A DNA stretch of 64,000 bases. Source: Pyramidobacter sp. C12-8. GTDB taxonomy: Bacteria; Synergistota; Synergistia; Synergistales; Dethiosulfovibrionaceae. Shown one piece after another: positions 1-64,000 of this stretch; the first letter of the stretch is position 1, and every line of letters starts with the position of its first letter. Location of the stretch: NCBI RefSeq assembly GCF_002007215.1, contig NZ_MUHX01000012.1, forward strand, positions 1 to 64,000, in the 5' to 3' direction. The notes under the pieces were generated by a model that was given only the letters and a program-made list of their open reading frames with translations, did no database searches and was not told the origin of the DNA. A program made the translations under genes and the position numbers.

Positions 1-337
1 CGGGATTCAGCTGGGCTGGTTGTCTTTTTCTAGTGTGGGGTTACGGGAATCTAGGGTGAAAGCGCACAAGCCCGCTCCGGACCACCCTTGGCGGCGTGGC
101 GTCGTCAAAAGGCAGGGATATCATAGCACATGTCGGGATAAACGTACGTTCGCGTAGACGTTGTTATGGCGGCACGATGGGGAGTTCTTTCGAGGTGTCT
201 TGCTGTGATGGGAGTGTGATGGGGTGACTTTTTTAATGAGCAGTTATGGTGACATTTTTATTGGCTATTGACATCCTTAAAACGAAACCCACCGCGGAGA
301 AGCGGCGAAGCGGAGCAATGCAAAGGGAATATTACGC
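1..337. other. AT-richer non-coding stretch
   Basis: No convincing gene was found on either strand. Short open frames lack ribosome binding sites and family-like sequence. The stretch is AT-richer than the coding parts of the window. It holds a short direct repeat: GGTGAC followed by a T-rich run at 223 and again at 248, spaced 25 bases. This resembles the repeated terminal motifs of some IS elements (see findings), but no transposase lies inside the window. It probably is the decayed edge of an accessory region that continues to the left. Confidence 0.5.
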
Positions 338-758
338 TTATTGTGATATTGTCCGCGGAAGTCGAGCTGAATAGGGGAGGAGCAGACGATGAATACCGTC
401 TTTTATTTCAGAGGAACGTTGAAATTGATGAGATACCTCAAAGTCTTTCCCGTGAGTTTCATATATGAAAGAAGCTGTGCGGTATGAACCGGTAAAAGAC
501 TTTCTACGGCTTTGAGTTCGATGATGACTTGGTCGTTGATGAGCATGTCCAAACGGTAGGCCGTTGACCTGAAGCTGCTTGAATGTAAAATTGACGGGAA
601 CTTCAGTTTCAACTTTGAGGCGTCGCAATTGGAGCTCGTGAGCGAGGCGTGTCTGATAAACTCGCTCCAGAAGTCCGGGGCCCGGAGATTTATGTACGGC
701 AAATACCCCGTTGACGATTTCATTACATAAAGAGTTGAGAGCAGGGGAAACACGTGCA
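338..758 (-). pseudogene. GxxExxY-family protein, frameshifted remnant
   Basis: Read on the minus strand, three frames together give a recognisable GxxExxY protein, a small family with a PD-(D/E)XK nuclease-like core and unknown function. From about 725 to 565 one frame reads [19 protein letters not shown] and then [18 protein letters not shown], which carries the family's GPGLLE..Y signature. From about 563 to 406 a second frame reads [19 protein letters not shown] and continues to LINFNVPL. From about 418 the first frame resumes with the usual end, KDGIHRLLL. A TAG lies upstream in frame near 757 and no start codon is placed well. Two frame changes and the lost start mean the gene is broken. 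Intact members are about 120-130 residues. It is downstream of the MATE gene on the same strand. Confidence 0.8.
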
Positions 759-770
759 ACCTAGAGTTTG

Positions 771-2180
771 TCATTCTCCGCTTCTCCGTTGCTCTGTGGT
801 GGAATTTGTTCTCACTGCGGAAGTCTGCGCGCGCATCCAGTTGAGGTAATTTCTGACGAGGGGGATGGAGAAACAGGCGCAGAGGACGTCGGCGACGGGC
901 TGGCTGATTTGGATGCCGGTGAGGCCGATGAAGCGGGGCAGGATGATGACGCAGGGGATAAAGAAGAAGCCGCGCCGGGCGCCGGAAAGGAACGACGCTT
1001 CTTTGTAGCGCCCGGTGACCTGGAACAGCATGTCGGTGAGAGCGGTCACGGGCAGGGTGACGAGCGTCACACAGTGGGCGCGGAAGGCGAAGGAGCCGAT
1101 CTCAGAAACGCGCGGATCGGTATTTTGAAACAGGGCGATGACCTGCGGCGCAAAGACGAAAAAGAACGCCGCCAGACATGTCAGCACGATCAGGCCGGTA
1201 CGGACGCAGAATTTATACGCTTCGATGACGCGGTCGTAGCGCTTGGCGCCGAAGTTGTAGCCGGCCACGGGCTGGAAACCCTGCCCGAAGCCGATCAAGA
1301 TGGAACCGATGAACATGGACACGCGCATGACGATGGCCATGGCCGCGAGCGCGGCGTCGCCGTAGACGGCGGCGCTGGTGTTGAGCGCGATACTGGCCAG
1401 CGAAGCCATGCCCTGGCGAAACAGCGTCGGCATGCCGGTGCGGACGATCAGACCGTAAAAGGCAGGCGAACGGGACACATACCGCGGGCTGATGCGCAGC
1501 ACCGTGCGTTTGAAAATGAAGTGCGACATCAGAATGGAGAAACTGACGCACTGGCTCAGCACGGTGGCGATGGCGGCGCCGGCGATGCCCATTTTGAACG
1601 TGAAGATGAACAGCGGATCCAGCACCACGTTCAGCAGCCCGCCGGTGACGATGCCGAGCATGGCGAAGAAAGCCTTGCCTTCGGAACGCAGATTGGTATT
1701 CATCACGAAAGACGTCGTCATCAGCGGAGCGCCGATCAGGATCCAGCGGGCGTATTGACGCGCGAAGGGCAGAATGGTCTCCGTCGATCCGAGCAGCCTC
1801 ATAAAAGGATCCAGCCAGATCAGCCCGCCGGCGGCGACCAGCAGGCCGAACGCGAGCGCGGCGAAAAACGCCGACGAGGTGGCTGTTCGGGCCTCGTCGT
1901 CTTTCCGTTCGCCCAGACGCCGCGAGGCGATGCTGCCGGCTCCCATGCCGAACATGAAACCGATCGCCTGAATGATCGCCATCAGCGAATAGACCACGCC
2001 GACGGCGCCGGCGGCGCTGGTGCCGATACGGGCCACGAAGAACGTGTCGGCCATGTTGTAAAAGGAAGTGATCAGCATGCTGCAGATGGTTGGCATGGCC
2101 AAGCCGAGAATCAGAGGCCGCAGAGGCGACTGAGTCATCTTGATGAACTGCTGCTGGGCGGCATCGGGGAAGTTGTTCAT
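771..2180 (-). CDS. MATE-family multidrug/Na+ antiporter
   Basis: A 469-residue polytopic inner-membrane protein of the MATE family, which exports cationic or other small molecules in exchange for Na+ or H+. Its length and roughly twelve hydrophobic segments are normal for the family. The first helix region contains [17 protein letters not shown] and the family-typical [14 protein letters not shown]. The second half repeats the fold, with [16 protein letters not shown]. The ATG at 2180 follows an AAGGAG sequence at a good distance, which decides the start. It is transcribed alone, away from the Rrf2 gene, with 445 bases between them. The substrate cannot be read from sequence. A second MATE gene lies at 13.8 kb and the two are clearly different, so this is not a recent duplication. 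Confidence 0.92.
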
Positions 2181-2625
2181 GGTAGGTCAGGGCTCCTTAA
2201 ACGATCTCGCTGAAGTGTCGGTAAGAAGTATTACCATGTTTGCTGGGCGCCGTGAGGAAGTTCAGCCGCTCGGGACGATCTCGGCTGCTGCGCGGCGTGC
2301 GTTGTGAATTTTCCTCGCCGCGCCCCTGCGTTCGGCTTTTTAATCAAGAAAAAGTATGATATTATTCTCAATCAAAGCGCATCGTTGAAAATGCAGTGCT
2401 TCGCACCGCGGCGCTCGAAAAAATCGTTCGATCTTTTCGAAACTTGGGATGGAGGCCTATTTGAGAGGACAACTGAATTCCTGTCTATACTGTCAGACGT
2501 TTTTGTGATATAGTTTAGCGACACTGTGCGTATAAATAGAAGATGTTCAATTTGTCCGAGAGGCACGTTACGGATTTTTATCCGATGGAATTTGTCGAAC
2601 CCGACAGAGACGGAGGTTCTTTTCA
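2181..2625. other. Divergent intergenic region between MATE and Rrf2 genes
   Basis: 445 bases separate two divergently transcribed genes, and no coding sequence is supported. The part from about 2300 to 2620 is AT-rich. A small inverted repeat, GGTAA..TTACC near 2219-2235, lies between the MATE start and the AT-rich part and could be an operator. A TATAGT hexamer near 2510 is a candidate -10 element for the Rrf2 gene, without a good -35. An autoregulatory site for the Rrf2 protein is likely here because that family usually controls its own promoter, but no site is proven. Confidence 0.4.
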
Positions 2626-3081
2626 ATGAAAGTTTCAACAAGGGCTCATTACGGACTGCGCGCGGTCATCGCTATCTCCGAAATGGCCCGGAGCGGGCTG
2701 CCGGTCAGCGTCAGCGACGTGGCCAAGGCCGAGAATCTTTCCGACACGTATCTGGAGCAGCTGGTATCCAAGCTGCGCCGCGCCGGGATCCTGCGCAGTT
2801 ACAGGGGCGCCCGCGGCGGCTATGAATTGGTTCGCGACCCTGATACGATCACGGTTGCCGAAGTGCTGAGGGCTGCTGGCGAACAGATCGTTTTTCCCGA
2901 ATGCACCACGCCTGAGGGATGTGAGTTGGCGCATCAGCGCGGTCATGTCTGCGCTTCTTCCCATTTCTGGCAGAATCTTAATTTCATGGTGAACAAGATA
3001 GCTGAGGAAACGACAGTCGGCAGTTTGATCCGGAACTACGAAGAAGAGATGGGAAAAACGCGGGCCGAAAACCGGCAATGA
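2626..3081 (+). CDS. Rrf2-family transcriptional regulator
   Basis: A 151-residue Rrf2 (IscR-like) regulator. The N-terminal winged helix begins MKVSTRAHYGLRAV and carries the recognition region NLSDTYLEQLVSKLRRAGI followed by the wing SYRGARGGYEL, all typical of the family. Three cysteines follow at residues 93, 99 and 109. The spacing is C-x5-C-x9-C, against C-x5-C-x5-C in E. coli IscR, so an Fe-S or redox sensing role is plausible but the ligand geometry differs. GGAGG lies 9-10 bases upstream of the ATG. The gene ends in a clear terminator at 3101. No isc or suf genes are adjacent, so the regulon cannot be inferred from context. Confidence 0.9.
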   Translation: MKVSTRAHYGLRAVIAISEMARSGLPVSVSDVAKAENLSDTYLEQLVSKLRRAGILRSYRGARGGYELVRDPDTITVAEVLRAAGEQIVFPECTTPEGCELAHQRGHVCASSHFWQNLNFMVNKIAEETTVGSLIRNYEEEMGKTRAENRQ

Positions 3082-3100
3082 CGCGGCGGAGCGAATGACG

Positions 3101-3133
3101 GAATCCCTGTCTGGCGGACAGGGATTCTTTGTT
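3101..3133 (+). terminator. Rho-independent terminator after the Rrf2 gene
   Basis: An 11-bp perfect stem (GAATCCCTGTC pairing with GACAGGGATTC) with a short loop is followed by TTTGTT. It lies 20 bases after the Rrf2 stop and just before the end of the convergent VOC gene. Confidence 0.85.
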
Positions 3134-3143
3134 GGATAAGCAG

Positions 3144-3503
3144 CTACAGGCTCCCTTCACAAAGTTCGATGATCTCGCCGTCGGGGCCGTTGAGAAAGCA
3201 ATTGCGGGCATGGTCCCCCATAGGACTGACGGGGCCGGCGGCAAAGCCGCAGCTGCCGAGGCGCCGGAGGGCGTCTTCCATGGACGGCACGGAAATCGCC
3301 ACGTGGTTGCGCCCCGGAACGCGGTCGTCGCCGGGCTTGCAGATCAGCTCGACGGCGAAGTCTGCAAACCTGACGAAGACCAGATGGGATCCCGAAGGCA
3401 TTTGGAACTCCTTGTCCTTCATGCCGCCGAGGGCATCGACATAGAAGTGAAGCGACCGATGAAGATCCTGCACGCGGATCCCGACGTGAGCTATTGAATA
3501 CAT
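3144..3503 (-). CDS. VOC-superfamily (glyoxalase/dioxygenase-like) protein
   Basis: A 119-residue single-domain vicinal oxygen chelate protein with two beta-alpha-beta-beta-beta modules. The four usual metal-ligand positions can be seen: His in AHVGIRV, Glu in VELICKP, His in NHVAISV and Glu near the C-terminus in IIELCEG. It may therefore bind a divalent metal as lactoylglutathione lyases do, although the substrate is unknown. The start is placed at 3503 because AAGGAGG sits eight bases upstream of that ATG. A longer open frame starting at 3566 has no ribosome binding site. It is convergent with the Rrf2 gene and transcribed alone. Confidence 0.85.
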   Translation of the reverse strand: MYSIAHVGIRVQDLHRSLHFYVDALGGMKDKEFQMPSGSHLVFVRFADFAVELICKPGDDRVPGRNHVAISVPSMEDALRRLGSCGFAAGPVSPMGDHARNCFLNGPDGEIIELCEGSL

Positions 3504-3719
3504 GAGCAACCGTCCTCCTTCATGAAAAAGCAAAAAAAATGAAGTTTTTTCGATGTTCTTTATCATAGCAGAAATTTTCTCGTTTTGCAGTATCAGGAAG
3601 AGCCGTATATGCTTTTAGGAATGGCTTTTACTGCAAAAATTTGTATTATGCCCCTTTCGCAAGCCATGGGGGAGCCCGTTTCAGAACGCGAAATCAGCAG
3701 AAATCCGCTGTTGGGGGGC

Positions 3720-3747
3720 TTGTCAGGCGCGAATGCTATGATATACT
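3720..3747 (+). promoter_or_regulatory. Promoter of the HU gene
   Basis: TTGTCA at 3720-3725 and TATACT at 3742-3747, spaced 16 bases, lie 42 bases before the HU start. No other gene could use it. Confidence 0.7.
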
Positions 3748-3789
3748 CACATCGTTGAGTACCAAATCCTGTGTGGAGGTGTCTGAAAA

Positions 3790-4128
3790 ATGACAAAGGC
3801 TGAATTGGTTGAGTTCGTAAGGGAAAAGACGAATCTTCGGAAGGTCGACGCTGCCAACGCGGTAGCCGCCATGCTCGAAGGCGTGAAGGACACGCTGCAG
3901 AAGCAGGGCAAGGTCCAGATCGTGGGCTTCGGCACTTTCGAAGTACGTCAGCGCAGCGCTCGTACGGGCCGCAATCCTCAGGATCCTTCCAAGACTGTCC
4001 ACATCCCCGCCAAGAAAGTACCTGTGTTCAAGGCCGGCAAGCTTCTGCGCGAGGCCGTCGACGCCACCGTCGCCAAGAAAGCTGCCAAGAAGCCCGCTCC
4101 CAAGGCTGCCAAGAAGGGCAAGAAGTAA
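3790..4128 (+). CDS. hup: HU-family DNA-binding protein with basic C-terminal tail
   Basis: A 112-residue nucleoid protein. Residues 1-90 form a standard HU/IHF domain, with the beta-arm region RTGRNPQDPSKTVHIPAKK that wraps DNA, and the family's VGFGTFEVR motif. Residues 93-112 add a tail of lysine, alanine and proline (KKAAKKPAPKAAKKGKK), like histone H1 or the tails of mycobacterial and deinococcal HU. A good SD (GGAGG) precedes the ATG, a promoter lies at 3720, and a strong terminator follows, so the gene is monocistronic. A second HU without a tail is at 60972. The tail should add non-specific DNA compaction, an inference from similar proteins. Confidence 0.93.
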   Translation: MTKAELVEFVREKTNLRKVDAANAVAAMLEGVKDTLQKQGKVQIVGFGTFEVRQRSARTGRNPQDPSKTVHIPAKKVPVFKAGKLLREAVDATVAKKAAKKPAPKAAKKGKK

Positions 4129-4163
4129 TCTCTCCCTCAACCAAGGTTTCATCAGTCCAAGCG

Positions 4164-4200
4164 AAAAAGAGCGTTCCGGTTTTGCCGGGGCGCTCTTTTT
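4164..4200 (+). terminator. Terminator of the HU gene
   Basis: Stem AAAAAGAGCG with G.U pairs and CCGG, loop TTTTG, then the complementary arm ending in CGCTCTTTTT. It lies 36 bases after the stop. Confidence 0.9.
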
Positions 4201-4301
4201 AATTCGTCGGGCGCGGATGGCGCCGCGGCGGCGCAAACTTCACAGGATTTGGGCGATGGGATATAATCTTCACGTCATGAAGAACGCAAGGAGGAATCGC
4301 T

Positions 4302-6353
4302 ATGTGGGACCGCGGACTGTTGATCGTCGGCGACGGAGACGGCACGGGGACCGATCTGCGCCCGCTGGCGCTGATGAGCGACCTGGGGCGCGGGGATTTC
4401 TTCGCGGTGTGCCGCGAGAGCGCCGCGGCGGCCGAATGGCCCGACGAAAAAATCGACGTGGTCATGATCTCGCCGGGCTGCACGAACTGCGCGCCGCTGT
4501 TGAAACAATGCCTCGAGCGGCGGATCGGTTTTGTGATCATCGGCTGCCCGCGCCTTGAGCGCGAAGAAGAGCGGCAGCTGCTGCGGGAATATCGAGCCGC
4601 CGGCGGCCGGGCGCTGGGGCCGGGCAGCCAAGGATTTTTCGACTGGGAACGGCGGCTGGCGCTGTGCTGGTCGGCGGCCGTGCGAATGCCCGACAGTCAA
4701 CCGCAGGAACGGCATGTGACGCTGATCGCTCAGGGCGGCACGGTGCCGTTTTCGCTCTATGCCATGGCGGTGGAGGCGGGCGTCCGTTTTCGCCGCGTCG
4801 TTTCTCTCGGCAACTGCGCCGACAGCGACGGCGAATTGCTGCGCTGCATGGAAACGGCCATCGGCGATCCGATGACGACGCTGTTGATCCTCAGCTTCGA
4901 ATCGTTGACGCGGGGACGCGACTTTCTCGCCATGGCCTCGCGTGCGGCAGAGCGCCGGCTGCCGGTGGTGCTGCTGCGAAGCGGCGTGAACGAGGCGTTT
5001 CGCGACCGTCTGGCGCGGCGTCATGACGACGCGGCCTGGACCGACTCGATCATGTGGGAGTCGGTGGCCGGTCAGTTCGGCGTGGTGCTGCTGCGCGACG
5101 CGCAGCAGATCGTCGATCTCGGCAAGCTGTCCTCGCTGGGGGTGCCGCCGCAGGGCAACCGTGTGGCGGTGCTGGCGCTGTCCGAAGGACTGGCGATGAT
5201 GCAGGGCGATCAGTGCCGCGAAGCCGGGCTGGACGTGGTCGAGTTTTCGCCCGCGCTGAAAGAAAAGATCCAGGCTCTGCTGCCCCAATGGGCCAACGCC
5301 GCCAACCCCGCCGATCTGTCAGAACAGGCGATCAACCGCGAGGGGATGCTGGGACGGATCCTCCGCACGCTGCAGGACAGCGGCGAATGCGACATGATCC
5401 TCGTCATTACCGGTTCGCTGACGGCCGCTCAGGGCGAGCGTCTCGCCCGCGCCATGGGCACGATGCACCGCCGCGGCGGCAGGACGCTGGCCTGCTGCTG
5501 CCTGAGCCGCTGGCGTCCGCTCGACGACATGGTAAGGCGTATGAACGCGGATGGCGTGCCGCTGTTCAGCAGCCCGCGCCGCGTTGCCGAAGCCCTGTCC
5601 AGCCTCTGGCGCATCGGCCGCGATATCCGCCCGATGAGCGAACTCTGCAAGCCGGCGCGGCATCCGTTCCTCGAACGCTGCCCGCTGCGCCTGAGCGAGC
5701 GCGACGCCGTGGCGCTGGTCGAAGCCTACGGGCTGAAGACGGTCAGGCACCGTCTCTGCGTTTCGGTGGCGGAAGTGCTGGAGACGGCGCGCAGCATCGG
5801 TTTCCCGCTGGTGTTGAAGGTGGTTTCGCCGTCCTTTGCCAGCAAGCAGCAGGCCCGCGCCGTAGCGTTGAATCTGCGTACCGAGGAAGAGCTGCGCAAC
5901 GCCTACGGCCGCATCCTCGAACGCACCAGCCGCGTCCATGCCGGAGCGGAGATCCAGGGCGTGGTGGCTCAGAAGATGATCATCGACGGCATCGAGTGCA
6001 TGATCGGCATCAAGCGCGACCCGCTCTTCGGACCGGTCGTGGCCGTAGCGCTGGGCGGCGCCTATTACGGTCTGATGAAAGACATTTCGCTGCGCGTGGC
6101 GCCGGTTTCGCTGGAAACGGCCATGGATATGATCGCAAGCCTCAAGGGGTATCCGCTCATCTCCGGCGAATGGTTCGGCACGCCCATGGACGTGGAAGCG
6201 CTGGCGCAGCAGATCGTCACGCTGTCGCAGATAGGCTGTGCGGAGCCGGACATCGAGCTGCTGGACATCAATCCGATCTTTGTCCGTCCGAAAGGACTCG
6301 GCGCGGAGATCGCCGACGCGTTTGCGCTGCGGCGACAAAAAGCGCGGGACTGA
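4302..6353 (+). CDS. ADP-forming acyl-CoA synthetase-family protein (CoA-binding, ligase and ATP-grasp domains)
   Basis: A 683-residue protein with the domain order of NDP-forming acetyl/acyl-CoA synthetases (alpha-beta fusion). Residues 1-130 are a weakly conserved CoA-binding Rossmann domain. Residues 135-440 are two succinyl-CoA-ligase-like domains, with QGGTVPFSLYAMA where most members have a serine-glycine motif, and SLGNCADSD matching the usual SVGNQADVD. The phospho-accepting histidine appears to be His241 in ARRHDDAAWTD, aligned to the family's SHTGALAG, so the residue is kept but its surroundings have changed. Residues 455-680 form an ATP-grasp domain. The usual reaction is acyl-CoA + ADP + Pi to acid + ATP + CoA in amino-acid fermentation. 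The changed active-site loop leaves activity uncertain. SD GGAGG precedes the ATG. Confidence 0.8.
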   Translation: MWDRGLLIVGDGDGTGTDLRPLALMSDLGRGDFFAVCRESAAAAEWPDEKIDVVMISPGCTNCAPLLKQCLERRIGFVIIGCPRLEREEERQLLREYRAAGGRALGPGSQGFFDWERRLALCWSAAVRMPDSQPQERHVTLIAQGGTVPFSLYAMAVEAGVRFRRVVSLGNCADSDGELLRCMETAIGDPMTTLLILSFESLTRGRDFLAMASRAAERRLPVVLLRSGVNEAFRDRLARRHDDAAWTDSIMWESVAGQFGVVLLRDAQQIVDLGKLSSLGVPPQGNRVAVLALSEGLAMMQGDQCREAGLDVVEFSPALKEKIQALLPQWANAANPADLSEQAINREGMLGRILRTLQDSGECDMILVITGSLTAAQGERLARAMGTMHRRGGRTLACCCLSRWRPLDDMVRRMNADGVPLFSSPRRVAEALSSLWRIGRDIRPMSELCKPARHPFLERCPLRLSERDAVALVEAYGLKTVRHRLCVSVAEVLETARSIGFPLVLKVVSPSFASKQQARAVALNLRTEEELRNAYGRILERTSRVHAGAEIQGVVAQKMIIDGIECMIGIKRDPLFGPVVAVALGGAYYGLMKDISLRVAPVSLETAMDMIASLKGYPLISGEWFGTPMDVEALAQQIVTLSQIGCAEPDIELLDINPIFVRPKGLGAEIADAFALRRQKARD

Positions 6354-6483
6354 GCCGGCGGAAATTTACGAAGTGCGGTCTGCTGCGGGAACGTATTTTA
6401 TAAAGAACCCCACGGTTTTCCGCGCGTCCGCTTCCGCCGGGGGCGAAACGCCGATAAAAAAACATCAAGAGGAGAAAAACAGC

Positions 6484-7083
6484 ATGGAACTGGCGCTTTG
6501 GGCGGCAATCGGTTATCTTTTCGGCTCGTTCCCCACAGGGTATCTCGCGGTCAAGATCATAAGAGGCGAGGACATCCGCACGTTCGGCTCGGGAAATACC
6601 GGCGGCACCAACGTGGGCCGTGTGATGGGGAAAAAATGGGCCGTGCTCGTGACGCTCGCGGACATGCTCAAGGGCGGCGCCGTCGTGATGCTGTGCCGCG
6701 CTTTCGGCGGCAGCGACGCGGCGGTGGCGGCGGCGGCTTTCGCCGCCGTGTGCGGGCATAACTATCCCGTCTGGCTCGGATTTCACGGCGGCAAGGGCGT
6801 GGCCACGACGCTGGGCACGCTGTTTTTCGTGCAGATGTGGCCGTCGTGCGCGGCGGTGCTGCTGGGCGGCGCTCTCTGGTTCCTGATCATGAAAGCCACG
6901 CGTTACGTTTCCGTGGCTTCGTTGGCGGCGCTGCTGTTCATCGCCGGATCTTTTTACTTTTTCGGGCTTCACCGCGCTTTCGTGATCCTCGCGCTGGTGC
7001 TGGCGGCGCTGTCGCTGTGGCGTCACCGCGCCAACCTGAGGCGTCTGGCCGGCGGCACGGAAAATAAAGTTGGTCAGAAATAA
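6484..7083 (+). CDS. plsY: Glycerol-3-phosphate acyltransferase PlsY
   Basis: A 199-residue integral membrane enzyme that transfers an acyl group from acyl-phosphate to glycerol 3-phosphate, the first step of phospholipid synthesis. Family motifs are present in order: GSFPTGYL near residue 12, GSGNTGGTNVGR near 35, and GHNYPVWLGFHGGKGVATT near 95, with five or so membrane helices. The start at 6484 follows GAGGAGAAAAACAGC, and a longer frame begins inside the previous gene with no SD. The stop TAA overlaps the control region of ctsR. Downstream lipid genes gpsA and plsC are elsewhere in the window. Confidence 0.95.
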   Translation: MELALWAAIGYLFGSFPTGYLAVKIIRGEDIRTFGSGNTGGTNVGRVMGKKWAVLVTLADMLKGGAVVMLCRAFGGSDAAVAAAAFAAVCGHNYPVWLGFHGGKGVATTLGTLFFVQMWPSCAAVLLGGALWFLIMKATRYVSVASLAALLFIAGSFYFFGLHRAFVILALVLAALSLWRHRANLRRLAGGTENKVGQK

Positions 7084-7095
7084 ATCTGACCAGTT

Positions 7096-7125
7096 CTTGA
7101 CTATATTTGACCAATAAGCTACAAT
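7096..7125 (+). promoter_or_regulatory. ctsR-clpC promoter overlapped by a CtsR box
   Basis: TTGACT at 7097-7102 and TACAAT at 7120-7125, spaced 17 bases, form a good promoter. Overlapping it, 7096-7112 read on the minus strand gives GGTCAAATATAGTCAAG, which matches the known CtsR heptad direct repeat (GGTCAAA-NAN-GGTCAAA). A further inverted pair, GGTCAGA at 7073-7079 and TCTGACC at 7085-7091, lies just upstream and may be a half-site pair. Together they indicate heat-shock autoregulation of the operon by CtsR. Confidence 0.9.
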
Positions 7126-7163
7126 CGTTCCAGTTCTGATGGATGGAACGGAGGAAGCCTGAC

Positions 7164-7661
7164 ATGAGCAGTTTGACTGAGGTCATCGAAAGCTATATCA
7201 ACGAACTTTTCGAACAGGAAGAGCAGGACCGCGCCGCCGACGCCGAACGTGTTTCGCTGCGCCGCAAAGACGTGGCGGAGCGCTTCGGCTGCGTTCCCAG
7301 CCAGATCAATTACGTGCTGCGGAGCCGCTTCACGCCCGAACGCGGCTATATCGTAGAAAGCCAGCGCGGCGGACATGGTTATATCCGCATCATGAAGATC
7401 AGCTACGACATGCCCGAAGAGCGCGCCCGGCACATCGTCAAGATCGTCGGCGATTCCATTTCCGAGGCGGACGCGAAACGCCTCTTGTGTTCTCTCCAGG
7501 CTCGCGGCATGATCAACGCCCGCGAGCGCCTGCTGATCGAAATTTCGTTGCGCCATATCAGCGAACTGTGCGACAACATGTTCGACGTGTCGCCTTACAA
7601 GAAAAGTTTACTGGCGGCCGAGATGCTCAAGAAAATGCTCTGCGGCCTCGATTTGGCCTAA
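7164..7661 (+). CDS. ctsR: CtsR, class III stress-gene repressor
   Basis: A 165-residue CtsR repressor. In Firmicutes it represses clp genes at normal temperature and releases DNA on heat or thiol stress. The N-terminal winged helix includes RKDVAERFGCVPSQINYVL, and the glycine-rich wing that acts as thermosensor is visible as SQRGGHGYIRI. The start at 7164 is chosen because GGAGG lies 9 bases upstream; an in-frame ATG at 7143 has none. It is directly followed by clpC with only 40 bases between. The mcsA and mcsB genes that separate the two in Bacillus are absent, so arginine-kinase control is not encoded here. A CtsR box covers its promoter. Confidence 0.95.
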   Translation: MSSLTEVIESYINELFEQEEQDRAADAERVSLRRKDVAERFGCVPSQINYVLRSRFTPERGYIVESQRGGHGYIRIMKISYDMPEERARHIVKIVGDSISEADAKRLLCSLQARGMINARERLLIEISLRHISELCDNMFDVSPYKKSLLAAEMLKKMLCGLDLA

Positions 7662-7701
7662 GTTTTGAGAATCGTTCGGAGAAATCAAGGAGGGGAGTGC
7701 C

Positions 7702-10026
7702 TTGTGGCAATTTTTTACGGAACGAAGCAAACGCGTGATCCAGATCGCGCATCGTGAGGCACTGCGCCTTGGACACGCATTTATCGGCACGGAACATCTG
7801 ATGATCGGCCTGATCGCCGAAGAGTCGTCGGTGGCGGCGCTGGCCCTGAAAGATGCGGGACTGGCCGCCGAGGACGTGGCGCGCGAGATCCTCGCGCTGA
7901 GGCCGCCGGCGGCGCCGTACGCGCAGCCCGTCGACCTGCCGCTGTCGGATCGGGCCCGCGGGGTGCTGAACGCGGCGATCCATCTGGCCCGCGAACTTCA
8001 TTCGAGTTACGTCGGCACCGAACATCTGTTGCTCGGCGTGTTGTCCGCGCCGGAGTGCACAGCCTGTCATGCGCTGGCGGAACTGGGGCTTGACACGGAA
8101 AATCTGCGCGTCGGCCTGAAAAAACAGCTGGTCGCGCAGTCCAGCCGCCAGGAAGCGGCCGATGAAGAAAAGAATGCCGCCGGCCGTCCGGCGGCGGACG
8201 CCAAGACGCCGACGCTGGACAAGTACTGCGTCGACCTGACGGCCAAGGCCGCCAAAGGCGAACTGGATCCGCTGATCGGCCGCGAGCAGGAGACGCACCG
8301 CATGATGCAGATCCTCTGCCGCCGCCGCAAGAACAATCCCGTGCTGGTCGGCGATCCTGGCGTGGGCAAGACGGCGATCGTGGAAGGACTGGCCTACAGA
8401 ATCCAAAAAGGCGCCGTACCCTCGCTGCTCAAGGGCAAGCGCGTCGTGGAACTGACCATGGGGACGATCGTGGCCGGCACCAAGTACCGCGGCGAGTTCG
8501 AGGACCGCATGAAGAAGATCGTCGACGAGCTGACCGCCGCCAAAAACGTGATCCTTTTCATCGACGAGCTGCACACCGTCGTCGGCGCGGGGAGCGCCGA
8601 AGGCTCGCTGGACGCGGCCAACATCCTCAAGCCCAGCCTGGCCCGCGGCGAGTTTCAGGTCATCGGCGCGACGACGCGCGACGAGTACACGAAGAACATC
8701 GAAAAAGACGCGGCGCTGGAACGGCGTTTCCAGCCCGTGGCGGTCGGCGAGCCCGATCAGGATGCGGCGCTGGCGATCCTGCAGGGATTGAAGGAAAGCT
8801 ACGAGAAACATCACAGCGTACACTACACCGAAGGCGCGCTGGAAGCCGCCGTGCGCCTGTCCAGCCGCTATCTGTCCGACCGCAGCCTGCCCGACAAGGC
8901 TATCGACCTGATCGACGAAGCGGGCGCGAAAGTGCGCCTTGACCTCGACGAACAGCAGATCCCCGAAGGGCTGACCGTCGACGAGGAGGAGATCGCCGGC
9001 GTGCTCTCCGAGTGGAGTGGCATCCCCGTCAAGACCCTGACCGAACACGAAGCCCAGCGTCTGTTGCGCCTCGAATCGGAGATCCACCAGCGCCTGGTCG
9101 GTCAGGACGAAGCGGTGAGCGCGCTCTGCCGCGCCGTGCGCCGTTCGCGCAGCGGCCTGAAAGACCCGCGCCGTCCCGTGGGCAGCTTTTTGTTCCTCGG
9201 CCCCAGCGGCGTCGGCAAGACCGAACTGGCCCGCTGCCTGGCGCGCGCGCTGTTCGGCAGCGAAAAAGCGCTGCTGGCCTTCGACATGAGCGAGTACATG
9301 GAGCGCCACGAGGCCGCCAAGCTGATCGGCGCGCCGCCCGGCTACGTGGGCTACGACGAGGAAGGCCGCCTCACCGAGGCCGTGCGCCGTCATCCCTGGT
9401 CGGTCGTGCTGTTCGACGAGATCGAAAAGGCCAATCCCGACGTGTTCAACCTGCTGCTGCAGATCCTCGAAGAGGGACGGCTCACCGACGCCCACGGACG
9501 CACGGTCGACTTCAAGAACACCGTCATCATCATGACCAGCAACCTCGGCGTGCGCGAAACGGCGAAAGCGGGGTTCGGCTTTTCCGCCTCCGCGGAAGCG
9601 GAAAAGAAGAAACAGTCGGAGGCGCTGCTCGGCGCCGTGAAGGAGTTCTTCCGTCCCGAATTCCTCAACCGGCTCGACGCGCAGCTCGTCTTCCATCCGC
9701 TCAGCGCCGAAGAGATGGCGCGCGTGTTCGACATCATGATGTTCGACTTGCGCTCGCGCCTCGGCGAGCACGGCATCATCCTCTCCATGGCGAAGGACGT
9801 GCGGGAGTTCCTGCTCCGGGCTGCGGCGGCTCAGAATCAGGGGGCTCGGCCGCTGCGCCGCCTGATCCAGACGAAGATCGAAGACCCGCTCTCCGATCTG
9901 ATCCTGTCCGGCGAGGTGCCCGACGGCTCCACGGTGGACTGCGTTCTTGACGGCGACGCGCTCGCGTTCAGCGCGCGCCCGCCGCGCCGCCGCGCCAAAC
10001 GGGAGTTGGCTGCAGTTTCCGAGTAA
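7702..10026 (+). CDS. clpC: ClpC-type AAA+ unfoldase lacking the middle domain
   Basis: A 774-residue Clp/Hsp100 ATPase. Residues 1-145 are the double Clp_N repeat. AAA-1 has Walker A GDPGVGKT near residue 216 and AAA-2 has GPSGVGKT near 500, with DEIEKA as Walker B. Between KVRL near 413 and LTVDEEEI near 430 only about fifteen residues occur, where ClpC normally has about 65 forming the M-domain hairpin. The ClpP-contact loop appears as GFGF in the AAA-2 domain (VGF or LGF is usual). It should feed substrates to ClpP, but without the M domain the MecA/McsB-type control cannot work in the usual way. The start is TTG at 7702 behind AAGGAGGGG. It ends in a terminator at 10034. Confidence 0.93.
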
Positions 10027-10033
10027 ACGAAAA

Positions 10034-10060
10034 CCGCCGAAAAACTTCGGCGGCTTTCTT
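10034..10060 (+). terminator. Terminator of the ctsR-clpC operon
   Basis: CCGCCGAA pairs with TTCGGCGG across a short A-rich loop and is followed by CTTTCTT, eight bases after the clpC stop. Confidence 0.85.
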
Positions 10061-10100
10061 GTAAAAATTCAAAGCCGTCCGGCAGCAACGGCGAAGGAAG

Positions 10101-10772
10101 GTGGAGCCTATCGAGTTGAAAGACTGTTTCCCGTTCTGGGAGCGGCTGACGGCGAGCGAGCGCACGGAGCTGGAAGCGGCGGCGCTCGTCCGCGGCGTCG
10201 AGGCCGGCGTGCCGCTCCATACCGGTTCGGCGGACTGCGACGGCCTGATCACCGTCATGGACGGGCAGATCCGCGCTTTTATCCTCTCGCCCGAAGGGCG
10301 CGAGCTGACGCTGCACCGCCTTGTTCCCGGCGACATCTGCCTGTTTTCGGCCACCTGCGCCGTGCCGGGACTTCGTTTCGACGTCAGCGTCGAGGCGGAA
10401 AAAAACTCGCGGCTGTGGGTGATCCCGCCGGCGGCATGCAAGCGTCTGGTGGCGCGTTCGCTGGTCTTCGCAAATTTCATCGGCGAGGTCGCGGCTTCCC
10501 ATCTGTCCGATATCCTCTGGCTGGTCGAACAGGTGTTGTGGAAAAGTTTCGACGCCCGTCTGGCGGAATTTTTGCTGAAGGAGAGCGAGCTGGAAGGGAC
10601 GGGGAAGCTGAAGATCACTCACGAGAAGATCGCCGCCCACCTGGGCACGGCCCGCGAGGTGGTGACGAGGATGCTGCGCTACTTCCAGGACGAAGGCATG
10701 GCGCGGCTTTCCCGCGGCTGCATCGAACTGGTTGCGCCGAACAAACTGGCGCAGCTGACGGCAAAAAAGTGA
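10101..10772 (+). CDS. Crp/Fnr-family transcriptional regulator
   Basis: A regulator of up to 223 residues with a cyclic-nucleotide-binding-like sensor domain (residues 10-125) and a Crp-type helix-turn-helix near residues 170-200 (ITHEKIAAHLGTAREVVTRM). No N-terminal cysteine cluster as in FNR is seen, only isolated cysteines (LKDCFPF, SADCDG, GDICLFSATC), so the signal is unknown; oxygen or redox sensing by single cysteines is possible. The start is uncertain: GTG at 10101 has AAGGAAG directly against it, while TTG at 10116 has GGAG nine bases upstream and is equally likely. It is monocistronic, ends in a very strong hairpin, and is convergent with thioredoxin. Confidence 0.88.
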   Translation: MEPIELKDCFPFWERLTASERTELEAAALVRGVEAGVPLHTGSADCDGLITVMDGQIRAFILSPEGRELTLHRLVPGDICLFSATCAVPGLRFDVSVEAEKNSRLWVIPPAACKRLVARSLVFANFIGEVAASHLSDILWLVEQVLWKSFDARLAEFLLKESELEGTGKLKITHEKIAAHLGTAREVVTRMLRYFQDEGMARLSRGCIELVAPNKLAQLTAKK

Positions 10773-10786
10773 ATCGGAACATTGCA

Positions 10787-10830
10787 GAGCGCAAGCGCCC
10801 GGCGGACTGGTCCGCCGGGCGCTTGCGCTC
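10787..10830. terminator. Bidirectional terminator, 21-bp perfect stem
   Basis: A perfect inverted repeat with 21-base arms (10787-10807 and 10810-10830) and a two-base centre lies between the convergent Crp/Fnr and thioredoxin genes. A TTTT follows on the plus strand. It should end transcripts from both sides. Confidence 0.85.
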
Positions 10831-10857
10831 GTTTTCGGGGCATGTTTCTCGCGCCGC

Positions 10858-11166
10858 TTATTTGAGCAGGGCGAGCACGTTTTCCCTCGACTGCACGCCG
10901 ACGGTGCGGCCGGCGGGAGCGCCGTTTTTGAACAAGATCAGCGTGGGGATGCTCATGATACGGAGCGAAGTCGCCAGCTCGGGCTGTTCGTCGACGTTGA
11001 CCTTGCCGACTTTGAAGCCCGAGGCTTCGGCGGCGATCTCGTCGAGGACGGGCGAAAAGGCGCGGCAGGGCGCGCACCACGGCGCCCAGAAATCGACCAG
11101 CACCGGTTCGCTGCTTTGAAGGACTTCACTCTGAAAATTTTCACTGGTAAGGACAATCGGCGTCAT
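10858..11166 (-). CDS. trxA: Thioredoxin with a WCAPC active site
   Basis: A 102-residue thioredoxin, a cytoplasmic dithiol reductant. The fold is complete: FWAPWCAPCR at residues 24-33 is the redox site and IPTLILFKNG holds the cis-proline. The site is Cys-Ala-Pro-Cys instead of the usual Cys-Gly-Pro-Cys, which should shift the redox potential. The start at 11166 follows CAGGAGG at nine bases; the longer open frame upstream is an artefact. A promoter lies at 11237-11265 on the same strand, and a GC-rich hairpin sits at the start of the predicted mRNA. No reductase gene is adjacent. Confidence 0.93.
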   Translation of the reverse strand: MTPIVLTSENFQSEVLQSSEPVLVDFWAPWCAPCRAFSPVLDEIAAEASGFKVGKVNVDEQPELATSLRIMSIPTLILFKNGAPAGRTVGVQSRENVLALLK

Positions 11167-11198
11167 TTCTTTGTTTCCTCCTGTAAATCGCTGAAGTT

Positions 11199-11224
11199 GC
11201 CCGGCTGCGAGCCGGGCTTTTTTT
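11199..11224. other. GC-rich hairpin with T-tract in the trxA leader
   Basis: GCCCGGCT at 11199-11206 pairs with AGCCGGGC at 11210-11217 and is followed on the plus strand by seven T. By form it is a plus-strand terminator, yet no plus-strand gene ends here. On the minus strand it lies between the trxA promoter and SD, so it would form at the 5' end of the trxA transcript. Confidence 0.7.
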
Positions 11225-11236
11225 ATCGCTGAATTA

Positions 11237-11265
11237 AGTATAAAGGGAAGGCCCCGTTTTGTCAG
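11237..11265 (-). promoter_or_regulatory. Promoter of trxA
   Basis: On the minus strand CTGACA (11265-11260) and TATACT (11242-11237) are spaced 17 bases and lie about 70 bases upstream of the trxA ATG. Confidence 0.65.
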
Positions 11266-11413
11266 TGATAAAGTTACGAAGCGGCGTGATTTTGGCGCGC
11301 TGAAATCGCACCGCTTTCGGGGAACGTCGGGCGCCGGTTTTTCGTGGTACAATAAGCCACACGCTTCGGGATCGAAATGAAATACAATCGTTTCAACAGA
11401 GGGGGGCGTTTCG

Positions 11414-12532
11414 ATGGATCGCAGCGAGCTGAAAAAATGTCGCCGCGTGGTAGTCAAGGTCGGCACGAGCACCATCACGCACAGTAACGGGAAAATCAAT
11501 ATCCAGCGCATGGACAGGCTTTGCCGCGCTTTGGCCGACCTTCACAACCGCGGTACCGACGTGCTGCTCGTTTCGTCAGGAGCGGTCGGCGCCGGCATGG
11601 GACGCCTCGGTTACGCGGAAAAGCCTTCCAGCCTGCCGGTCAAGCAAGCGTTGGCGGCGGTGGGGCAGGGGCTGTTGATGCAGATGTACGAAAAACTTTT
11701 CTCCGAGTACGGCTGCACGACCGCGCAGATCCTGCTGACTCGCGTCGGCTTCAACGACCGCTCGCGCTATCTCAATCTGTGCAACACCATGCACGCTCTC
11801 GCCGACATGAACGTGATTCCCGTGATCAACGAGAACGACACGATCGCCGTGGACGAACTCAAATTCGGCGACAACGACACGCTGTCGGCCCTGGTCGCCT
11901 GCGCCGCCGGCGCCGATCTGCTGGTCATCCTTTCCGACATCGACGGGCTCTACGATGCCGATCCTCGCGTTCACAAAGATGCCAGGCTGATCCACGAGGT
12001 GCGCACCGTTTCGCAGAGCATCCGCGACAACTCGGGCAGCAAGGGCAGCAGCATGTCCTCCGGCGGCATGTACACCAAGATCACGGCCGCCGACATGGTG
12101 CTGCCGGCGGGCATCCCGCTGGTGATCGCTTCCGGCGCGGCGGAGAACGTGCTGCACCGTATCCTCGACGGCGAAGTGCTGGGCACGCTGTTCATCCCGC
12201 CGATGGAGCACCGTCACGCGCGTAAGCAGTGGATCGCGGCCAACCGTCCCTTCGAGTCGGTGACGATCGACGCGGGAGCCGTTAAAGCGCTGACGGAACA
12301 GGGCGGCAGCCTGCTGGCCAAGGGCATCACGGCCGTCAACGGCGAATTCGAGGCCGGCCGTCTGTTGGCGGTGTTGGCTCCGGACGGGGAGGAGATCGCC
12401 CGCGGCCTGACGAATTTCAATTCACGGGATCTGAAAAAGATCATGGGGCACCGCAGCGATGAATTCGAAACGCTGCTGGGCGCGAAGGATTTCGACGAGG
12501 CTATTCACCGCGATAATCTGACGGTGCTTTAG
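11414..12532 (+). CDS. proB: Glutamate 5-kinase ProB
   Basis: A 372-residue enzyme making glutamyl 5-phosphate from glutamate and ATP, the first step of proline synthesis and the usual target of proline feedback. Residues 1-260 form the amino-acid kinase domain, with VVVKVGTSTI at the N-terminus, SSGAVGAG near residue 55 and NENDTIAVDELKFGDND near 135. Residues 275-360 are a C-terminal PUA domain, as in E. coli ProB. GGGGGG lies just upstream of the ATG. proA follows after 30 bases, so the two form an operon, with a MATE exporter immediately behind. Confidence 0.97.
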   Translation: MDRSELKKCRRVVVKVGTSTITHSNGKINIQRMDRLCRALADLHNRGTDVLLVSSGAVGAGMGRLGYAEKPSSLPVKQALAAVGQGLLMQMYEKLFSEYGCTTAQILLTRVGFNDRSRYLNLCNTMHALADMNVIPVINENDTIAVDELKFGDNDTLSALVACAAGADLLVILSDIDGLYDADPRVHKDARLIHEVRTVSQSIRDNSGSKGSSMSSGGMYTKITAADMVLPAGIPLVIASGAAENVLHRILDGEVLGTLFIPPMEHRHARKQWIAANRPFESVTIDAGAVKALTEQGGSLLAKGITAVNGEFEAGRLLAVLAPDGEEIARGLTNFNSRDLKKIMGHRSDEFETLLGAKDFDEAIHRDNLTVL

Positions 12533-12562
12533 ACCTCGATGTCTGAGGGATGGGGGATAATC

Positions 12563-13816
12563 ATGGACGCATCGTTGATTTTGCATGAAATGGGAAAGAA
12601 GGCCCGCGCTTCCGCGGCCGTGCTGGCACAGGCCAGTTCGGCGAAGAAAAACGAAGCGCTGCGGGCCATGGCGACGGCGCTGCGCGCCCATAAGGACGAC
12701 ATCCTGGAGGCCAACGGGCGCGACATGCGCGGCGGAGAAGAAAACGGCCTCGGCCAGGCGATGCTGGAGCGGCTGAAACTCACGGAGCAGCGCGTAGAAG
12801 ACATGGCGGTCGGCATCGAGGAAGTGGCGGCGTTGCCCGATCCGATCGGTCAGACGGTGCGCGGTTATGTCAATTCCGACGGGCTGAAGATTGCGCAAGT
12901 GCGCGTGCCGCTCGGCGTGATCGGCGTCATTTACGAGTCGCGTCCCAACGTGACCGCCGATACGGCAGCGCTCTGCCTCAAGTCGGGCAATGCGGTGATT
13001 TTGCGCGGCGGGAGCGAAGCCATGGATTCCAGCCGTGTGATCGTCAGCGCGTTGATCGAGGCCGTTTCCTCCGCGGGGCTGCCCGAAAGCTGCATCCAGC
13101 TGCTCGACGTGCCCGGCCACGAGGCGACGACGGCGCTGATGCAGCTGGACGATCTGGACGTGCTGATCCCGCGCGGCGGCCGCGGTCTGAAAAAAGCCGT
13201 GCGCGAGCACTGTTCCGTGCCCTGCATCATGACGGGCGACGGCGTGTGCCACACGTATATCGCCGCTTCCGCCGATCCGCAGATGTGCGTGCCGATCGTC
13301 ATCAACGCCAAGACGCAGCGGCCTTCGGCGTGCAACGCCATGGAGACGCTGCTGATCCACAAAGACGCGGCGCCGACGGTTCTGCCGGCCGTGGCCAACG
13401 CGCTGGTGGCTCACGGCGTGGAACTGCGCGGCGACGCCGCAGCCCGTGAGATCTTTGCGGATATGGAGCCGGCCGCCGACGAGGACTGGGCGACGGAGTA
13501 CCTCGATCTGATCCTCTCGGTCAAGATCGTGAATTCGCTCGACGAAGCGCTGGCGCATATCGCTCGCTGGGGCACGGGGCATTCCGAGAGCATCCTTACG
13601 ACCGATTACGCCGAGGCGGAAAAGTTTCTCGATCGCGTCGATGCGGCGGCGGTCTACGTGAACGCTTCAACGCGCTTTACCGACGGCGGCGTCTTCGGCC
13701 TGGGCGCGGAAATCGGCATCAGCACGCAGAAGCTGCACGCCCGCGGCCCCATGGGCATCGAGCAGCTGACCAGCACGAAGTACAAGATCCGCGGCAGCGG
13801 CCAGGTCCGGCGCTGA
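12563..13816 (+). CDS. proA: Gamma-glutamyl phosphate reductase ProA
   Basis: A 417-residue NADPH-dependent enzyme that reduces glutamyl 5-phosphate to glutamate semialdehyde, the second step of proline synthesis. The catalytic cysteine lies in QRPSACNAMETLL near residue 258, and the nucleotide-binding region includes YESRPNVTADTAALCLKSGN near 120. The length equals the normal family length when translation starts at 12563, which has GGGGGA seven bases upstream; the open frame extends a little further but has no better site. It follows proB and is three bases from the next start. Confidence 0.97.
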   Translation: MDASLILHEMGKKARASAAVLAQASSAKKNEALRAMATALRAHKDDILEANGRDMRGGEENGLGQAMLERLKLTEQRVEDMAVGIEEVAALPDPIGQTVRGYVNSDGLKIAQVRVPLGVIGVIYESRPNVTADTAALCLKSGNAVILRGGSEAMDSSRVIVSALIEAVSSAGLPESCIQLLDVPGHEATTALMQLDDLDVLIPRGGRGLKKAVREHCSVPCIMTGDGVCHTYIAASADPQMCVPIVINAKTQRPSACNAMETLLIHKDAAPTVLPAVANALVAHGVELRGDAAAREIFADMEPAADEDWATEYLDLILSVKIVNSLDEALAHIARWGTGHSESILTTDYAEAEKFLDRVDAAAVYVNASTRFTDGGVFGLGAEIGISTQKLHARGPMGIEQLTSTKYKIRGSGQVRR

Positions 13817-13819
13817 ACG

Positions 13820-15205
13820 ATGAGTCCCTGCGGGGGCGGCCGGATGGAAGGCGCGGAGCCAAAGAATCGGATGCTCTCGGGCGGCGTTTTCCGGCCTGTT
13901 TTTCTCTTTGCGCTGCCCATCATGGTGGGGAATTTTTTTCTCCAGTTGTACATCACGGTCGACGCGGTCATCGTCGGCCGTTTTCTCGGCAGCCATTCGC
14001 TGGCGGCGGTCAGCGTGGCCACGCCGATTCTGTTTATCGTCGTGTTCTTCCTGGCCGGCGGGTGCACCGGCGTTTCCGTGCTGATCGCTCAGATCTACGG
14101 CTCCGGCGATACGGAAAAACTCAAAAGAGCCATGTCCACGGCGCTGATCTTCGGCGCGCTGTTCACGCTCGGGCTGACGGCGCTGTGTCTGTACGGCGCG
14201 CGCGGCGTTCTGATGTGGACGAAAGCGCCGGCGGAACTGCACGACGAGACGATGGCCTATCTGAACATCGTCTTCGCCGGCCTGATCTTCTCGTTTTTGT
14301 ACAATTACTACGCCTCGGTGCTGCGCGGCATCGGCAACTCGAAGATCCCGTTCGTCTTTCAGGCGGCGGCGTCGGCGCTGCACATCGCCATGAATCTGCT
14401 CTTCGTCGGCGCGCTGGGGCTGGGCGTGCGCGGTTCGGCGCTGGCCACCGTGCTGTCGCAGATGTTTTCCTCGGCCGCCTGCATTTATTATGTTTATCGT
14501 TACGAACCGTTGCTGGCGCTTCGTCGCGGCGACTGTGCCGTCGACCGCGCGGCGTTGGGGCAGACGATCAGCTACAGCTGGGCGTCGGCGCTGCAGTCCA
14601 TTATCGTCTACGTGGGGCGTTTCCTCACGCAGGGCTGCGTCAATCCGATGGGAGCCGACGTGGTGGCTGGCTACAACGCGGCGACGCGCATCGAGGCGAT
14701 CGTGGTCATGCCCTACGAGGGCATTTCCACGGCCGAGTCGACGTTCATCGCTCAGAACGTGGGGGCGGGGCACGCGGAACGCGTGCGGGCCGGATTCCGA
14801 GCGGGGCTTGCGATGAATCTGGCGTACGTGACCGTGGCCTGCACGCTCCTGTTTCTGAACGCCGCGGCGATCATGGGGATTTTCGTGCCCGGCGGTTCCA
14901 ACCCGGTGATTGTCCAGGCAGGCAGCCTTTATCTGAGGCCTCAGGCGGTTTACCTCGCCCTCAGCGCCGTCGACGTGGTGATGCAGAGTTTCTTTCGCGG
15001 GCTGGGCGAATTTCGCATCGTGATGATCGTCTCGCTGCTGCAGATCGTCGTACGCGTGATTCTCTCGTTCTGGCTGGTGCCGTCGCTGGGCATCTCGGCC
15101 ATCGCCCATGCCACGGCGGCCGGCTGGCTGCTGATTTTCTTCGTGCTCAGCGCCCTCTCGTACCACCGGTTGCGGCAGATCGACGGGCGGCTCCAGCGTG
15201 CCTGA
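13820..15205 (+). CDS. MATE-family efflux transporter
   Basis: A 461-residue protein with the twelve hydrophobic segments of the MATE family and motifs such as LYITVDAVIVGRFLG near residue 42 and GYNAATRIEAI near 280. It is in the second of two MATE types in this window (the other is at 771). Its ATG is three bases after the proA stop, so it is probably cotranscribed with proBA. An alternative ATG at 13844 would remove eight residues. Whether it exports a product of proline or glutamate metabolism is a guess from position only. No terminator is obvious after it. Confidence 0.9.
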   Translation: MSPCGGGRMEGAEPKNRMLSGGVFRPVFLFALPIMVGNFFLQLYITVDAVIVGRFLGSHSLAAVSVATPILFIVVFFLAGGCTGVSVLIAQIYGSGDTEKLKRAMSTALIFGALFTLGLTALCLYGARGVLMWTKAPAELHDETMAYLNIVFAGLIFSFLYNYYASVLRGIGNSKIPFVFQAAASALHIAMNLLFVGALGLGVRGSALATVLSQMFSSAACIYYVYRYEPLLALRRGDCAVDRAALGQTISYSWASALQSIIVYVGRFLTQGCVNPMGADVVAGYNAATRIEAIVVMPYEGISTAESTFIAQNVGAGHAERVRAGFRAGLAMNLAYVTVACTLLFLNAAAIMGIFVPGGSNPVIVQAGSLYLRPQAVYLALSAVDVVMQSFFRGLGEFRIVMIVSLLQIVVRVILSFWLVPSLGISAIAHATAAGWLLIFFVLSALSYHRLRQIDGRLQRA

Positions 15206-15302
15206 AAAGCGCGTCCCCTCGCTCGGTGCGGAGCAAAGGGAACTTTGGCGTCGGCCCGTCTCGTTTTTTTCGGTGGACTTTAGGATATTGTGCAAATCGT
15301 CA

Positions 15303-15331
15303 TTGACATCAGCGCAGATTTCCTGTATGAA
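15303..15331 (+). promoter_or_regulatory. Promoter of the 383-residue exported protein gene
   Basis: A consensus TTGACA at 15303-15308 and TATGAA at 15326-15331 are spaced 17 bases and lie 54 bases upstream of the ATG. Confidence 0.75.
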
Positions 15332-15384
15332 AAGGGCGCGATACACAAGATCACCCGTGGGAATCCAAGGAGGGTACGGAAGGG

Positions 15385-16536
15385 ATGAAAGCTTTCAAGG
15401 GCGCGCTGTGGATGACCGTGCTGCTGTGGATGGCCGGCGCGGTCATGGCGGAGCAATCTTGCGCCGCGCTGCCGGAGACGGTGATGTCGGAATGGGAAAA
15501 TCTGACGGGGACTCTTGACGAGGCTACGACCCTGCGCGAGAAGCAAAAACGTTTGCCGGAAAGTTCCTGGCTGGGCGCCGACCAGCAGAAGACGGGCGCC
15601 AAGATTGCCAAGCTGCTGCGCCGGGCTCAGGGGATTCTGCTGTCCTCGGAGACGCTCAAGTTGGTGGACCGTTCCGAGGAGATCAAAGAGCGTCTGCCCC
15701 GGCTGTATCGGAGGATCGAGGAATACAAGAACAAGCGTATCGGGGCGCCGCAGAAGTCCTACAATCCGTTTGTGAAGACGGTGAAGGACTGCGATGAAAC
15801 GATCGCCGAGGCCGAGAAGGACGTCAAACGTCTGCGCGACGAGCTGGCGCAGATCCGCGACGCAATCGCGGCGGAGCTGCGCGGCTGGGGACTGAAGCTG
15901 ACCGACGCGCAGGCCGACGTGCTGTTCTCGTCGGTGGTCGGCGACAGCCTGCTGCGCAACGCCGTGATCTTCGAGAACGTCAAGGGCGTCACGGCGCAGC
16001 TGACGCAGCTTATGGCGCAGAACAAAGACGACACGTCCATCGCCCGCAAATATTATGGCATGTACGTGACGCTGATCGACGTGCTGCTGGACACGCAGTA
16101 CGGGTTCGTGAACAAGATCGACGGCGAATGGCGGCCGCAGGTGAAGAAGATTTCCGAAGGCGCCGCCGCCAGCCTGAAGGAAGCCCGTGCGGCGCTGGAC
16201 CGCAGCGATTTCTCGGCGGATCAGAAGGCGATCTTCCGCAGCAACGCCGCCTCCAACGAGATGACGGTGAAAGCGGCCGAACAATATTTGAAACTGCTGG
16301 ACAACCAGAAGACAAGCGTGCAGAACTGCATCCGCAGCATCGAACGCGACCGCGAGGTGGCGGCCAACACCTACGCGACGGTGCAGCACATCAGCGACAT
16401 GAACGCGGTGATCCAGTCGGGCATGCAGCTGTTCGACATGCTGGCGGCGATGCAGCTGCCGGAGATCCAAGCTTTCGACAGTTCGGGCGTGCGCCGCGAG
16501 TTCGACGAGATCACGCGCCGCCTGCAGCAAAAATAG
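15385..16536 (+). CDS. Exported helical protein of unknown function
   Basis: I do not recognise a family. The protein has 383 residues. A signal peptide is clear (residues 1-22, ending AGAVMA). The rest is almost wholly alpha-helical and charged, with heptad-like stretches near residues 140-180 and 270-350, so long helical bundles or coiled coils are likely. It should lie in the periplasm. Two cysteines occur in the mature N-terminal half (SCAAL, KDCDE) and one near residue 313. A good SD (AAGGAGG) and promoter are present and a bidirectional terminator follows, so it is monocistronic. It faces two further uncharacterised helical proteins across that terminator, one of them membrane-anchored, which could be partners. 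Confidence 0.85.
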   Translation: MKAFKGALWMTVLLWMAGAVMAEQSCAALPETVMSEWENLTGTLDEATTLREKQKRLPESSWLGADQQKTGAKIAKLLRRAQGILLSSETLKLVDRSEEIKERLPRLYRRIEEYKNKRIGAPQKSYNPFVKTVKDCDETIAEAEKDVKRLRDELAQIRDAIAAELRGWGLKLTDAQADVLFSSVVGDSLLRNAVIFENVKGVTAQLTQLMAQNKDDTSIARKYYGMYVTLIDVLLDTQYGFVNKIDGEWRPQVKKISEGAAASLKEARAALDRSDFSADQKAIFRSNAASNEMTVKAAEQYLKLLDNQKTSVQNCIRSIERDREVAANTYATVQHISDMNAVIQSGMQLFDMLAAMQLPEIQAFDSSGVRREFDEITRRLQQK

Positions 16537-16546
16537 CTTCGCAGAG

Positions 16547-16589
16547 AAAACGGGACCGGACTCCCCTGATGGGAAGCCGGCCCCGTTTT
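16547..16589. terminator. Bidirectional terminator
   Basis: AAAACGGG and CCGG pair with CCGG and CCCCGTTTT across a CTGAT loop, with a few mismatches inside the stem. It separates two convergent genes and has T or A runs at both ends. Confidence 0.8.
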
Positions 16590-16597
16590 GTGTGCGG

Positions 16598-17065
16598 TCA
16601 TTGTTTTTCGGCGATCTTTTTCCAACGCTGGTTCAGCTCGTTGCCGATCGCGAGATAATCGGTCTCTTTCTGCTGAAGCTCTTCGAGGTCCTTTTTGTAG
16701 CGCTCTTTCCAATAACGGGAACGTTTGTCCGCTTGGGCGGCGTTCATGGAACCGCAGAGGTCGATGAAGAAGGTCATGGCGGTCTGCAAACTGCGCAGGT
16801 AGGGGCGCATGGTCATGAAGAACTCGTGCAGCGGATCTCCGGCCTCGAGTTTGAGCTCGCGCACTTCGTCAAGCATGGACTGCGCCTCGGTCCTCAGCGC
16901 GCCGGCTTTCGCCGCCGCCATGGCGGGATCGACGCGCTTCAACCCCAGCGCTTTCAGAAACGAGAACTTGAAGATGCTGTTCTGCGCCTCGATGTAGCCG
17001 CGCACCACAGCGTTTACCCGCTGTCCGAAGAGGGCGGCGTTTTCTTTTGTCAACGCGAAGGGCAC
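16598..17065 (-). CDS. Small helical protein of unknown function
   Basis: A 155-residue soluble protein with no signal peptide and no family that I recognise. It is predicted to be all-helical, with a basic, coiled-coil-like C-terminus (residues 115-155, rich in Lys, Glu and Gln). Translation begins with GTG at 17065, only two bases after the TAG of the upstream gene, so the two are translationally coupled and probably act together. The upstream neighbour is a membrane-anchored helical protein of similar size. The whole minus-strand group may be one transcript starting before xthA. It has no close relation to the convergent 383-residue protein that I can see. Confidence 0.75.
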   Translation of the reverse strand: MPFALTKENAALFGQRVNAVVRGYIEAQNSIFKFSFLKALGLKRVDPAMAAAKAGALRTEAQSMLDEVRELKLEAGDPLHEFFMTMRPYLRSLQTAMTFFIDLCGSMNAAQADKRSRYWKERYKKDLEELQQKETDYLAIGNELNQRWKKIAEKQ

Positions 17066-17067
17066 GG

Positions 17068-17469
17068 CTACTTCCCGCTTTCCGCCAGGGAGACGATGAA
17101 GTCCGTCAGCTGCGCTTCCAGCGTCTCGTAAGCGGTCCGGGCGCCCGGGGACAGCTGCGTGGAATGCGGCGGCATGGCGAGCAGCTCTTTTTTCAGGTTC
17201 TCGACGTTGGCGCCGATTTTTTCCGTCAGGACGGCAATGGCCTGCTCATGGCCGCTGGCGGCGGCCTGCTCGCGTCCCTTTTCAACGAGCGCCTGGCCGA
17301 GGGAGACGGACCTCATCACCGAAGCGGCCAACGGTTTGTCCAGCCGCGAGACGCTCTTGAGCAGGTCGCGGCCGGGATTGGAGACGAGATAGGGATAGAG
17401 GGCGAACACGCCGCAGAGCAGCAGGACTATCGAAATGAGGAATCGCTTTTTTCTGAGATCGAGTTTCAT
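17068..17469 (-). CDS. Small membrane-anchored protein of unknown function
   Basis: A 133-residue protein with a basic N-terminus and one hydrophobic segment (residues 10-27, ISIVLLLCGVFALYPYLV), then a helical domain of about 100 residues. This is the form of a type II membrane protein with its domain in the periplasm. I do not recognise a family. The start is the ATG at 17469, ten bases after AAGGAG; a GTG at 17478 is too close to that site. Its gene lies 36 bases after the ProRS-like gene and is coupled to the 155-residue gene downstream. Confidence 0.75.
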   Translation of the reverse strand: MKLDLRKKRFLISIVLLLCGVFALYPYLVSNPGRDLLKSVSRLDKPLAASVMRSVSLGQALVEKGREQAAASGHEQAIAVLTEKIGANVENLKKELLAMPPHSTQLSPGARTAYETLEAQLTDFIVSLAESGK

Positions 17470-17505
17470 GTTCAGCACGCTCCTTTTTATGTCGTTCCCA
17501 TTGTA

Positions 17506-19038
17506 TCACGTCCGGAACGGACGGCGCTCCGCGGCCGAAAAAGTTTCCTGCTGCGCGGCAAACTCTGCGGGCGAGAACGTTTCGGTGCGGCCGTTCCGTG
17601 TCACGTCGAGCAGCCAGCCGTCCCCGCCCTTTTTGAGGCAGACGGTCTGCGGCGCGCGGATCGCCGCGGCTTCGGCCCGGCGATTTTCGAACGTGCCGCC
17701 GCGGTCGTCGCCGACGACGCGGAGCCCGGCGCTTTCAAGCGCGCCGATCAGCGGCGCGAGCGCGTCCGGCGCTTCGTCGCCCTCCCAGTAAACGTAGACG
17801 TCGAACGGGGCGATCTCGCCGGGCCAGCGTTCGGAGTTTTCGCTTGCGGCCGAGAGCAGCGCCGTCAGGTCGATCTCGGCGCTCCAGGCGGGGACGTGGG
17901 CTTTGGCGGAACCGTTGAAAAAGGTCAGCGACGGTTCGGCGAGGCCGGCGGGATCGACGGGGCGGAAGGCGGCGATGCGGCGCAGTTCGCTCTTTTCCAG
18001 CGCCGTACCGCAGTGGGGGCAGTGATCGCCTTTCTGAAGCAGCGTCACGTCGGCGACGAAGTCGGTCTTGAAATCGCGGCCCCAGCAGGCGCCCGTTTTA
18101 TGAAAGCCGGGCTTGTTGGCGCCGACGACGGCGTTTTTGACGCCGACGGCGCTGAAGTCGGCGAGCAGTGCCACCGAGGCGGGCAGCCCTACCGGGCCCA
18201 TATAGCCGGCCGAATCGCCCATGACGGCGGCCAGTTCGTCCGGCTCGGCGGGGCGGACGGACGCGCCCTGGAACGCGGCGCGGACTTTTTCCAGACAGAC
18301 CTGGCGGTCGGCGCGCAGGATCACGGCGGCCAGGCCGCGCCCCTCGACGGCGTAGAACATGCACTTGACGATCCGCGACGGCGCGATCTTGAGATATTCG
18401 CACAATTTTTCGACGGTGGAGCAGCCCGGCGTGGCCACTTCGCGCAGCTCTTCCGGCGCGGCATCCGACGTCTCTCCGCCGAAGCGGCAGGGGCTGTCGA
18501 AGGCGGCCATCCAGCCGCAGTCGGGACAGACCAGTCCTTCTTCGCCGCGAAGCGGTGCCTCGGAGCGGCAGAGCAAATCGACGCGGTGCCCTTCGGGCGT
18601 CAGACGGTCGACGCGGCGCAGGCGCAGGCCCAGCGTGCAGACGGCGCCGCCGACAGCGCGCAGCGCGTCGTTGGCCATTTCGAGCGAGGCTTCGAAGTCG
18701 CCGTGAAGTCCCAGCAGTCGGAGCTCGTCCCCACGGCGCTCGGCGAGGAGAACCGGCAGGTCGGCGGCGCGTTTGATCAGACGCACGGCGGCGTCGAGGG
18801 CGCCGCGAGCGGAGGTCCCGCAGTCGAGACGCTGCGGGCGGAAGGCTTCGAGGCTGCGAAGCAGAAAGTCCTCGGTGCGCTGGAAGAGGACTTTCCCCTC
18901 CGGCAGCAGGATCAGCGTTTCGTCGTTGGGGTTCCACAGGCCGTAGCCGTCCTGCGCGATTTTGGCCAAGCCGAGGTCGTGCAGTTTCGAGGAACGCCCG
19001 CGCGAAACGGGCATCAGCAGTTCGCTCATCCATTTCAT
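17506..19038 (-). CDS. Prolyl-tRNA-synthetase-like protein with editing domain and degenerate catalytic domain
   Basis: A 510-residue protein collinear with bacterial prolyl-tRNA synthetase. The N-terminus (SELLMPVSRG) matches the ProRS start SQLFIPTLRE. Residues 171-175 (CPDCG) and 340-343 (CPHC) match the zinc-like cysteines that flank the editing insertion. Residues 205-330 match the INS/YbaK editing domain, including GPVGL, VVGANKPGFHKTG and WGRDF. The C-terminal 110 residues resemble the anticodon-binding domain. The class II catalytic core is lost: the motif 2 FRDE site reads RRGDE and motif 3 (GIGxSR) is replaced by SAEIDL, so the arginine is gone. It probably cannot activate proline and may deacylate mischarged tRNA(Pro). 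It lies 16 bases after xthA and has its own SD (GGGGA). Confidence 0.8.
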   Translation of the reverse strand: MKWMSELLMPVSRGRSSKLHDLGLAKIAQDGYGLWNPNDETLILLPEGKVLFQRTEDFLLRSLEAFRPQRLDCGTSARGALDAAVRLIKRAADLPVLLAERRGDELRLLGLHGDFEASLEMANDALRAVGGAVCTLGLRLRRVDRLTPEGHRVDLLCRSEAPLRGEEGLVCPDCGWMAAFDSPCRFGGETSDAAPEELREVATPGCSTVEKLCEYLKIAPSRIVKCMFYAVEGRGLAAVILRADRQVCLEKVRAAFQGASVRPAEPDELAAVMGDSAGYMGPVGLPASVALLADFSAVGVKNAVVGANKPGFHKTGACWGRDFKTDFVADVTLLQKGDHCPHCGTALEKSELRRIAAFRPVDPAGLAEPSLTFFNGSAKAHVPAWSAEIDLTALLSAASENSERWPGEIAPFDVYVYWEGDEAPDALAPLIGALESAGLRVVGDDRGGTFENRRAEAAAIRAPQTVCLKKGGDGWLLDVTRNGRTETFSPAEFAAQQETFSAAERRPFRT

Positions 19039-19054
19039 GGCGTTTCCCCTGTCG

Positions 19055-19825
19055 TCAGTCGGCGAAATCGGCCAGCATGGGCGTGTGGTCCGAAGGCTTT
19101 TCCCAGCCGCGCGGTTCCGCGTCGATCCAGCAGGCCCGGCTTTGTTTCGCCAGAGACGGCGTGGCGAGCATGTGGTCGATGCGCCAGCCGATGTTGCGTT
19201 CCAGCGCGTTTTTGACGCGGTAATCGAAGAACGAGTACAGCTCCTCGCCGGGGTGGTGGACGCGCAGCAGGTCGATGACCAGCGGCGCGCAGAGCTGCGC
19301 GAAAAGGTCGCGCAGCTCCTTGACGAAACAGACGTGATCCTTCTTGTTGGCGGGATTGGTCACGTCCAGCTCGGTCGGGGCCACGTTGAGGTCGCCGGTC
19401 CAGAGCAGCTTTTCGTCCTTGTGCGCGGCGATCAGCGCGGCGGTGCGGCGCAGAAATTCCTTTTTGGCTTCGTAGTCGGGGTGGGTGATCTCCTTGCCCT
19501 GCGGCACGTAGGTATCGAGGATCCACGTGTCCCCGAAGCGCGCGGCGATCAGGCGCGTGTCCCAGAGCGGCGACGCGCCGTCGGCGAAGCCGTGGACCAC
19601 CTCGTCGGGCTCTTGCTTCGAGAGGATGGCGACGCCGTTGTAGGATTTTTCGCCGCGGAAGGCGGCGCGGTAGCCGAGCTTTTCCACCTCGGCAAGGGGA
19701 AATTCGCCGTCCTGCACTTTCGTCTCCTGCAGGGCCAGCACGTCCACATCCGCGCCGGGCAGCCAGCGCTCGAGGATCGGCAGGCGGGTGCGCAGCGAAT
19801 TCACGTTAAAGGTAGCGACTCTCAT
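19055..19825 (-). CDS. xthA: Exodeoxyribonuclease III / AP endonuclease
   Basis: A 256-residue Mg2+-dependent enzyme of the ExoIII family that cuts DNA at abasic sites and removes nucleotides from 3' ends in base-excision repair. Catalytic motifs are complete: LQETKVQ (Glu), GDLNVAP (Asp and Asn), and SDHTPM (Asp-His) near the C-terminus. N-terminal RVATFNVNSLR is also typical. The length is normal. The ATG at 19825 follows GGAGG by seven bases. The ProRS-like gene is 16 bases downstream on the same strand, so the two are probably cotranscribed. Confidence 0.96.
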   Translation of the reverse strand: MRVATFNVNSLRTRLPILERWLPGADVDVLALQETKVQDGEFPLAEVEKLGYRAAFRGEKSYNGVAILSKQEPDEVVHGFADGASPLWDTRLIAARFGDTWILDTYVPQGKEITHPDYEAKKEFLRRTAALIAAHKDEKLLWTGDLNVAPTELDVTNPANKKDHVCFVKELRDLFAQLCAPLVIDLLRVHHPGEELYSFFDYRVKNALERNIGWRIDHMLATPSLAKQSRACWIDAEPRGWEKPSDHTPMLADFAD

Positions 19826-20002
19826 GATTCAACCTCCGCAAAAATTGTTCGTTAGAAAAACGCGCGGCAGACAAGACTGCCGAAAAACGGCTCAAGTCTT
19901 TTTTTTCGCGCGGATTCGATTATAATCGTTGAAGTACCGTTGAACTCCGCGAAAAGGAGGGCGTGTTCGCCCATCATTATACCCGAAAGGGCGGTGAAAA
20001 AA

Positions 20003-20623
20003 GTGATTCGTCCCGATTTTTTCGAGCGGCGCGACCTCACGCCGCTGCAGCGCAGCTTCCTTGAATTTCTCAAGGCGTTCCTTTTCATGGTGGAAAGCGC
20101 GGCCGGTTCCTTCGAGGAGAATCAGCCTTCCAATTCGCTGCAGACGGCCCATCAGGCCGAAGTGCTCGACGAACTGGCGCTGGACTGCCTCGACCGCTGC
20201 GAAGCGCGCAGCTCCCGTTCCGTCAGGGAAACGCTGGAGATGGTCTCTCTGACGCGGCGCTGCGCGGCGGCGCTGAAAAAACTCTGCACGGCCGGCGCGG
20301 CGCCGCTGACCGGCCTGAACGAAAGCCGCGCCTTTCTCGGCTCGCTGTGCCGCTGCGTGGCCGACCGGATCGACTGGTCTCACCGGCGACAGCTGCTCGG
20401 CTCCCAGCACCGAGGCGCCGAAGAAGAGGATCTGGAATTGTCGCTGTCGGAGCTGCCCGCCACCCTGGCGGGCGAACGGCGTGTCGAACGCGTGGAGGCG
20501 CTGCTCGATTTCCGCGACGCGCTGCTGGCGGCGCGGGAACTTTTCGAGGCGGTCGGCGACATCCGCCGCACGGCGGACGAACTGTTCCCGCTCAGCGAGG
20601 AAAAATACTGGCGTAAAAGCTGA
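20003..20623 (+). CDS. Hypothetical helical protein
   Basis: I do not recognise this family. The product of about 206 residues is soluble, Arg/Leu/Ala-rich and predicted all-helical, with no signal peptide. The start is uncertain. GTG at 20003 has GGGCGGTGA upstream; GTG at 19994 is in frame nine bases earlier, and an in-frame TTG at 19940 has no SD. A TATAAT at 19921-19926 is a plausible -10. The gene is divergent from xthA and ends in a strong terminator at 20646, so it is a single-gene transcript. Codon use is like its neighbours, which supports a real gene. Confidence 0.7.
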   Translation: MIRPDFFERRDLTPLQRSFLEFLKAFLFMVESAAGSFEENQPSNSLQTAHQAEVLDELALDCLDRCEARSSRSVRETLEMVSLTRRCAAALKKLCTAGAAPLTGLNESRAFLGSLCRCVADRIDWSHRRQLLGSQHRGAEEEDLELSLSELPATLAGERRVERVEALLDFRDALLAARELFEAVGDIRRTADELFPLSEEKYWRKS

Positions 20624-20645
20624 GCTCGCGTCGAAGAAAGTGCCG

Positions 20646-20699
20646 AAAAAGCGGCGAAGGCTGATCAGCCGGGTTTGATCAGCTCTCTCGCCGCTTTTA
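20646..20699 (+). terminator. Strong terminator
   Basis: AAAAGCGGCGA and GCTGATCA pair with TGATCAGC and TCGCCGCTTTT, separated by small bulges, just after the hypothetical gene at 20003-20623. Confidence 0.88.
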
Positions 20700-20812
20700 T
20701 GTCGGTTGTCATTAAGAAATCCAAATATTCAATGGACTTATAGCGCCGTTGTTGTCATGGTTGTGCGGCGGCCTTGGCGGTCAAGAGGGCGATGCCATAA
20801 GGAGAAAAGGAA

Positions 20813-21562
20813 ATGGGCAGGAACTATGTGAATCTGACGATCGGCAACCTCGACTCGGAGCATGTGTGCTGCGCAATCGCAGATAAAAAACATCAGGACG
20901 GCGTGTCGGTCAAAAAACAATGGCTCAAGGAGCGTATCCAGGAAGGGCATGTCTTTCGTAAACTCAATGAACGGGGAAAGGTGTTCATCGAGTACGCGCC
21001 TCTGGAATCGTCGTGGGTCCCCGTGCGCGGAGAAAATTATATGTACGTCTATTGCCTGTGGGTGGCCGGCTCGTTCAAAGGCAAAGGACACGCGCGGGAT
21101 CTCATCGAGTATTGCATCGCTGACGCAAAGGAAAAAGGGAAATCCGGCGTGTGCGCGCTGAGTTCAAAAAAGAAAAAGCCCTATTTGTCCGAAAAAAAAT
21201 TCCTGCTCAAGTATGGTTTCGAGGTGGCAGATACCGCCGGAGATGATTACGAGCTGTTGGCTTTGTCTTTTGACGGACGGAAACCCCGTTTTTCCGAAAA
21301 CGCAAAAGCGATGAGGATCGACGATAAATCGCTGACGATCTACTACGGGGTGCAATGTCCGTATATTCCGGACTGCGTCGAGCAAGTGCGAAGGTATTGC
21401 GATAAAAACGACATCCCTCTGAATCTGGTCGCAGTCGACACCTTGGAAAAAGCCAAAAACGTCCCATGTGTTTTCAACAACTATGCGGTTTTTTACAACG
21501 GCGTTTTCGAAACGGCTCATTTATTGAATGAGACGTACCTGAAGAAGCTGCTTCATCCATAG
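20813..21562 (+). CDS. GNAT acetyltransferase with C-terminal YoaP domain
   Basis: A 249-residue protein. Residues 1-145 form a GNAT acetyltransferase fold, with GSFKGKGHARDLIEYCI near residue 90 as the acetyl-CoA-binding motif A. Residues 170-249 match the YoaP-like domain, with CPYIPDCVEQVRRYC (a thioredoxin-like CxxxxxC) and PCVFNNYAVFYNG. The substrate is unknown; this pair of domains is widespread in gut Firmicutes. Base composition is clearly lower in GC than its neighbours, it has its own SD (AAGGAG), and it is flanked by terminators, so it may have been acquired horizontally. It is convergent with cca. Confidence 0.88.
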   Translation: MGRNYVNLTIGNLDSEHVCCAIADKKHQDGVSVKKQWLKERIQEGHVFRKLNERGKVFIEYAPLESSWVPVRGENYMYVYCLWVAGSFKGKGHARDLIEYCIADAKEKGKSGVCALSSKKKKPYLSEKKFLLKYGFEVADTAGDDYELLALSFDGRKPRFSENAKAMRIDDKSLTIYYGVQCPYIPDCVEQVRRYCDKNDIPLNLVAVDTLEKAKNVPCVFNNYAVFYNGVFETAHLLNETYLKKLLHP

Positions 21563-21603
21563 GGGGCGGCCGCGCTGCGCGGTCGGAGTCGCCCGTCTTT
21601 GGG

Positions 21604-21675
21604 ATACGGCGGCGAAGACTGTCAGACGTTCCGTGCGGAACGTCTCTTGAACGGAGCGGCGGAGCGCCGCCGTAT
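21604..21675. other. Nested perfect stem-loops between convergent genes
   Basis: An outer 11-bp perfect stem (ATACGGCGGCG at 21604-21614 with CGCCGCCGTAT at 21665-21675) encloses a second perfect 10-bp hairpin (AGACGTTCCG at 21624-21633 with CGGAACGTCT at 21636-21645). The outer arm reaches the cca stop codon. There is no T-run, so a simple Rho-independent terminator is unlikely. Confidence 0.7.
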
Positions 21676-22907
21676 TATCCTTCGGGCGGCAGGCGGCGGG
21701 CGAGAGCTTCGGCCAGACGCATGCGCAGCCACCGGCCGCGCGCCTGCGGCGGCAGATCGGCGGGGAACGCCAGCCGGGCGCGTTCTTCGTCGAGAACGGC
21801 GGCGTACCGACCGTAGCGCTGCAGAAAGTCGGGCAGTGTACCGTGATCGGCGCGGATCACGGCGGCGACTTCCGCCGCGTCGAAACCGCCGCGCCGCATC
21901 TCCTCGATGACCGCCACGATGGCGCCGGGGCGGCGCAGGCGGGGGAGCCGCATGTGATTGGCGATCATGAAGCGGGCGAAACGATACCACGGCCGCGGCA
22001 GCGTCATACGGCGGTCGAGCCGCTCCAGCGCGGCCAGCCCGCGTTCTTCGTGGCCGATGTGATGCGGCCATTCCTGCCGCGGCGTCAGCTCCTTGCCGAG
22101 GTCGTGGACGAGGGCGGCGAAGCGCGTCGCCGCGCGTGGCGTCAGCGCGGCGGCGCGGCGCAGAACTTCCATACTGTGCTCGAAGGCGTCAAGACCGCGG
22201 TGATATTTCACGGGCTGTTTCACGCCGATCAGCGCCGCCAGCTCGGGGAAAACGGCGTCGAGGATCCCGGCGTCGCGCAGCGCGGTGAAAAAAAATTCCG
22301 GCCGCGGGGAAGCGAGCGCCCTGCGCATCTCGGCGAAAACGCGCTCGGCCGGTTCCCGCGCCAGTTCGCCGCGGCAGGCGGACATCAGTTCGACCGTGCC
22401 GGGATCGATGGAAAATCCCAGCTGGGCGGATTGGCGGGCGGCGCGCAGCGCGCGGACCGGATCGTCGCGGAAATGTTCCGACGTGGCGCGGATGATTTCG
22501 TTCTCGATGTCGCCGCGCCCGCCGAACGGGTCGATCAGCTCGCCGCCGGGCAGGCGGACGGCCATGCTGTTCATGCGCGTGTCGCGGCGGTACAGGTCTT
22601 CTTCGATGGTCGTCTCGGGGCTGAAGCGCGCTTCAAAACCGCGATAGCCCGTTCCGGTCTTGCGCTCGGTGCGCGCCAGCGCCACTTCGCTGAGGCGGCC
22701 GCCGACTTCCAGCAGATAAACGGGAAACTGCCGCCCCACGGAGCGGACCTGGAATTCGCGCTCGAGCGTTTGCGCGTCGAGGCCGCAGACGACGTAGTCC
22801 TTGTCCTCGGCGGGGCGTCCGATCAGGCGGTCGCGTACCCAGCCGCCGACGACGTAAAGCTGGCCGCCGAGCGCAGCGACGCGCGCGGCGAACTCGTTTT
22901 CGTTCAT
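21675..22907 (-). CDS. cca: CCA-adding tRNA nucleotidyltransferase with HD domain
   Basis: A 410-residue class II nucleotidyltransferase that adds or repairs the CCA end of tRNA. The catalytic head has VVGGWVRDRLIGR followed by DKDYVV, carrying the metal-binding aspartates, and RRDTRMNSMA and RALRAARQ as the nucleotide-selecting motifs. Residues 225-330 form an HD phosphohydrolase domain (FEHSMEVL, ALVHDLGK), as in the multifunctional E. coli enzyme. GAGGTG lies ahead of the ATG at 22907. The gene is transcribed alone, convergent with the GNAT gene. tRNA genes themselves are not in this window. Confidence 0.93.
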   Translation of the reverse strand: MNENEFAARVAALGGQLYVVGGWVRDRLIGRPAEDKDYVVCGLDAQTLEREFQVRSVGRQFPVYLLEVGGRLSEVALARTERKTGTGYRGFEARFSPETTIEEDLYRRDTRMNSMAVRLPGGELIDPFGGRGDIENEIIRATSEHFRDDPVRALRAARQSAQLGFSIDPGTVELMSACRGELAREPAERVFAEMRRALASPRPEFFFTALRDAGILDAVFPELAALIGVKQPVKYHRGLDAFEHSMEVLRRAAALTPRAATRFAALVHDLGKELTPRQEWPHHIGHEERGLAALERLDRRMTLPRPWYRFARFMIANHMRLPRLRRPGAIVAVIEEMRRGGFDAAEVAAVIRADHGTLPDFLQRYGRYAAVLDEERARLAFPADLPPQARGRWLRMRLAEALARRLPPEG

Positions 22908-22975
22908 GCACAGCCACCTCGTTTCTACGGAGAAATCGAATTGCCGAGATCAATAAACTATTTTTTAATGAGCGC

Positions 22976-23004
22976 TTGACAGATGAACTGAATAGTAATA
23001 ATAT
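22976..23004 (+). promoter_or_regulatory. Promoter of the amino-acid-binding protein gene
   Basis: Consensus TTGACA at 22976-22981 and TAATAT at 22999-23004, spaced 17 bases, within an AT-rich gap 62 bases before the ATG. Confidence 0.8.
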
Positions 23005-23066
23005 ACGTTGCAAGGACGAAAAAAGTCCGACAAAAATCTGTCGTCACTCAGGAGGTTGTTTTTAAA

Positions 23067-23816
23067 ATGTTTAAACGCATCGCTGCACTTTCCGCTCTGC
23101 TGACGCTGGCCGCAAGCGCCGCTTTCGCGGCTTCGGCTCTGGACAAGGACACGCTGGTCGCCGCGACCGAGAGCACGTATCCGCCTTACGAATCGCGCAA
23201 CGAAAAAGGCGAGCTGGTTGGCTTCGACATCGAGCTGACCGAGACGGTCGCCAAAAAACTGGGCAAAAAGGTCGAATGGCTCGACATGCCTTTCGATTCG
23301 CTGATCCCGGCGCTGATGTCGGGCAAGGTCGATCTGGTCGCCGCCGGCATGTCGGCCACGCCGGAGCGCGCCAAGCGCGTCAACTTCTCGGCTCCGTACG
23401 AGATCTCCTTCAGCGCTTTCGTCACTGGAGTCGAAAACCCGCCCCAAGACACCGACGCACTGGCCGGCAAGATCGTGGCGGTGCAGATCGGCACGGTGCA
23501 GGAGAATTTCGCGCGCAGTCTCGGCAACGTGGAAGTGAAGACGTTCCAGAAGTTCGACGACTGCGTGCGCGAGGTTGTGCTCGGGCGCGCCGCCGCGACG
23601 CTGATGGACATTCCCGTGGCGAAGCAGTACATGCAGGCCAAGGATTTCGCCGGCAAAGTCACGGTCGCTTTCAACAAACAGATCACCGGCGCTGACAAGG
23701 CCATCGCCATGCCCAAGCAGGACGAGGCGCTGAGCGCCGCGGTCAACGGCATCATCGAGGAAATGGACAAAAGCGGGGAGCTGGCGGCTCTGCGCGACAA
23801 GTGGTTCAAAGAGTAA
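23067..23816 (+). CDS. ABC transporter substrate-binding protein, amino-acid family
   Basis: A 249-residue periplasmic binding protein of solute-binding family 3. A signal peptide covers residues 1-20 (cleavage after AAFA or nearby), and no lipobox cysteine is seen, so it is soluble in the periplasm. Mature features are TYPPYESRNEKGELVGFDIEL and GKVDLVAAGMSATPER, as in polar or basic amino-acid receptors. The Arg in TPER that binds the ligand carboxylate is present. SD CAGGAGG and a consensus promoter precede it and a terminator follows at once. No permease or ATPase is adjacent, so its transporter must be encoded elsewhere. Confidence 0.93.
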   Translation: MFKRIAALSALLTLAASAAFAASALDKDTLVAATESTYPPYESRNEKGELVGFDIELTETVAKKLGKKVEWLDMPFDSLIPALMSGKVDLVAAGMSATPERAKRVNFSAPYEISFSAFVTGVENPPQDTDALAGKIVAVQIGTVQENFARSLGNVEVKTFQKFDDCVREVVLGRAAATLMDIPVAKQYMQAKDFAGKVTVAFNKQITGADKAIAMPKQDEALSAAVNGIIEEMDKSGELAALRDKWFKE

Positions 23817-23835
23817 CGCTCTGCCGGTCCCTTGA

Positions 23836-23879
23836 GAAAAAGCCCCTGAAACGGCCTGCGCCGGATTTCAGGGGCTTTT
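23836..23879 (+). terminator. Terminator of the binding-protein gene
   Basis: AAAAAGCCCCTGAAA pairs with TTTCAGGGGCTTTT across a GC-containing loop, twenty bases after the stop. Confidence 0.9.
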
Positions 23880-23898
23880 GTCGCCGCGCTTGAGAAAT

Positions 23899-25074
23899 CT
23901 AATTCGTCTTGGTCGGCGGCTGGTCAGATTGGGCCAGCACGGACTGCTCGGGCTCGCGGTGAGATTCTGCCGCGGCCCTGAGCGCGCCTTTCTGGATCGC
24001 TTCCAATTTTTTCAGCTCGGCGGCGTGAAAGGCGTCTTTCTGAGCCAGCAGGGTCGCGAGGCGCTTTTCGTATTCCTGCTTGAGCGCGGCGATCAGTTTT
24101 TCGCCGTCGCGTGCGGCGGCGTTCCGTGCCTGTTCGATCTCCGCAGCGCGCTGCGCCGCCAGCTCACGCTCGCGCTCCGCCAGCCGCCGCGCAAAGTCGG
24201 CGCGCAGCGCGGCCACGTCTTGCATCTTTTGCTGTTCCGCGCGGGCCAGGACGCTCTTTACGTCACGCTCGGCCCGGGCGGCGGCCTGTTCCATTTCTTG
24301 GCGGTGTTTGGCGTTGAGGGCGTCACTGGAGGTGGCGAACTCGATCTGCTGCTGCGTTTGCTGTTCCTTGAGCATTTTGTCGTACCGGAGTTCCGCCTGA
24401 CGCAGCGACTGGGCGTAGGCCGTCTCGAGAAGGCGGCTGGCTTCCTGCCGACCCTGTTCGATGCCGGCTTTGGTCGCCGCGGCTTCTTTTTCCGCTTCCG
24501 CGCGCTTTTGAGCCTCGGCGGCGGCCAGAGTTGCGTCCAACAGCTCGCGGCTTTGGGCCTGCGCGACGTCGAAAGCGCGCTGCAGGGCGGAGACTTTTTC
24601 GTTCAATTCGTCGCCGCGGCTCTTTCTAAGACGATTCAGCTCATCGTTATACTGGGCTTCCAACTTGGAAACGGCATCGAACATTTCCTGACGATGAGCG
24701 GTCTCCAGACGGGCTTTTTCGATCTCGAACGCGGCTTTGAGCTGAGTGTCCTGCGCTGTCAGCTTCTCGTTCAGTTCGGCGTGCAACTGTTTCTCACGGC
24801 TGTCCAGACGGGCCTGAACTTCGGCCAGATCTTGGGCGGCTTTGTCTTTCTGCGAGTTCAGCTCGGCTTCCAGAGCGGCGGAGATCTCGCGTTCCTTCCG
24901 CAGGCTGGCGTTCAGCACGACCAGCGTCTCGTCGAACTGCTTTTTCAAGGCGGAGTTCTCCTGCAGGGCAGCTTCCATTTTCTCGTGGAGTTCTTCGTCT
25001 TTCTGGCGGCTCAACGCCGAGATTTGGGCCTCGTGGGCTTCTTCAAGGCGCTTTTGCCGCTCGCCCAGCGCCAC
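23899..25074 (-). CDS. Coiled-coil C-terminal part of the ankyrin/coiled-coil protein (second frame)
   Basis: About 391 residues, almost entirely heptad-patterned and rich in Glu, Ala, Gln, Lys and Arg, so a very long coiled coil. It continues the coiled coil of the gene upstream in a different frame: ALLQEQ in one frame passes directly to AVALGERQKRLEEAH in this one near 25075. It is therefore most likely the C-terminal part of a single product of about 1,050 residues. A separate start is possible: GTG at 25074 with AGGA eight bases upstream would allow reinitiation, with 32 bases of overlap. The choice between frameshift mutation, assembly error, recoding and coupling cannot be made from sequence alone. 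It has no signal peptide of its own. Confidence 0.7.
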   Translation of the reverse strand: MALGERQKRLEEAHEAQISALSRQKDEELHEKMEAALQENSALKKQFDETLVVLNASLRKEREISAALEAELNSQKDKAAQDLAEVQARLDSREKQLHAELNEKLTAQDTQLKAAFEIEKARLETAHRQEMFDAVSKLEAQYNDELNRLRKSRGDELNEKVSALQRAFDVAQAQSRELLDATLAAAEAQKRAEAEKEAAATKAGIEQGRQEASRLLETAYAQSLRQAELRYDKMLKEQQTQQQIEFATSSDALNAKHRQEMEQAAARAERDVKSVLARAEQQKMQDVAALRADFARRLAERERELAAQRAAEIEQARNAAARDGEKLIAALKQEYEKRLATLLAQKDAFHAAELKKLEAIQKGALRAAAESHREPEQSVLAQSDQPPTKTN

Positions 25075-27046
25075 GGCTCTGTTCCTGGAGGAGCGCGTTC
25101 CGTTGTCGTTCTTCCATGGTGGCGACGGTTTCCCGGATTTTCGCGTCAAGCTTCTGTTCGTTTTGCAGCGTAACTTCTTGCAGTTCTTTGGCGTGCCGAT
25201 TTTTAAGCTCGGCCAGTTGCTGTTCGTATTTCAGGGCGTTTTCTTCAAGCAGGCGAGCCTGGCGAGATTTCAGGTCGATAACTTCCTGTCGGTGCTGGGA
25301 CAGGGCCACGCTTTGATATTGAACGGCCTGGCGGCTTTTTTCCTCGCCGACGCGGATTTGGGCGTTCAGTCGCTCCACTTCGTTTCTGTATGCTTCTTCG
25401 AGATGGGACTTGACCGCCGCCAAATTGTTCTCCGCCTCGGCGCGTTCTTTGCCGAAATCGGCTTCGGCGGCCGCTTTCTCTTCGGCCAACCGGTTCGATC
25501 GCGCTTCGGCGGCCTGCAGGCGAGCGGCGAGCGCGTCGATTTCGCCTTTCCGCTTTTGGAAGTCCAGCCTGTTTTCTTCGATCAGTTTGAGGTTCTTCTG
25601 CATTTCGCTCTGCCACAACGCCGTCAGCGTGTCGATGTCTCCGCGGCTCAGTTCCAGCTCTTGCCGCTGGCTGGCCTTGAGTTCCGCGAGGTTGTCGGTG
25701 AGCTGCTGGATCAGGCTTTTCTGCTGCTCCGACAGTTCGTGGCCGGTCTGGAGCCGTTTTTGGGCGTTTTCGGCCGTCTGGGCGGCGAGGTCGGCTTTTT
25801 TCCGCAACTCGACGGCGGCTGTCGTGAGGCGAAGGATCTCGTTCTGCTCGTCGGCTATTTTTTTATAGAGCGGCACGATCCGCGGATTGTCCGCGGGGCC
25901 GCCGACGCTTTTCTGACGCTCGGCGCCGATCTGGATGCCGCGCTCTTCCGCTTCGTTTACGCTTGCGGCGATGGAGGAAAGGAGCAGCAGATCCTCGGCG
26001 GCGAACGCCGGATTGGCCTGGGCGTAATCGAAGGCGGTCTTGCCGTCGACGTCGCGGTAATCGACGCGGGCTCCGTGGACGAGAAGCTCGGAAAGGACTT
26101 TCGGATTGCCGTTCGTCGAGGCGGCCAGGATCAGCGCGGTGCGCCCGCGGTCGTCGCGGGCGTTCTCGCGGGCCCCCCACTTCATGAGAACGCCGACGAC
26201 GTCGGGGTGTGCGTTGTACTGCGCGGCCCACATCAGCGGCGTCAGGCCGTCGACGGGAGCGTTCGGGTCGGTGCGGGCCTCGAGGTAAAGACCGACGCGC
26301 CGTGCCAGACCGCGGCGGCAGAGTTTGGCGAAGCGTTCCGGCGTCATGGGGGCGGGAGCATTCTTTTGCTGCGTGCGCTCTTTGAGCGTGGCCAATTGTT
26401 CGGGAGTGTATTTTTTGCCGCTTTCTATGTAACTCCAGGCCGTCTTTTTGTTGGCGCCGGTCACGGTGGGATCGGCGCCTTCGTCAAGCAGCGTGATCAG
26501 AACTTCGTAGGCGTTGCCGGCCCGCGCGGCCAGCATGAACGGGGTGGCGCCGGAGTTATCCGCGGCGGCGAGATCGGCGCCGAGGTCGATCAGCGCCGCG
26601 GCGATCTCGGGATTGGGATTGCGCATCGCCGCGAGACTGAGCGGCGTCCAGCCGCGGGAGCCGCGTTCTTCCAGCTCGGCTCCGGCCGCGGCCAAGGCGA
26701 CGATAATCTCGGGATTGTCGCTGTCCTGGGCGGCGGCGGCCAGCGCGCGCATCCTCTCTTTGTTGGCGGCGTTGACGTTGCTTCCGGCGTTGACGAGCAG
26801 CCTGATTTTGTCGGGATCGGCGGCCTTGCCTTTGGCCTGGGCGGCCATCATCAGCGGCGTGTTGCCTTTGGCGTCGGCTTTGCCGACGGAGATCCCTTCG
26901 TCTTTCAGGGCCGATGCGACCTGGAGCGCGTCGCCGTTCAGACAAAGATCCATGAACTCCTTCTGCGAAAGCGCCCACGCCGGGGGACAAAGGCAAACGG
27001 CGGCGAACGCGAAAAACGCCGGGATTTTACTTTTGAGCAGAGTCAT
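25043..27046 (-). CDS. Exported ankyrin-repeat / coiled-coil protein (N-terminal frame)
   Basis: A 667-residue open frame. Residues 1-25 are a signal peptide ending PPAWA. Residues 30-350 hold about seven ankyrin repeats, for example GNTPLMMAAQA, GWTPLSLAAMR, GATPFMLAARA, GLTPLMWAAQY and GRTALILAAST. From about residue 385 to the end the chain is a coiled coil. The frame stops at 25043 inside the coiled coil, and homologous sequence goes on in another frame, so the natural product is probably longer. A periplasmic scaffold is suggested by signal plus ankyrin plus coiled coil. An AGGAGG lies 13 bases before the ATG, a long spacing. The gene is divergent from the PucR regulator. Confidence 0.85.
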   Translation of the reverse strand: MTLLKSKIPAFFAFAAVCLCPPAWALSQKEFMDLCLNGDALQVASALKDEGISVGKADAKGNTPLMMAAQAKGKAADPDKIRLLVNAGSNVNAANKERMRALAAAAQDSDNPEIIVALAAAGAELEERGSRGWTPLSLAAMRNPNPEIAAALIDLGADLAAADNSGATPFMLAARAGNAYEVLITLLDEGADPTVTGANKKTAWSYIESGKKYTPEQLATLKERTQQKNAPAPMTPERFAKLCRRGLARRVGLYLEARTDPNAPVDGLTPLMWAAQYNAHPDVVGVLMKWGARENARDDRGRTALILAASTNGNPKVLSELLVHGARVDYRDVDGKTAFDYAQANPAFAAEDLLLLSSIAASVNEAEERGIQIGAERQKSVGGPADNPRIVPLYKKIADEQNEILRLTTAAVELRKKADLAAQTAENAQKRLQTGHELSEQQKSLIQQLTDNLAELKASQRQELELSRGDIDTLTALWQSEMQKNLKLIEENRLDFQKRKGEIDALAARLQAAEARSNRLAEEKAAAEADFGKERAEAENNLAAVKSHLEEAYRNEVERLNAQIRVGEEKSRQAVQYQSVALSQHRQEVIDLKSRQARLLEENALKYEQQLAELKNRHAKELQEVTLQNEQKLDAKIRETVATMEERQRNALLQEQSRGAGRAAKAP

Positions 27047-27276
27047 AATTTCTGGGAAGCCTCCTCAAATTTGCCTTCAGAGAATTTTCATGTAGAATTG
27101 AAACACTCGTCCTTATCGGCAGAGGACGCGCTGCTTTTCCGCCGCAAAGGCGGCAAAACAAAAACAGACGTCCCTTTATGACGAGCGAAAACGATACCTT
27201 TAAAATTCAACTCTATAATAGTACTATACTTTGCATGAAGTTCGCAAGTTCGAAATGCATAAGGAGATCTTGAGCG
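27047..27276. other. Divergent control region with a palindrome
   Basis: 230 AT-rich bases between the ankyrin protein and the PucR regulator, with no gene. ATAGTACTAT near 27219 is a perfect 10-base palindrome inside overlapping TATAAT- and TATACT-like hexamers, so it is a reasonable operator candidate for the PucR protein. A short GC-rich hairpin (CCGCC..GGCGG) lies near 27140. Confidence 0.4.
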
Positions 27277-28887
27277 ATGACGACAACTGTGCGGGAAACG
27301 TTGGCCCTGGAGTCTTTCAAGGGGTTTCATGTGCTGGCGGGATTTGGTGGGCTCGACCGGGAAATTTCCACCACGACCTTTATCGAAGCCCCCGACTCGT
27401 GGAAATGGATCCGCGGCGGTGAGTGCGTGCTCACGCTGGCTTACGCTTTTCAGACGGAAGAACAGCTGCTCGCGCTCGTCCGCGAACTGATCGAACGTCA
27501 GGCCACCTGCATCGGCATCAAGACCGAACGCTACATCAAACAGGTTCCCCAGTCGGTGCTCGACCTGGCCGACCAGCATAAATTTCCCATCATCGACATT
27601 CCCATTTCCGTCCCCTTTGCCGCCATCATTCACCCGGTGCAGTCGCTGATCATTCACGACCAGGCGCGCCTGCTCAAATACTCCGAAAAAGTTCGCCACA
27701 CCTTTTTCGGCCTCAGCGTGCGGGCGGCGGAGATCGAGGAAATCATGCAGGTGCTCTGCGAATTCACGCACGTGGATCTGGCCTTCGTGGATCTCGCGAC
27801 GGACAGAAAGTACATTTTCTCCGATTCGCCGCAACTGCCGGCGGCGTTGGATACGCTTCCGCTCAAGGACGTGCTGAATCATTATCCCCACGAGGACGTG
27901 ATGCTCAACGGCCGGCTTTTGGGACACCTCATTTTCGACGCCGACGCCGAAAAGCTCAAAGACCGCTGGTCGGAGATCCCGATCAATCAGGCCAAGGGCG
28001 CGCTGCTCCTGTACTTTCAGCGCCGCGAGGTTCGGCATCAGGTGGAATCGCGTTATCGCAACGAATTCGTGCAGGACCTGATCACCCGTAACATCCGCAT
28101 GGAGCAGGAGGCTTGGAATCGAGCCAAGAGTTTCAACTGGAACCTTGAAGGTCCTCAGCGCGTGGTCATCGTCGATATCGACAACTACAAGAGCTGCCTG
28201 ACCCGCGCCATTTCCGGCGGCCAGGGCGTGAACGCCATCGAAAACAGCAAGTCGCGTATCTACGCGATCGCCCGGTCGTTCCTGGCGCGTCTTAACGGCG
28301 GAAAATATCCCTATGCGGAGATGAGCGACTCGATCGTCTTTATCTTTCCTTCGGGCGACGAAAACGGGGGAGGATTCTTTAACGACCTGCTGCGGCGCAC
28401 GCTGGTCGATATGATGAAGGTGATCCAGACCGAAACCGGTTTTACGGTGACAGTCGGCGTGGGCGATCCGTGCAACAACGTCTTCGACTGTCCCGAAAGT
28501 TACCGCCAGGCCCAGCAGGGACTTGAGCTTCTGCGTCGCAGCACGGGCGGCAACGTCATCGCATCGTGGTCGGAAATGGGGGTCTATAAACTGCTGTATG
28601 GCGTAGCCGGTACTTCCGAGGGCTGCAGCTTCATGGAGCGTTATCTGGGGCCGCTCCTGAGCGATGAACGGCCTGCCGGCGCCACGCTGCTGGATACGCT
28701 TCAGACGACGGTGAGCTGCAATTGGAACTTGAAAGACGCGGCCATGGCGATGGACGTTCACTATAACACGCTCAAGTACCGTTGGCGGAAGATCTGCGAT
28801 CTCCTCGGCATCGATCCGTCCAAAAGCGGCGATCGACTCAACGTGATGATCGCTTTGAAGCTGTACCGCATGCACAAAAAGGCGTAA
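27277..28887 (+). CDS. PucR-family transcriptional regulator
   Basis: A 536-residue regulator. Residues 8-130 match the N-terminal PucR domain (purine catabolism regulator-like), with WIRGGECVLTLAYAF. The middle carries a weakly conserved GGDEF/CdaR-like sensor region, and the C-terminal 60 residues form the PucR-type helix-turn-helix (WNLKDAAMAMDVHYNTLKYRW). Such proteins switch on use of purines, allantoin, GABA or other nitrogen compounds. AAGGAG lies nine bases before the ATG. A hairpin separates it from the membrane-protein/M20 operon on the same strand, which is its most probable target; this is inferred from position. Confidence 0.92.
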   Translation: MTTTVRETLALESFKGFHVLAGFGGLDREISTTTFIEAPDSWKWIRGGECVLTLAYAFQTEEQLLALVRELIERQATCIGIKTERYIKQVPQSVLDLADQHKFPIIDIPISVPFAAIIHPVQSLIIHDQARLLKYSEKVRHTFFGLSVRAAEIEEIMQVLCEFTHVDLAFVDLATDRKYIFSDSPQLPAALDTLPLKDVLNHYPHEDVMLNGRLLGHLIFDADAEKLKDRWSEIPINQAKGALLLYFQRREVRHQVESRYRNEFVQDLITRNIRMEQEAWNRAKSFNWNLEGPQRVVIVDIDNYKSCLTRAISGGQGVNAIENSKSRIYAIARSFLARLNGGKYPYAEMSDSIVFIFPSGDENGGGFFNDLLRRTLVDMMKVIQTETGFTVTVGVGDPCNNVFDCPESYRQAQQGLELLRRSTGGNVIASWSEMGVYKLLYGVAGTSEGCSFMERYLGPLLSDERPAGATLLDTLQTTVSCNWNLKDAAMAMDVHYNTLKYRWRKICDLLGIDPSKSGDRLNVMIALKLYRMHKKA

Positions 28888-29243
28888 CGGAAACGGCCGA
28901 TCCTCATGGCCGCATGATGGTAAAATGTCGGTGCTCTTGTCTCTTGAATACAAAATAAGCCACAGGAGCATGAAAATAGTCTCATGTGGCTATTTTTATC
29001 GGTATTAATTTGTTGTAATTCGAAAAACTGATATAAAAAAAGAACTCAGATCGACGCTATGAAAAAATATCCTTATTTTTTGTCTTTTAAGAACATTGAT
29101 GTTTGTGAAAGAAATATTTATGATGAAAACAACGTCGGCGGTGAGCGCTGAAGGAGAAGAGCTGACGCGGGGCTTTATCGAAAAGGCCGGAACGTTGTTC
29201 TGGTCCATCTTATGGCGATCATTTTCGAGGAGGTACGGTTTTC
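28888..29243. other. AT-rich leader between PucR gene and DUF5058 gene
   Basis: 356 bases, AT-rich in the first two thirds. A hairpin at 28958-28991 (AGCCACA with TGTGGCT, followed by TATTTTTA) probably ends the PucR transcript. The rest should hold the promoter and operator of the DUF5058 operon, but I see no clear hexamer pair. An open frame beginning near 29120 runs out of phase into the next gene and is not supported. Confidence 0.5.
28955..28997 (+). terminator. Probable terminator of the PucR gene
   Basis: AGCCACA at 28958-28964 pairs with TGTGGCT at 28985-28991, followed by ATTTTTA. The stem is short (7 bp) with a long loop that can form further pairs. Confidence 0.6.
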
Positions 29244-29963
29244 ATGGAGTCTTTGCAGGAAGTTATGAGAATTGGCAACCAGCCCATGGTCTGGGGCCTC
29301 TGCGCCGTCACCGTCGTGGTGTCGCTGGTCCAGTCGCTGCTGTTCACCCGTCTGGCCAAGCGGACGGCCCGCGAGGCGCAGATCAGTCCGGAAATCACCA
29401 AGACGGCGTTCCGCGTCGGACTGATCTCGGCCATCGGTCCCGCCATCGGCGTCTTCATCGTCATGGTCGGTCTGATGGCGACGATCGGTTCGCCTATGGC
29501 CTGGCTGCGTCTGTCCATCATCGGCGCGGCTCCGACTGAGCTGACGGCGGCCACTCTGGCGGCCGAGGCGGCCGGCAGCGGGCTGGGCAAGGAGAATTTC
29601 ACGCTGCAGGTCATGGCCGTGACCTGGTTCGCGATGGCCCTGAACGGCTGCGGTTGGCTCCTCGTCAGCGGGCTCTTCGCTCCTTATCTGGAAAAACTCC
29701 GCGAAAAAATGGGCGGCGGCGACACGAAATGGCTGGCCGCGATCGGCGGCGCGGCCTCTCTGGGCGTCTTCGGCTATCTGTGCAGCAACGAGATCCGCCG
29801 CGGCACGGGCAACATGCTCGCCGCGCTGACCGGAGCCGTGGCGATGGTCTTCCTGGTGAAGTGCGTCGTGCCGAAGCATCCCAAGCTCACCGAATACGCG
29901 CTCGGCATCGCCATGCTCTTCGGCATGGCGTGCGCCGTGATCCACGACGTCGTCATGATGTAA
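29244..29963 (+). CDS. DUF5058-family membrane protein
   Basis: A 239-residue integral membrane protein that I assign to DUF5058, a family of unknown function. About six hydrophobic segments are visible (near residues 12-32, 54-80, 120-145, 162-178, 190-208 and 217-237). A small polar N-terminal region and GLISAIGPAIGVFIVMVGLM stand out. GGAGG lies ten bases before the ATG. The next gene, also a six-segment membrane protein, follows after 27 bases, then an M20 amidohydrolase. This suggests a two-subunit carrier for the amidohydrolase substrate. No ATPase or binding protein is present in the operon. Confidence 0.8.
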   Translation: MESLQEVMRIGNQPMVWGLCAVTVVVSLVQSLLFTRLAKRTAREAQISPEITKTAFRVGLISAIGPAIGVFIVMVGLMATIGSPMAWLRLSIIGAAPTELTAATLAAEAAGSGLGKENFTLQVMAVTWFAMALNGCGWLLVSGLFAPYLEKLREKMGGGDTKWLAAIGGAASLGVFGYLCSNEIRRGTGNMLAALTGAVAMVFLVKCVVPKHPKLTEYALGIAMLFGMACAVIHDVVMM

Positions 29964-29990
29964 CCAGGATGGATGAAGGAGGTTTTTTCT

Positions 29991-30647
29991 ATGGATCTGA
30001 ACGCTCAGTGGAAAAAAGGTTGTATCCGTATCGGTACGCCGACGAATCTTCTTGCCGCCGCCATGAGTTTTTTGCCCGTTTTGTGGCTGTGCAGCGCTTA
30101 TAACTGCTGGCCCAGCCTCGACGTGGTGCTGAAGGCCTGGGGGCTTGTGGCCGCATCCTTCGGCGCGTTCTATTTCGTCGAACCGATTTCCTATTATTCC
30201 GTGATCGGCCTTTCCGGGTCTTATCTCGTGTTCCTTTCCGGCAACATCGGCAACATGCGCGTGCCCTGCGCCGCTCAGGCGCTCGACGCCACGCACACCG
30301 AGCCCGGCACGCTCCAGGCCGAAGTGGTCTCGACGCTGGGCATCTGCGGCTCCATCGTCACCAATCTGATCGCCGTCCTCCTGGCCGCGTTCATCGGCGC
30401 GTCCGTCGTCGCCGCGCTGCCCAAGGTCGTTTCCGACGCTTTCGTCAAGTACGCGGCCGGCGCGATCTTCGGCGGTACCTTCGGCAACTTCGCGATCAAA
30501 TATCCCAAGATCGCCGTTTTCGGCCTCGCTATCCCTCTGGCGCTGATCTACTTCGTCAAAACTCCGGCCTACATTACGATCCCCGCGGCGGTCTTCGGCT
30601 GCATCGCCATCGCCCGCGCGTTCTACGTGATGGAGAAGAAAGCCTGA
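29991..30647 (+). CDS. Integral membrane protein, partner of DUF5058
   Basis: A 218-residue membrane protein with about six hydrophobic segments; I do not recognise a named family. A polar loop (GNMRVPCAAQALDATHTEPG, near residues 84-103) precedes a long hydrophobic stretch with glycine-rich motifs (YAAGAIFGGTFGNFAIK). The start is the ATG at 29991, seven bases after GAAGGAGG; the open frame begins 18 bases earlier. Its size, segment count and 27-base distance to the DUF5058 gene suggest that the two form a heteromeric membrane complex, probably a transporter. The M20 gene follows after a hairpin. Confidence 0.75.
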   Translation: MDLNAQWKKGCIRIGTPTNLLAAAMSFLPVLWLCSAYNCWPSLDVVLKAWGLVAASFGAFYFVEPISYYSVIGLSGSYLVFLSGNIGNMRVPCAAQALDATHTEPGTLQAEVVSTLGICGSIVTNLIAVLLAAFIGASVVAALPKVVSDAFVKYAAGAIFGGTFGNFAIKYPKIAVFGLAIPLALIYFVKTPAYITIPAAVFGCIAIARAFYVMEKKA

Positions 30648-30697
30648 TTCATCGAAACTATCCAAAAAAGGTGAGATTCGAACCTCTGTATCGAGTC

Positions 30698-30733
30698 AGG
30701 GCGGGGACGATGCCGTCTTTCGCCCTCTCTTTT
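30698..30733 (+). terminator. Attenuator-like hairpin before the M20 gene
   Basis: AGGGCG pairs with CGCCCT and inner GACG pairs with CGTC, followed by CTCTTTT. It lies between the membrane protein and the amidohydrolase and may lower expression of the enzyme relative to the membrane genes. Confidence 0.6.
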
Positions 30734-30771
30734 ATCACATGGATGTCATGGACTGAAAGGAGCTCTTGAAT

Positions 30772-31956
30772 ATGTGGGAGAAATGCCAATCACTTCAAAA
30801 CGATCTTGTGGCGCTGAGACGCCGGTTCCATCAGATCCCCGAGCTGGGCGAGGATCTTCCCGAAACTCAGGCGCTGCTGTGCGCGGAACTCGACGCGATG
30901 GGGATCCCTTACAAGAAGAACGCGCTCGATTCCGGCGTCGTCGCCCTGATCGAAGGCGGCAAGCCCGGCAAGGTCGTGGCCCTGCGCGCCGATATGGACG
31001 GTCTGCCTATCGCGGAGGCGACGGGGCTGCCCTTCGCTTCCAGGCACGAGGGACGGATGCATGCCTGCGGCCACGACACGCACATCACGATGCTTCTCGG
31101 CGCCGCCAAAGTTCTGAACGAGCACAAAGCCGACCTGAAGGGAACGGTCAAGCTGATCTTCCAGACCGGCGAAGAGACCTGCACCGGCTCTCAGATCATG
31201 CTCAAGGAAGGCGTGATGGAGAATCCCCACGTCGACGCCGTGTTCGGCATGCATATCGGCACCATCATCGACCCGAATATCCCCGCGGGGACGGTGATCG
31301 TGACGCCCGGTTGCTGCATGGCGTCGTACGACCATTTCGTACTGCACGTGACGGGCAAGGGCTGTCACGGATCGACGCCCGAGAAAGGCGTCGATCCGAT
31401 CGTCGTCGCGTCCAACATCGTGCTGGCTCTGGAGGAGATCATCGCCCGCGAGGTGCCTTCCACCAAGGCGGCGGTCGTCACCATCGGCCGGATCCATGGA
31501 GGCATCGCCTACAACGCCATTCCCGGCGAGGTGGAGATCGAGGGGACGACGCGCGCGCTCGAAGAAGAGGTGCGTCAGTATCTTGGCAAACGTATCGGCG
31601 AGATCGCCGCAGGCATCGCCACGTCGTACCGCGCCGAGTGCAAGTACGAGATGATCTGGGGCGCGGCCCCGGTGGTGAACGACGACGAAATGGCCAAGTT
31701 GGCGGCCGGCGCGGCGGTCAAGGTGCTGGGCGGAGACGGCGTGGTCACTTCCATTCCAGCGCCGAACATGGGCGGCGAGGATTTTGCCTTCTACCTTAGG
31801 GAACGTCCCGGCGCTTTCATGTTCCTGTCCTCGTCGAACCACGAAAAGCACACCGACGGCCCGCACCACAACCCCCACTTCGACGTCGACGAAGACGTGT
31901 TCTGGAAAGGTTCGGCGGTCTTCGTCTCCATCGTCGAAGATTATCTCGGCAGATAA
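30772..31956 (+). CDS. M20-family amidohydrolase (hippurate/N-acyl-amino-acid hydrolase type)
   Basis: A 394-residue metallo-amidohydrolase of peptidase family M20, subfamily D. Family motifs are RADMDGLPI, HACGHDTHITM, FQTGEETCTGS and the C-terminal MGGEDFAFYL, with the metal ligands His, Asp, Glu and His in place. Such enzymes remove acyl groups from amino acids (hippurate, N-acetyl or aminobenzoyl conjugates); the exact substrate is unknown. The ATG at 30772 is nine bases after AAAGGAG and is preferred over the TTG six bases upstream. It is cotranscribed with the two membrane proteins, which probably import its substrate. yajC follows after 15 bases. Confidence 0.92.
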   Translation: MWEKCQSLQNDLVALRRRFHQIPELGEDLPETQALLCAELDAMGIPYKKNALDSGVVALIEGGKPGKVVALRADMDGLPIAEATGLPFASRHEGRMHACGHDTHITMLLGAAKVLNEHKADLKGTVKLIFQTGEETCTGSQIMLKEGVMENPHVDAVFGMHIGTIIDPNIPAGTVIVTPGCCMASYDHFVLHVTGKGCHGSTPEKGVDPIVVASNIVLALEEIIAREVPSTKAAVVTIGRIHGGIAYNAIPGEVEIEGTTRALEEEVRQYLGKRIGEIAAGIATSYRAECKYEMIWGAAPVVNDDEMAKLAAGAAVKVLGGDGVVTSIPAPNMGGEDFAFYLRERPGAFMFLSSSNHEKHTDGPHHNPHFDVDEDVFWKGSAVFVSIVEDYLGR

Positions 31957-31971
31957 AACGGCCGCCCCGCG

Positions 31972-32235
31972 ATGGAAAGCAAGGGCCTGTACTACACGCT
32001 GCTCTATGTCGGCGTTCTGATCCTTTTCTATTACGCCTTCATTCTGATCCCGGGAAAGAAACGGAAGCGCGCGCACGATGAGATGCAGCGGGGCGTGAAG
32101 GCCGGCGACCGCGTCGTGACCATCGGCGGCGTCAAGGGAACGGTGCTCGAGGCCGATGAGGAAACTTTGGTCATTGAAACGGGCGGCAGCCGCATCGAGA
32201 TTCTTCGCGGCGCTGTGCAGATGGTCTGCAAATAA
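31972..32235 (+). CDS. yajC: Preprotein translocase accessory subunit YajC
   Basis: An 87-residue inner-membrane protein that joins the SecDF-YajC complex assisting protein export. One membrane segment lies at residues 8-26 (YTLLYVGVLILFYYAFILIPG), followed by a small cytoplasmic beta domain with GDRVVTIGGVKGTV, the family signature. No clear SD precedes the ATG, so translation may be coupled to the M20 gene that ends 15 bases upstream. secD and secF are not adjacent. A terminator follows at 32287. Confidence 0.93.
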   Translation: MESKGLYYTLLYVGVLILFYYAFILIPGKKRKRAHDEMQRGVKAGDRVVTIGGVKGTVLEADEETLVIETGGSRIEILRGAVQMVCK

Positions 32236-32286
32236 TTTTTGACGTCCCCGGGGGCGTACTGCCCTACGGCGTCGGGAACAAGGTGA

Positions 32287-32319
32287 GGGAGCTTGCGAGG
32301 AGGCGCGGGCTCCCTTTTT
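32287..32319 (+). terminator. Terminator after yajC
   Basis: GGGAGC at 32287-32292 pairs with GCTCCC at 32309-32314 and is followed by TTTTT. It also insulates the metK promoter that begins 17 bases later. Confidence 0.8.
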
Positions 32320-32335
32320 GTACGCTTTTATTCGG

Positions 32336-32363
32336 TTGACAACTTTATGGAGCTGTGTATAAT
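32336..32363 (+). promoter_or_regulatory. Promoter of metK
   Basis: Consensus TTGACA at 32336-32341 and TATAAT at 32358-32363 are spaced 16 bases. They lie directly before the SAM-I riboswitch. Confidence 0.85.
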
Positions 32364-32375
32364 GAACCGGTAAAA

Positions 32376-32493
32376 CTCTTATCAAGAGCGGCTGAGGGAC
32401 TGGCCCGACGATGCCCGGCAACCTGCCCGTACGGGGAGTGTGGTGCCAAAACCAGAGACCGGAGCGAGAATGCTGCGGGTCGGATGATGAGAG
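32376..32493 (+). promoter_or_regulatory. SAM-I (S-box) riboswitch
   Basis: The conserved S-box core is complete: CTCTTATCAAGAG, GGCTGAGGGACTGGCCC, GATG, CCCGGCAACC, GGTGCCAA and the closing GATGAGAG at about 32484-32492. It binds S-adenosylmethionine. With SAM bound, the downstream terminator at 32514 should form and stop metK transcription, so the gene is expressed when SAM is scarce. Confidence 0.96.
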
Positions 32494-32513
32494 GAGCACA
32501 CTCGGCTGTTTTT

Positions 32514-32543
32514 GAGTCTCTCCTCGCGGAGAGGCTCTTTTTT
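32514..32543 (+). terminator. Riboswitch-controlled terminator of metK
   Basis: GAGTCTCTCC at 32514-32523 pairs with GGAGAGGCTC at 32528-32537 across a TCGC loop, and six T follow. The GAGAG sequences allow pairing with the P1 region of the S-box as the alternative antiterminator. Confidence 0.93.
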
Positions 32544-32586
32544 ATCTCCCGTGAGAACGGCGATTTCACTTTATGGAGGTACTGCA

Positions 32587-33771
32587 ATGGCGGAAAAAAT
32601 CCTTATCTCTTCGGAATCGGTCACCGAAGGGCATCCTGACAAGCTGGCCGATCAGATTTCCGACGGCGTGCTCGACGCAATCCTCGCGCAGGACCCGATG
32701 AGCCGTGTGGCCTGCGAAACGCTGGTTGCCACAGGGGCGATCATCGTCGCCGGCGAGATCACCACGAAGGCCTACGTAGACATTCCCGGCATCGCCCGCA
32801 AAGCGGTGCTCGACGTAGGCTATAACCGTGCCAAATTCGGTTTTGACGGCGAGACCTGCGCCGTGTTCACGCAGATCGACGAGCAGTCCGGCGACATCGC
32901 CATGGGCGTTGACAGAGCTATGGAAATCCGCGAGTCGGAGATGGACGACGACCAGATCGATCGTATCGGCGCCGGCGACCAGGGCATGATGATCGGTTAC
33001 GCGACCGACGAGACGCCCGAATTCCTCCCCATGCCGTTTGCGCTGGCCCAGCGCCTGGCCCGCCGTCTCACGGCCGTGCGCAAGGACGGTACGCTGAATT
33101 GCCTGCGTCCCGACGGCAAGACCCAGGTCACGCTGGAATACCGCGACGGCGTTGCCGTCGCGGCTGACACGATTGTGGTGTCGTCGCAGCACAGTCCCAT
33201 GGTTTCGCTGGAAGAGCTGCGCGACTTGATCACCCGGGACGTTATCGAACCGGTTATGCCCAAAGAATTGATGAAGAATCCTCGCGTCCTCGTCAATCCC
33301 ACGGGGCGTTTCGTCCTCGGGGGGCCGATGGCCGACACGGGGCTGACGGGACGCAAGATCATCGTTGACACGTACGGCGGCATGGTGCCTCACGGCGGCG
33401 GCGCTTTCTCCGGCAAGGATCCGACGAAAGTGGACCGTTCGGGCGCGTATATGGCCCGCTACGCCGCCAAGAACGTCGTCGCGGCCGGCCTGGCCAGGCG
33501 TTGTCAGATCCAGGTGGCTTACGCCATCGGCGTGGCTCGTCCCGTTTCGGTGCACGTGGAGACTTTCGGGACTTCTAAACTCAACGAGGAACAGCTGACC
33601 GAGCTGGTGCGCGCCAACTTCGATTTCCGTCCCGCGGCGATCATCCGCGATCTGGAGCTGCGCACGCCGCAATATCGCCGTCTGGCCGCCTACGGGCACA
33701 TGGGGCGTATCGACCTCGAACCTCTTCCCTGCTGGGAGAAACTTGATCGCGTCGACGCTTTGCGGCGCTGA
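32587..33771 (+). CDS. metK: S-adenosylmethionine synthetase
   Basis: A 394-residue cytoplasmic enzyme making SAM from methionine and ATP. Signatures are [18 protein letters not shown] at the N-terminus, [13 protein letters not shown] (the flexible loop region) near residue 117, and [16 protein letters not shown] (phosphate-binding loop) near 270. Full family length is reached with the ATG at 32587, which follows GGAGG by seven bases; a longer open frame overlaps the riboswitch terminator and is not used. Regulation is by the SAM-I riboswitch upstream, a direct product feedback loop. Confidence 0.98.
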
Positions 33772-33780
33772 CGCAAAGGG

Positions 33781-33818
33781 CAGGCCGGCCCTCGCAAAAT
33801 TTTGCGAGGGCCGGCCTG
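33781..33818. repeat. Perfect 38-base palindrome after metK
   Basis: A perfect, loopless palindrome of two 19-base arms (CAGGCCGGCCCTCGCAAAA and its reverse complement) starts nine bases after the metK stop. It has no T-run and so may act with Rho, as an mRNA end stabiliser, or as a protein-binding site. Confidence 0.8.
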
Positions 33819-33845
33819 TGGTCTGGAGATGCTCGTGCGGGAAAG

Positions 33846-33875
33846 TTGTCCTTTGGGGTTGAATGCTGGTATAAT
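33846..33875 (+). promoter_or_regulatory. Promoter of the small membrane protein gene
   Basis: TTGTCC at 33846-33851 and an extended -10 (TGGTATAAT; hexamer at 33870-33875), spaced 18 bases, 66 bases upstream of the ATG. Confidence 0.65.
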
Positions 33876-33940
33876 TTTTACGGTCGGAACAAAGGCGTTT
33901 TCACGTGCCGGTTGAGAAAAATTTTAATGAGGTGAGATCG

Positions 33941-34330
33941 ATGATCAAACGCTTGTTCGAGTGTCTGGCGCTGGGAATCCTGGCGGTGCTGGGCCTGGCG
34001 AAATTGAGGGGGAAAAAGGTCAATCCTCTGGCGCTGCGTGTGCTGCTGGGCATTCTCTGTCTCATGGCGATCCTCGTGGATTCCTCGCTGGTCCTTCTTT
34101 ACGCGGGAACGTGGCTGCTGTTTTTGCTGGCGGGGGACTTGGGAAGGAAATTCAACGTCAATCTGAACCTTTTTGTGCCTGCGGGGGCGGAAAACGGTAA
34201 TGCGTCCCTTGAAACGGAGGAAAGTTCCGCGCTGATCCTGCCTGCCGAAGATATGGCGACGGGATCCTTAAAGTTGGCTTTCTTGAAGAAGCCGCTCTCC
34301 CTTTTTGCCAGACGGAAGGGTAAAAAATAG
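33941..34330 (+). CDS. Small membrane protein of unknown function
   Basis: A 129-residue protein with two or three hydrophobic segments in residues 5-70 (LALGILAVLGLAKL, ALRVLLGILCLMAILVD, LLYAGTWLLFLLAG) and a polar C-terminal half ending in a basic cluster (ARRKGKK), so it sits in the inner membrane with a cytoplasmic tail. I do not recognise a family. The start is the ATG at 33941, eight bases after GAGGTGA; a GTG 36 bases upstream has no SD. It is monocistronic, with its own promoter and a strong bidirectional terminator shared with the convergent ferredoxin gene. Confidence 0.7.
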   Translation: MIKRLFECLALGILAVLGLAKLRGKKVNPLALRVLLGILCLMAILVDSSLVLLYAGTWLLFLLAGDLGRKFNVNLNLFVPAGAENGNASLETEESSALILPAEDMATGSLKLAFLKKPLSLFARRKGKK

Positions 34331-34393
34331 ATGGTCTCTGCGGAGCCTCTCCTTCCACCCTGCAGGAGCGAAAGGGGAGAGAGGCTCCTCTGA

Positions 34394-34438
34394 TTGCAAA
34401 AGAAGACCACCGGCGATGCCGGTGGTCTTCTTTTGCAA
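34394..34438. terminator. Bidirectional terminator, perfect 21-bp stem
   Basis: Arms at 34394-34414 and 34418-34438 pair perfectly around a GAT loop. A-rich and T-rich flanks on both sides let it work for the membrane-protein gene and for the convergent ferredoxin gene. Confidence 0.9.
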
Positions 34439-34477
34439 AAAAATAAGGCCGTCCGCTGGGGAACGGCCCGATATTTC

Positions 34478-34648
34478 TTACAGGGAGATTGCTTCAACGG
34501 GGCAAGCGCTGACGCAGGAACCGCACTCAACGCACTTGCCTTCATCGACTTTGGACTTGCCGTCCTCAAGAGTGATTGCCTCAACGGGGCAAGCGCCTTC
34601 GCACGCGCCGCAGCCGACGCAGACGTCGACATTAACCTTCGCAGCCAT
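34478..34648 (-). CDS. Ferredoxin, two [4Fe-4S] clusters
   Basis: A 56-residue clostridial-type ferredoxin. Two Cys-x2-Cys-x2-Cys-x3-Cys-Pro motifs are present ([12 protein letters not shown] and [12 protein letters not shown]), enough for two [4Fe-4S] clusters. It is a low-potential electron carrier for fermentation enzymes such as pyruvate or 2-oxoacid:ferredoxin oxidoreductases. The start at 34648 is given by GGAGG seven bases upstream; the open frame extends 66 bases further with no SD. It is monocistronic, with a candidate promoter at 34686-34714. Confidence 0.95.
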
Positions 34649-34685
34649 TCTGTTGCACCTCCTTCGCTTTTTTGTCATTGACCAA

Positions 34686-34714
34686 AGTTTACAATAAGTC
34701 TTTGATATGCGCAA
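34686..34714 (-). promoter_or_regulatory. Candidate promoter of the ferredoxin gene
   Basis: On the minus strand TTGCGC (34714-34709) and TAAACT (34691-34686) are spaced 17 bases, 38 bases before the ATG. A TTGACA lies a little further upstream with a poorer -10. Confidence 0.5.
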
Positions 34715-34756
34715 GAGTTAGCTTTTGTGTCAAATGGAGTAAAGCTAAAAAATGGG

Positions 34757-35749
34757 CTATTCCGGTTTGGGATCGCGAGTCAGCAAATTCCGCAAGGCGT
34801 CTTCAAGATCGAGATGCCCGTAAAGTACTTCATGGACTGCGGAAGAGATCGGCATTTCGACGGAGAACTTTTCCGCGAGTTCCTTGACGGCCTTCACGGT
34901 ATAAGCGCCTTCGGCCACCTGTCCAAGCGCGGCCGCGGCCTCGTTCAGCGTCATTCCGCGGCCGATCATCTCGCCCAGACGGAAGTTGCGCGAATGACGG
35001 CTGTAAGCCGTGACCATCAAATCGCCTATGCCGGCGAGGCCGGAAAAAGTCTGGGGACGGCCGCCCAGCGCGACTCCCAAACGGGTAATCTCCGAAAGGC
35101 CGCGCGTGACCATCGCCGCCGTGGCGTTGTCGCCCATCTCCAAGCTGTGAAGGAGCCCCGAGGCGATGGCGACGACGTTTTTAACGGCGCCGCCGACTTC
35201 CACGCCGGTCACGTCCGGGTTCGTATAAACGCGGAACGTCTCTCTGTTGAGGAGTTTTTGCCAGAGCCTCGCCGATTCCCGATTCAGCGAAGCGGAAACG
35301 AGCGCCATCGGCAAGTTGCGGATCACTTCTTCCGCGTGGCTTGGTCCCGAAAGGGCCGTGTAGGCCGCTCCCGGGAAAAATTCTTCCATCAGCTGGCTTA
35401 TAAGCTTTAACGAACGTATCTCAACGCCTTTGGCCGCATTGGCGATTTCGACTTTCGGCGTATAAAAAGGAACGATCTTTTCCAGCGTCGCGCGCAGGAA
35501 CTGCGTGGGGGTGACGAAAAGCCAGTAATCGGAGAACTCTGCCGCTTCCTGCAGCGCGTGTGCGGCATGGATCAGCGGAGAAAGCTGGAAATCCTGGAGA
35601 TAAGAAGGATTGTAGCCGTTTGCGTTGATGGCGCGCGCCTGCTCTTCAACGAAACACCAGAGGCACACCTCATGACCGCTGCGGGCGAGGCTTTGCGCTA
35701 ACGCGGTCCCCCACGTGCCAGCCCCCCAAACCGTGACTGTGGCGTTCAT
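34757..35749 (-). CDS. gpsA: Glycerol-3-phosphate dehydrogenase [NAD(P)+]
   Basis: A 330-residue cytoplasmic enzyme that reduces dihydroxyacetone phosphate to sn-glycerol 3-phosphate, the backbone for PlsY and PlsC. The N-terminal Rossmann motif is VWGAGTWGTALA. The catalytic lysine lies in VEVGGAVKNVVAIASG near residue 190, and GGRPQTFSGLAGIGDLMVT is also typical. Length is normal. AAGGAG precedes the ATG at 35749, which is 14 bases after the typA stop, so the two genes form an operon. Confidence 0.96.
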   Translation of the reverse strand: MNATVTVWGAGTWGTALAQSLARSGHEVCLWCFVEEQARAINANGYNPSYLQDFQLSPLIHAAHALQEAAEFSDYWLFVTPTQFLRATLEKIVPFYTPKVEIANAAKGVEIRSLKLISQLMEEFFPGAAYTALSGPSHAEEVIRNLPMALVSASLNRESARLWQKLLNRETFRVYTNPDVTGVEVGGAVKNVVAIASGLLHSLEMGDNATAAMVTRGLSEITRLGVALGGRPQTFSGLAGIGDLMVTAYSRHSRNFRLGEMIGRGMTLNEAAAALGQVAEGAYTVKAVKELAEKFSVEMPISSAVHEVLYGHLDLEDALRNLLTRDPKPE

Positions 35750-35763
35750 ATAATCGCTCCTTC

Positions 35764-37638
35764 CTAAGCTTCGTTTTTGATCTTTCCAGCCTTCTTGCGT
35801 TCGGTCATATCGAGAATCGTCTTGCGGATGCGCACTTCCTTGGGCGTAGCCTCCACGAGCTCATCGTCTGCGATCCACTCCAGCGCACGATCCAGAACGA
35901 CTGTGCGGGGAACGTCGAGGTGGATCCCCATCTCCTTGGTCGACGAGCGGTAGTTCGTCTGGGCTTTTCTCTTGGTGGGGTTGCAGGGAATGTCGTTGGG
36001 GCGGGAATGTTCGCCGATCACTTCGCCGGCGTAGACTTCCGTGCCGGGACTGATGAAGAGCACGCCGCGCTCCTGAAGGTTCTCCAGCTGATAGCTCGTC
36101 GCGGTCCCCGTGTCCATGCTGACCATCGAGCCTCGGTTGCGGCTGACGACTTCGCCGCGCCACAGGTCGTAGCCGCGGAAACGCGAAGACATGATGCCGA
36201 GGCCGCGCGTGTCCGTCAGGAACGTGTTGCGGTACCCCAGCAGCCCGCGGGTGGGAATGTCGAATTCCATGCGGACGATGCCCGTGGAAAGATTGTTCAT
36301 GCTGACCATTTCGGCCTTGCGCCCCGCCAGTTTCTCGATGACCACGCCCTGGTACGTTTCGGGGACGTCGACGATCAGCTGTTCGATCGGCTCGAGAAGA
36401 TGCCCCGACTCGTCGGTCTTGGTGATGACTTCGGGGCGGGAAACGCAGAGTTCCGAGCCTTCGCGGATCATCTGTTCCACCAGAATGGCCATCTGCAGCT
36501 CGCCGCGTCCGGAAACCTTCAGGCCGTCGGGGCGCCCCAGATCTTCGACTCTCAGGGCGACGTTCGTCTGGCACTCGCGCTCGAGCCGTCCCTTGAGCTG
36601 GCGCAGCGTCAGCGGCGTGCCGTCGCGTCCGGCAAAGGGGCTGTTGTTGACGAGGAAGAACATGGAAACCGTCGGCTCCTCGATGTCGAGCGGGTGGAGC
36701 GTCTCGCCGTTCAGCGCTTCGGAGGCCATCGTATCGCCGATGCTGATCGACTTGGGACCGGAAAGCCAGACGATGTCGCCGGCGAAAACTTCGTCGACCT
36801 CCACGCGTTCAAGGCCGCGCGTGACCCAGAGGTGCACGGCTTTCTCCTGATTGGAGGAAACCGTCTCCCAGCCTTTTTTGCGGTCGTTTTCGTCGATCCA
36901 TTTGGTGCGGCTGTGGACGAACGGGTCGTTCTTGTGCAGCGTCCCCGCGACGACGCGGCCGCAGGCGATCTGTCCGACATAATCGTTCCAGGCCAGCGTG
37001 CTGACCTGCATGAGAAATGGTTTGTCGGCGGTGGCGGGAGGCGGCGGAACCCTGTCGACGATGGTCTGAAACAAGGCATCCATCCCTTCATGGGCATCCT
37101 TTTCGAGATCGCGCACCAGCCACCCGGCCAGTCCCGAACCGTAAAGCACGGGAAAATCGGCCTGCTCGTCCGTAGCGCCGAGTTCGAGAAACAGATCGAA
37201 AGTCTTCTCGAGCGCTTGGTAAGGCGTCGCTGCGGGACGATCCACCTTGTTGATGATGACGATCGGTTTCAGCCCCATGGCCAGCGCGCGGGAAAGGACG
37301 TAACGCGTCTGAGGCATCGGCCCTTCGTTGGCGTCGACCAGAAGGAGAACGCTGTCGACCATCGAGAGGACGCGCTCTACCTCACCGGAAAAATCGGCGT
37401 GCCCGGGCGTGTCGATGATGTTGATCAGGTATCCGTTCCATTCGACGGTGCAATGTTTGGACGTGATCGTGATGCCGCGCTCGCGCTCGAGTTCGCCGCT
37501 GTCCATGACGCGCTCCGCGATCTGCGCGTTTTCACGGAACGTGTGAGCGCCGCGGAAAATGGAGTCGATCAGCGTGGTCTTGCCGTGGTCGATGTGAGCC
37601 ACGATCGCCAAATTTCGGATTTTGTCTACTGAATACAT
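35764..37638 (-). CDS. typA: TypA/BipA ribosome-associated GTPase
   Basis: A 624-residue translational GTPase of the EF-G group that acts in ribosome assembly and stress or cold adaptation. The G motifs are complete: AHIDHGKTT (G1), RGITITS (G2), DTPGHADF (G3) and INKVDRP (G4), followed by EF-G-like beta-barrel and alpha/beta domains and the TypA-specific C-terminal domain with RGLLGYRN and [10 protein letters not shown]. The start is the ATG at 37638, seven bases or so after AAGGAG; the open frame runs 111 bases further upstream without an SD. A promoter is seen at 37697-37725 on the same strand. Confidence 0.97.
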
Positions 37639-37696
37639 GAGAATGCTCCTTACTTTGCCGGATTGCTGCCGCTGAAAGATGTCTTTCAAAAAAGAA

Positions 37697-37725
37697 ATGA
37701 TACAGCAGATCCCTCTAAAGTACAA
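37697..37725 (-). promoter_or_regulatory. Promoter of typA-gpsA
   Basis: On the minus strand TTGTAC (37725-37720) and TATCAT (37702-37697) are spaced 17 bases and lie 59 bases upstream of the typA ATG. Confidence 0.65.
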
Positions 37726-37740
37726 GTTGGGGCTCCCGGC

Positions 37741-37781
37741 AAAAATCAAAGAGGAACGCAGATGTTGCTCTGCATCCCTCT
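37741..37781 (-). terminator. Terminator after the 56-residue membrane protein gene
   Basis: On the minus strand AGAGG and GCAGA pair with TCTGC and CCTCT through a GAT/GTT internal loop, then TTTGATTTTT follows. It separates this small operon from the typA promoter. Confidence 0.65.
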
Positions 37782-37791
37782 GTCACTTGGC

Positions 37792-37962
37792 TTAGCGAAA
37801 TTCGGTCATAATGTAGTAGAGCACGATAAGCAGGGAGAAACCGCAGACGAAGTCGAACGCCGCTTTTCCCGGACGGCCGGCGCGCCGAAAGGAAAAACCC
37901 AGCCAGAAAAATGCCAGGGCACAGAGACAAAGGATCAACGGCGCTATCGTAGAAGTGAACAT
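37792..37962 (-). CDS. 56-residue two-helix membrane protein
   Basis: A very small gene. The product begins MFTSTIAPLILCLCALAFFW and has two hydrophobic segments (residues 6-24 and 38-51) separated by a basic loop (SFRRAGRPGKAAF), so it is an inner-membrane hairpin protein. The ATG at 37962 is nine bases after AAGGAG; an ATG six bases upstream is too close to it. It starts 17 bases after the stop of the exported 37980-38561 gene, on the same strand, and should be cotranscribed. I do not recognise a family. SD, spacing and membrane character support a real gene. Confidence 0.65.
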   Translation of the reverse strand: MFTSTIAPLILCLCALAFFWLGFSFRRAGRPGKAAFDFVCGFSLLIVLYYIMTEFR

Positions 37963-37979
37963 GTGCATGGTCTCCTTTT

Positions 37980-38561
37980 CTAAAAGCCGGACGGAGAATG
38001 GGTGCCGCCGTTTTGAGGCGCGAGGAGTTCGTAGAGTTCGTTTCCCTCGTGGCGTGCCGGCGCGGCTTCGTTTTCATTCTCCGCGTGCTTTTTCTTTTTA
38101 TCCAGTTTTATCGAGATCCCCAGGCCGACGCCGCCGTGAGAAGGGCGAATTCTCGCGCTCTCGGCCTCGATTCCCAAAAGGCCGAGCGGTGCCTGCACGG
38201 CATTCAAAGTCGCTTCGTCGATGTCCTTTATCGTCTTGCCGGCGTTATCGACAAGTTTTTGGATCCCCGGGGAAAACTTGATCCCGCTCTGCTGCTCCTT
38301 GTCCTCAAGAAGATCGTGGGACTTCTCTTCGCGCACGAATCCCGTCTCGACTTTGCCGTGGGCGTTGCCGACGCCCTTAAAGCGAGGAAGCTGCGCAGGC
38401 CCCGCGGAAGAGCGGCGATGGTTCTGATCCTCCGCTGCCGGCGCCGGGGCCTGCGGAACCGTTGTGGCCGTGACGCTGGCGTCTGGGACGGCGAACGCCG
38501 CGGAGAATGAAGAACAGACGAGAAAAAGTGCGCCGGCCGCAACAAAGGGTTTTCTTGCCAT
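37980..38561 (-). CDS. Exported protein of unknown function
   Basis: A protein of about 193 residues with a signal peptide (MARKPFVAAGALFLVCSSFSAAFA region), then a Pro/Ala/Thr-rich linker (near mature residues 5-25) and a polar domain with DNAGKTIKDIDEATLNAVQ and a Lys/Glu-rich stretch. No family is recognised. It should be periplasmic or surface-linked. Start choice: ATG at 38561 lies 17 bases after the strong GGGAGGTGA, but TTG at 38570 is at eight bases and may be the real start; both give a signal peptide. The 56-residue membrane protein gene follows 17 bases downstream. Confidence 0.72.
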   Translation of the reverse strand: MARKPFVAAGALFLVCSSFSAAFAVPDASVTATTVPQAPAPAAEDQNHRRSSAGPAQLPRFKGVGNAHGKVETGFVREEKSHDLLEDKEQQSGIKFSPGIQKLVDNAGKTIKDIDEATLNAVQAPLGLLGIEAESARIRPSHGGVGLGISIKLDKKKKHAENENEAAPARHEGNELYELLAPQNGGTHSPSGF

Positions 38562-38630
38562 GAAAGCCAAAAGGATCACCTCCCGATACTCGAAAGCTCC
38601 TGTTCAGTGTCAGTCAATTTTAACATAAAG

Positions 38631-38658
38631 AAAAGCCGACGGCGCGTCGTCGGCTTTT
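38631..38658 (-). terminator. Terminator of the DUF1846 gene
   Basis: On the minus strand AAAAGCCGACG pairs with CGTCGGCTTTT across a six-base loop. The left arm overlaps the stop codon region of the DUF1846 gene and the T-run follows. Confidence 0.8.
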
Positions 38659-40174
38659 ACTCGTCGAAAAGACTTTTGCTCGAGAAAGACGGATCACTCG
38701 TGAGATTCATGCCCAGTTTGCGGAAACCGCTCTCGTCGCCCGGCGTCGGGATGTGCGAAAGGTGACATTCCCGGTTCCTCAGATGGCGCAGCTGTTCCAC
38801 CGCGGCGGCGGCGGCGGGGTTGGAAGTGGCGCTGATGCTGAGGGCGAGCAAGGTTTCCTCGAGATCGAGGGCCAGCTTGTTTTCGCCGAAAATCTCTTTC
38901 TTGAAGTACGAAAGGGACTGGAGGATGTTGTGCGGCAGCAAGTCGATATCGTCGGGAATGTGAGCGAGGATCTTGGCTGCGTTCAGCACGGCGCTGGAAG
39001 AGGAATGGAGCAGCGGAGAATTCTTTCCCGTGACGATCGCGCCGTCGGCCAGTTCGATGGCCGCTCCGGTGAAGATGCCGCCGTCGCCTTTGCCGCGCGC
39101 CTGGCCTTCCTTGACGGCCTCCCGCGCCGGGATCACCACGCGGCGGTATTCGGGGAGAAGATCCAGCTCTTTCATGATCAGGCTGATGCGCTGCAGGCAA
39201 TTTTTGTCCGCCTGGCCGAGCGCGACCTCGCAGGAAGTACGGAAATAGCGGCGAATGATCTCCTGACAGGAGGCTTCGCGCACGGCGCCGTCGTCGACGA
39301 TCCCCCAGGCGATCCGGTTGACGCCCATATCCGTGGGGGATTTGTAGCCCGCGTCGCCGCCGGTGATACGGCAGAGGATCCGCTGGAGGATGGGGAAGGC
39401 TTCCAGATCGCGATTGTAGTTCACGGTCTTTCGGTCGTAGGCTTCGAGATGAAAATGGTCGATCAGATTGACGTCGCCGAGGTCGGCGGTCGCCGCCTCG
39501 TAGGCCAGATTCAGCGGATGCTTGAGCGGCAGGTTCCAGACGGGGAAGCTCTCGTATTTCGAATAGCCCGAATGGATGCCCCGTTTGTAATCGTGATAGA
39601 TCTGTGAAAGGCACGTCGCCAGTTTGCCGCTGCCGGGGCCCGGCGCGGTGACGACGACAATCGGTTTGGTGGTGGGGATGTAGTCGTTGCGTCCGTACCC
39701 GTCTTCGCTGACGATGGTGTCCACGTCGGTGGGATAGCCTTTGGTGGCATAGTGCGTGTAAACGGCGATGCCGCGGTTCTCCAGACGCCGGCGGAAGTTC
39801 TGGACGGTCGGCTGGCCTTCGAAACGGGTGATCACCACGCCGGCCACGTGCAGGCCGCGCTGCGTGAATTCGTCGATCAGGCGGAGGACTTCGGAATCGT
39901 ACGTGGTGCCGAAGTCGGCGCGGATCTTTTTGCGCTCGACGTCTCCCGAATAGAGGCAGATGATGACTTCCGCCTCGTCGCGAAAACTCTCCAGCAGGCG
40001 CATCTTCACGTTGGGATCGAAGCCGGGAAGGCAGCGCGCCGCGTGATAGTCGAAAATAAGCTTGCCGCCGAATTCAAGGTAGAGTTTTTGCCCGTTTTGC
40101 CTGACCCGTTCCGCGATGGCCGCGGTTTGCTCCTTCAGGTATTTTTCGTTGTCGAAGCCGATTTGAGAAGCCAT
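38657..40174 (-). CDS. DUF1846-family protein
   Basis: A 505-residue cytoplasmic protein that I assign to DUF1846, a conserved family known in streptococci and clostridia without an established function. Features are IGFDNEKYLKEQTAAI at the N-terminus, LEFGGKLIFDYHAARCLPGF near residue 32, and VVVTAPGPGSGKLATCLSQ near 175. The last is a P-loop-like glycine-rich sequence with GSGK and suggests nucleotide binding. The length is normal. The start is the ATG at 40174, with only a weak AGGT upstream; its gene starts eight bases after the stop of the YchJ-like gene, so translation is probably coupled. Confidence 0.85.
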   Translation of the reverse strand: MASQIGFDNEKYLKEQTAAIAERVRQNGQKLYLEFGGKLIFDYHAARCLPGFDPNVKMRLLESFRDEAEVIICLYSGDVERKKIRADFGTTYDSEVLRLIDEFTQRGLHVAGVVITRFEGQPTVQNFRRRLENRGIAVYTHYATKGYPTDVDTIVSEDGYGRNDYIPTTKPIVVVTAPGPGSGKLATCLSQIYHDYKRGIHSGYSKYESFPVWNLPLKHPLNLAYEAATADLGDVNLIDHFHLEAYDRKTVNYNRDLEAFPILQRILCRITGGDAGYKSPTDMGVNRIAWGIVDDGAVREASCQEIIRRYFRTSCEVALGQADKNCLQRISLIMKELDLLPEYRRVVIPAREAVKEGQARGKGDGGIFTGAAIELADGAIVTGKNSPLLHSSSSAVLNAAKILAHIPDDIDLLPHNILQSLSYFKKEIFGENKLALDLEETLLALSISATSNPAAAAAVEQLRHLRNRECHLSHIPTPGDESGFRKLGMNLTSDPSFSSKSLFDE

Positions 40175-40182
40175 GGAAAGAC

Positions 40183-40674
40183 CTAACGGTTTTTGCCGCA
40201 GCAGAACTTGTATTTCTTTCCGCTTCCGCAGGGGCACGGGTCGTTCCGTCCCACTTTCGGGGCCGAACGGACGTACGTTTCGGGGACGATCTGACCGTCC
40301 ACGAAGAACCAGTTCCCGTTGATCTTTTTGAAGTACGATTTCTCGTGGTGGTTTATTTTTTTGCCCTCAAGTTCGAAATGGGCCACGAATTCGACGACGC
40401 CGTCGTCATCGTCCGGACCGCCGCCGACCGTGCTGAGGATCTCGATGCCGAGCCAGCGCGCCGAACGGGACCATTCTTCGGTCGCTTCCTTGCTGACGTT
40501 CTCCCGTGTTTCCGGATCATGGCTGGAAATGATAAAATCGACGTCGCCGGTCGTGTAGGCCACGTAGCGGGCCTTCATCAATTCTACGGCAGTTTTGGCG
40601 CGGCGACTGCCTTTGATAATGGGTCGGCAGCATTCTTCCAATTCACGGTGTGAACCACAAGGACAAAGGGACAT
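40183..40674 (-). CDS. YchJ-like protein with two SEC-C zinc motifs
   Basis: A 163-residue protein of the YchJ/UPF0225 type. A SEC-C motif occurs at each end: [17 protein letters not shown] at the N-terminus and [17 protein letters not shown] at the C-terminus, each binding one zinc ion by three cysteines and a Cys/His. Between them is an NTF2-like domain (residues 25-130). Its role is not established; SEC-C motifs occur in SecA and in proteins tied to protein quality control. AAAGGAG lies upstream of the ATG. It is the first gene of a pair with DUF1846. Confidence 0.9.
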
Positions 40675-40748
40675 GATGGAACTCCTTTCGGGAAATGCAA
40701 AAGATTGGCCGGAGGAGGCAAAAGTCTGCTCCGGCTGAACATTGTCTC

Positions 40749-40754
40749 ATTATA
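40749..40754 (-). promoter_or_regulatory. Extended -10 element for the YchJ-like/DUF1846 operon
   Basis: On the minus strand TGCTATAAT gives a perfect extended -10 (hexamer 40754-40749), about 75 bases before the ATG. No good -35 is seen. Confidence 0.5.
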
Positions 40755-40890
40755 GCACTTCTTCAGCGAAAGACGTGAGCGGCGAACTCGACCGCACAAA
40801 AGCGGCCGGGCGGCCTTGCGCGATTCGGGAGGACTGTTACAATGAAAATGACGATAGAAAATCCACCGTGCGAAAGTGAGGAATGATGCC

Positions 40891-41277
40891 ATGATCGACG
40901 TGGCGGCTGCCATCATCTGCGGCGATAAAGGGAAAATTTTGATCTGCCAGCGGCAAGGCGGCGGGAACTGCGCCGATCGCTGGGAGTTTCCCGGCGGCAA
41001 GCGCGAGCCCGGAGAATCCATGGAAGAATGTCTGATCCGCGAATGCCGCGAAGAGCTGGGCGTCTGCCTCAAGCTGGAGGGGCTTTATGCCGATCTGAGC
41101 TATGCTTATCCGGATGGGACGATCCATTTCAATTTTTTCAAGGCCCGGATTCAGAGCGGAACGGCGACGCTGAACGTGCATCGGGAGATGCGATGGGTCG
41201 CGCCGGCGCGTCTGTTGGATTTCGACTTCTGTCCGGCCGACGAAGGGATCGTTCGTCGGCTGGCGGCGGGACGATAG
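40891..41277 (+). CDS. Nudix hydrolase, MutT-like
   Basis: A 128-residue (deoxy)nucleoside triphosphate pyrophosphohydrolase of the MutT group. The complete Nudix box is present at residues 37-59: GGKREPGESMEECLIRECRE, followed by ELGV. The N-terminus (VAAAIICGDKGKILICQRQ) is like that of 8-oxo-dGTPases, which remove oxidised guanine nucleotides. The ATG at 40891 is nine bases after GAGG and is preferred over a GTG 15 bases upstream. It is monocistronic and shares a bidirectional terminator with the convergent M20 genes. Confidence 0.92.
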   Translation: MIDVAAAIICGDKGKILICQRQGGGNCADRWEFPGGKREPGESMEECLIRECREELGVCLKLEGLYADLSYAYPDGTIHFNFFKARIQSGTATLNVHREMRWVAPARLLDFDFCPADEGIVRRLAAGR

Positions 41278-41283
41278 CATGAT

Positions 41284-41323
41284 GAAAGCGGGGAATTTGC
41301 GGCGAAGCAGATTCCCCGCTTTC
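41284..41323. terminator. Bidirectional terminator
   Basis: GAAAGCGGGGAAT at 41284-41296 pairs with ATTCCCCGCTTTC at 41311-41323, between the Nudix gene and the convergent M20 gene. Confidence 0.85.
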
Positions 41324-41333
41324 TGTCGTTTCT

Positions 41334-42620
41334 TTATTTTCCGGAGAGACGCCTGATAGCGCCGCAGAGGACGTCGCAGCCGATGGGCAGGCAGGCCTCG
41401 TCGAAGTCGAAATGGTCGTTGTGGTGTCCCGCAGCGATGGTCGCCCCCAAACCGACGTACGTGGCTTTGCCGCCGCGATCCTGCACGCGCTTCATCATCC
41501 AGCAGGCGTCGTCGCTTCCCGACATCAGCTGTTTGGGGAATACTTTCGTGACGCCCTTGACCTCGCGGGCCGCGTCGCAGATGACATCGACGATCTCCCG
41601 ATCGCTGTCGGCGGTGTTCGCCTCGCCGCGTTTGAAGATCTCCGCCGTGCAGTCGTACATGGCGGCGGCCCCCTGAATGACTTGAACAGCGCGCTCGTAC
41701 ACATATTTGAGAATGTCGTCGGTCGCGCCTCGCGTCTCGATCTTCATGGACGCCTTGGGAGGCACGACGTTGCGCCCTTCGCCGGCCTGAAGCACGCCGA
41801 CGTTGATGCGCGTCGGCCCGTCGCGATGCGGGGCGATGGCGTGGAGGTTCAGCGCGGCCGAGGCGGCCGCCAGCAGCGCGTTTTTCCCCTGATTGGGTTC
41901 GCCGCCGGCGTGGGCCCCCTTGCCGGTGAAATCGACGTCGATTTTCGTAGTGCAGAGGAAACCATAGGTGCCGCCGTAGACCGTTCCTGTCGGCACGCCG
42001 AGGCCGAGGTGGAGCGCGATGAACCAGTCCGCGTCGTCCAGCAGGCCGGCCTGCGTCATCGCGTAGCCGCCGCGCACGCCCTCTTCCGCCGGCTGAAAGA
42101 GAAAACGGATCTTGCCTTTGAGGGAGTCTTTGTGTTCGGAGACGTATTCGGCCACCGCCAGGCCGATCGCGGTGTGCCCGTCGTGACCGCAGGCGTGCAT
42201 CCAGCCCTTGTTGACGGAGCGGAAACCTTCCCTGGCGGGAAGGTGCCCTTCGTCCGCGGCTTCGTCGGTATCCACGCAATCGATGTCGAAGCGCATGGCG
42301 ACGACGGGGCCGTCGCGTCCCGTGTCTAGCTCGGCGCAGAGGCCGGTGATGCCGCCCGTTTTTTTCACCCATGCGGGGTCGGCCCCCTGATCGACGGCGC
42401 GCCGCATCTGCGCTTCGACGTCGATCACCCGTCCCATGATCGTTTCCGGTCTCATGAAGTCCCCTCCGAATCTCAAGGTATAGCCGAGCCGATCCATGAT
42501 TTCGGCGACTTTGGCCGTGGTGCGGAACTCCGTCCAGCCGGTCTCGGGATAGCGGTGAAAATCGCGGCGGCGTTCGATCATTTTCTGAATGCGATCGTTT
42601 TCGGTTAGCGTGCACGTCAT
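41334..42620 (-). CDS. M20-family amidohydrolase, AbgA-like
   Basis: A 428-residue metallo-amidohydrolase similar to the A subunit of aminobenzoyl-glutamate hydrolase. Motifs are RRDFHRYPETGWTEF near the N-terminus, AMRFDIDCVDTDE, HACGHDGHTAIGLAV and FLFQPAEEGVRGG, plus the C-terminal GHHNDHFDFDE. It should cleave acyl-amino acids or pABA-glutamate-like compounds in the cytoplasm. Its ATG overlaps by four bases (ATGA) with the stop codon of the upstream M20 gene, so the two are translationally coupled. AbgA and AbgB of E. coli are also adjacent M20 subunits, but the upstream gene here is not obviously AbgB. Confidence 0.9.
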   Translation of the reverse strand: MTCTLTENDRIQKMIERRRDFHRYPETGWTEFRTTAKVAEIMDRLGYTLRFGGDFMRPETIMGRVIDVEAQMRRAVDQGADPAWVKKTGGITGLCAELDTGRDGPVVAMRFDIDCVDTDEAADEGHLPAREGFRSVNKGWMHACGHDGHTAIGLAVAEYVSEHKDSLKGKIRFLFQPAEEGVRGGYAMTQAGLLDDADWFIALHLGLGVPTGTVYGGTYGFLCTTKIDVDFTGKGAHAGGEPNQGKNALLAAASAALNLHAIAPHRDGPTRINVGVLQAGEGRNVVPPKASMKIETRGATDDILKYVYERAVQVIQGAAAMYDCTAEIFKRGEANTADSDREIVDVICDAAREVKGVTKVFPKQLMSGSDDACWMMKRVQDRGGKATYVGLGATIAAGHHNDHFDFDEACLPIGCDVLCGAIRRLSGK

Positions 42621-43834
42621 TTTTTGAGTCCTTTCAGGTCGGAGTCGAGAAGTTTCAGCGCCATTGAAGCGAGGTACTGAATTCCATAGGGGAAACAGGC
42701 GGGGTCGGGAAGGAAACGGTCGTTGTGGAGCGCCGGCATGTCTTCGGGCTTGACGCCGTCAGGGCGGCAGCCGAGCCAGGCGAAAGCGGCCGGAACTTTC
42801 AGCGTATAAAACGAAAAATCCTCGCCCGTCGGCGGCACGGGAAGATCGGGCAGCACGCCCTTTTCTCCCAGCACGTCGCGGATCACTTCCCGGCCGATGC
42901 TCACGAGCCGTTCGTGGTTCATCGTCGCCGGGAATCCCCTCTGATAATCGATCTCGGCCGTGCAGCCGTACGCGGCGGCCGTGTTGGAGATCGCCCGCTC
43001 GATCCACTGCGGCAGCTTTTTGTGATCCGCCTCGTCGAAGCTGCGCACCGTGCCGTCGAGGTCGACGCGGTCGGGGACGATATTGTAGCGGTCGCCGCCT
43101 TTGATGGTGCCGATGGTGATGACCGCGGTATTGCGGGGACACAGGTTTCGTGAAATAATAGGCTGAAGCGCCATGACGACGGCCGAGGCCGCCACGATGG
43201 CGTCAACGCCCAGGTCGGGCATCGACCCGTGACTGGCGACGCCATGGATCGTGGCGCGAAGATGATCGGAAGAGGCGGACACCGCGCCGGCCTGCAAGCC
43301 GATCGTCCCCGTCGCCAGCGTCGGCCAGACGTGAAGGCCGATGATCGCGTCGACATCGGGATTTTCAAGAACGCCGTCGCGGATCATCCCCGGCGCGCCG
43401 CCTGTCGGCGTCATCTCCTCCGAGGGCTGGAAGACGAACTTCAGCGAACCGGCGATCTGCGATTTCATCTCGCAGAGCACGTGGACGGTCCCCAACAGGA
43501 TCGCCGTGTGGGCGTCGTGTCCGCAGGCGTGCATCACGCCGGGAGTTTGCGAGGCGAAGGGACAGTTCGTATTCTCTTGGATGCTCAGCGCGTCCATGTC
43601 GGCGCGGAGCGCGATGCACGGCCCCGGCCGTGCGCCCTTTAAAAGCGCGACGACGCCGTGACCGCCGACGTTCGGACGAATTTCGTCCAGCGGCAGGCTC
43701 TTCAAAATGTCGTACACGAAAGCCGCGGTTTTCTCTTCGTGGTAACTGAGCTCCGGATGAGCGTGGAGATGGCGGTAAAACGTCATGCAGCTTTCGCGGT
43801 ATTTCTTTTCGAGTTCTCTGACGAGCTGGTTCAC
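42617..43834 (-). CDS. M20-family amidohydrolase, hippurate-hydrolase type
   Basis: A 405-residue M20D enzyme for removing acyl groups from amino acids. Motifs are HLHAHPELSYHEEKTAAFV, ALRADMDALSI, HACGHDAHTAILLG and FQPSEEMTPTGG, with GEDFSFY and LHNDRFL near the end. The real start is GTG at 43834, nine bases after GGGAGG; the open frame extends about 340 bases further upstream but that part is non-coding. It is coupled to the AbgA-like gene downstream and is divergent from tmk. Together with the gene at 30772 this makes three M20 enzymes in 13 kb. Confidence 0.92.
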   Translation of the reverse strand: MNQLVRELEKKYRESCMTFYRHLHAHPELSYHEEKTAAFVYDILKSLPLDEIRPNVGGHGVVALLKGARPGPCIALRADMDALSIQENTNCPFASQTPGVMHACGHDAHTAILLGTVHVLCEMKSQIAGSLKFVFQPSEEMTPTGGAPGMIRDGVLENPDVDAIIGLHVWPTLATGTIGLQAGAVSASSDHLRATIHGVASHGSMPDLGVDAIVAASAVVMALQPIISRNLCPRNTAVITIGTIKGGDRYNIVPDRVDLDGTVRSFDEADHKKLPQWIERAISNTAAAYGCTAEIDYQRGFPATMNHERLVSIGREVIRDVLGEKGVLPDLPVPPTGEDFSFYTLKVPAAFAWLGCRPDGVKPEDMPALHNDRFLPDPACFPYGIQYLASMALKLLDSDLKGLKK

Positions 43835-43946
43835 CGTGGATCGCCTCCCAATGGATTGATTCGTGTAAAATATTCGCAGCTTATAGTATAACTTTAGAAG
43901 CGCACGTATTCCAGTAAAAATTTCATTCTGGTGGAGTGAGGCATAA

Positions 43947-44552
43947 ATGTTTATCACGATAGAAGGGATCGACGGCTCCGGCAAGTCGACACAGGCCAGG
44001 CGCCTCGCGGTGCGTTTGAGGCGCGAGGGCAAAAAAGTGACGGAGACGCATGAACCGGGAGACTGGCCCCACGGGGATATTCTGCGCGCTCTTCTGCTGA
44101 ACGGGCGGCTCCGGCACCCGATGACCGAGATCATGCTTTTTGTGGCCGACCGGTGCGAACACGTCGCGCAGGTCATTCAACCCGCTCTGGATCAAGGGAA
44201 ATGGGTCGTCTGTGACCGCTATAACGACTCCACCCGGGCCTATCAGTGCTGGGGGCGCGGACTGAAAGAAGACATTCTGGAGAGCCTGATAAAGTGGTGC
44301 GGGATTCCTGAGCCCGACCTGACGGTCTGGCTTGATCTCCCGGTGGAAGAAGCGAGGAAGAGGATGGCCGGCCGCGGCGGAAGCGATAGGATCGAAGGCG
44401 AAGACTTGAAATTCCATCAGACCGTCGCCTGCGGATTCAAGGAATTGGCCGAAAGGAACGGCTCGAGATTTTTCAGAGTCGACGCCCGGGCGGACGAGGA
44501 CGAGATTGAGGAGACGATTTTCTCCGAATTGAAAAGGCGTTGCGTCAGATGA
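43947..44552 (+). CDS. tmk: Thymidylate kinase
   Basis: A 201-residue kinase that makes dTDP from dTMP for DNA synthesis. The P-loop is EGIDGSGKSTQARRLA at residues 5-20, the DR motif is VVCDRYNDSTRAYQ near residue 90, and the lid carries RGGSDRIEGED. Length is normal. GAGG lies a few bases before the ATG. Its TGA overlaps the next ATG (ATGA), and the order tmk-holB-ricT is the same as in Firmicutes, which supports all three assignments. Confidence 0.96.
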   Translation: MFITIEGIDGSGKSTQARRLAVRLRREGKKVTETHEPGDWPHGDILRALLLNGRLRHPMTEIMLFVADRCEHVAQVIQPALDQGKWVVCDRYNDSTRAYQCWGRGLKEDILESLIKWCGIPEPDLTVWLDLPVEEARKRMAGRGGSDRIEGEDLKFHQTVACGFKELAERNGSRFFRVDARADEDEIEETIFSELKRRCVR

Positions 44553-45364
44553 GTCAGAGCGAAATCTTTTGGCAGAACGACGTTCATTGGCGTGATTTGC
44601 TGAAATTTATCGCTCGGGGATCGATCCCCGGTTCGATCGGCATTGAGATCCGTCTGCCCTGGCAGCGGGAGGTCATGCTTTCGCTGGCTCGCCGCATCCT
44701 GTGCGAATCGGGTTCCGCCTGCGGCCAGTGCCCATCGTGCCGGGCCTGGGTTGACATGGAACATCCCGACCTGTTGGTGGCCGGAGAACCAGATGTGCCC
44801 GCGCCCGTCGACGAATGCCGCGCGAAAAGCGCCGACCTGTCGCTTTCGCCTGTCGTCGCGCCGGTGCGGCTTCTGGTGTTTTACGCTCCCGAAAAGATGA
44901 GCCCGGGAGCCGTGAACAGTCTGCTCAAGATTACCGAAGAACCGCCGTCCAAGGGACATCTTCTGTATATGATGGATCGCGGCACCATCCTTTCTACTTT
45001 GCGAAGTCGTCTGTGGATGTTATCATTCTCCGTGGAAGAAAAAATCGCACCTCTGACGCCTCCGGCTTCCCAGTCCGAATGGCTGCGCTGGCTGAAAGAA
45101 AACGAGAAAAACGACGGACAGAAATGGTACGCCATGGCGCATGGCTATGCGTCGTGGCTCTGCAAAAACGGAGAGTTGACGCGTGCCGGGGCGTTGCGTC
45201 AGCTTGCCGAGACGGCGCTCGCCACCCACTTGTCCGCAGCGATGTGGACAGACCTTTTGTTTCTTCTTTTGAGAGAGGAGTATCCCTTTGAGCATGTATT
45301 TGACGATTTTCGGCAAACCGCGTTACCTGGGGCTGATCGTTGCCGAAAACAGCATTCGTTTTGA
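44549..45364 (+). CDS. holB: DNA polymerase III delta'-like subunit
   Basis: A 271-residue clamp-loader-related protein. The zinc-type motif CESGSACGQCPSC near residue 50, SLLKITEEPPSKGHLLYM near 130, and position between tmk and ricT identify it as delta'. The usual N-terminal P-loop region is degenerate (no GxxGxGK), as in other delta' subunits, so it does not bind ATP itself. The C-terminal part is shorter and more diverged than in E. coli. Its end overlaps the ricT start by 77 bases. The role is to help load the beta clamp on DNA. Confidence 0.8.
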   Translation: MSQSEIFWQNDVHWRDLLKFIARGSIPGSIGIEIRLPWQREVMLSLARRILCESGSACGQCPSCRAWVDMEHPDLLVAGEPDVPAPVDECRAKSADLSLSPVVAPVRLLVFYAPEKMSPGAVNSLLKITEEPPSKGHLLYMMDRGTILSTLRSRLWMLSFSVEEKIAPLTPPASQSEWLRWLKENEKNDGQKWYAMAHGYASWLCKNGELTRAGALRQLAETALATHLSAAMWTDLLFLLLREEYPFEHVFDDFRQTALPGADRCRKQHSF

Positions 45365-46754
45365 AAAAGGCGAGCAGCTGCTCGTAGAAAGTTCTCGGGG
45401 GACGGAGATCGCCGTCGTCGCCGGGGAGATCACGGAACGCCAGGAAGCCCTTTACCGGGCCATAGACAATCGTCAGGAGGGACAGTCGGGCAGCGATTCC
45501 GGGCTCCAGAACGTGACCTTCCTGCATAGGGCCGAGACGGAAGATCTGGAGAAAGAAAAGAACAACCGCGACGAAGAAGAGCGCGTCCTTGTCTCCGCCA
45601 GACAGGTATTGAGCCGTCATGATCTTGACATGAAACTGGTCGACGTGGAATACATGAACGACCGCAAAAAACTGTTCCTGTATTTCACTTCCGAGCAGCG
45701 CGTCGATTTTCGCGCTTACGTTCGGGATCTGGCCCGCGAATTCCGTACGCGCATCGAGCTGCGGCAGATCGGCGTCAGAGACGAATCCAAGGTCGTCAAG
45801 GGCATCGGTGCCTGCGGCCGTGTCTGCTGCTGCAGCTACTGGCTTCATCGTTTTATGCCGATCGGCATCAAAATGGTCAAGGAGCAGAATCTGGCTCTCA
45901 ATCCGACCAAGATCTCCGGGCTGTGCGGACGGCTTATGTGCTGCATGAGCTTTGAACAGAACACGTATCATGAATTGTGGAAGAGTCTGCCGTCTCACGG
46001 AGCCAAGATCAGGACGGAACAGGGAACGTGGATCTTGACGGGCGTCGATCTGGCGACGCGGACCTGCAGCATTCATGGTCCTGAAGGAAACGTCAGCATC
46101 CCCGTGACGATGTATCAACAGTTCAAGGAAACGCTGCTCGCCGGCAAACCGTGGAGCAACGAAGAGCACGGCCTTGACGAGAGAGGGCAAGCGCTGATGG
46201 CGTTTGAGGGAGGCGCTCCGATCGTCGGTGAGGAGCGCGGCTGTTCGGGATGTGAGAGTTGTCCTCAGTACAGCGGAACAAAAAAAATATCAGACGATCG
46301 CGACGAAACGCGGGTGACGGTTGTAAACGTTTCCGACGTAACGGCGGGCAATGGGAAAGGCACTGCGGAATATACAGAAGAAGGGCGCCGCCGGCATCGC
46401 AGGAAGAACACCCGCGTTTTTGCGACAGAGGGCAAGACAGATCCCAGGAGCAAAGAGGAGCCAGTTTGGGAGCAGAAGAAAGCGGGACAGAAAAATATTC
46501 TCCGAGGGGGCAAGGCAAAACCTCCCTCAAGATCGTCCGGTTCTAAAGATCAGAAGCGCAGAGATGAGCGGAGAACTGACGGACAGCAGCCCCAGACCGC
46601 GGGAAGCATGGGGGGCGGAGTGCCGGCAGAGGCGCGCCGCTCAGGAGCGTGGGCGCGCCGTTCCTCGACTCACGGGGCCCATCGCCCGGGCAACAGGAAA
46701 AGATCTGTCTCCGAGCCACCTTCGCGGGCAGATTCTGAGGAGGAAAAAAGCTAG
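45288..46754 (+). CDS. ricT: PSP1-domain protein RicT (YaaT)
   Basis: A 488-residue cytoplasmic protein. Residues 1-300 form the PSP1 domain, with the cysteines GACGRVCCCSYW and GLCGRLMCCMSFE that hold Fe-S clusters in the B. subtilis RicAFT complex. Residues about 330-488 are an additional basic, disordered tail with a further CSGCESC motif near 322. In Bacillus RicT helps RNase Y cleave transcripts and affects sporulation and competence phosphorelay; ricA and ricF are not adjacent here. The likely start is TTG at 45288, seven bases after GGAG, with a possible ATG six bases downstream. It overlaps holB by 77 bases. Confidence 0.9.
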   Translation: MSMYLTIFGKPRYLGLIVAENSIRFEKGEQLLVESSRGTEIAVVAGEITERQEALYRAIDNRQEGQSGSDSGLQNVTFLHRAETEDLEKEKNNRDEEERVLVSARQVLSRHDLDMKLVDVEYMNDRKKLFLYFTSEQRVDFRAYVRDLAREFRTRIELRQIGVRDESKVVKGIGACGRVCCCSYWLHRFMPIGIKMVKEQNLALNPTKISGLCGRLMCCMSFEQNTYHELWKSLPSHGAKIRTEQGTWILTGVDLATRTCSIHGPEGNVSIPVTMYQQFKETLLAGKPWSNEEHGLDERGQALMAFEGGAPIVGEERGCSGCESCPQYSGTKKISDDRDETRVTVVNVSDVTAGNGKGTAEYTEEGRRRHRRKNTRVFATEGKTDPRSKEEPVWEQKKAGQKNILRGGKAKPPSRSSGSKDQKRRDERRTDGQQPQTAGSMGGGVPAEARRSGAWARRSSTHGAHRPGNRKRSVSEPPSRADSEEEKS

Positions 46755-46757
46755 CCC

Positions 46758-47687
46758 ATGTCCTTTTTCGGCAAGTTGAAAGAGAAACTCGGCGGCGTTC
46801 GCTGTCGCTGGAGCGCCAACATCATGCGGCTCTTCGGCGGCGCGATCGACGAAGACTTTTGGATGGATCTCGAAGATGTGCTGATCGCGGGTGATGTGGG
46901 GCTGGAGACGACGGAAACGCTCCTTGACGAAATGCGAGCGTATCATGCACGATGCCGCTGTGAGGGAAGAGAGCTGCTCCGACATTTCAAAAGCGAACTG
47001 ATAAAACGCCTCGACGGGATCCCGCGCATGGGCGCGCCGCTGCAAAGCGGCGAAAACGGCCTCTCGGTGATCTTGATGGTCGGGGTGAACGGCAGCGGAA
47101 AAACGACCACGACGGGAAAATTGGCGTGGCTTTATAAAGAATCGGGCAAGAAAGTCATTGTCGCCGCCGCGGACACCTTTCGGGCCGCAGCGATAGAGCA
47201 GCTGCAGGTCTGGGGCGAAAAAAGCGGGATCCGCGTGATCGCGCAGAAGCAGGGCAGCGATTCGGCCGCGGTCGTGTTCGACGCGATCACGGCGGCGCGG
47301 TCGTCCAAGGCAGATGTTTTGATCGTGGATACCGCGGGAAGACTCCAGTCCAAGCACAACCTCATGGAAGAACTGGGAAAAATCTATCGGGTGATCGAAC
47401 GTGAAGTCGGAAAAGAGCACGTGGAAAGCATTCTTGTGCTCGACTCGGTCATCGGCCAGAACGCTTTCCGGCAGGCGGAAGTCTTCAACGAGGCCGCACG
47501 GCTGACCGGCGTCGTCCTCGCCAAGTACGACAACACGGCCAAAGGCGGGATCGTCCTCTCGATCGCCGACAAACTGCGTTTGCCCATTCGTTACATCGGT
47601 CTTGGCGAAGCGCCGGAAGACCTGAAACTCTTCGACGCTGAAGAATTTGTGGAAGCCCTTTTCGGAGAAGCGACTCCGGAAAATTAA
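46758..47687 (+). CDS. ftsY: Signal recognition particle receptor FtsY
   Basis: A 309-residue SRP GTPase that docks nascent-chain complexes at the membrane. It has the short N-terminus typical of Gram-positive-type FtsY and no acidic A domain. The N domain is followed by VGVNGSGKTTTTGKLA (G1) near residue 110, ADTFRAAAIEQL, and DTAGRLQSKHNLMEEL (G3). The G4 region reads AKYDNTAKGG in place of the usual TKLDGTAKGG, and the DxTTGQNA motif reads LDSVIGQNA, so two otherwise constant segments deviate. It starts four bases after the ricT stop. Confidence 0.93.
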   Translation: MSFFGKLKEKLGGVRCRWSANIMRLFGGAIDEDFWMDLEDVLIAGDVGLETTETLLDEMRAYHARCRCEGRELLRHFKSELIKRLDGIPRMGAPLQSGENGLSVILMVGVNGSGKTTTTGKLAWLYKESGKKVIVAAADTFRAAAIEQLQVWGEKSGIRVIAQKQGSDSAAVVFDAITAARSSKADVLIVDTAGRLQSKHNLMEELGKIYRVIEREVGKEHVESILVLDSVIGQNAFRQAEVFNEAARLTGVVLAKYDNTAKGGIVLSIADKLRLPIRYIGLGEAPEDLKLFDAEEFVEALFGEATPEN

Positions 47688-47708
47688 CTCATTGGAGGCT
47701 CGTATAGC

Positions 47709-49001
47709 ATGATCCCACGGTATGAGACGAAAGAAATGAAAGAGATCTGGTCTCTCGAGAATCAGTATCGCAGCTGGGAAGTCGTCGAACTGGCCGTTTG
47801 CCACGCCTGGGCGAAAGACGGCGTCATCCCGGCCGAAGCGATGAAGAAAATCGACGAGCGCAGCGGTTTCGACGCCGACGAGATCCTGAAGATCGAGGCC
47901 GAAGTTCAGCACGACATGATCGCCTTTGACACGAACATGGCCGACCATGTGGGGCCGGAAGGCCGTTACATCCATCTCGGCCTGACCAGCAGCGACGTGG
48001 AGGACACGGCGAGCGCCCTTCGCCTGCGGCAGTCGCTGGACGTCGTGATGCGCGAGCTCGACGTTTTCATGAAGGACGTGCTCGAACAGGCGGAAAAGTA
48101 TAAATACACGCCTTCCGTCGGGCGCAGCCACGGCGTTCACGCCGAGCCGATCACGTTCGGCCTGAAGATACTGAACTGGTATTCGGAACTGCTGCGGGAC
48201 CGCAAACGTCTGGAAAGTGCCAAAGAGGAAATCTCCTGCGGAAAGATTTCCGGCGCCGTCGGCACCTACGCCCATTGCCCGCCTCATATCGAAGCTGCCG
48301 TCTGCGCCGAACTGGGGCTGAAACCGGATCTCGTTTCGACGCAGATCATTCAGAGAGACCGGCACGCCGTCGTCATGTTCGCTCTGGCCAGCCTCGGCGC
48401 CGCGATGGAACGGATCGCCACCGAGATCCGCCACCTGCAGCGCACGGAAGTGCGCGAGGCGCTCGAGCCGTTCGGCAAGAAACAAAAAGGTTCGTCGGCG
48501 ATGCCTCACAAGCGCAATCCCATCCAGTGCGAGAAAATCTGCGGTATGGCGCGCATGCTGCGCTCCTTCACGATCGTGGCGCAGGAAAACGTTGCCCTCT
48601 GGCACGAACGCGACATCAGCCACTCCAGCACCGAACGGCTCATCTGGCCCGACGCTTTTCATCTGGCCCACTACATGCTGAAAACGCTTGGGCGCGTCGT
48701 CCGCGGTCTTGACGTTTCGCCGCAGCGCCTGCAGGAGAACCTCGAGCTGACCGGCGGGCTGGTGTACAGTCAAAGAGTTCTTCTTCAGCTGGTGGAAAAG
48801 TACCGCATGCGCCGCGAAGACGCGTATCTGGCCGTGCAGCGCAACGCCATGAAGACATGGAACGGCGAAGGTCATTTCCTCGACCTGCTGGCTGGCGACG
48901 AACTGATCAAGGGGAAAATCGACCGAACGGAATTGGCGCAGCTTTTTACGAACGATTATTACTTCCGTTTTGTCGACGAGATTTTTGCTCGTTTTGAGTA
49001 G
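47709..49001 (+). CDS. purB: Adenylosuccinate lyase
   Basis: A 430-residue enzyme that acts twice in purine synthesis: it releases fumarate from SAICAR and from adenylosuccinate. The family signature KGSSAMPHKRNPIQCE near residue 260 carries the catalytic serine, LTSSDVEDTA near 95 and RSHGVHAEP near 140 are also in place. Length is normal. GGAGG precedes the ATG by eight or nine bases. It is 21 bases from ftsY and 33 from glpX, in one plus-strand cluster. Confidence 0.97.
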   Translation: MIPRYETKEMKEIWSLENQYRSWEVVELAVCHAWAKDGVIPAEAMKKIDERSGFDADEILKIEAEVQHDMIAFDTNMADHVGPEGRYIHLGLTSSDVEDTASALRLRQSLDVVMRELDVFMKDVLEQAEKYKYTPSVGRSHGVHAEPITFGLKILNWYSELLRDRKRLESAKEEISCGKISGAVGTYAHCPPHIEAAVCAELGLKPDLVSTQIIQRDRHAVVMFALASLGAAMERIATEIRHLQRTEVREALEPFGKKQKGSSAMPHKRNPIQCEKICGMARMLRSFTIVAQENVALWHERDISHSSTERLIWPDAFHLAHYMLKTLGRVVRGLDVSPQRLQENLELTGGLVYSQRVLLQLVEKYRMRREDAYLAVQRNAMKTWNGEGHFLDLLAGDELIKGKIDRTELAQLFTNDYYFRFVDEIFARFE

Positions 49002-49034
49002 ATCCAACGATATCCTTTGAGGGAGGGGTCCGTA

Positions 49035-50042
49035 GTGAAAAGTCTGTTTGGCACCACGCGTCTGCCCGATCGAAATTTAGCGCTTGAGTTTTGCCGCGGC
49101 ACGGAGGCCGCCGCCATGTCGGCCGGGCGCCTGATGGGACGCGGCGACAAAAACGCCGCCGACGGCGCCGCCGTCAACGCGATGCGTTACATGCTCAACA
49201 CCGTGGACATGGACGGCATCGTGGTGATCGGAGAAGGAGAAAAAGACGAAGCGCCGATGCTGTTCAACGGCGAACACCTTGGCACCGGCAAGAACGCCGA
49301 AGTGGACATCGCGGTGGATCCCATCGACGGAACGCGTTTGACGGCCCTCGGCATCAGCGGCGCGATCAGCGTCGTCGCCGGCGCGCCGCGCGGCACGATG
49401 TTCAATCCTAAGACGGTTTTTTACATGAACAAACTGGTCGTTGGCCCTGAAGCGAAAGACGTCATCGACATCGAAGCTCCGGTGGCGGAAAATATCCGCC
49501 GCGTCGCGGAAGCCCGCAAAAAGGCCACGGGCGATATCACGGTGGTCGTGCTGGACCGTCCCCGCCATGAAAAACTCATTGGAGAGATCCGCGCGGCCGG
49601 CGCCCGCATCAAGCTCATCACCGACGGCGATATCGCCGGCGCGCTGCTGACCTGTAAATTGGAGCGCGGCGCCGACATGCTCATGGGTATCGGCGGCACC
49701 CCCGAGGCCGTCATCACGGCCTGCGCCATCAAGGCCATGGGCGGCAACATGCAGGGCAAACTTTGGGCGCGCAGCGACGAAGAGCGTCAGAAGGCGCTCG
49801 ATGCCGGAATGGACTTCAATAAAGTACTGACGATCGACGACCTGGTTCGCAGCGACGACGTGTTCTTTGCCGCCACCGGCATCACGGACGGCGACTTTTT
49901 GAAGGGCGTCCGTTACGAGGGCGAACGGATCTACACGAGTTCCCTCGTGATGCGCGCCAAAAGCGGAACGGTCCGTTACATCGATGCGGTGCACAGTCTC
50001 TATAAGCTTGATAAAATTGCCGGAATTGATTACAAAGCATGA
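49035..50042 (+). CDS. glpX: Fructose-1,6-bisphosphatase, class II (GlpX)
   Basis: A 335-residue Mn2+-dependent phosphatase that makes fructose 6-phosphate in gluconeogenesis, fitting an organism that grows on amino acids. The metal/phosphate motifs are [13 protein letters not shown] near residue 70 and [13 protein letters not shown] near 95, with [16 protein letters not shown] near 220. Translation starts with GTG at 49035, six bases after GGGAGGGG; the in-frame TTG 18 bases upstream lies inside that site. A long stem-loop without T-run follows. Confidence 0.95.
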
Positions 50043-50061
50043 TCGTTTTTCTTGAAATAGC

Positions 50062-50110
50062 GGACACGGATAAGGTCTTCTCCTTGATGGGGAAGACCTT
50101 ATCCGTGTCC
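50062..50110. repeat. Long inverted repeat after glpX, no T-run
   Basis: Perfect 19-base arms (50062-50080 and 50092-50110) surround an 11-base loop, 20 bases after the glpX stop. No T-run follows on either strand, so it is not a standard terminator; it may stabilise the 3' end or act with Rho. Confidence 0.8.
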
Positions 50111-50320
50111 GGCGTGTCTTCGGGGCTTAAAAGCTTAACTTAAAAAGAGGAACGAACCTTCGCCTTTTTCGCGGGAACGAGTATGAAAAATTTGTTCTTC
50201 ATGCGTCGTGGTATAATCATGGAAATTGTTCTTAAAAAGGGACTGAAATTGATTCTGTGTGTTCTCTGGCGGCGGAGTGTGCTCCGGCGCCTTGAAGTCT
50301 TGCTGAAGAGAGTGGTGTGA
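50111..50320. other. Leader region of the nif3-scpAB cluster
   Basis: An extended -10 element (TGGTATAAT, hexamer 50212-50217) points to a promoter here, about 105 bases before nif3. A 45-codon open frame (50183-50320) begins MKNLFFMRRG and stops one base... directly before the nif3 ATG (TGA then ATG), but it has no SD, and the -10 element lies inside it, so it is not called as a gene. Confidence 0.5.
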
Positions 50321-51139
50321 ATGAGCGCGTTGAAAGTGCGGGAACTGATCCCGCTGATCGATGATCTCGCTCCTTTCGAACTTGCGGAAAGCTGGGATCG
50401 TTGCGGCCTGCGACTCGGCAGATACGACGCGCTTGTCGCCAGGATCGCCGTGGCGCTGGATCCTTCCGCAGAGGCCGTTAGAGAGGCGGCGCGGCGTGGC
50501 TGCGAGCTTTTAATCACTCATCATCCGCTGCTGTTCGCGCCGCAGGAAGATATGATCTGCGATCGCTGCGACCCGAAGACCGTCGAGGCGGCGTTTCAAA
50601 GCGGCGTCTGTCTCATCGCCTGCCATACGAATTTCGACAGCGCCCGCGGCGGCGTGAACGAGAAACTGGCGCAGCTGGCCGGACTTGGAGACGCAAGGCC
50701 GCTCGAGCCTCCGGCGACGGAGCGCGGTTTTGGCATGGGAGCGGTCGGTTCCGTCCGCTCCGCCCCGGCCGGGGAGATTGCCTGCGAAATTGCGCGGAAA
50801 TGGGATCTCTCCGGCTATCGCCTCTATGACGGCGGCTCGGCGGTGGATCGCGTCGCTTTGTGCGGCGGCTCGGGCGGCGAGCTTTGGAAGAATCTGGGGC
50901 GGACCGGTTCCGTGCTTTATGCGACGGCCGACCTTCGTTATCATGAGTGCCTGGAAGCCGTCGACGCCGGTCTGAGCGTGATGCTTTGCGACCATGGCGA
51001 GATGGAGAATCCGCCGCTGTCGTATTTTTCGAAAGCTTTGGCGCAGAAGACGGGCCTGCCGGTTTATTTCCTCGATCTGATCGGGGGCAAGCGCCGCCGG
51101 GAACGCTGGTGCAGCGTCGAACGCCATGTTTCAGCTTGA
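50321..51139 (+). CDS. Nif3-like dinuclear metal-centre protein
   Basis: A 272-residue member of the Nif3/YqfO family, toroid-forming proteins with a dinuclear metal site and a debated function (often annotated as GTP cyclohydrolase I type 2 homologue). Metal-binding sequences are ITHHPLLF near residue 66, HTNFDSARGGVNEKLA near 100 and the C-terminal CDHGEMENPPLSYF. SD is weak (GAGAGTGG). The gene overlaps scpA by 14 bases; nif3-scpA-scpB adjacency puts it in the segregation cluster, though a functional link is not known. Confidence 0.9.
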   Translation: MSALKVRELIPLIDDLAPFELAESWDRCGLRLGRYDALVARIAVALDPSAEAVREAARRGCELLITHHPLLFAPQEDMICDRCDPKTVEAAFQSGVCLIACHTNFDSARGGVNEKLAQLAGLGDARPLEPPATERGFGMGAVGSVRSAPAGEIACEIARKWDLSGYRLYDGGSAVDRVALCGGSGGELWKNLGRTGSVLYATADLRYHECLEAVDAGLSVMLCDHGEMENPPLSYFSKALAQKTGLPVYFLDLIGGKRRRERWCSVERHVSA

Positions 51140-51869
51140 AATCGAGGGGTTCTCCGGCCCGCTCGATCTGCTCTGCCATATGATTGATCAGGGCCAGATC
51201 GAGGCTGCGCGGATCAGCGTCGCCGAGGTCATCTCCATATACGGCGCCTATCTGGCCCGAAGCGGCGGGCTGCCGATCGCTTCGGTGGCCGAATTCATAG
51301 CGCAGGCGGCGCATTTGGTGCGGCAGAAGGCTTCGTCTTTGCTGCCCCGATATGAAGTCCATGAAGACGACGGTGAAGTAACCGTATTGGACGATGCCGA
51401 AAATGTCGAAAGCCTGTTGGAGCGTTATCGTCCTTACCGCGAGGCGGTCTCGCGGCTGATCGATCTGAAGGAAAAAGCCGACCGGCGCCGTTTCCGCAAA
51501 GGGGAAGCGCTCGATCCGTTTTTCGATCTCGGCGATCTTTATTCGCTCTCTCTGCAGTGGCTCGAACTGCTCGACCGTCGTCGGAGCGCGAGTCTCGAAC
51601 TGCCCGACGAAGACGACTGGGACGACGACGGAGTGCCGGCGCAGATCCCCGACGAAGTGCAGGTGGAAAACCGCATGGAACGCGTGCTCGAGCGTCTGAC
51701 CGCTTTTTCGGAGGGGTTGTCCCTGCGTTCCCTGCTGAAGGAAGAGCCGGGACGCGGCGCGCTGGTGGTAACGCTGCTGGCGCTGCTGGAACTGTCGCGG
51801 AGGAACTTTGTGACGCTGGTGCAGAAGGAGCTGTTTGGCGATGTCTTTATCACGGCAAGAAGAGCCTGA
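51126..51869 (+). CDS. scpA: Segregation and condensation protein A
   Basis: A 247-residue kleisin that bridges the SMC heads in the bacterial condensin complex. The N-terminus FQLEIEGFSGPLDLLCHMID is a hallmark of the family, and the C-terminal winged helix ends with TLLALLELSRRNFVTLVQKE. It overlaps nif3 by 14 bases and scpB by 29 bases, so the three are tightly coupled in translation. smc is not in the window. The protein acts on the nucleoid in chromosome organisation and segregation. Confidence 0.95.
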   Translation: MFQLEIEGFSGPLDLLCHMIDQGQIEAARISVAEVISIYGAYLARSGGLPIASVAEFIAQAAHLVRQKASSLLPRYEVHEDDGEVTVLDDAENVESLLERYRPYREAVSRLIDLKEKADRRRFRKGEALDPFFDLGDLYSLSLQWLELLDRRRSASLELPDEDDWDDDGVPAQIPDEVQVENRMERVLERLTAFSEGLSLRSLLKEEPGRGALVVTLLALLELSRRNFVTLVQKELFGDVFITARRA

Positions 51870-52476
51870 AAATCTTCTGATCCGGCAGATCGAGGCGATC
51901 CTCTTCGTCGCGGCCGACGGCGCTTCCGTGCCGGAAATTTCGCTGGCGACGGGCCAGCCGGCGGCCTCGGTCCGCAAGGTGCTGGCTCGGTTGAGCGAAA
52001 GTTACGCCCTTTCGCACGGCCTGGAGATCGTCGAACTCGGCGGGAAGTGGTTCATGACGACCGCCAGCGATCTGAGCGAGACCATGGACAAATTTCACGC
52101 CGCCGACGAGAGCGAACGCGTCAGACTGACGCGGGCGTCTCTCGAGACGCTGGCGGTGATTGCCTACAGCCAGCCGGTGACCCGTTCCGAGATCGAGGCG
52201 ATCCGCGGCGTGCGCTGCGATCGCGTCATCGACACGCTGCTTGGCTACGGACTGGCGCGCATTGCCGGACGGCGCAAAAGCACCGGTTCGCCTCTTCTGT
52301 ACCGCACGACGACGAAATTCCTGGAGATCTTCGGGCTGGGTGCCATCTCCGATCTGCCGACGATCGACGAACTCGAGGAGCTGAAGCGGCACCGTCCGGA
52401 ACCGGAAGATCCTTCCGCGGAACTGGCAACGGTTCCGGAAACGGGAATCGAGGCCGCCGAAGATGAGACTGAATAA
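51841..52476 (+). CDS. scpB: Segregation and condensation protein B
   Basis: A 211-residue protein of two winged-helix domains, which dimerises and binds ScpA in the SMC-ScpAB complex. Typical motifs are LIRQIEAILFVAADG at the N-terminus, ETLAVIAYSQPVTRSEIEAIRGV near residue 100, and LYRTTTKFLEIFGL near 158. The acidic C-terminus is variable. Start at the ATG 51841, with AAGGAG ten bases upstream inside scpA. It overlaps rluB by 14 bases. Confidence 0.95.
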   Translation: MSLSRQEEPENLLIRQIEAILFVAADGASVPEISLATGQPAASVRKVLARLSESYALSHGLEIVELGGKWFMTTASDLSETMDKFHAADESERVRLTRASLETLAVIAYSQPVTRSEIEAIRGVRCDRVIDTLLGYGLARIAGRRKSTGSPLLYRTTTKFLEIFGLGAISDLPTIDELEELKRHRPEPEDPSAELATVPETGIEAAEDETE

Positions 52477-53179
52477 ATATCTGGCCCTCTGCGGAGTCGG
52501 TTCGAGACGCAAGGTCGAAGAGTTTATCTTCGCCGGCCGCGTCGTTTGCGGAGGTTATCAGGTCACCGCGCCGGGCTACGACGTTCCCGACGGAGAGATC
52601 GTCACGGTCGACGACGTGGAGGTCCGTCCGGAGAGAAAAATCTACATGGTCCTCCATAAGCCGCGCGGATATATCTGCGCGGTGAGCGACCGCAGTTATC
52701 CCGTGATCCTCGATCTGCTGCCGCGCGAATACGACTATTACCGCCTGTTCCCGGTAGGGCGCCTGGATCTGCAGAGCGAGGGGCTTTTGATGCTGACGAA
52801 CGACGGGGATTTCTCGCAGGAGATGATCCACCCCCGCGCGGGGATCACGAAAGAATACGAGGTCCTGCTCGACCGCGTGCCGAACGAACGGGAAATGCGG
52901 CGGCTTCGGGAAGGAACGATTTTCGCGGGGAAAAGGCTTCATCCCGTCGGCGTCGATTTTTTACGACGGGAGCCGGAAGGGCGGTGGCTGCGCTTCGTCC
53001 TGAACGAAGGCGTCAAGCGCGAGATCCGTCTCATCGCCGAGAGCGCCGGGCTGAAAGTGCAGGTGCTGTTCCGCCGCAGGATCGGCCGTATGGAACTGCG
53101 ACATTTGAAAAGCGGCTGTGCCCGTGAGTACAGCGCAGATCAGCTGCGCCGCATGATCCGGCACGGCGGCATCGTATAG
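52463..53179 (+). CDS. rluB: 23S rRNA pseudouridine synthase RluB-type
   Basis: A 238-residue rRNA modification enzyme of the RsuA/RluB/E/F group. An S4 RNA-binding domain (MRLNKYLALCGVGSRRKVEE) covers residues 1-60, and the catalytic aspartate lies in VGRLDLQSEGLLMLTNDG near residue 100. RluB-type enzymes modify U2605 of 23S rRNA, but RsuA-type specificity cannot be excluded. It follows scpB with 14 bases of overlap, the usual arrangement in Firmicutes. The length is normal. Confidence 0.93.
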   Translation: MRLNKYLALCGVGSRRKVEEFIFAGRVVCGGYQVTAPGYDVPDGEIVTVDDVEVRPERKIYMVLHKPRGYICAVSDRSYPVILDLLPREYDYYRLFPVGRLDLQSEGLLMLTNDGDFSQEMIHPRAGITKEYEVLLDRVPNEREMRRLREGTIFAGKRLHPVGVDFLRREPEGRWLRFVLNEGVKREIRLIAESAGLKVQVLFRRRIGRMELRHLKSGCAREYSADQLRRMIRHGGIV

Positions 53180-53205
53180 AGCGGATGTTTAAGGAGGAAG
53201 CGACA

Positions 53206-53871
53206 GTGAACTGGACGGGAGTTATCGCCATCGACGGCCCCGCGGGCGCCGGCAAAAGCACGGTAGCCAAGCTTGTAGCCTCGAAACTGGGCATCAGTTA
53301 TCTTGACACGGGAGCGCTCTATCGGGCGCTGGCTTATTACCTCGACAGCCTTGCGATCCCTGCGCAGGAGAGCCCGGAACTTAGAAAAGCCCTTTTCGAC
53401 GTAACGGTGGAGATCCGCGCTTCCTCCGTTTTTCTCAACGGCACGGACGTATCTTCGCTGATCCGCACGCCGGCGGTCGACAGGATCGCCTCGCTTTATT
53501 CGGCGTTGCCCTCGGTGCGCGAAAAACTGCTGATGCTCCAGCGCGATCAGGCTCTGAAAGGCGGTCTGGTGGCCGACGGACGCGATATGGGCACCGTGGT
53601 TTTTCCGTATGCGCCGGTCAAGGTGTTTTTGACGGCTCAGGCTGAAGTGCGCGCGCAGCGCCGTCACGACGAGCTGGCGGCCCGCGGCGTGAAGGTCGAG
53701 TATCGGAAGCTGCTCGATGAAATCCTCCAGCGGGACGAAGCCGACGTCAAGCGAAGCATCGCGCCGCTGAAACAGGCGCCCGGCGCCGTGCTGCTTGACT
53801 CGTCCGCGATGAACGCCGAACAGGTCGCGGACGCGATCGCCGATATCGCACGGGCGGTGTGCCATGTTTAG
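53206..53871 (+). CDS. cmk: Cytidylate kinase
   Basis: A 221-residue kinase that phosphorylates CMP and dCMP. The P-loop IDGPAGAGKSTVAKLVA is at residues 7-23, LDTGALYRALAYY near 35 binds the monophosphate, and DGRDMGTVVFPYA near 125 is also characteristic. The start is GTG at 53206, eight bases after AAGGAGG; an ATG 21 bases upstream overlaps that site. It overlaps plsC by eight bases. Confidence 0.95.
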   Translation: MNWTGVIAIDGPAGAGKSTVAKLVASKLGISYLDTGALYRALAYYLDSLAIPAQESPELRKALFDVTVEIRASSVFLNGTDVSSLIRTPAVDRIASLYSALPSVREKLLMLQRDQALKGGLVADGRDMGTVVFPYAPVKVFLTAQAEVRAQRRHDELAARGVKVEYRKLLDEILQRDEADVKRSIAPLKQAPGAVLLDSSAMNAEQVADAIADIARAVCHV

Positions 53872-54502
53872 GGCATTCCTGTACTGGCTTGCCAGGCACC
53901 TGTGCTTCGCCGTTTTGAAAATCCACAACGGCTTGAAGGTGACCGGGAGAGAGCTTGTTCCCGCTGACCGTCCCGTGATCGTCGCCGCAAATCACGTCAG
54001 CAATCTCGATCCTGTCGTGGTGGGGTGCGTGTTCCCGGGACGGCTCCGCCCGCTCGGCAAGGAGGAACTTTTTCAGATCAACCCGTTTTTCACCTGGCTC
54101 ATGAACAATCTCGGCGTGATCTCCGTCAGCCGGACCACGGAGAAAGCCGCCGCGCTGGCGTTGAAAAAATTTCTTTCCCTGCTGAAAAACGGCGAAAGCC
54201 TGATGATTTTTCCCGAAGGCGCGCGCTCGTTCGACGGACGCCTCAAACCCCTTGAGGGAGGCGTTGCCGTGCTGGCGACCAGCGTGGACGCCCCCGTGAT
54301 CCCGCTGTATATCGAAGGGACGTATGAGGCCATGCCCGTAGGTTCCTCCAAAATCAAGCGAAATCCCATCACAGCGCATTTTGGCAAACCCATCATGCCA
54401 CTCCCCAAGGAACAGCGGGGCTCGCTGAAAGAGGAGCGTGAACGGATACGAGTCACTCTTCAGAACGAACTGGAACGTATGGAAAAGGAGAGCATTGGCT
54501 GA
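53864..54502 (+). CDS. plsC: 1-acyl-sn-glycerol-3-phosphate acyltransferase
   Basis: A 212-residue membrane-associated enzyme that acylates lysophosphatidic acid to phosphatidic acid, acting after PlsY. The catalytic NHxxxxD motif is NHVSNLD near residue 43 and the second motif is FPEGARSFDG near 115, both complete. An N-terminal hydrophobic, basic segment anchors it to the membrane. Its ATG overlaps cmk by eight bases, and its TGA forms a CTGA overlap with the hflX start. Confidence 0.95.
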   Translation: MFRAFLYWLARHLCFAVLKIHNGLKVTGRELVPADRPVIVAANHVSNLDPVVVGCVFPGRLRPLGKEELFQINPFFTWLMNNLGVISVSRTTEKAAALALKKFLSLLKNGESLMIFPEGARSFDGRLKPLEGGVAVLATSVDAPVIPLYIEGTYEAMPVGSSKIKRNPITAHFGKPIMPLPKEQRGSLKEERERIRVTLQNELERMEKESIG

Positions 54503-55629
54503 CGTCGCTGCCCCCGGATTTTAAAAATCGCGTGGAGGGGCGCCGCCGCGCGGTGATCACCGGCCTGGAACTGCCGCTGCGCGACGATCTGGAATTGCTT
54601 CTGGAAGAATTGCGCCTGTTGCTGGCGAACCTCGACGTAGAAGTCGTGGCCGTGGCGACGCAGAAAAGGGATCGCCCCGATCCCGCTTTTTTGCTGGGAG
54701 CCGGCAAGGTGGACGAGCTGAAAATCCTGACCCAGGCCTCGGAAGCCGATCTGATCGTCTGCAACGACCTGTTGACGCCGATCCAGCTGAGCAACATGCG
54801 GCGGAAAACCGACTGCGAGGTGTGGGACCGGGCGCTGGTCATCATGAAGATCTTCGAACGCCGCGCCTCGACCGCCGAGGCCAAACTCCAGGTGGATCTG
54901 GCGCGGTGCCGTTACGAGATGCCTCACATCCGCGGATTGGGAAAGCAGATGTCGAACGCCGGAGCCGGAATCGGCACGCGCGGCCCCGGCGAAACCGAGT
55001 TCGAACGGCATCGCCGCAAGCTGCAGGCCCGCATCGTCGAAGCTTCCCGCAAACTGGAGGAGATGAAAAAGCGCCGCCAGGGACAGCGGAAGCAGCGCCG
55101 CCGCAGCGGCATCCCCACGGTGGCTCTGGTAGGTTACACGAACAGCGGCAAAACCACGCTGCTGAAACGTCTCAGCGGCGACAAGAAACTTTACGCCGCC
55201 GATCAGCTCTTCGCGACGCTGGATACGACGGTCCGTTCGGTTCGTCTGCCGTCGGGGAGGAACATCCTCATGGCCGATACCGTGGGATTCATCCGCGAGC
55301 TTCCGCCGGAACTGATCGCCGCCTTCCGAACGACCTTGGAAGAAGCCTGCCAGGCGGATATGCTTCTTGTGGTGCTTGACGCCAACGATCCCGATGTGAC
55401 GGCGACGTACGACGTGATCCAGCAGACTCTTGACGAGATCGGCGCGGCCGCGCTCCCAAGGGCCGTGGTGCTGAACAAGATCGATCGTTCGGGACTTTTT
55501 CGGGTCGAACGGATCAAAGCGCAGCTGAGGGATGACGGACTGCCGGTCTGCGCCTTAAGCGCGCTGACGGGCGAAGGCGTCGAAAGCCTGTGGGGAGTCT
55601 TCGATTGGCTTGCCGTGCGCCGCAGCTGA
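54499..55629 (+). CDS. hflX: Ribosome-associated GTPase HflX
   Basis: A 376-residue GTPase that splits stalled or heat-damaged 70S ribosomes. Residues 1-170 form the HflX N-domain with FLLGAGKVDELK and the conserved RGPGETEFE; the G domain has GYTNSGKTTLLKRL (G1), DTVGFIRELP (G3) and NKIDRS (G4). The start is probably CTG at 54499: AAAAGGAG lies eight bases upstream, it overlaps the plsC stop as CTGA, and the sequence from there (LTSLPPDFKNRVEGRRR) reads as a normal HflX N-terminus. A GTG at 54532 has no SD. Confidence 0.93.
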   Translation: MTSLPPDFKNRVEGRRRAVITGLELPLRDDLELLLEELRLLLANLDVEVVAVATQKRDRPDPAFLLGAGKVDELKILTQASEADLIVCNDLLTPIQLSNMRRKTDCEVWDRALVIMKIFERRASTAEAKLQVDLARCRYEMPHIRGLGKQMSNAGAGIGTRGPGETEFERHRRKLQARIVEASRKLEEMKKRRQGQRKQRRRSGIPTVALVGYTNSGKTTLLKRLSGDKKLYAADQLFATLDTTVRSVRLPSGRNILMADTVGFIRELPPELIAAFRTTLEEACQADMLLVVLDANDPDVTATYDVIQQTLDEIGAAALPRAVVLNKIDRSGLFRVERIKAQLRDDGLPVCALSALTGEGVESLWGVFDWLAVRRS

Positions 55630-55645
55630 GGAAAGGAGAAAAACA

Positions 55646-56527
55646 ATGCTTTACAGCATGACAGGTTTTCATCGCGTCAGGCAAGACTTTCCATGGGGAA
55701 CCCTTGCCGTGGAACTTTTCAGCGTCAATTCCCGTTATCTGGAAATCGCCGTGCGTGCCGACCGGGAACTCTCGAGTTTTGAACCGCTGATCCAAAACGC
55801 CCTGCGCGGCCGTCTGGCGCGCGGCAAAGTCGTGGCGCGCGCGGAGATCAGATGGGCGCCGGCGCTGATGCGCGAACGCCTGAACGGCGACGTCCTGCGG
55901 GACTATTACCGGGAGATTCAGGAACTGCAGGGCGAGCTTGGCGGACCGGTGCCTGCGGTGACAAGTCTGTTCTGTCTGCCCGGCGTCACCGAGTCCTCTT
56001 CCCTGATGGACAAAACCTCCGGCGAAGTCCAGTCGGCGTTGTTCGAACTGCTGGATCAGTGTGCGGACGGCCTGATAAAAATGCGCGGGGTCGAAGGCGA
56101 AGCGCTTGAGCGCGATATCATGCAGAATCTCGAAGAGTACGACAGCCTTCTGGAAAAAATCGCCGCGCGGTGGCAGAGCATCTCGCCGCAGTTTTTCGAC
56201 GACTATCGCGCCAAGATCACGAAAACGATCGCGCAGCTCGGCTATGAGGCGGATCCCGCGCGTCTTGCCCAGGAACTCGTGATCCTGGCGGATAAGTGGG
56301 ACATCTCCGAAGAATTGACCCGTTCGTCCAGCCATACGTCCCAGTTCCGCACGCTTTTGAAAAGCGGCGGCCCGGTGGGACGCAAGCTGGATTTTCTGGT
56401 GCAGGAGATGAACCGGGAAATCAACACGATGGGCTCCAAGTCGGCCAGCACCGAGCTCCGCTGGCTTGTGGTGGACGGCAAAGCGCTGCTCGAACGCATC
56501 CGCGAGCAGATCCAGAACGTGGAGTAG
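55646..56527 (+). CDS. yicC: YicC-family endoribonuclease
   Basis: A 293-residue protein of the YicC/YloC family, recently linked to endoribonuclease activity. The N-terminus LYSMTGFHRVRQDF and the VNSRYLEI motif near residue 32 are the family signature, and the C-terminal FLVQEMNREINTMGSKSAS is the most conserved region. AAGGAG lies eight bases before the ATG. It begins the order yicC-remA-gmk-rpoZ-priA, the same as in B. subtilis except that coaBC is missing. Confidence 0.95.
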   Translation: MLYSMTGFHRVRQDFPWGTLAVELFSVNSRYLEIAVRADRELSSFEPLIQNALRGRLARGKVVARAEIRWAPALMRERLNGDVLRDYYREIQELQGELGGPVPAVTSLFCLPGVTESSSLMDKTSGEVQSALFELLDQCADGLIKMRGVEGEALERDIMQNLEEYDSLLEKIAARWQSISPQFFDDYRAKITKTIAQLGYEADPARLAQELVILADKWDISEELTRSSSHTSQFRTLLKSGGPVGRKLDFLVQEMNREINTMGSKSASTELRWLVVDGKALLERIREQIQNVE

Positions 56528-56530
56528 GCC

Positions 56531-56794
56531 ATGGCGCGAACGCTTGTGCATGTCGGCTTCGGCAATATGATCGTGGCCGAACGGATCGTGGCGATCATAC
56601 AACCCGCCTCTTCTCCCGTCAAAAGGCTCAAGGAAGAGGCGCGCGCGGCCGGACGTCTGATCGACGCCACGAAAGGGCGCAAAACAAGAGCGATCATCGT
56701 GACGGACAGCAACCACGTCCTGCTTTCGGCCATCCAGCCGGAAACCATCGTCAACCGTATTTCAGAAGGGGACAGCGCCGATGACGAAGAATAG
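56531..56794 (+). CDS. remA: RemA-like DNA-binding protein (DUF370)
   Basis: An 87-residue protein of the DUF370/RemA family. In B. subtilis RemA forms a ring that wraps DNA and activates biofilm-matrix genes. Here the core [17 protein letters not shown] and the arginine-rich [19 protein letters not shown] are kept. It starts three bases after yicC and overlaps gmk by 14 bases. The presence of the protein does not itself prove matrix control in this organism; the family is common upstream of gmk. Confidence 0.93.
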
Positions 56795-57356
56795 AAAGGG
56801 CACGCTGTTTGTCCTTTCCGGACCCAGCGGCGCCGGAAAAGGCACGATCCGTGCCAGAGTTTTCGAGGCGCTTGACGGATTGAGCTATTCCGTTTCCTGT
56901 ACCACCCGTGCTCCGCGCGAGGGAGAACGGGACGGCGTAGACTATCGTTTCATCACGCCGGACGACTTTGCGGCGCATATCGCGGCGGGAGACTTCCTGG
57001 AATGGGCCGACGTGCATCGTCACCGCTACGGAACTCTGAAAAGCGATGTGGAAAAAGTCTTGAACGAAGGCAAGGACATGTTTCTGGAGATCGATGTGCA
57101 GGGAGCGCTTCAGGTCAAGAAAAAAATGCCCGAAGCCGTGACTCTTTTCGTTGTGCCGCCGTCCATCGAAGTCCTTGAAGAACGTCTCAGAGGGCGGCAT
57201 ACCGAAGGCGAAGCCGAGCTGCGGCTTCGCCTTCGGAACGCCGTCGAAGAAATGAAACAGCGGGACCGCTACGATTTCGTGGTGGTCAACGATTCCCTGG
57301 ACGAAGCGGTGGAGCGCGTGTGCCGTTTCGTGGAGCAGCGCCGTCAGGCTCTTTAA
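56781..57356 (+). CDS. gmk: Guanylate kinase
   Basis: A 191-residue kinase converting GMP to GDP. The P-loop is [16 protein letters not shown] at residues 11-26, [19 protein letters not shown] near 35 binds GMP, and [13 protein letters not shown] near 72 follows. The length is slightly below the usual 200-210. It overlaps remA by 14 bases and is followed by rpoZ after 11 bases, with a new SD (AAGGAGAGG) just behind the stop. Confidence 0.96.
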
Positions 57357-57367
57357 GGAGAGGTAAA

Positions 57368-57700
57368 ATGAATTTTCATAATCTGGATAAAATTATGGAC
57401 AACGTGAACGTGCACAACAAGTATCTTCTCACGGCGGTCATCGCGCAGAGGGCGCGTCAGATCAGCGAAGTGAAGGGTGTCAACGGGATCCTTGAGAAAC
57501 ATCCCGGCGAAAAGGCGATCTCTTTGGCGCTGTGCGACATGGAAGATGGAAACGTCAGCGTACAGCTGCAGACCGAAACGATCCCCGACGCCATCGAGAA
57601 CGAGTTGGAGTCGGAAGCGGCGTTCGAAGAAGAACAGAAGAATCTGGAGCGCGCCGCGGAGAAAAAAAGTTCCGAAGCTGCCGACGGCCGTCGGAAATAA
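57368..57700 (+). CDS. rpoZ: RNA polymerase omega subunit
   Basis: A 110-residue small subunit that binds beta' and helps assemble RNA polymerase. The N-terminal MNFHNLDKIMD and LLTAVIAQRARQI (matching VxxRARQ of the family) are clear; the C-terminal half is acidic, rich in Glu, and longer than in E. coli. AAGGAGAGG precedes the ATG. Position between gmk and priA supports the call. Sequence identity to well-studied omega proteins is limited, so the assignment rests on the RARQ motif and synteny. Confidence 0.88.
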   Translation: MNFHNLDKIMDNVNVHNKYLLTAVIAQRARQISEVKGVNGILEKHPGEKAISLALCDMEDGNVSVQLQTETIPDAIENELESEAAFEEEQKNLERAAEKKSSEAADGRRK

Positions 57701-57721
57701 AAGCGGTCTCGGGCTCGGAGC

Positions 57722-59509
57722 ATGCTTCAACTGCAGGTTTTGATCCCCGGGCCATGGTGGCATGAACTGACGTATCAAACAGACCGCGACGTGCCGCCCG
57801 GCGCGCGAGTGCTCGTTCCCATGGGACAAGGCGTCCGTGTCGGCCTTGCGGCGGGAAGGACGCAGTCCGCGGCGTCGATCCCGCTGAAAAACGTTCTGCG
57901 GGTCTTCGACGCGCAGCCGGTGCTGAACCGTCCTTATCTGCAGGCCGTACGTGAAATTGCCCGGGCCTTTTTGTGTTCGCCGTCGGAAATCCTGCGGCTG
58001 CTGATGCCGGCGTCGTTTTGGCGGGGAGAGCCCTTCGTGCCGTACGGAGAGAGCGAAAAAATCCCGTTCTCATTTGAATTCTGTTATCGTTACGACGCTG
58101 AAGAGCGCTGGCGGCTCTATCGCGAAAAGATCCTCGCCTGCCGTCGCGGCGTGCTGGCGCTCTTTCCGGAACGAGAGCAGGCGCAAAGATTTTACAAAAG
58201 TCTGGTCGGCGCGATCCCAAAGGACCGCCTGATCCTGTGGCCGGCGTCGGGCGCTCAGGCGGCGACGAAGAGCTGGCGCCGGGCCCTGTCCCGCGACGAC
58301 GCCGTGATCGTCGGCGGTCCGGGAGCGGCAGCTGCGCCGCTTGCCGCGCCGGAACTGTTCGTCGTCGACGAAGAAGCGAATCCATCCTGGCGCAGCAAAA
58401 AACGTCCGCCGTTCTCGCTGAAGAGCTTTGCCGCGGCCCGCGCCCGCGCCTCCGGCGGCTGTCTTGTCGTGGGGGGGCGGATCCCGTCGTCGCGGGTGTT
58501 CAAAAACTTCCGCCCGGCCGAGCGGAAAACGCCGGTGCGGGCTGTCGCGCGCATCCTTGACCTCCACGGCGCTTCGCTTCTTCCGTTCAGGGGAGTGCAG
58601 TTTCCGTTGCCTCTTTCCGACGTGCTTGTGACGGAAACGCTGCGGCATGCGGCCGACAAGCGCGTCGTTTTTTGGCTTCTGGACCGGCGCGGCGTGAGCG
58701 GCGAACTGCAGTGCGCCGATTGCGGCCAAACGGTGCAGTGCCCGCGTTGCGGCGCCGCCATGGTTTTTGAGCGGGACGAGATGCGCTGTCCTCTCTGCGG
58801 CGCCAGGGCGGGCGTTCCCGAAGTCTGTCCGCAGTGCGGCGGGCGGATGTTCCAGGGCACCTCTCCCGGTCTGGAAGCGCTTCGGCCGATGGCGCAGAAT
58901 CTTTTGGGCTCCAGTCCCGTGTGCCTGTGGCACGCCGAGAATCCTGCGAACCTGACCGACGGGCGCCGCCGGCTTGCCGAACTGAAGCAAAAAGGCGGGC
59001 TTTTGCTCGGCTCGCGGCGAGCGCTGAGCCTGCTTGACGAGCTGCATCCCGTTTTGATCGGCTGGCTGGACGCGGACGCCGAAGCTCGTCAGCCCGAATA
59101 TGCGTCGCGCTTTTCCGCGTTTTCCATGTTCGAGGAATCCCTGTGGCGGGGACAGGGGACGCGCACAGTCCTGTTTCAGACGCGCCGCCCCGGACAGGCG
59201 GTTCTCAAATCTCTTCAGGCCGGCTGGAGCTATTTCTGGCGGGAGGAATTGGCGGAAAGAAGCGCCTTCTCTTTTCCCCCCTATTCGCACATGGTCAGAA
59301 TGGAGCTGCCGAAAGGCTGGAAAGAGAAGGACGACTTTGTCTTCGGACTTGACGAAGCCGGTTTTACGACCATGCAGTCCGATGCGGCCGGCGCGGCGCT
59401 GACCGTTTTTACCGCGCGCATGGCGCCGTTGCGGCGTTATCTTGAAAAATATTTCACCATCCGGAGTTCCCGCCGAGGTTTCCCCAGCGTCGAAGTTTGC
59501 TCGGACTGA
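57722..59509 (+). CDS. priA: PriA-like protein lacking the helicase ATP site
   Basis: A 595-residue protein at the usual priA position (gmk-rpoZ-priA). The N-terminal DNA-binding domain (ELTYQTDRDVPPGARVLVPMG) and C-terminal domain match PriA. The zinc module is intact, with four Cys-x2-Cys pairs near residues 331-375 (CADCG, CPRCG, CPLCG, CPQCG). The Walker A GxTGSGKTE is absent: the segment near residues 120-145 reads instead FCYRYDAEERWRLYREKI. Walker B DEEH is DEEA (VVDEEANPSW). It is about 130 residues shorter than normal PriA. It should bind forks and recruit partners but not unwind DNA. Actinobacterial PriA shows the same loss. The SD is weak. Confidence 0.88.
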   Translation: MLQLQVLIPGPWWHELTYQTDRDVPPGARVLVPMGQGVRVGLAAGRTQSAASIPLKNVLRVFDAQPVLNRPYLQAVREIARAFLCSPSEILRLLMPASFWRGEPFVPYGESEKIPFSFEFCYRYDAEERWRLYREKILACRRGVLALFPEREQAQRFYKSLVGAIPKDRLILWPASGAQAATKSWRRALSRDDAVIVGGPGAAAAPLAAPELFVVDEEANPSWRSKKRPPFSLKSFAAARARASGGCLVVGGRIPSSRVFKNFRPAERKTPVRAVARILDLHGASLLPFRGVQFPLPLSDVLVTETLRHAADKRVVFWLLDRRGVSGELQCADCGQTVQCPRCGAAMVFERDEMRCPLCGARAGVPEVCPQCGGRMFQGTSPGLEALRPMAQNLLGSSPVCLWHAENPANLTDGRRRLAELKQKGGLLLGSRRALSLLDELHPVLIGWLDADAEARQPEYASRFSAFSMFEESLWRGQGTRTVLFQTRRPGQAVLKSLQAGWSYFWREELAERSAFSFPPYSHMVRMELPKGWKEKDDFVFGLDEAGFTTMQSDAAGAALTVFTARMAPLRRYLEKYFTIRSSRRGFPSVEVCSD

Positions 59510-59541
59510 CGGAAAATCCGCTCGCATGAAGGAGTTATGCA

Positions 59542-60873
59542 ATGGCAATAGTGTCGATCGTCGGACGTCCCAACGTAGGGAAGTCATCGCTGTTCAACAG
59601 GATCATCGGCGAACGCCGGGCTATCGTCGACGATATGCCGGGCGTTACGCGCGACCGTTTGTATGGCTGCGTGCAATGGCAGGATAAAAGTTTTTACGTG
59701 GTCGATACCGGCGGTCTGCTGCTGAAAGACAAAGACCCGATCATGGAGAGCATGAAAGATCAGATATTCCAGGCCATCGAAGAGAGCGACGTCGTGATCT
59801 TCATGATCGACGGCAGTCAGGGCGTCACCTGGATGGACAAAGACGTGGCGCAGGTGCTTCGTTCTCATTCTTCGATGGTCATTCTCGCGGTCAATAAAAT
59901 AGACGACTTCAGTCACGAGGACGACGTCGTCGAAGCCTATTCGCTTGGCTTCGAAAAAGTCGTCGGGGTCAGCGCGCTTCATGACCGCGGCGTTGACGAG
60001 CTTTTGGACCAGATCGTGCAGATGCTGGGCGATAAAGGAGACGCGCAGGGAGCGGAAGAAGGCGTCATCAACGTGGCGCTCGTCGGCCGTCCCAACGTGG
60101 GCAAGTCGAGCATCCTCAACGCGCTGACGGGCAGCCGGCGGTCGCTGGTCAGCGACATCCCGGGAACGACCCGCGATTCGATCGACGCCGTGCTCGAGTA
60201 TAAGGGAGAACGCTTCCGCATTGTCGATACGGCCGGTCTGCGCCGCAAAAGCCGGGTCAAGGACGACATCGAGTTTTATTCGACGGTGCGGGCCATGGAC
60301 GCGGTCGACCAGTGCGACGTGGCCGTCTTCGTGATGGACGCGCGGGAACTGGCGACGGAGCAGGATCAGCGTCTGGTGGGGGAGATCCTCGCCCGCGGCA
60401 AGGGCGTCGTCCTCGTGGTCAACAAATGGGACTTGCTGTCGAACACGCCGGAGACCGGCGACGAAGTGAACGGGAAACTCCGCGAGGAGTTCCGCTTCGT
60501 CAGCCATGCGCCGGTGCTTTTTACGTCGGCCGTTTCCGGGCGCCGTCTGCACCGGCTGCTCGATCTGGTCAGCCGGGTGCACAAGCGCCGCCAATCCAGA
60601 TTCAGCACGACGGTATTGAACCGCATTATCCGCGACATGCTGGCTTTTGACCGTCTGCCGACGGACGGCACGGGACGCCGGCTGCGGATCTATTACTGCA
60701 CGCAGAGCGCCGCAGTACCGCCGACGTTCATCTTCTTCGTCAACGACACTTCGATCGTGACGAAGAGCTTTGAGAACCATCTGTCAAGAAAAATCCGCGA
60801 AGCGGGAGATTTTGCCGGCGTTCCGCTGCGTCTTTTTTGGCGTTCCAGCCATGGAAGCAACGAAAAGGCTTGA
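59542..60873 (+). CDS. der: Ribosome-assembly GTPase Der (EngA)
   Basis: A 443-residue protein with two tandem GTPase domains and a C-terminal KH-like domain, needed for assembly of the 50S subunit. G1 is GRPNVGKSSLFNRI at residues 8-21 and again GRPNVGKSSILNAL near 183; G3 is DTGG and DTAGLRRKSRVK; G4 is NKID and NKWD. Length is normal. GGAG lies seven bases before the ATG. It ends the housekeeping block, with a terminator-like stem at 60900. Confidence 0.97.
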   Translation: MAIVSIVGRPNVGKSSLFNRIIGERRAIVDDMPGVTRDRLYGCVQWQDKSFYVVDTGGLLLKDKDPIMESMKDQIFQAIEESDVVIFMIDGSQGVTWMDKDVAQVLRSHSSMVILAVNKIDDFSHEDDVVEAYSLGFEKVVGVSALHDRGVDELLDQIVQMLGDKGDAQGAEEGVINVALVGRPNVGKSSILNALTGSRRSLVSDIPGTTRDSIDAVLEYKGERFRIVDTAGLRRKSRVKDDIEFYSTVRAMDAVDQCDVAVFVMDARELATEQDQRLVGEILARGKGVVLVVNKWDLLSNTPETGDEVNGKLREEFRFVSHAPVLFTSAVSGRRLHRLLDLVSRVHKRRQSRFSTTVLNRIIRDMLAFDRLPTDGTGRRLRIYYCTQSAAVPPTFIFFVNDTSIVTKSFENHLSRKIREAGDFAGVPLRLFWRSSHGSNEKA

Positions 60874-60899
60874 CCTTTCAGTGACATTGCGTTTAGAAT
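60870..60899 (+). promoter_or_regulatory. Candidate promoter of the second HU gene
   Basis: TTGACC at 60870-60875 and TAGAAT at 60894-60899, spaced 18 bases, overlap the end of der. The terminator-like stem follows immediately, so the element could be read only if that stem lets transcripts pass. Confidence 0.45.
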
Positions 60900-60928
60900 A
60901 AGGGCGTCTCATTATGAGGCGTCCTTTT
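60900..60928 (+). terminator. Terminator-like stem after der
   Basis: AAGGGCGTCTCA pairs with TGAGGCGTCCTT through G.U pairs across a TTA loop, and TTTT follows. It lies 26 bases after the der stop. Confidence 0.65.
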
Positions 60929-60971
60929 CATGCAGGCTTTTCGTATTGATAATTTAAGGAGGCAGAGAAAA

Positions 60972-61247
60972 ATGACAAAGAACGATCTGATCAACGAAGT
61001 TGCCGCAAATGCTGGAATGAGCAAGAAGGCGGCGGGCGAAGCGATTTCGGCTACTTTCGCTACGATCGAGAAGGCCCTTGCCAAGGGAGACAGGGTTCAG
61101 CTGGTTGGTTTCGGCACATTCGAAGTCCGCAAGCGTGCCGCCCGCGTGGGGCGCAATCCCCAGGATCCCAAGAAGACGATCCAGATTCCCGCCAAGAAGG
61201 TGCCCGTTTTCCGCGCCGGCAAAGGCCTCAAAGACCAGGTCAACTAA
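60972..61247 (+). CDS. hup: HU-family DNA-binding protein
   Basis: A 91-residue standard HU protein: MTKNDLINEVAANAGMSKK at the N-terminus, LVGFGTFEVRKRAAR near residue 45, and the arm sequence RVGRNPQDPKKTIQIPAKK. It bends and compacts DNA. The second HU in this window (3790) has the same core plus a basic tail, so the two are paralogues, of which this is the shorter housekeeping form. AAGGAGG lies seven to nine bases before the ATG. A strong terminator follows. Confidence 0.95.
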   Translation: MTKNDLINEVAANAGMSKKAAGEAISATFATIEKALAKGDRVQLVGFGTFEVRKRAARVGRNPQDPKKTIQIPAKKVPVFRAGKGLKDQVN

Positions 61248-61299
61248 TTCTTCATGGTTTCGGAAACAGCGTGCATGGATTTTGCATGAGTTTTTCTAA

Positions 61300-61333
61300 A
61301 GAAGGGCGCTCAGTGAAAACTGAGCGCCCTTCT
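61300..61333 (+). terminator. Stem-loop after the second HU gene
   Basis: AGAAGGGCGCTCAGT pairs with ACTGAGCGCCCTTCT around GAAA, a perfect 15-bp stem with a GNRA tetraloop. Only short T stretches follow, so termination strength is uncertain. Confidence 0.8.
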
Positions 61334-61431
61334 GCGTTTATGCCCGTCCAGACGGTGCGGTGCCCGCGAGGACGGCGCTTCTGGATAGTAAATTAATGTT
61401 TGTTCATGTTTTGTTTGCAATAAAAGTGTCA

Positions 61432-61460
61432 TTGACGATGCCGAAATATTTGTGTAAGGT
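61432..61460 (+). promoter_or_regulatory. Promoter of the first DUF3798 gene
   Basis: TTGACG at 61432-61437 and TAAGGT at 61455-61460 are spaced 17 bases. The same arrangement, with GTGTAA at the end of the spacer, recurs before the second copy. Confidence 0.6.
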
Positions 61461-61520
61461 CTAAACGGCAAGTGAAATTGATTTTTTTTTGCTAAAATTT
61501 ATGTATCGGAGGAGATAACA

Positions 61521-62735
61521 ATGAAAAAGTTCGTTACGTCTCTGCTGGCTGCGGCGTTGTTTGCGGGGGCCGTGTCCGCCATGGCGGCGGAGTCGGCGAA
61601 GTTCCACATCGGCGTCTGCACGGGCACGGTTTCTCAGACCGAGGACGATCTTCGCGGCGCGGAAGAGCTGATCAAACGTTACGGCGACGTCGCCAACGGC
61701 GGCATGATCAAGCACATCACCTACCCCGACAACTTCATGACCGAGCAGGAAACGACGATCTCCCAGATCGCTTCGTTCGCCGACGATCCGCTGATGAAGG
61801 CCGTTATCGTCAACCAGGCCATCCCGGGCACGACCGAGGCGTTCCGCCGTATTCGCGAGACGCGCCCCGACATCCTGCTGTTTGCCGGGCAGAACCACGA
61901 GGATCCCGGCGTTATCTCTCCCACGTCCGACCTTGTCACTCACGCCGGAGATCTCGCCCGCGGCTATCTGATCATCCTCGCCGCCCACAAGCTGGGCTGC
62001 ACCGATTTCGTCCATATCTCCTTCCCCCGCCACATGAGCTATGAGCTTCTCTCCCGTCGCGCCAAGATCATGGAGGCCGCCTGCAACGACTTGGGCATGA
62101 AATACCATTTCGAAACGGCTCCCGATCCCACCAGCGACGTCGGCGTGGCCGGCGCGCAGCAGTTCATCCTCGAGAAAGTTCCGCATTGGATCGAGAAGTA
62201 CGGCCCGATGGCGGCTTTTTTCTGCACCAACGACGCGCATACCGAACCCCTGCTGAAGAGGATCGCCGAGGGGAAAGGCGGCTATTTCATCGAAGCGGAC
62301 ATGCCTTCGCCGCTGATGGGCTACCCCGGCGCGCTGGGCGTTGAACTTTCCGACGTGGCGGGCGATTTCCCCGCGATCCTCAAGCGAGTCGAGGACGCCG
62401 TGATCAAGGCGGGCGGTTCCGGACGCATGGGCACCTGGGCTTACTCTTACGGATTCACCAACACTTTGGCGCTGGGCGAGTACGCCAAGAGCTGCATCGA
62501 AAAGGACGTCACGCCGAAAAACTTCCGCCGCAACTTCAAGATGGACGCTCTTCTGAAAACTTTCGACGCGGAAACTCCCGGCGCAAGCTGGAACGGGACG
62601 ATCTACAAGGATGCGAGCACGGGCCTCGAGCTGAAGAACAACATCCTCGTCTATCAGGATACCTATATCTTTGGCAAGGGCTACCTCAACATGACCGGCG
62701 AGGTCATTCCCGAAAAATATCTCGACATGAAGTAA
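61521..62735 (+). CDS. DUF3798 exported protein, copy 1
   Basis: A 404-residue protein of the DUF3798 family. The signal peptide is residues 1-24 (KFVTSLLAAALFAGAVSAMA). The mature part looks like a periplasmic binding protein of the type I fold: alternating beta/alpha with FHIGVCTGTVSQTEDDLRGA at the start, VNQAIPGTTEAFRRI near residue 100, LLFAGQNHEDPG and FCTNDAHTEPLLKRI. The ligand is unknown. The ATG is preceded by GGAGGAG. The gene is followed by a terminator and then a near-identical second copy. The family is common in Synergistota and some fusobacteria. No permease gene is inside the window. Confidence 0.9.
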   Translation: MKKFVTSLLAAALFAGAVSAMAAESAKFHIGVCTGTVSQTEDDLRGAEELIKRYGDVANGGMIKHITYPDNFMTEQETTISQIASFADDPLMKAVIVNQAIPGTTEAFRRIRETRPDILLFAGQNHEDPGVISPTSDLVTHAGDLARGYLIILAAHKLGCTDFVHISFPRHMSYELLSRRAKIMEAACNDLGMKYHFETAPDPTSDVGVAGAQQFILEKVPHWIEKYGPMAAFFCTNDAHTEPLLKRIAEGKGGYFIEADMPSPLMGYPGALGVELSDVAGDFPAILKRVEDAVIKAGGSGRMGTWAYSYGFTNTLALGEYAKSCIEKDVTPKNFRRNFKMDALLKTFDAETPGASWNGTIYKDASTGLELKNNILVYQDTYIFGKGYLNMTGEVIPEKYLDMK

Positions 62736-62756
62736 ATATTTGCCGATGTTTGAGGG

Positions 62757-62786
62757 GCGGAGAAGCGTGCTTCTTCGCTCTTTTTT
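62757..62786 (+). terminator. Terminator after DUF3798 copy 1
   Basis: GCGGAGAAGC pairs with GCTTCTTCGC with one G.U pair and a GT loop, followed by a six-T run within CTCTTTTTT. Confidence 0.88.
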
Positions 62787-63068
62787 GCAAAAAATAGGGC
62801 CTTGAGCGGGCGTCCGGCGTTCTTGCCGCGTATGGGACACGGCGGAATCTTTCTTTTGTTTTCATTGCATTAAATTTGAAATGGCTGTTATTTTTAATAG
62901 AGCTGTGTATTTATTATCTTAATATTTGACAAAAAGTCTTGGATAAGTCGACGTAAGCTTTTATCTCTGGGAGAGATGCGATGCGCATATCCGACCATGT
63001 TACACCGTCATAAATTTTTAGCAGTAAATTCAACGTTTAGTTTTCGTTTTTTTACAACTGACTCGTGA

Positions 63069-63097
63069 TTGACGGTATTTCCTTCCTCGTGTAAACT
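63069..63097 (+). promoter_or_regulatory. Promoter of the second DUF3798 gene
   Basis: TTGACG at 63069-63074 and TAAACT at 63092-63097 are spaced 17 bases, at nearly the same distance from the ATG as in copy 1. Confidence 0.6.
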
Positions 63098-63165
63098 TTT
63101 CCTATGCAAGTAAGAAAAGACAAATTTCTTCTTGCTAAAATTTATGTATGTGGAGGGGATAAGTA

Positions 63166-64000
63166 ATGAAAAAGTTTGTTGTTGGTCTGCTGACCGCGGC
63201 GTTGTTTGCGGGGGCCGTGTCCGCCATGGCGGCGGAGCCGGCGAAGTTTCACATCGGCGTCTGCACGGGCACGGTTTCTCAGTCCGAGGACGATCTTCGC
63301 GGCGCGGAAGAGCTGATCAAACGTTACGGCGACGTCGCCAACGGCGGCATGATCAAGCACATCACCTACCCCGACAACTTCATGACCGAGCAGGAAACGA
63401 CGATCTCCCAGATCGCTTCGTTCGCCGACGATCCGCTGATGAAGGCCGTCATCGTCAACCAGGCTATCCCGGGCACGACCGAGGCGTTCCGCCGTATCCG
63501 CGAAGCCCGGCCCGACATCCTGCTGTTTGCCGGCGAGAACCACGAGGATCCCGGCGTCATCGCCCCTTCCGGGGATCTTATCATTCACTCCGACAGCATC
63601 GCCCGCGGCTATCTGATCATCCTCGCCGCTCACAAGCTGGGCTGCACCGATTTCGTCCATATCTCCTTCCCCCGTCACATGAGCTATGAGCTCATGTCTC
63701 GTCGCGCCAAGATCATGGAAGCCACGTGCAACGATTTGGGCATGAAATATCACTTCGAGAGCGCTCCCGATCCCACCAGCGACGTCGGCGTGGCCGGCGC
63801 GCAGCAGTTCATCCTCGAGCACGTTCCGCAGTGGCTTGACAAGTACGGCCCCAATACCGCGTTCTTCTGCACCAACGACGCCGAAACCGAGCCTCTGCTG
63901 AAGAGGATCGCCGAGAGCAAGGGTTTCTTCATCGAAGCCGATCTTCCTTCGCCGCTGATGGGTTATCCCGGCGCTCTGGGCGTCGAGCTTTCCGACGTGG
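63166..64000 (+). CDS. DUF3798 exported protein, copy 2 (cut by the window end)
   Basis: The first 278 codons of a second DUF3798 gene; it has no stop because the window ends. The start MKKFVVGLLTAALFAGAVSA is a signal peptide as in copy 1. For about the first 120 codons the two genes are nearly identical in bases (for example around 63221-63480 against 61578-61837), then differences grow (GENHEDPGVIAPSGDLIIH against GQNHEDPGVISPTSDLVTH). This suggests a recent tandem duplication with gene conversion or divergence in ligand-contact regions. TGGAGGGG precedes the ATG at 63166. Confidence 0.92.
   Translation, partial: MKKFVVGLLTAALFAGAVSAMAAEPAKFHIGVCTGTVSQSEDDLRGAEELIKRYGDVANGGMIKHITYPDNFMTEQETTISQIASFADDPLMKAVIVNQAIPGTTEAFRRIREARPDILLFAGENHEDPGVIAPSGDLIIHSDSIARGYLIILAAHKLGCTDFVHISFPRHMSYELMSRRAKIMEATCNDLGMKYHFESAPDPTSDVGVAGAQQFILEHVPQWLDKYGPNTAFFCTNDAETEPLLKRIAESKGFFIEADLPSPLMGYPGALGVELSDV

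Follow-up and report, generated by a model that had tools for sequence, protein, structure and literature searches.

A PriA orthologue that has lost its helicase motifs and winged-helix domain: a predicted pseudohelicase common to the sampled Synergistota

Results and discussion

Judging by every family sampled, replication restart throughout the phylum Synergistota seems to depend on a PriA that is unable to unwind DNA. PriA is the protein that restarts stalled DNA replication. The gene under study lies on the forward strand of the window, which is the whole 64,000-nucleotide stretch from Pyramidobacter sp. C12-8 that was analysed, and its open reading frame at 57722-59509 (+) encodes a PriA orthologue of 595 amino acids. 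As judged by alignment, motifs V and VI of this protein are destroyed and so is its ATP site, while the 3'BD, the zinc module and the two-lobe scaffold persist under purifying selection in the sole PriA of the genome. The best explanation, which is considered quite probable, is that PriA was inherited vertically, became a pseudohelicase before the sampled families split, and is now a fork platform for the loading of DnaB, most likely together with DciA. Motor and winged-helix domain would have been discarded with the fork-binding parts kept under selection, so that recognition and loading are separated from unwinding in nature. The features of the locus are as follows.

55640..57700, + strand: upstream cluster yicC-remA-gmk-rpoZ (Pfam; synteny across the phylum)
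57722..59509, + strand: priA orthologue, predicted pseudohelicase, 595 amino acids (open reading frame; PF17764 and PriA HMMs; AlphaFold2 model and Foldseek)
57734..58009, + strand: 3'BD, residues 5-96, retained (PF17764; column conservation)
58019..58069, + strand: junction lacking the winged-helix domain, about residues 120-195 in E. coli (alignment occupancy)
58091..58111, + strand: remnant of motif I (Walker A), YDAEERW for VTGSGKT, with R129 at the position of the catalytic lysine (alignment)
58367..58378, + strand: motif II, DEEA for DEEH (alignment)
58472..58489, + strand: remnant of motif III, GGRIPS for GSATPA/S (alignment)
58712..58837, + strand: cysteine-rich zinc module, 8/8 cysteines retained (sequence; 100% conserved in the phylum)
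59009..59035, + strand: remnant of motif V, GSRRALSLL for GTQMLAKGH, lysine and glycine lost (alignment)
59129..59155, + strand: remnant of motif VI, FEESLWRGQ for QVAGRAGR, second arginine lost (alignment)
59282..59506, + strand: C-terminal domain, shortened (alignment; fold well modelled)
59542..60873, + strand: der (engA), conserved downstream neighbour (Pfam; the priA-der pair is kept in deep family f11 too)

A single priA gene at a conserved locus

Residues 5-96 of the protein match the Pfam model for the PriA 3'BD (PF17764; 3.6e-13, 49.6 bits against a cut-off of 22.7). Matches to the NCBIfam PriA models span residues 135-572 and fall well below the curated equivalog cut-offs, with 134 bits against 230 for the PriA-helicase model TIGR00595 and 146 bits against 763 for the general PriA model NF004067. 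When PDB sequences were searched with phmmer, the protein matched PriA chains only. The marks of a PriA orthologue are all present: the 3'BD, an eight-cysteine zinc module in lobe 2, the fold and the gene neighbourhood. The order remA-gmk-rpoZ-priA-der was found in most of the loci compared across the phylum, and the priA-der pair is kept even in deep family f11; this conserved synteny speaks for the orthology of the window gene. Pfam identification of yicC, remA, gmk, rpoZ and der bears out the claim, made in a previous sequence-only reading of this DNA, that a true priA orthologue lies here at its conserved locus, and the lengths given there (about 595 against about 730 residues) agree with the 595 amino acids of the open reading frame and the 732 of E. 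coli PriA.

The same reading had held the gene to be the orthologue and not a spare copy. The window genome, which is 99% complete, contains a single match to the 3'BD and a single PriA-like protein, and with a canonical Bacillota PriA as query the window priA was the sole high-scoring match. The search of this genome for a second priA found none, and the idea of an intact second PriA was rejected for it, the remaining matches to TIGR00595 having been identified with NCBIfam as RecG, Mfd and UvrB. Elsewhere, two priA genes occur in genome G153, on separate contigs (L079 and L078, on C25 and C24); with contamination estimated at 9%, this genome is probably a mixed bin, and neither priA scores above the canonical PriA cut-off.

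Loss of the helicase motifs

A PriA helicase is expected to carry Walker A in the form GxTGSGKT together with DEEH or DEEQ, and the window protein has neither. In alignment with E. coli PriA, GVTGSGKT of motif I becomes RYDAEERW, with K230 replaced by R129, an equivalence that depends on alignment across an eroded and unrecognisable P-loop. Motif II reads DEEA at residues 216-219, just as had been stated earlier, and QVAGRAGR of motif VI becomes EESLWRGQ. The earlier statement that Walker A is absent also holds, since neither a strict pattern search nor the alignment revealed a displaced copy within the window protein. A looser pattern picked out GTGDQGKS in L005 and GNSGGGRT in L061 of the phylum; neither aligns to motif I, and both were rejected.

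The survey was extended to 188 genomes of the phylum, searched with TIGR00595. priA was matched in nearly all of them, and canonical PriA was found in none. Only four matches lay above the TIGR00595 cut-off (L038-L041); they belong to families f11 and f12, the two deepest, and they too are without Walker A. For closer comparison, an alignment was built of 93 PriA proteins of the phylum, drawn from 12 families, together with E. coli PriA and 80 canonical PriA that represent many phyla. Walker A is carried by all 80 of the canonical proteins, a set collected with motif II-region patterns and so biased toward canonical PriA, with Gly224, Thr226, Gly229, Lys230 and Thr231 invariant; because all 80 retain it, its loss from the phylum is not attributed to chance. 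An aligned Walker A occurs in 0/93 of the phylum proteins, all 12 families being affected. The P-loop glycines are lost, the column of the catalytic lysine (K230) holds arginine in 99% of phylum PriA, and the histidine of DEEH is in most cases replaced by Ser, Ala, Gly or Asn. E322 (motif II), Q597, R427 and the eight cysteines are retained.

Some of what is retained might suggest that PriA still binds or hydrolyses ATP in a remodelled pocket, given the 99% conservation of glutamate E218 in motif II and the retained Pro-Ser of motif III. Such a pocket would, however, be without glycine-rich loop or lysine; the lysine and glycine of motif V and the second arginine of motif VI are also gone from the phylum, and in E. 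coli the K230R change by itself abolishes ATPase activity (PMC4504706). Residual use of ATP is considered very improbable.

Several residues conserved in the phylum, namely W318, D321, W448, S473 and R476-G477, are not conserved in canonical PriA; they fall within or close to what were motifs IV, V and VI and are candidate members of a new surface that contacts protein or DNA. Conservation of phylum-specific residues reaches 99% for R129, 95% for W318, 92% for W448 and 94% for S473.

In a tree of 69 proteins, which was made by a quick method, is unrooted and has long branches, canonical PriA lies on one side of a branch with support 100, and f11 and f12 join nearest to it. This pattern is compatible with one loss on the phylum stem, which is the simplest history because the motifs are lost in every member sampled. 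Since the loss is common to the 12 families, including the deepest branches, it is probably older than all of them. The sequence-only reading had confined the loss to "this lineage", which proves too narrow; mapping it on an alignment and tree, as was proposed there, shows Walker A lost in 93/93 and fits a single event.

Retained and missing domains

Residues Y18, G27, R29, V30 and P33 of the 3'BD are conserved phylum-wide. All eight zinc cysteines (residues 331, 334, 340, 343, 356, 359, 369 and 372) remain, in agreement with the earlier account, and are 100% conserved in the phylum. The winged-helix domain expected of a PriA helicase (E. coli about 120-195) is absent from all the phylum PriA aligned: occupancy of its columns (E. 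coli 121-195) is 0.00-0.07 in the 93 Synergistota proteins against 0.67-0.90 in canonical PriA. Its loss accounts for most of the missing 135 or so residues and, as read from the alignment, is an addition to the earlier account, which gave the length difference only. The domain has been described as a contact to the parental duplex (PMC4752480), and losing it could have changed substrate choice or function. Several open frames for PriA in the phylum are 670-720 residues long (L031, L052-L055, L076 and L080 among them); their additional residues precede the aligned start or form inserts, and comprise no winged-helix domain.

Selection and predicted fold

Compared with two congeners (about 89-90% amino acid identity), priA has a dN/dS of 0.20-0.21 by the Nei-Gojobori method, and every domain is constrained; the corresponding values for its neighbours are 0.12-0.20 (yicC) and 0.11-0.12 (der). 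Signs of relaxed selection, which the sequence-only reading had named, in combination with a second intact priA, as something that would count against it, were not seen in any domain. An AlphaFold2 model built with 83 phylum sequences (mean pLDDT 93.7, pTM 0.91) has an intact PriA fold, and ranks 1-9 of a Foldseek search are all PriA chains. The best match is 8fak, the fork/PriB-bound E. coli PriA (TM 0.83, rmsd 4.9), with other PriA states clearly below it at TM 0.62-0.71. Going by this one predicted model, the window PriA may be locked in the fork-bound arrangement; AlphaFold2 may fix domains in one state for non-biological reasons.

These data bear on the idea that priA is a decaying pseudogene or an oddity of one genome, restart being done by something else. 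A genome of the same species (G048) does have a one-base frameshift in priA, but the change shortens a G7 homopolymer run to G6 in a two-contig assembly, as is typical of sequencing error. A dN/dS of about 0.2 across all domains, the near-universal priA matches in the phylum and the intact predicted fold likewise speak against decay, a reading that is largely refuted and to which hardly any weight is given. The deletion itself (L046, on contig C1 of G048) lies near gene base 750-756 and splits priA, otherwise 99% identical, into two frames; it is most likely an assembly error, the alternative being a slippage site.

Replication-restart partners and a proposed role for PriA

DciA (PF05258) was found in 160 of the 188 phylum genomes, including the window genome. 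PriC was found above cut-off in none of the 188, and DnaB_2/DnaD in one; this lone match (L108; G103, contig C131, 16090-16302) possibly belongs to a mobile element. A match to the RecG model is present in 188/188 and exceeds the RecG cut-off in 103, and RecG itself was confirmed in the window genome with NCBIfam.

PriA in these bacteria is proposed to act as follows. Through its 3'BD and zinc module it would bind the leading-strand 3' end where a fork has stalled or a D-loop has formed, and it would position DnaB as an ATP-independent platform. DciA would serve as the DnaB loader alongside PriA, and unwinding or fork remodelling, if needed, would fall to other enzymes such as RecG. The parts given to DciA and RecG are proposed because DciA is present in most genomes, DnaD and PriC are missing, and RecG-model matches occur in all. 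The assignment of partners also draws on Deinococcus radiodurans PriA, a protein that attaches to forks and to DnaB although it is without ATPase or helicase activity (PMC4504706), and on a proposed joint action of DciA and PriA (PMC9825169). Fork binding, contact with DnaB or DciA and a role in restart are thus putative properties of the window PriA, assigned by analogy. Because DciA occurs in most genomes, with DnaD and PriC missing, a minimal restart system of PriA, DciA and DnaB would be directly testable.

It could be argued instead that PriA has left replication restart for another function, for example structural or regulatory DNA binding. The winged-helix domain is lost, newly conserved residues (W318, W448 and ESxWRG) replace the motifs, and the PriA of the phylum sits on a long stem in the tree. 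The parts that read the fork, the 3'BD and zinc module, are nevertheless retained; the searches turned up neither another PriA nor a PriC that might have assumed restart; and the dead-motor Deinococcus PriA binds forks and DnaB nonetheless (PMC4504706). Such a change of function is judged unlikely, and a DnaB-loading fork platform is the reading preferred here.

Comparison with known PriA proteins

Canonical PriA of E. coli and K. pneumoniae (8fak, 6dgd, 4nl4) resembles the window protein in its 3'BD, two lobes, eight-cysteine module, C-terminal domain and fold, and differs in having a winged-helix domain, an ATP site and 732 rather than 595 amino acids. Laboratory versions of both losses exist, as E. 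coli priA300 (K230R) and as a winged-helix deletion of PriA (PDB 6dcr); these changes are separate and engineered, whereas in the Synergistota they are natural, combined and phylum-wide. The helicase of PriA has been described as well conserved even though E. coli can do without it (PMC4504706), which raises the question of what selection maintains it.

Actinobacterial PriA, noted as smaller and very divergent (PMC1193525), shares those features with the window protein. The best score with the actinobacterial models (PRK14873) is only 56.8 bits against a cut-off of 812, and because general models give 146 bits against at most 57 for these, the window PriA is probably not of the actinobacterial type. 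The sequence-only reading had suggested that the helicase-free state was reached "perhaps independently"; this gains support with respect to the actinobacterial proteins, and is less settled with respect to the Deinococcota.

A PriA without helicase activity has been established in Deinococcus-Thermus (PMC4504706), and the likeness is close: in both cases Walker A and B of the orthologue are dead, the catalytic lysine is changed to arginine, and the loss is fixed across a phylum. The Deinococcus-type substitution is matched in the window protein by R129, through an alignment that crosses the eroded loop. Deinococcus PriA is reported to match motifs I and II poorly, whereas erosion in the window PriA extends to motifs I, II, III, V and VI and its winged-helix domain is deleted; the activity of the former has been assayed, and the latter is known here from its sequence and a predicted model. 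Relative to the Deinococcus case, the present one adds another phylum, a loss that goes deeper, and deletion of the winged-helix domain. The text of PMC4504706 makes no mention of Synergistetes, and a literature search, whose coverage mostly left out subscription journals, found no description of Synergistota PriA.

With the lysine-to-arginine change in both Synergistota and Deinococcota, shared ancestry and convergence are both possible. The helicase might have been lost once in their common ancestor, the Synergistota later shedding the rest of the motifs and the winged-helix domain. Arginine in the K230 column of 99% of Synergistota proteins, and the same replacement at that position in Deinococcus-Thermus PriA (PMC4504706), would fit such a history. 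Against this, the substitution is a simple one, able to recur, and the P-loop around it is unrecognisable in Synergistota, so that the match depends on alignment. A single ancestral loss is on balance rather unlikely; it concerns history, and can hold alongside the proposed DnaB-loading platform. An extended form, in which the loss is ancient and common to both phyla and Synergistota PriA hands over DnaB through DciA independently of ATP and without a winged-helix domain, likewise has a fairly low probability. If true, it would mean that whole phyla use a streamlined restart system.

Beyond der, the window contains a DUF3798 gene (PF12683) at 61521-62735 and an apparent second, similar copy from about 63142 to the window end at 64000; read in antisense, the frames of these stretches are nearly the same.
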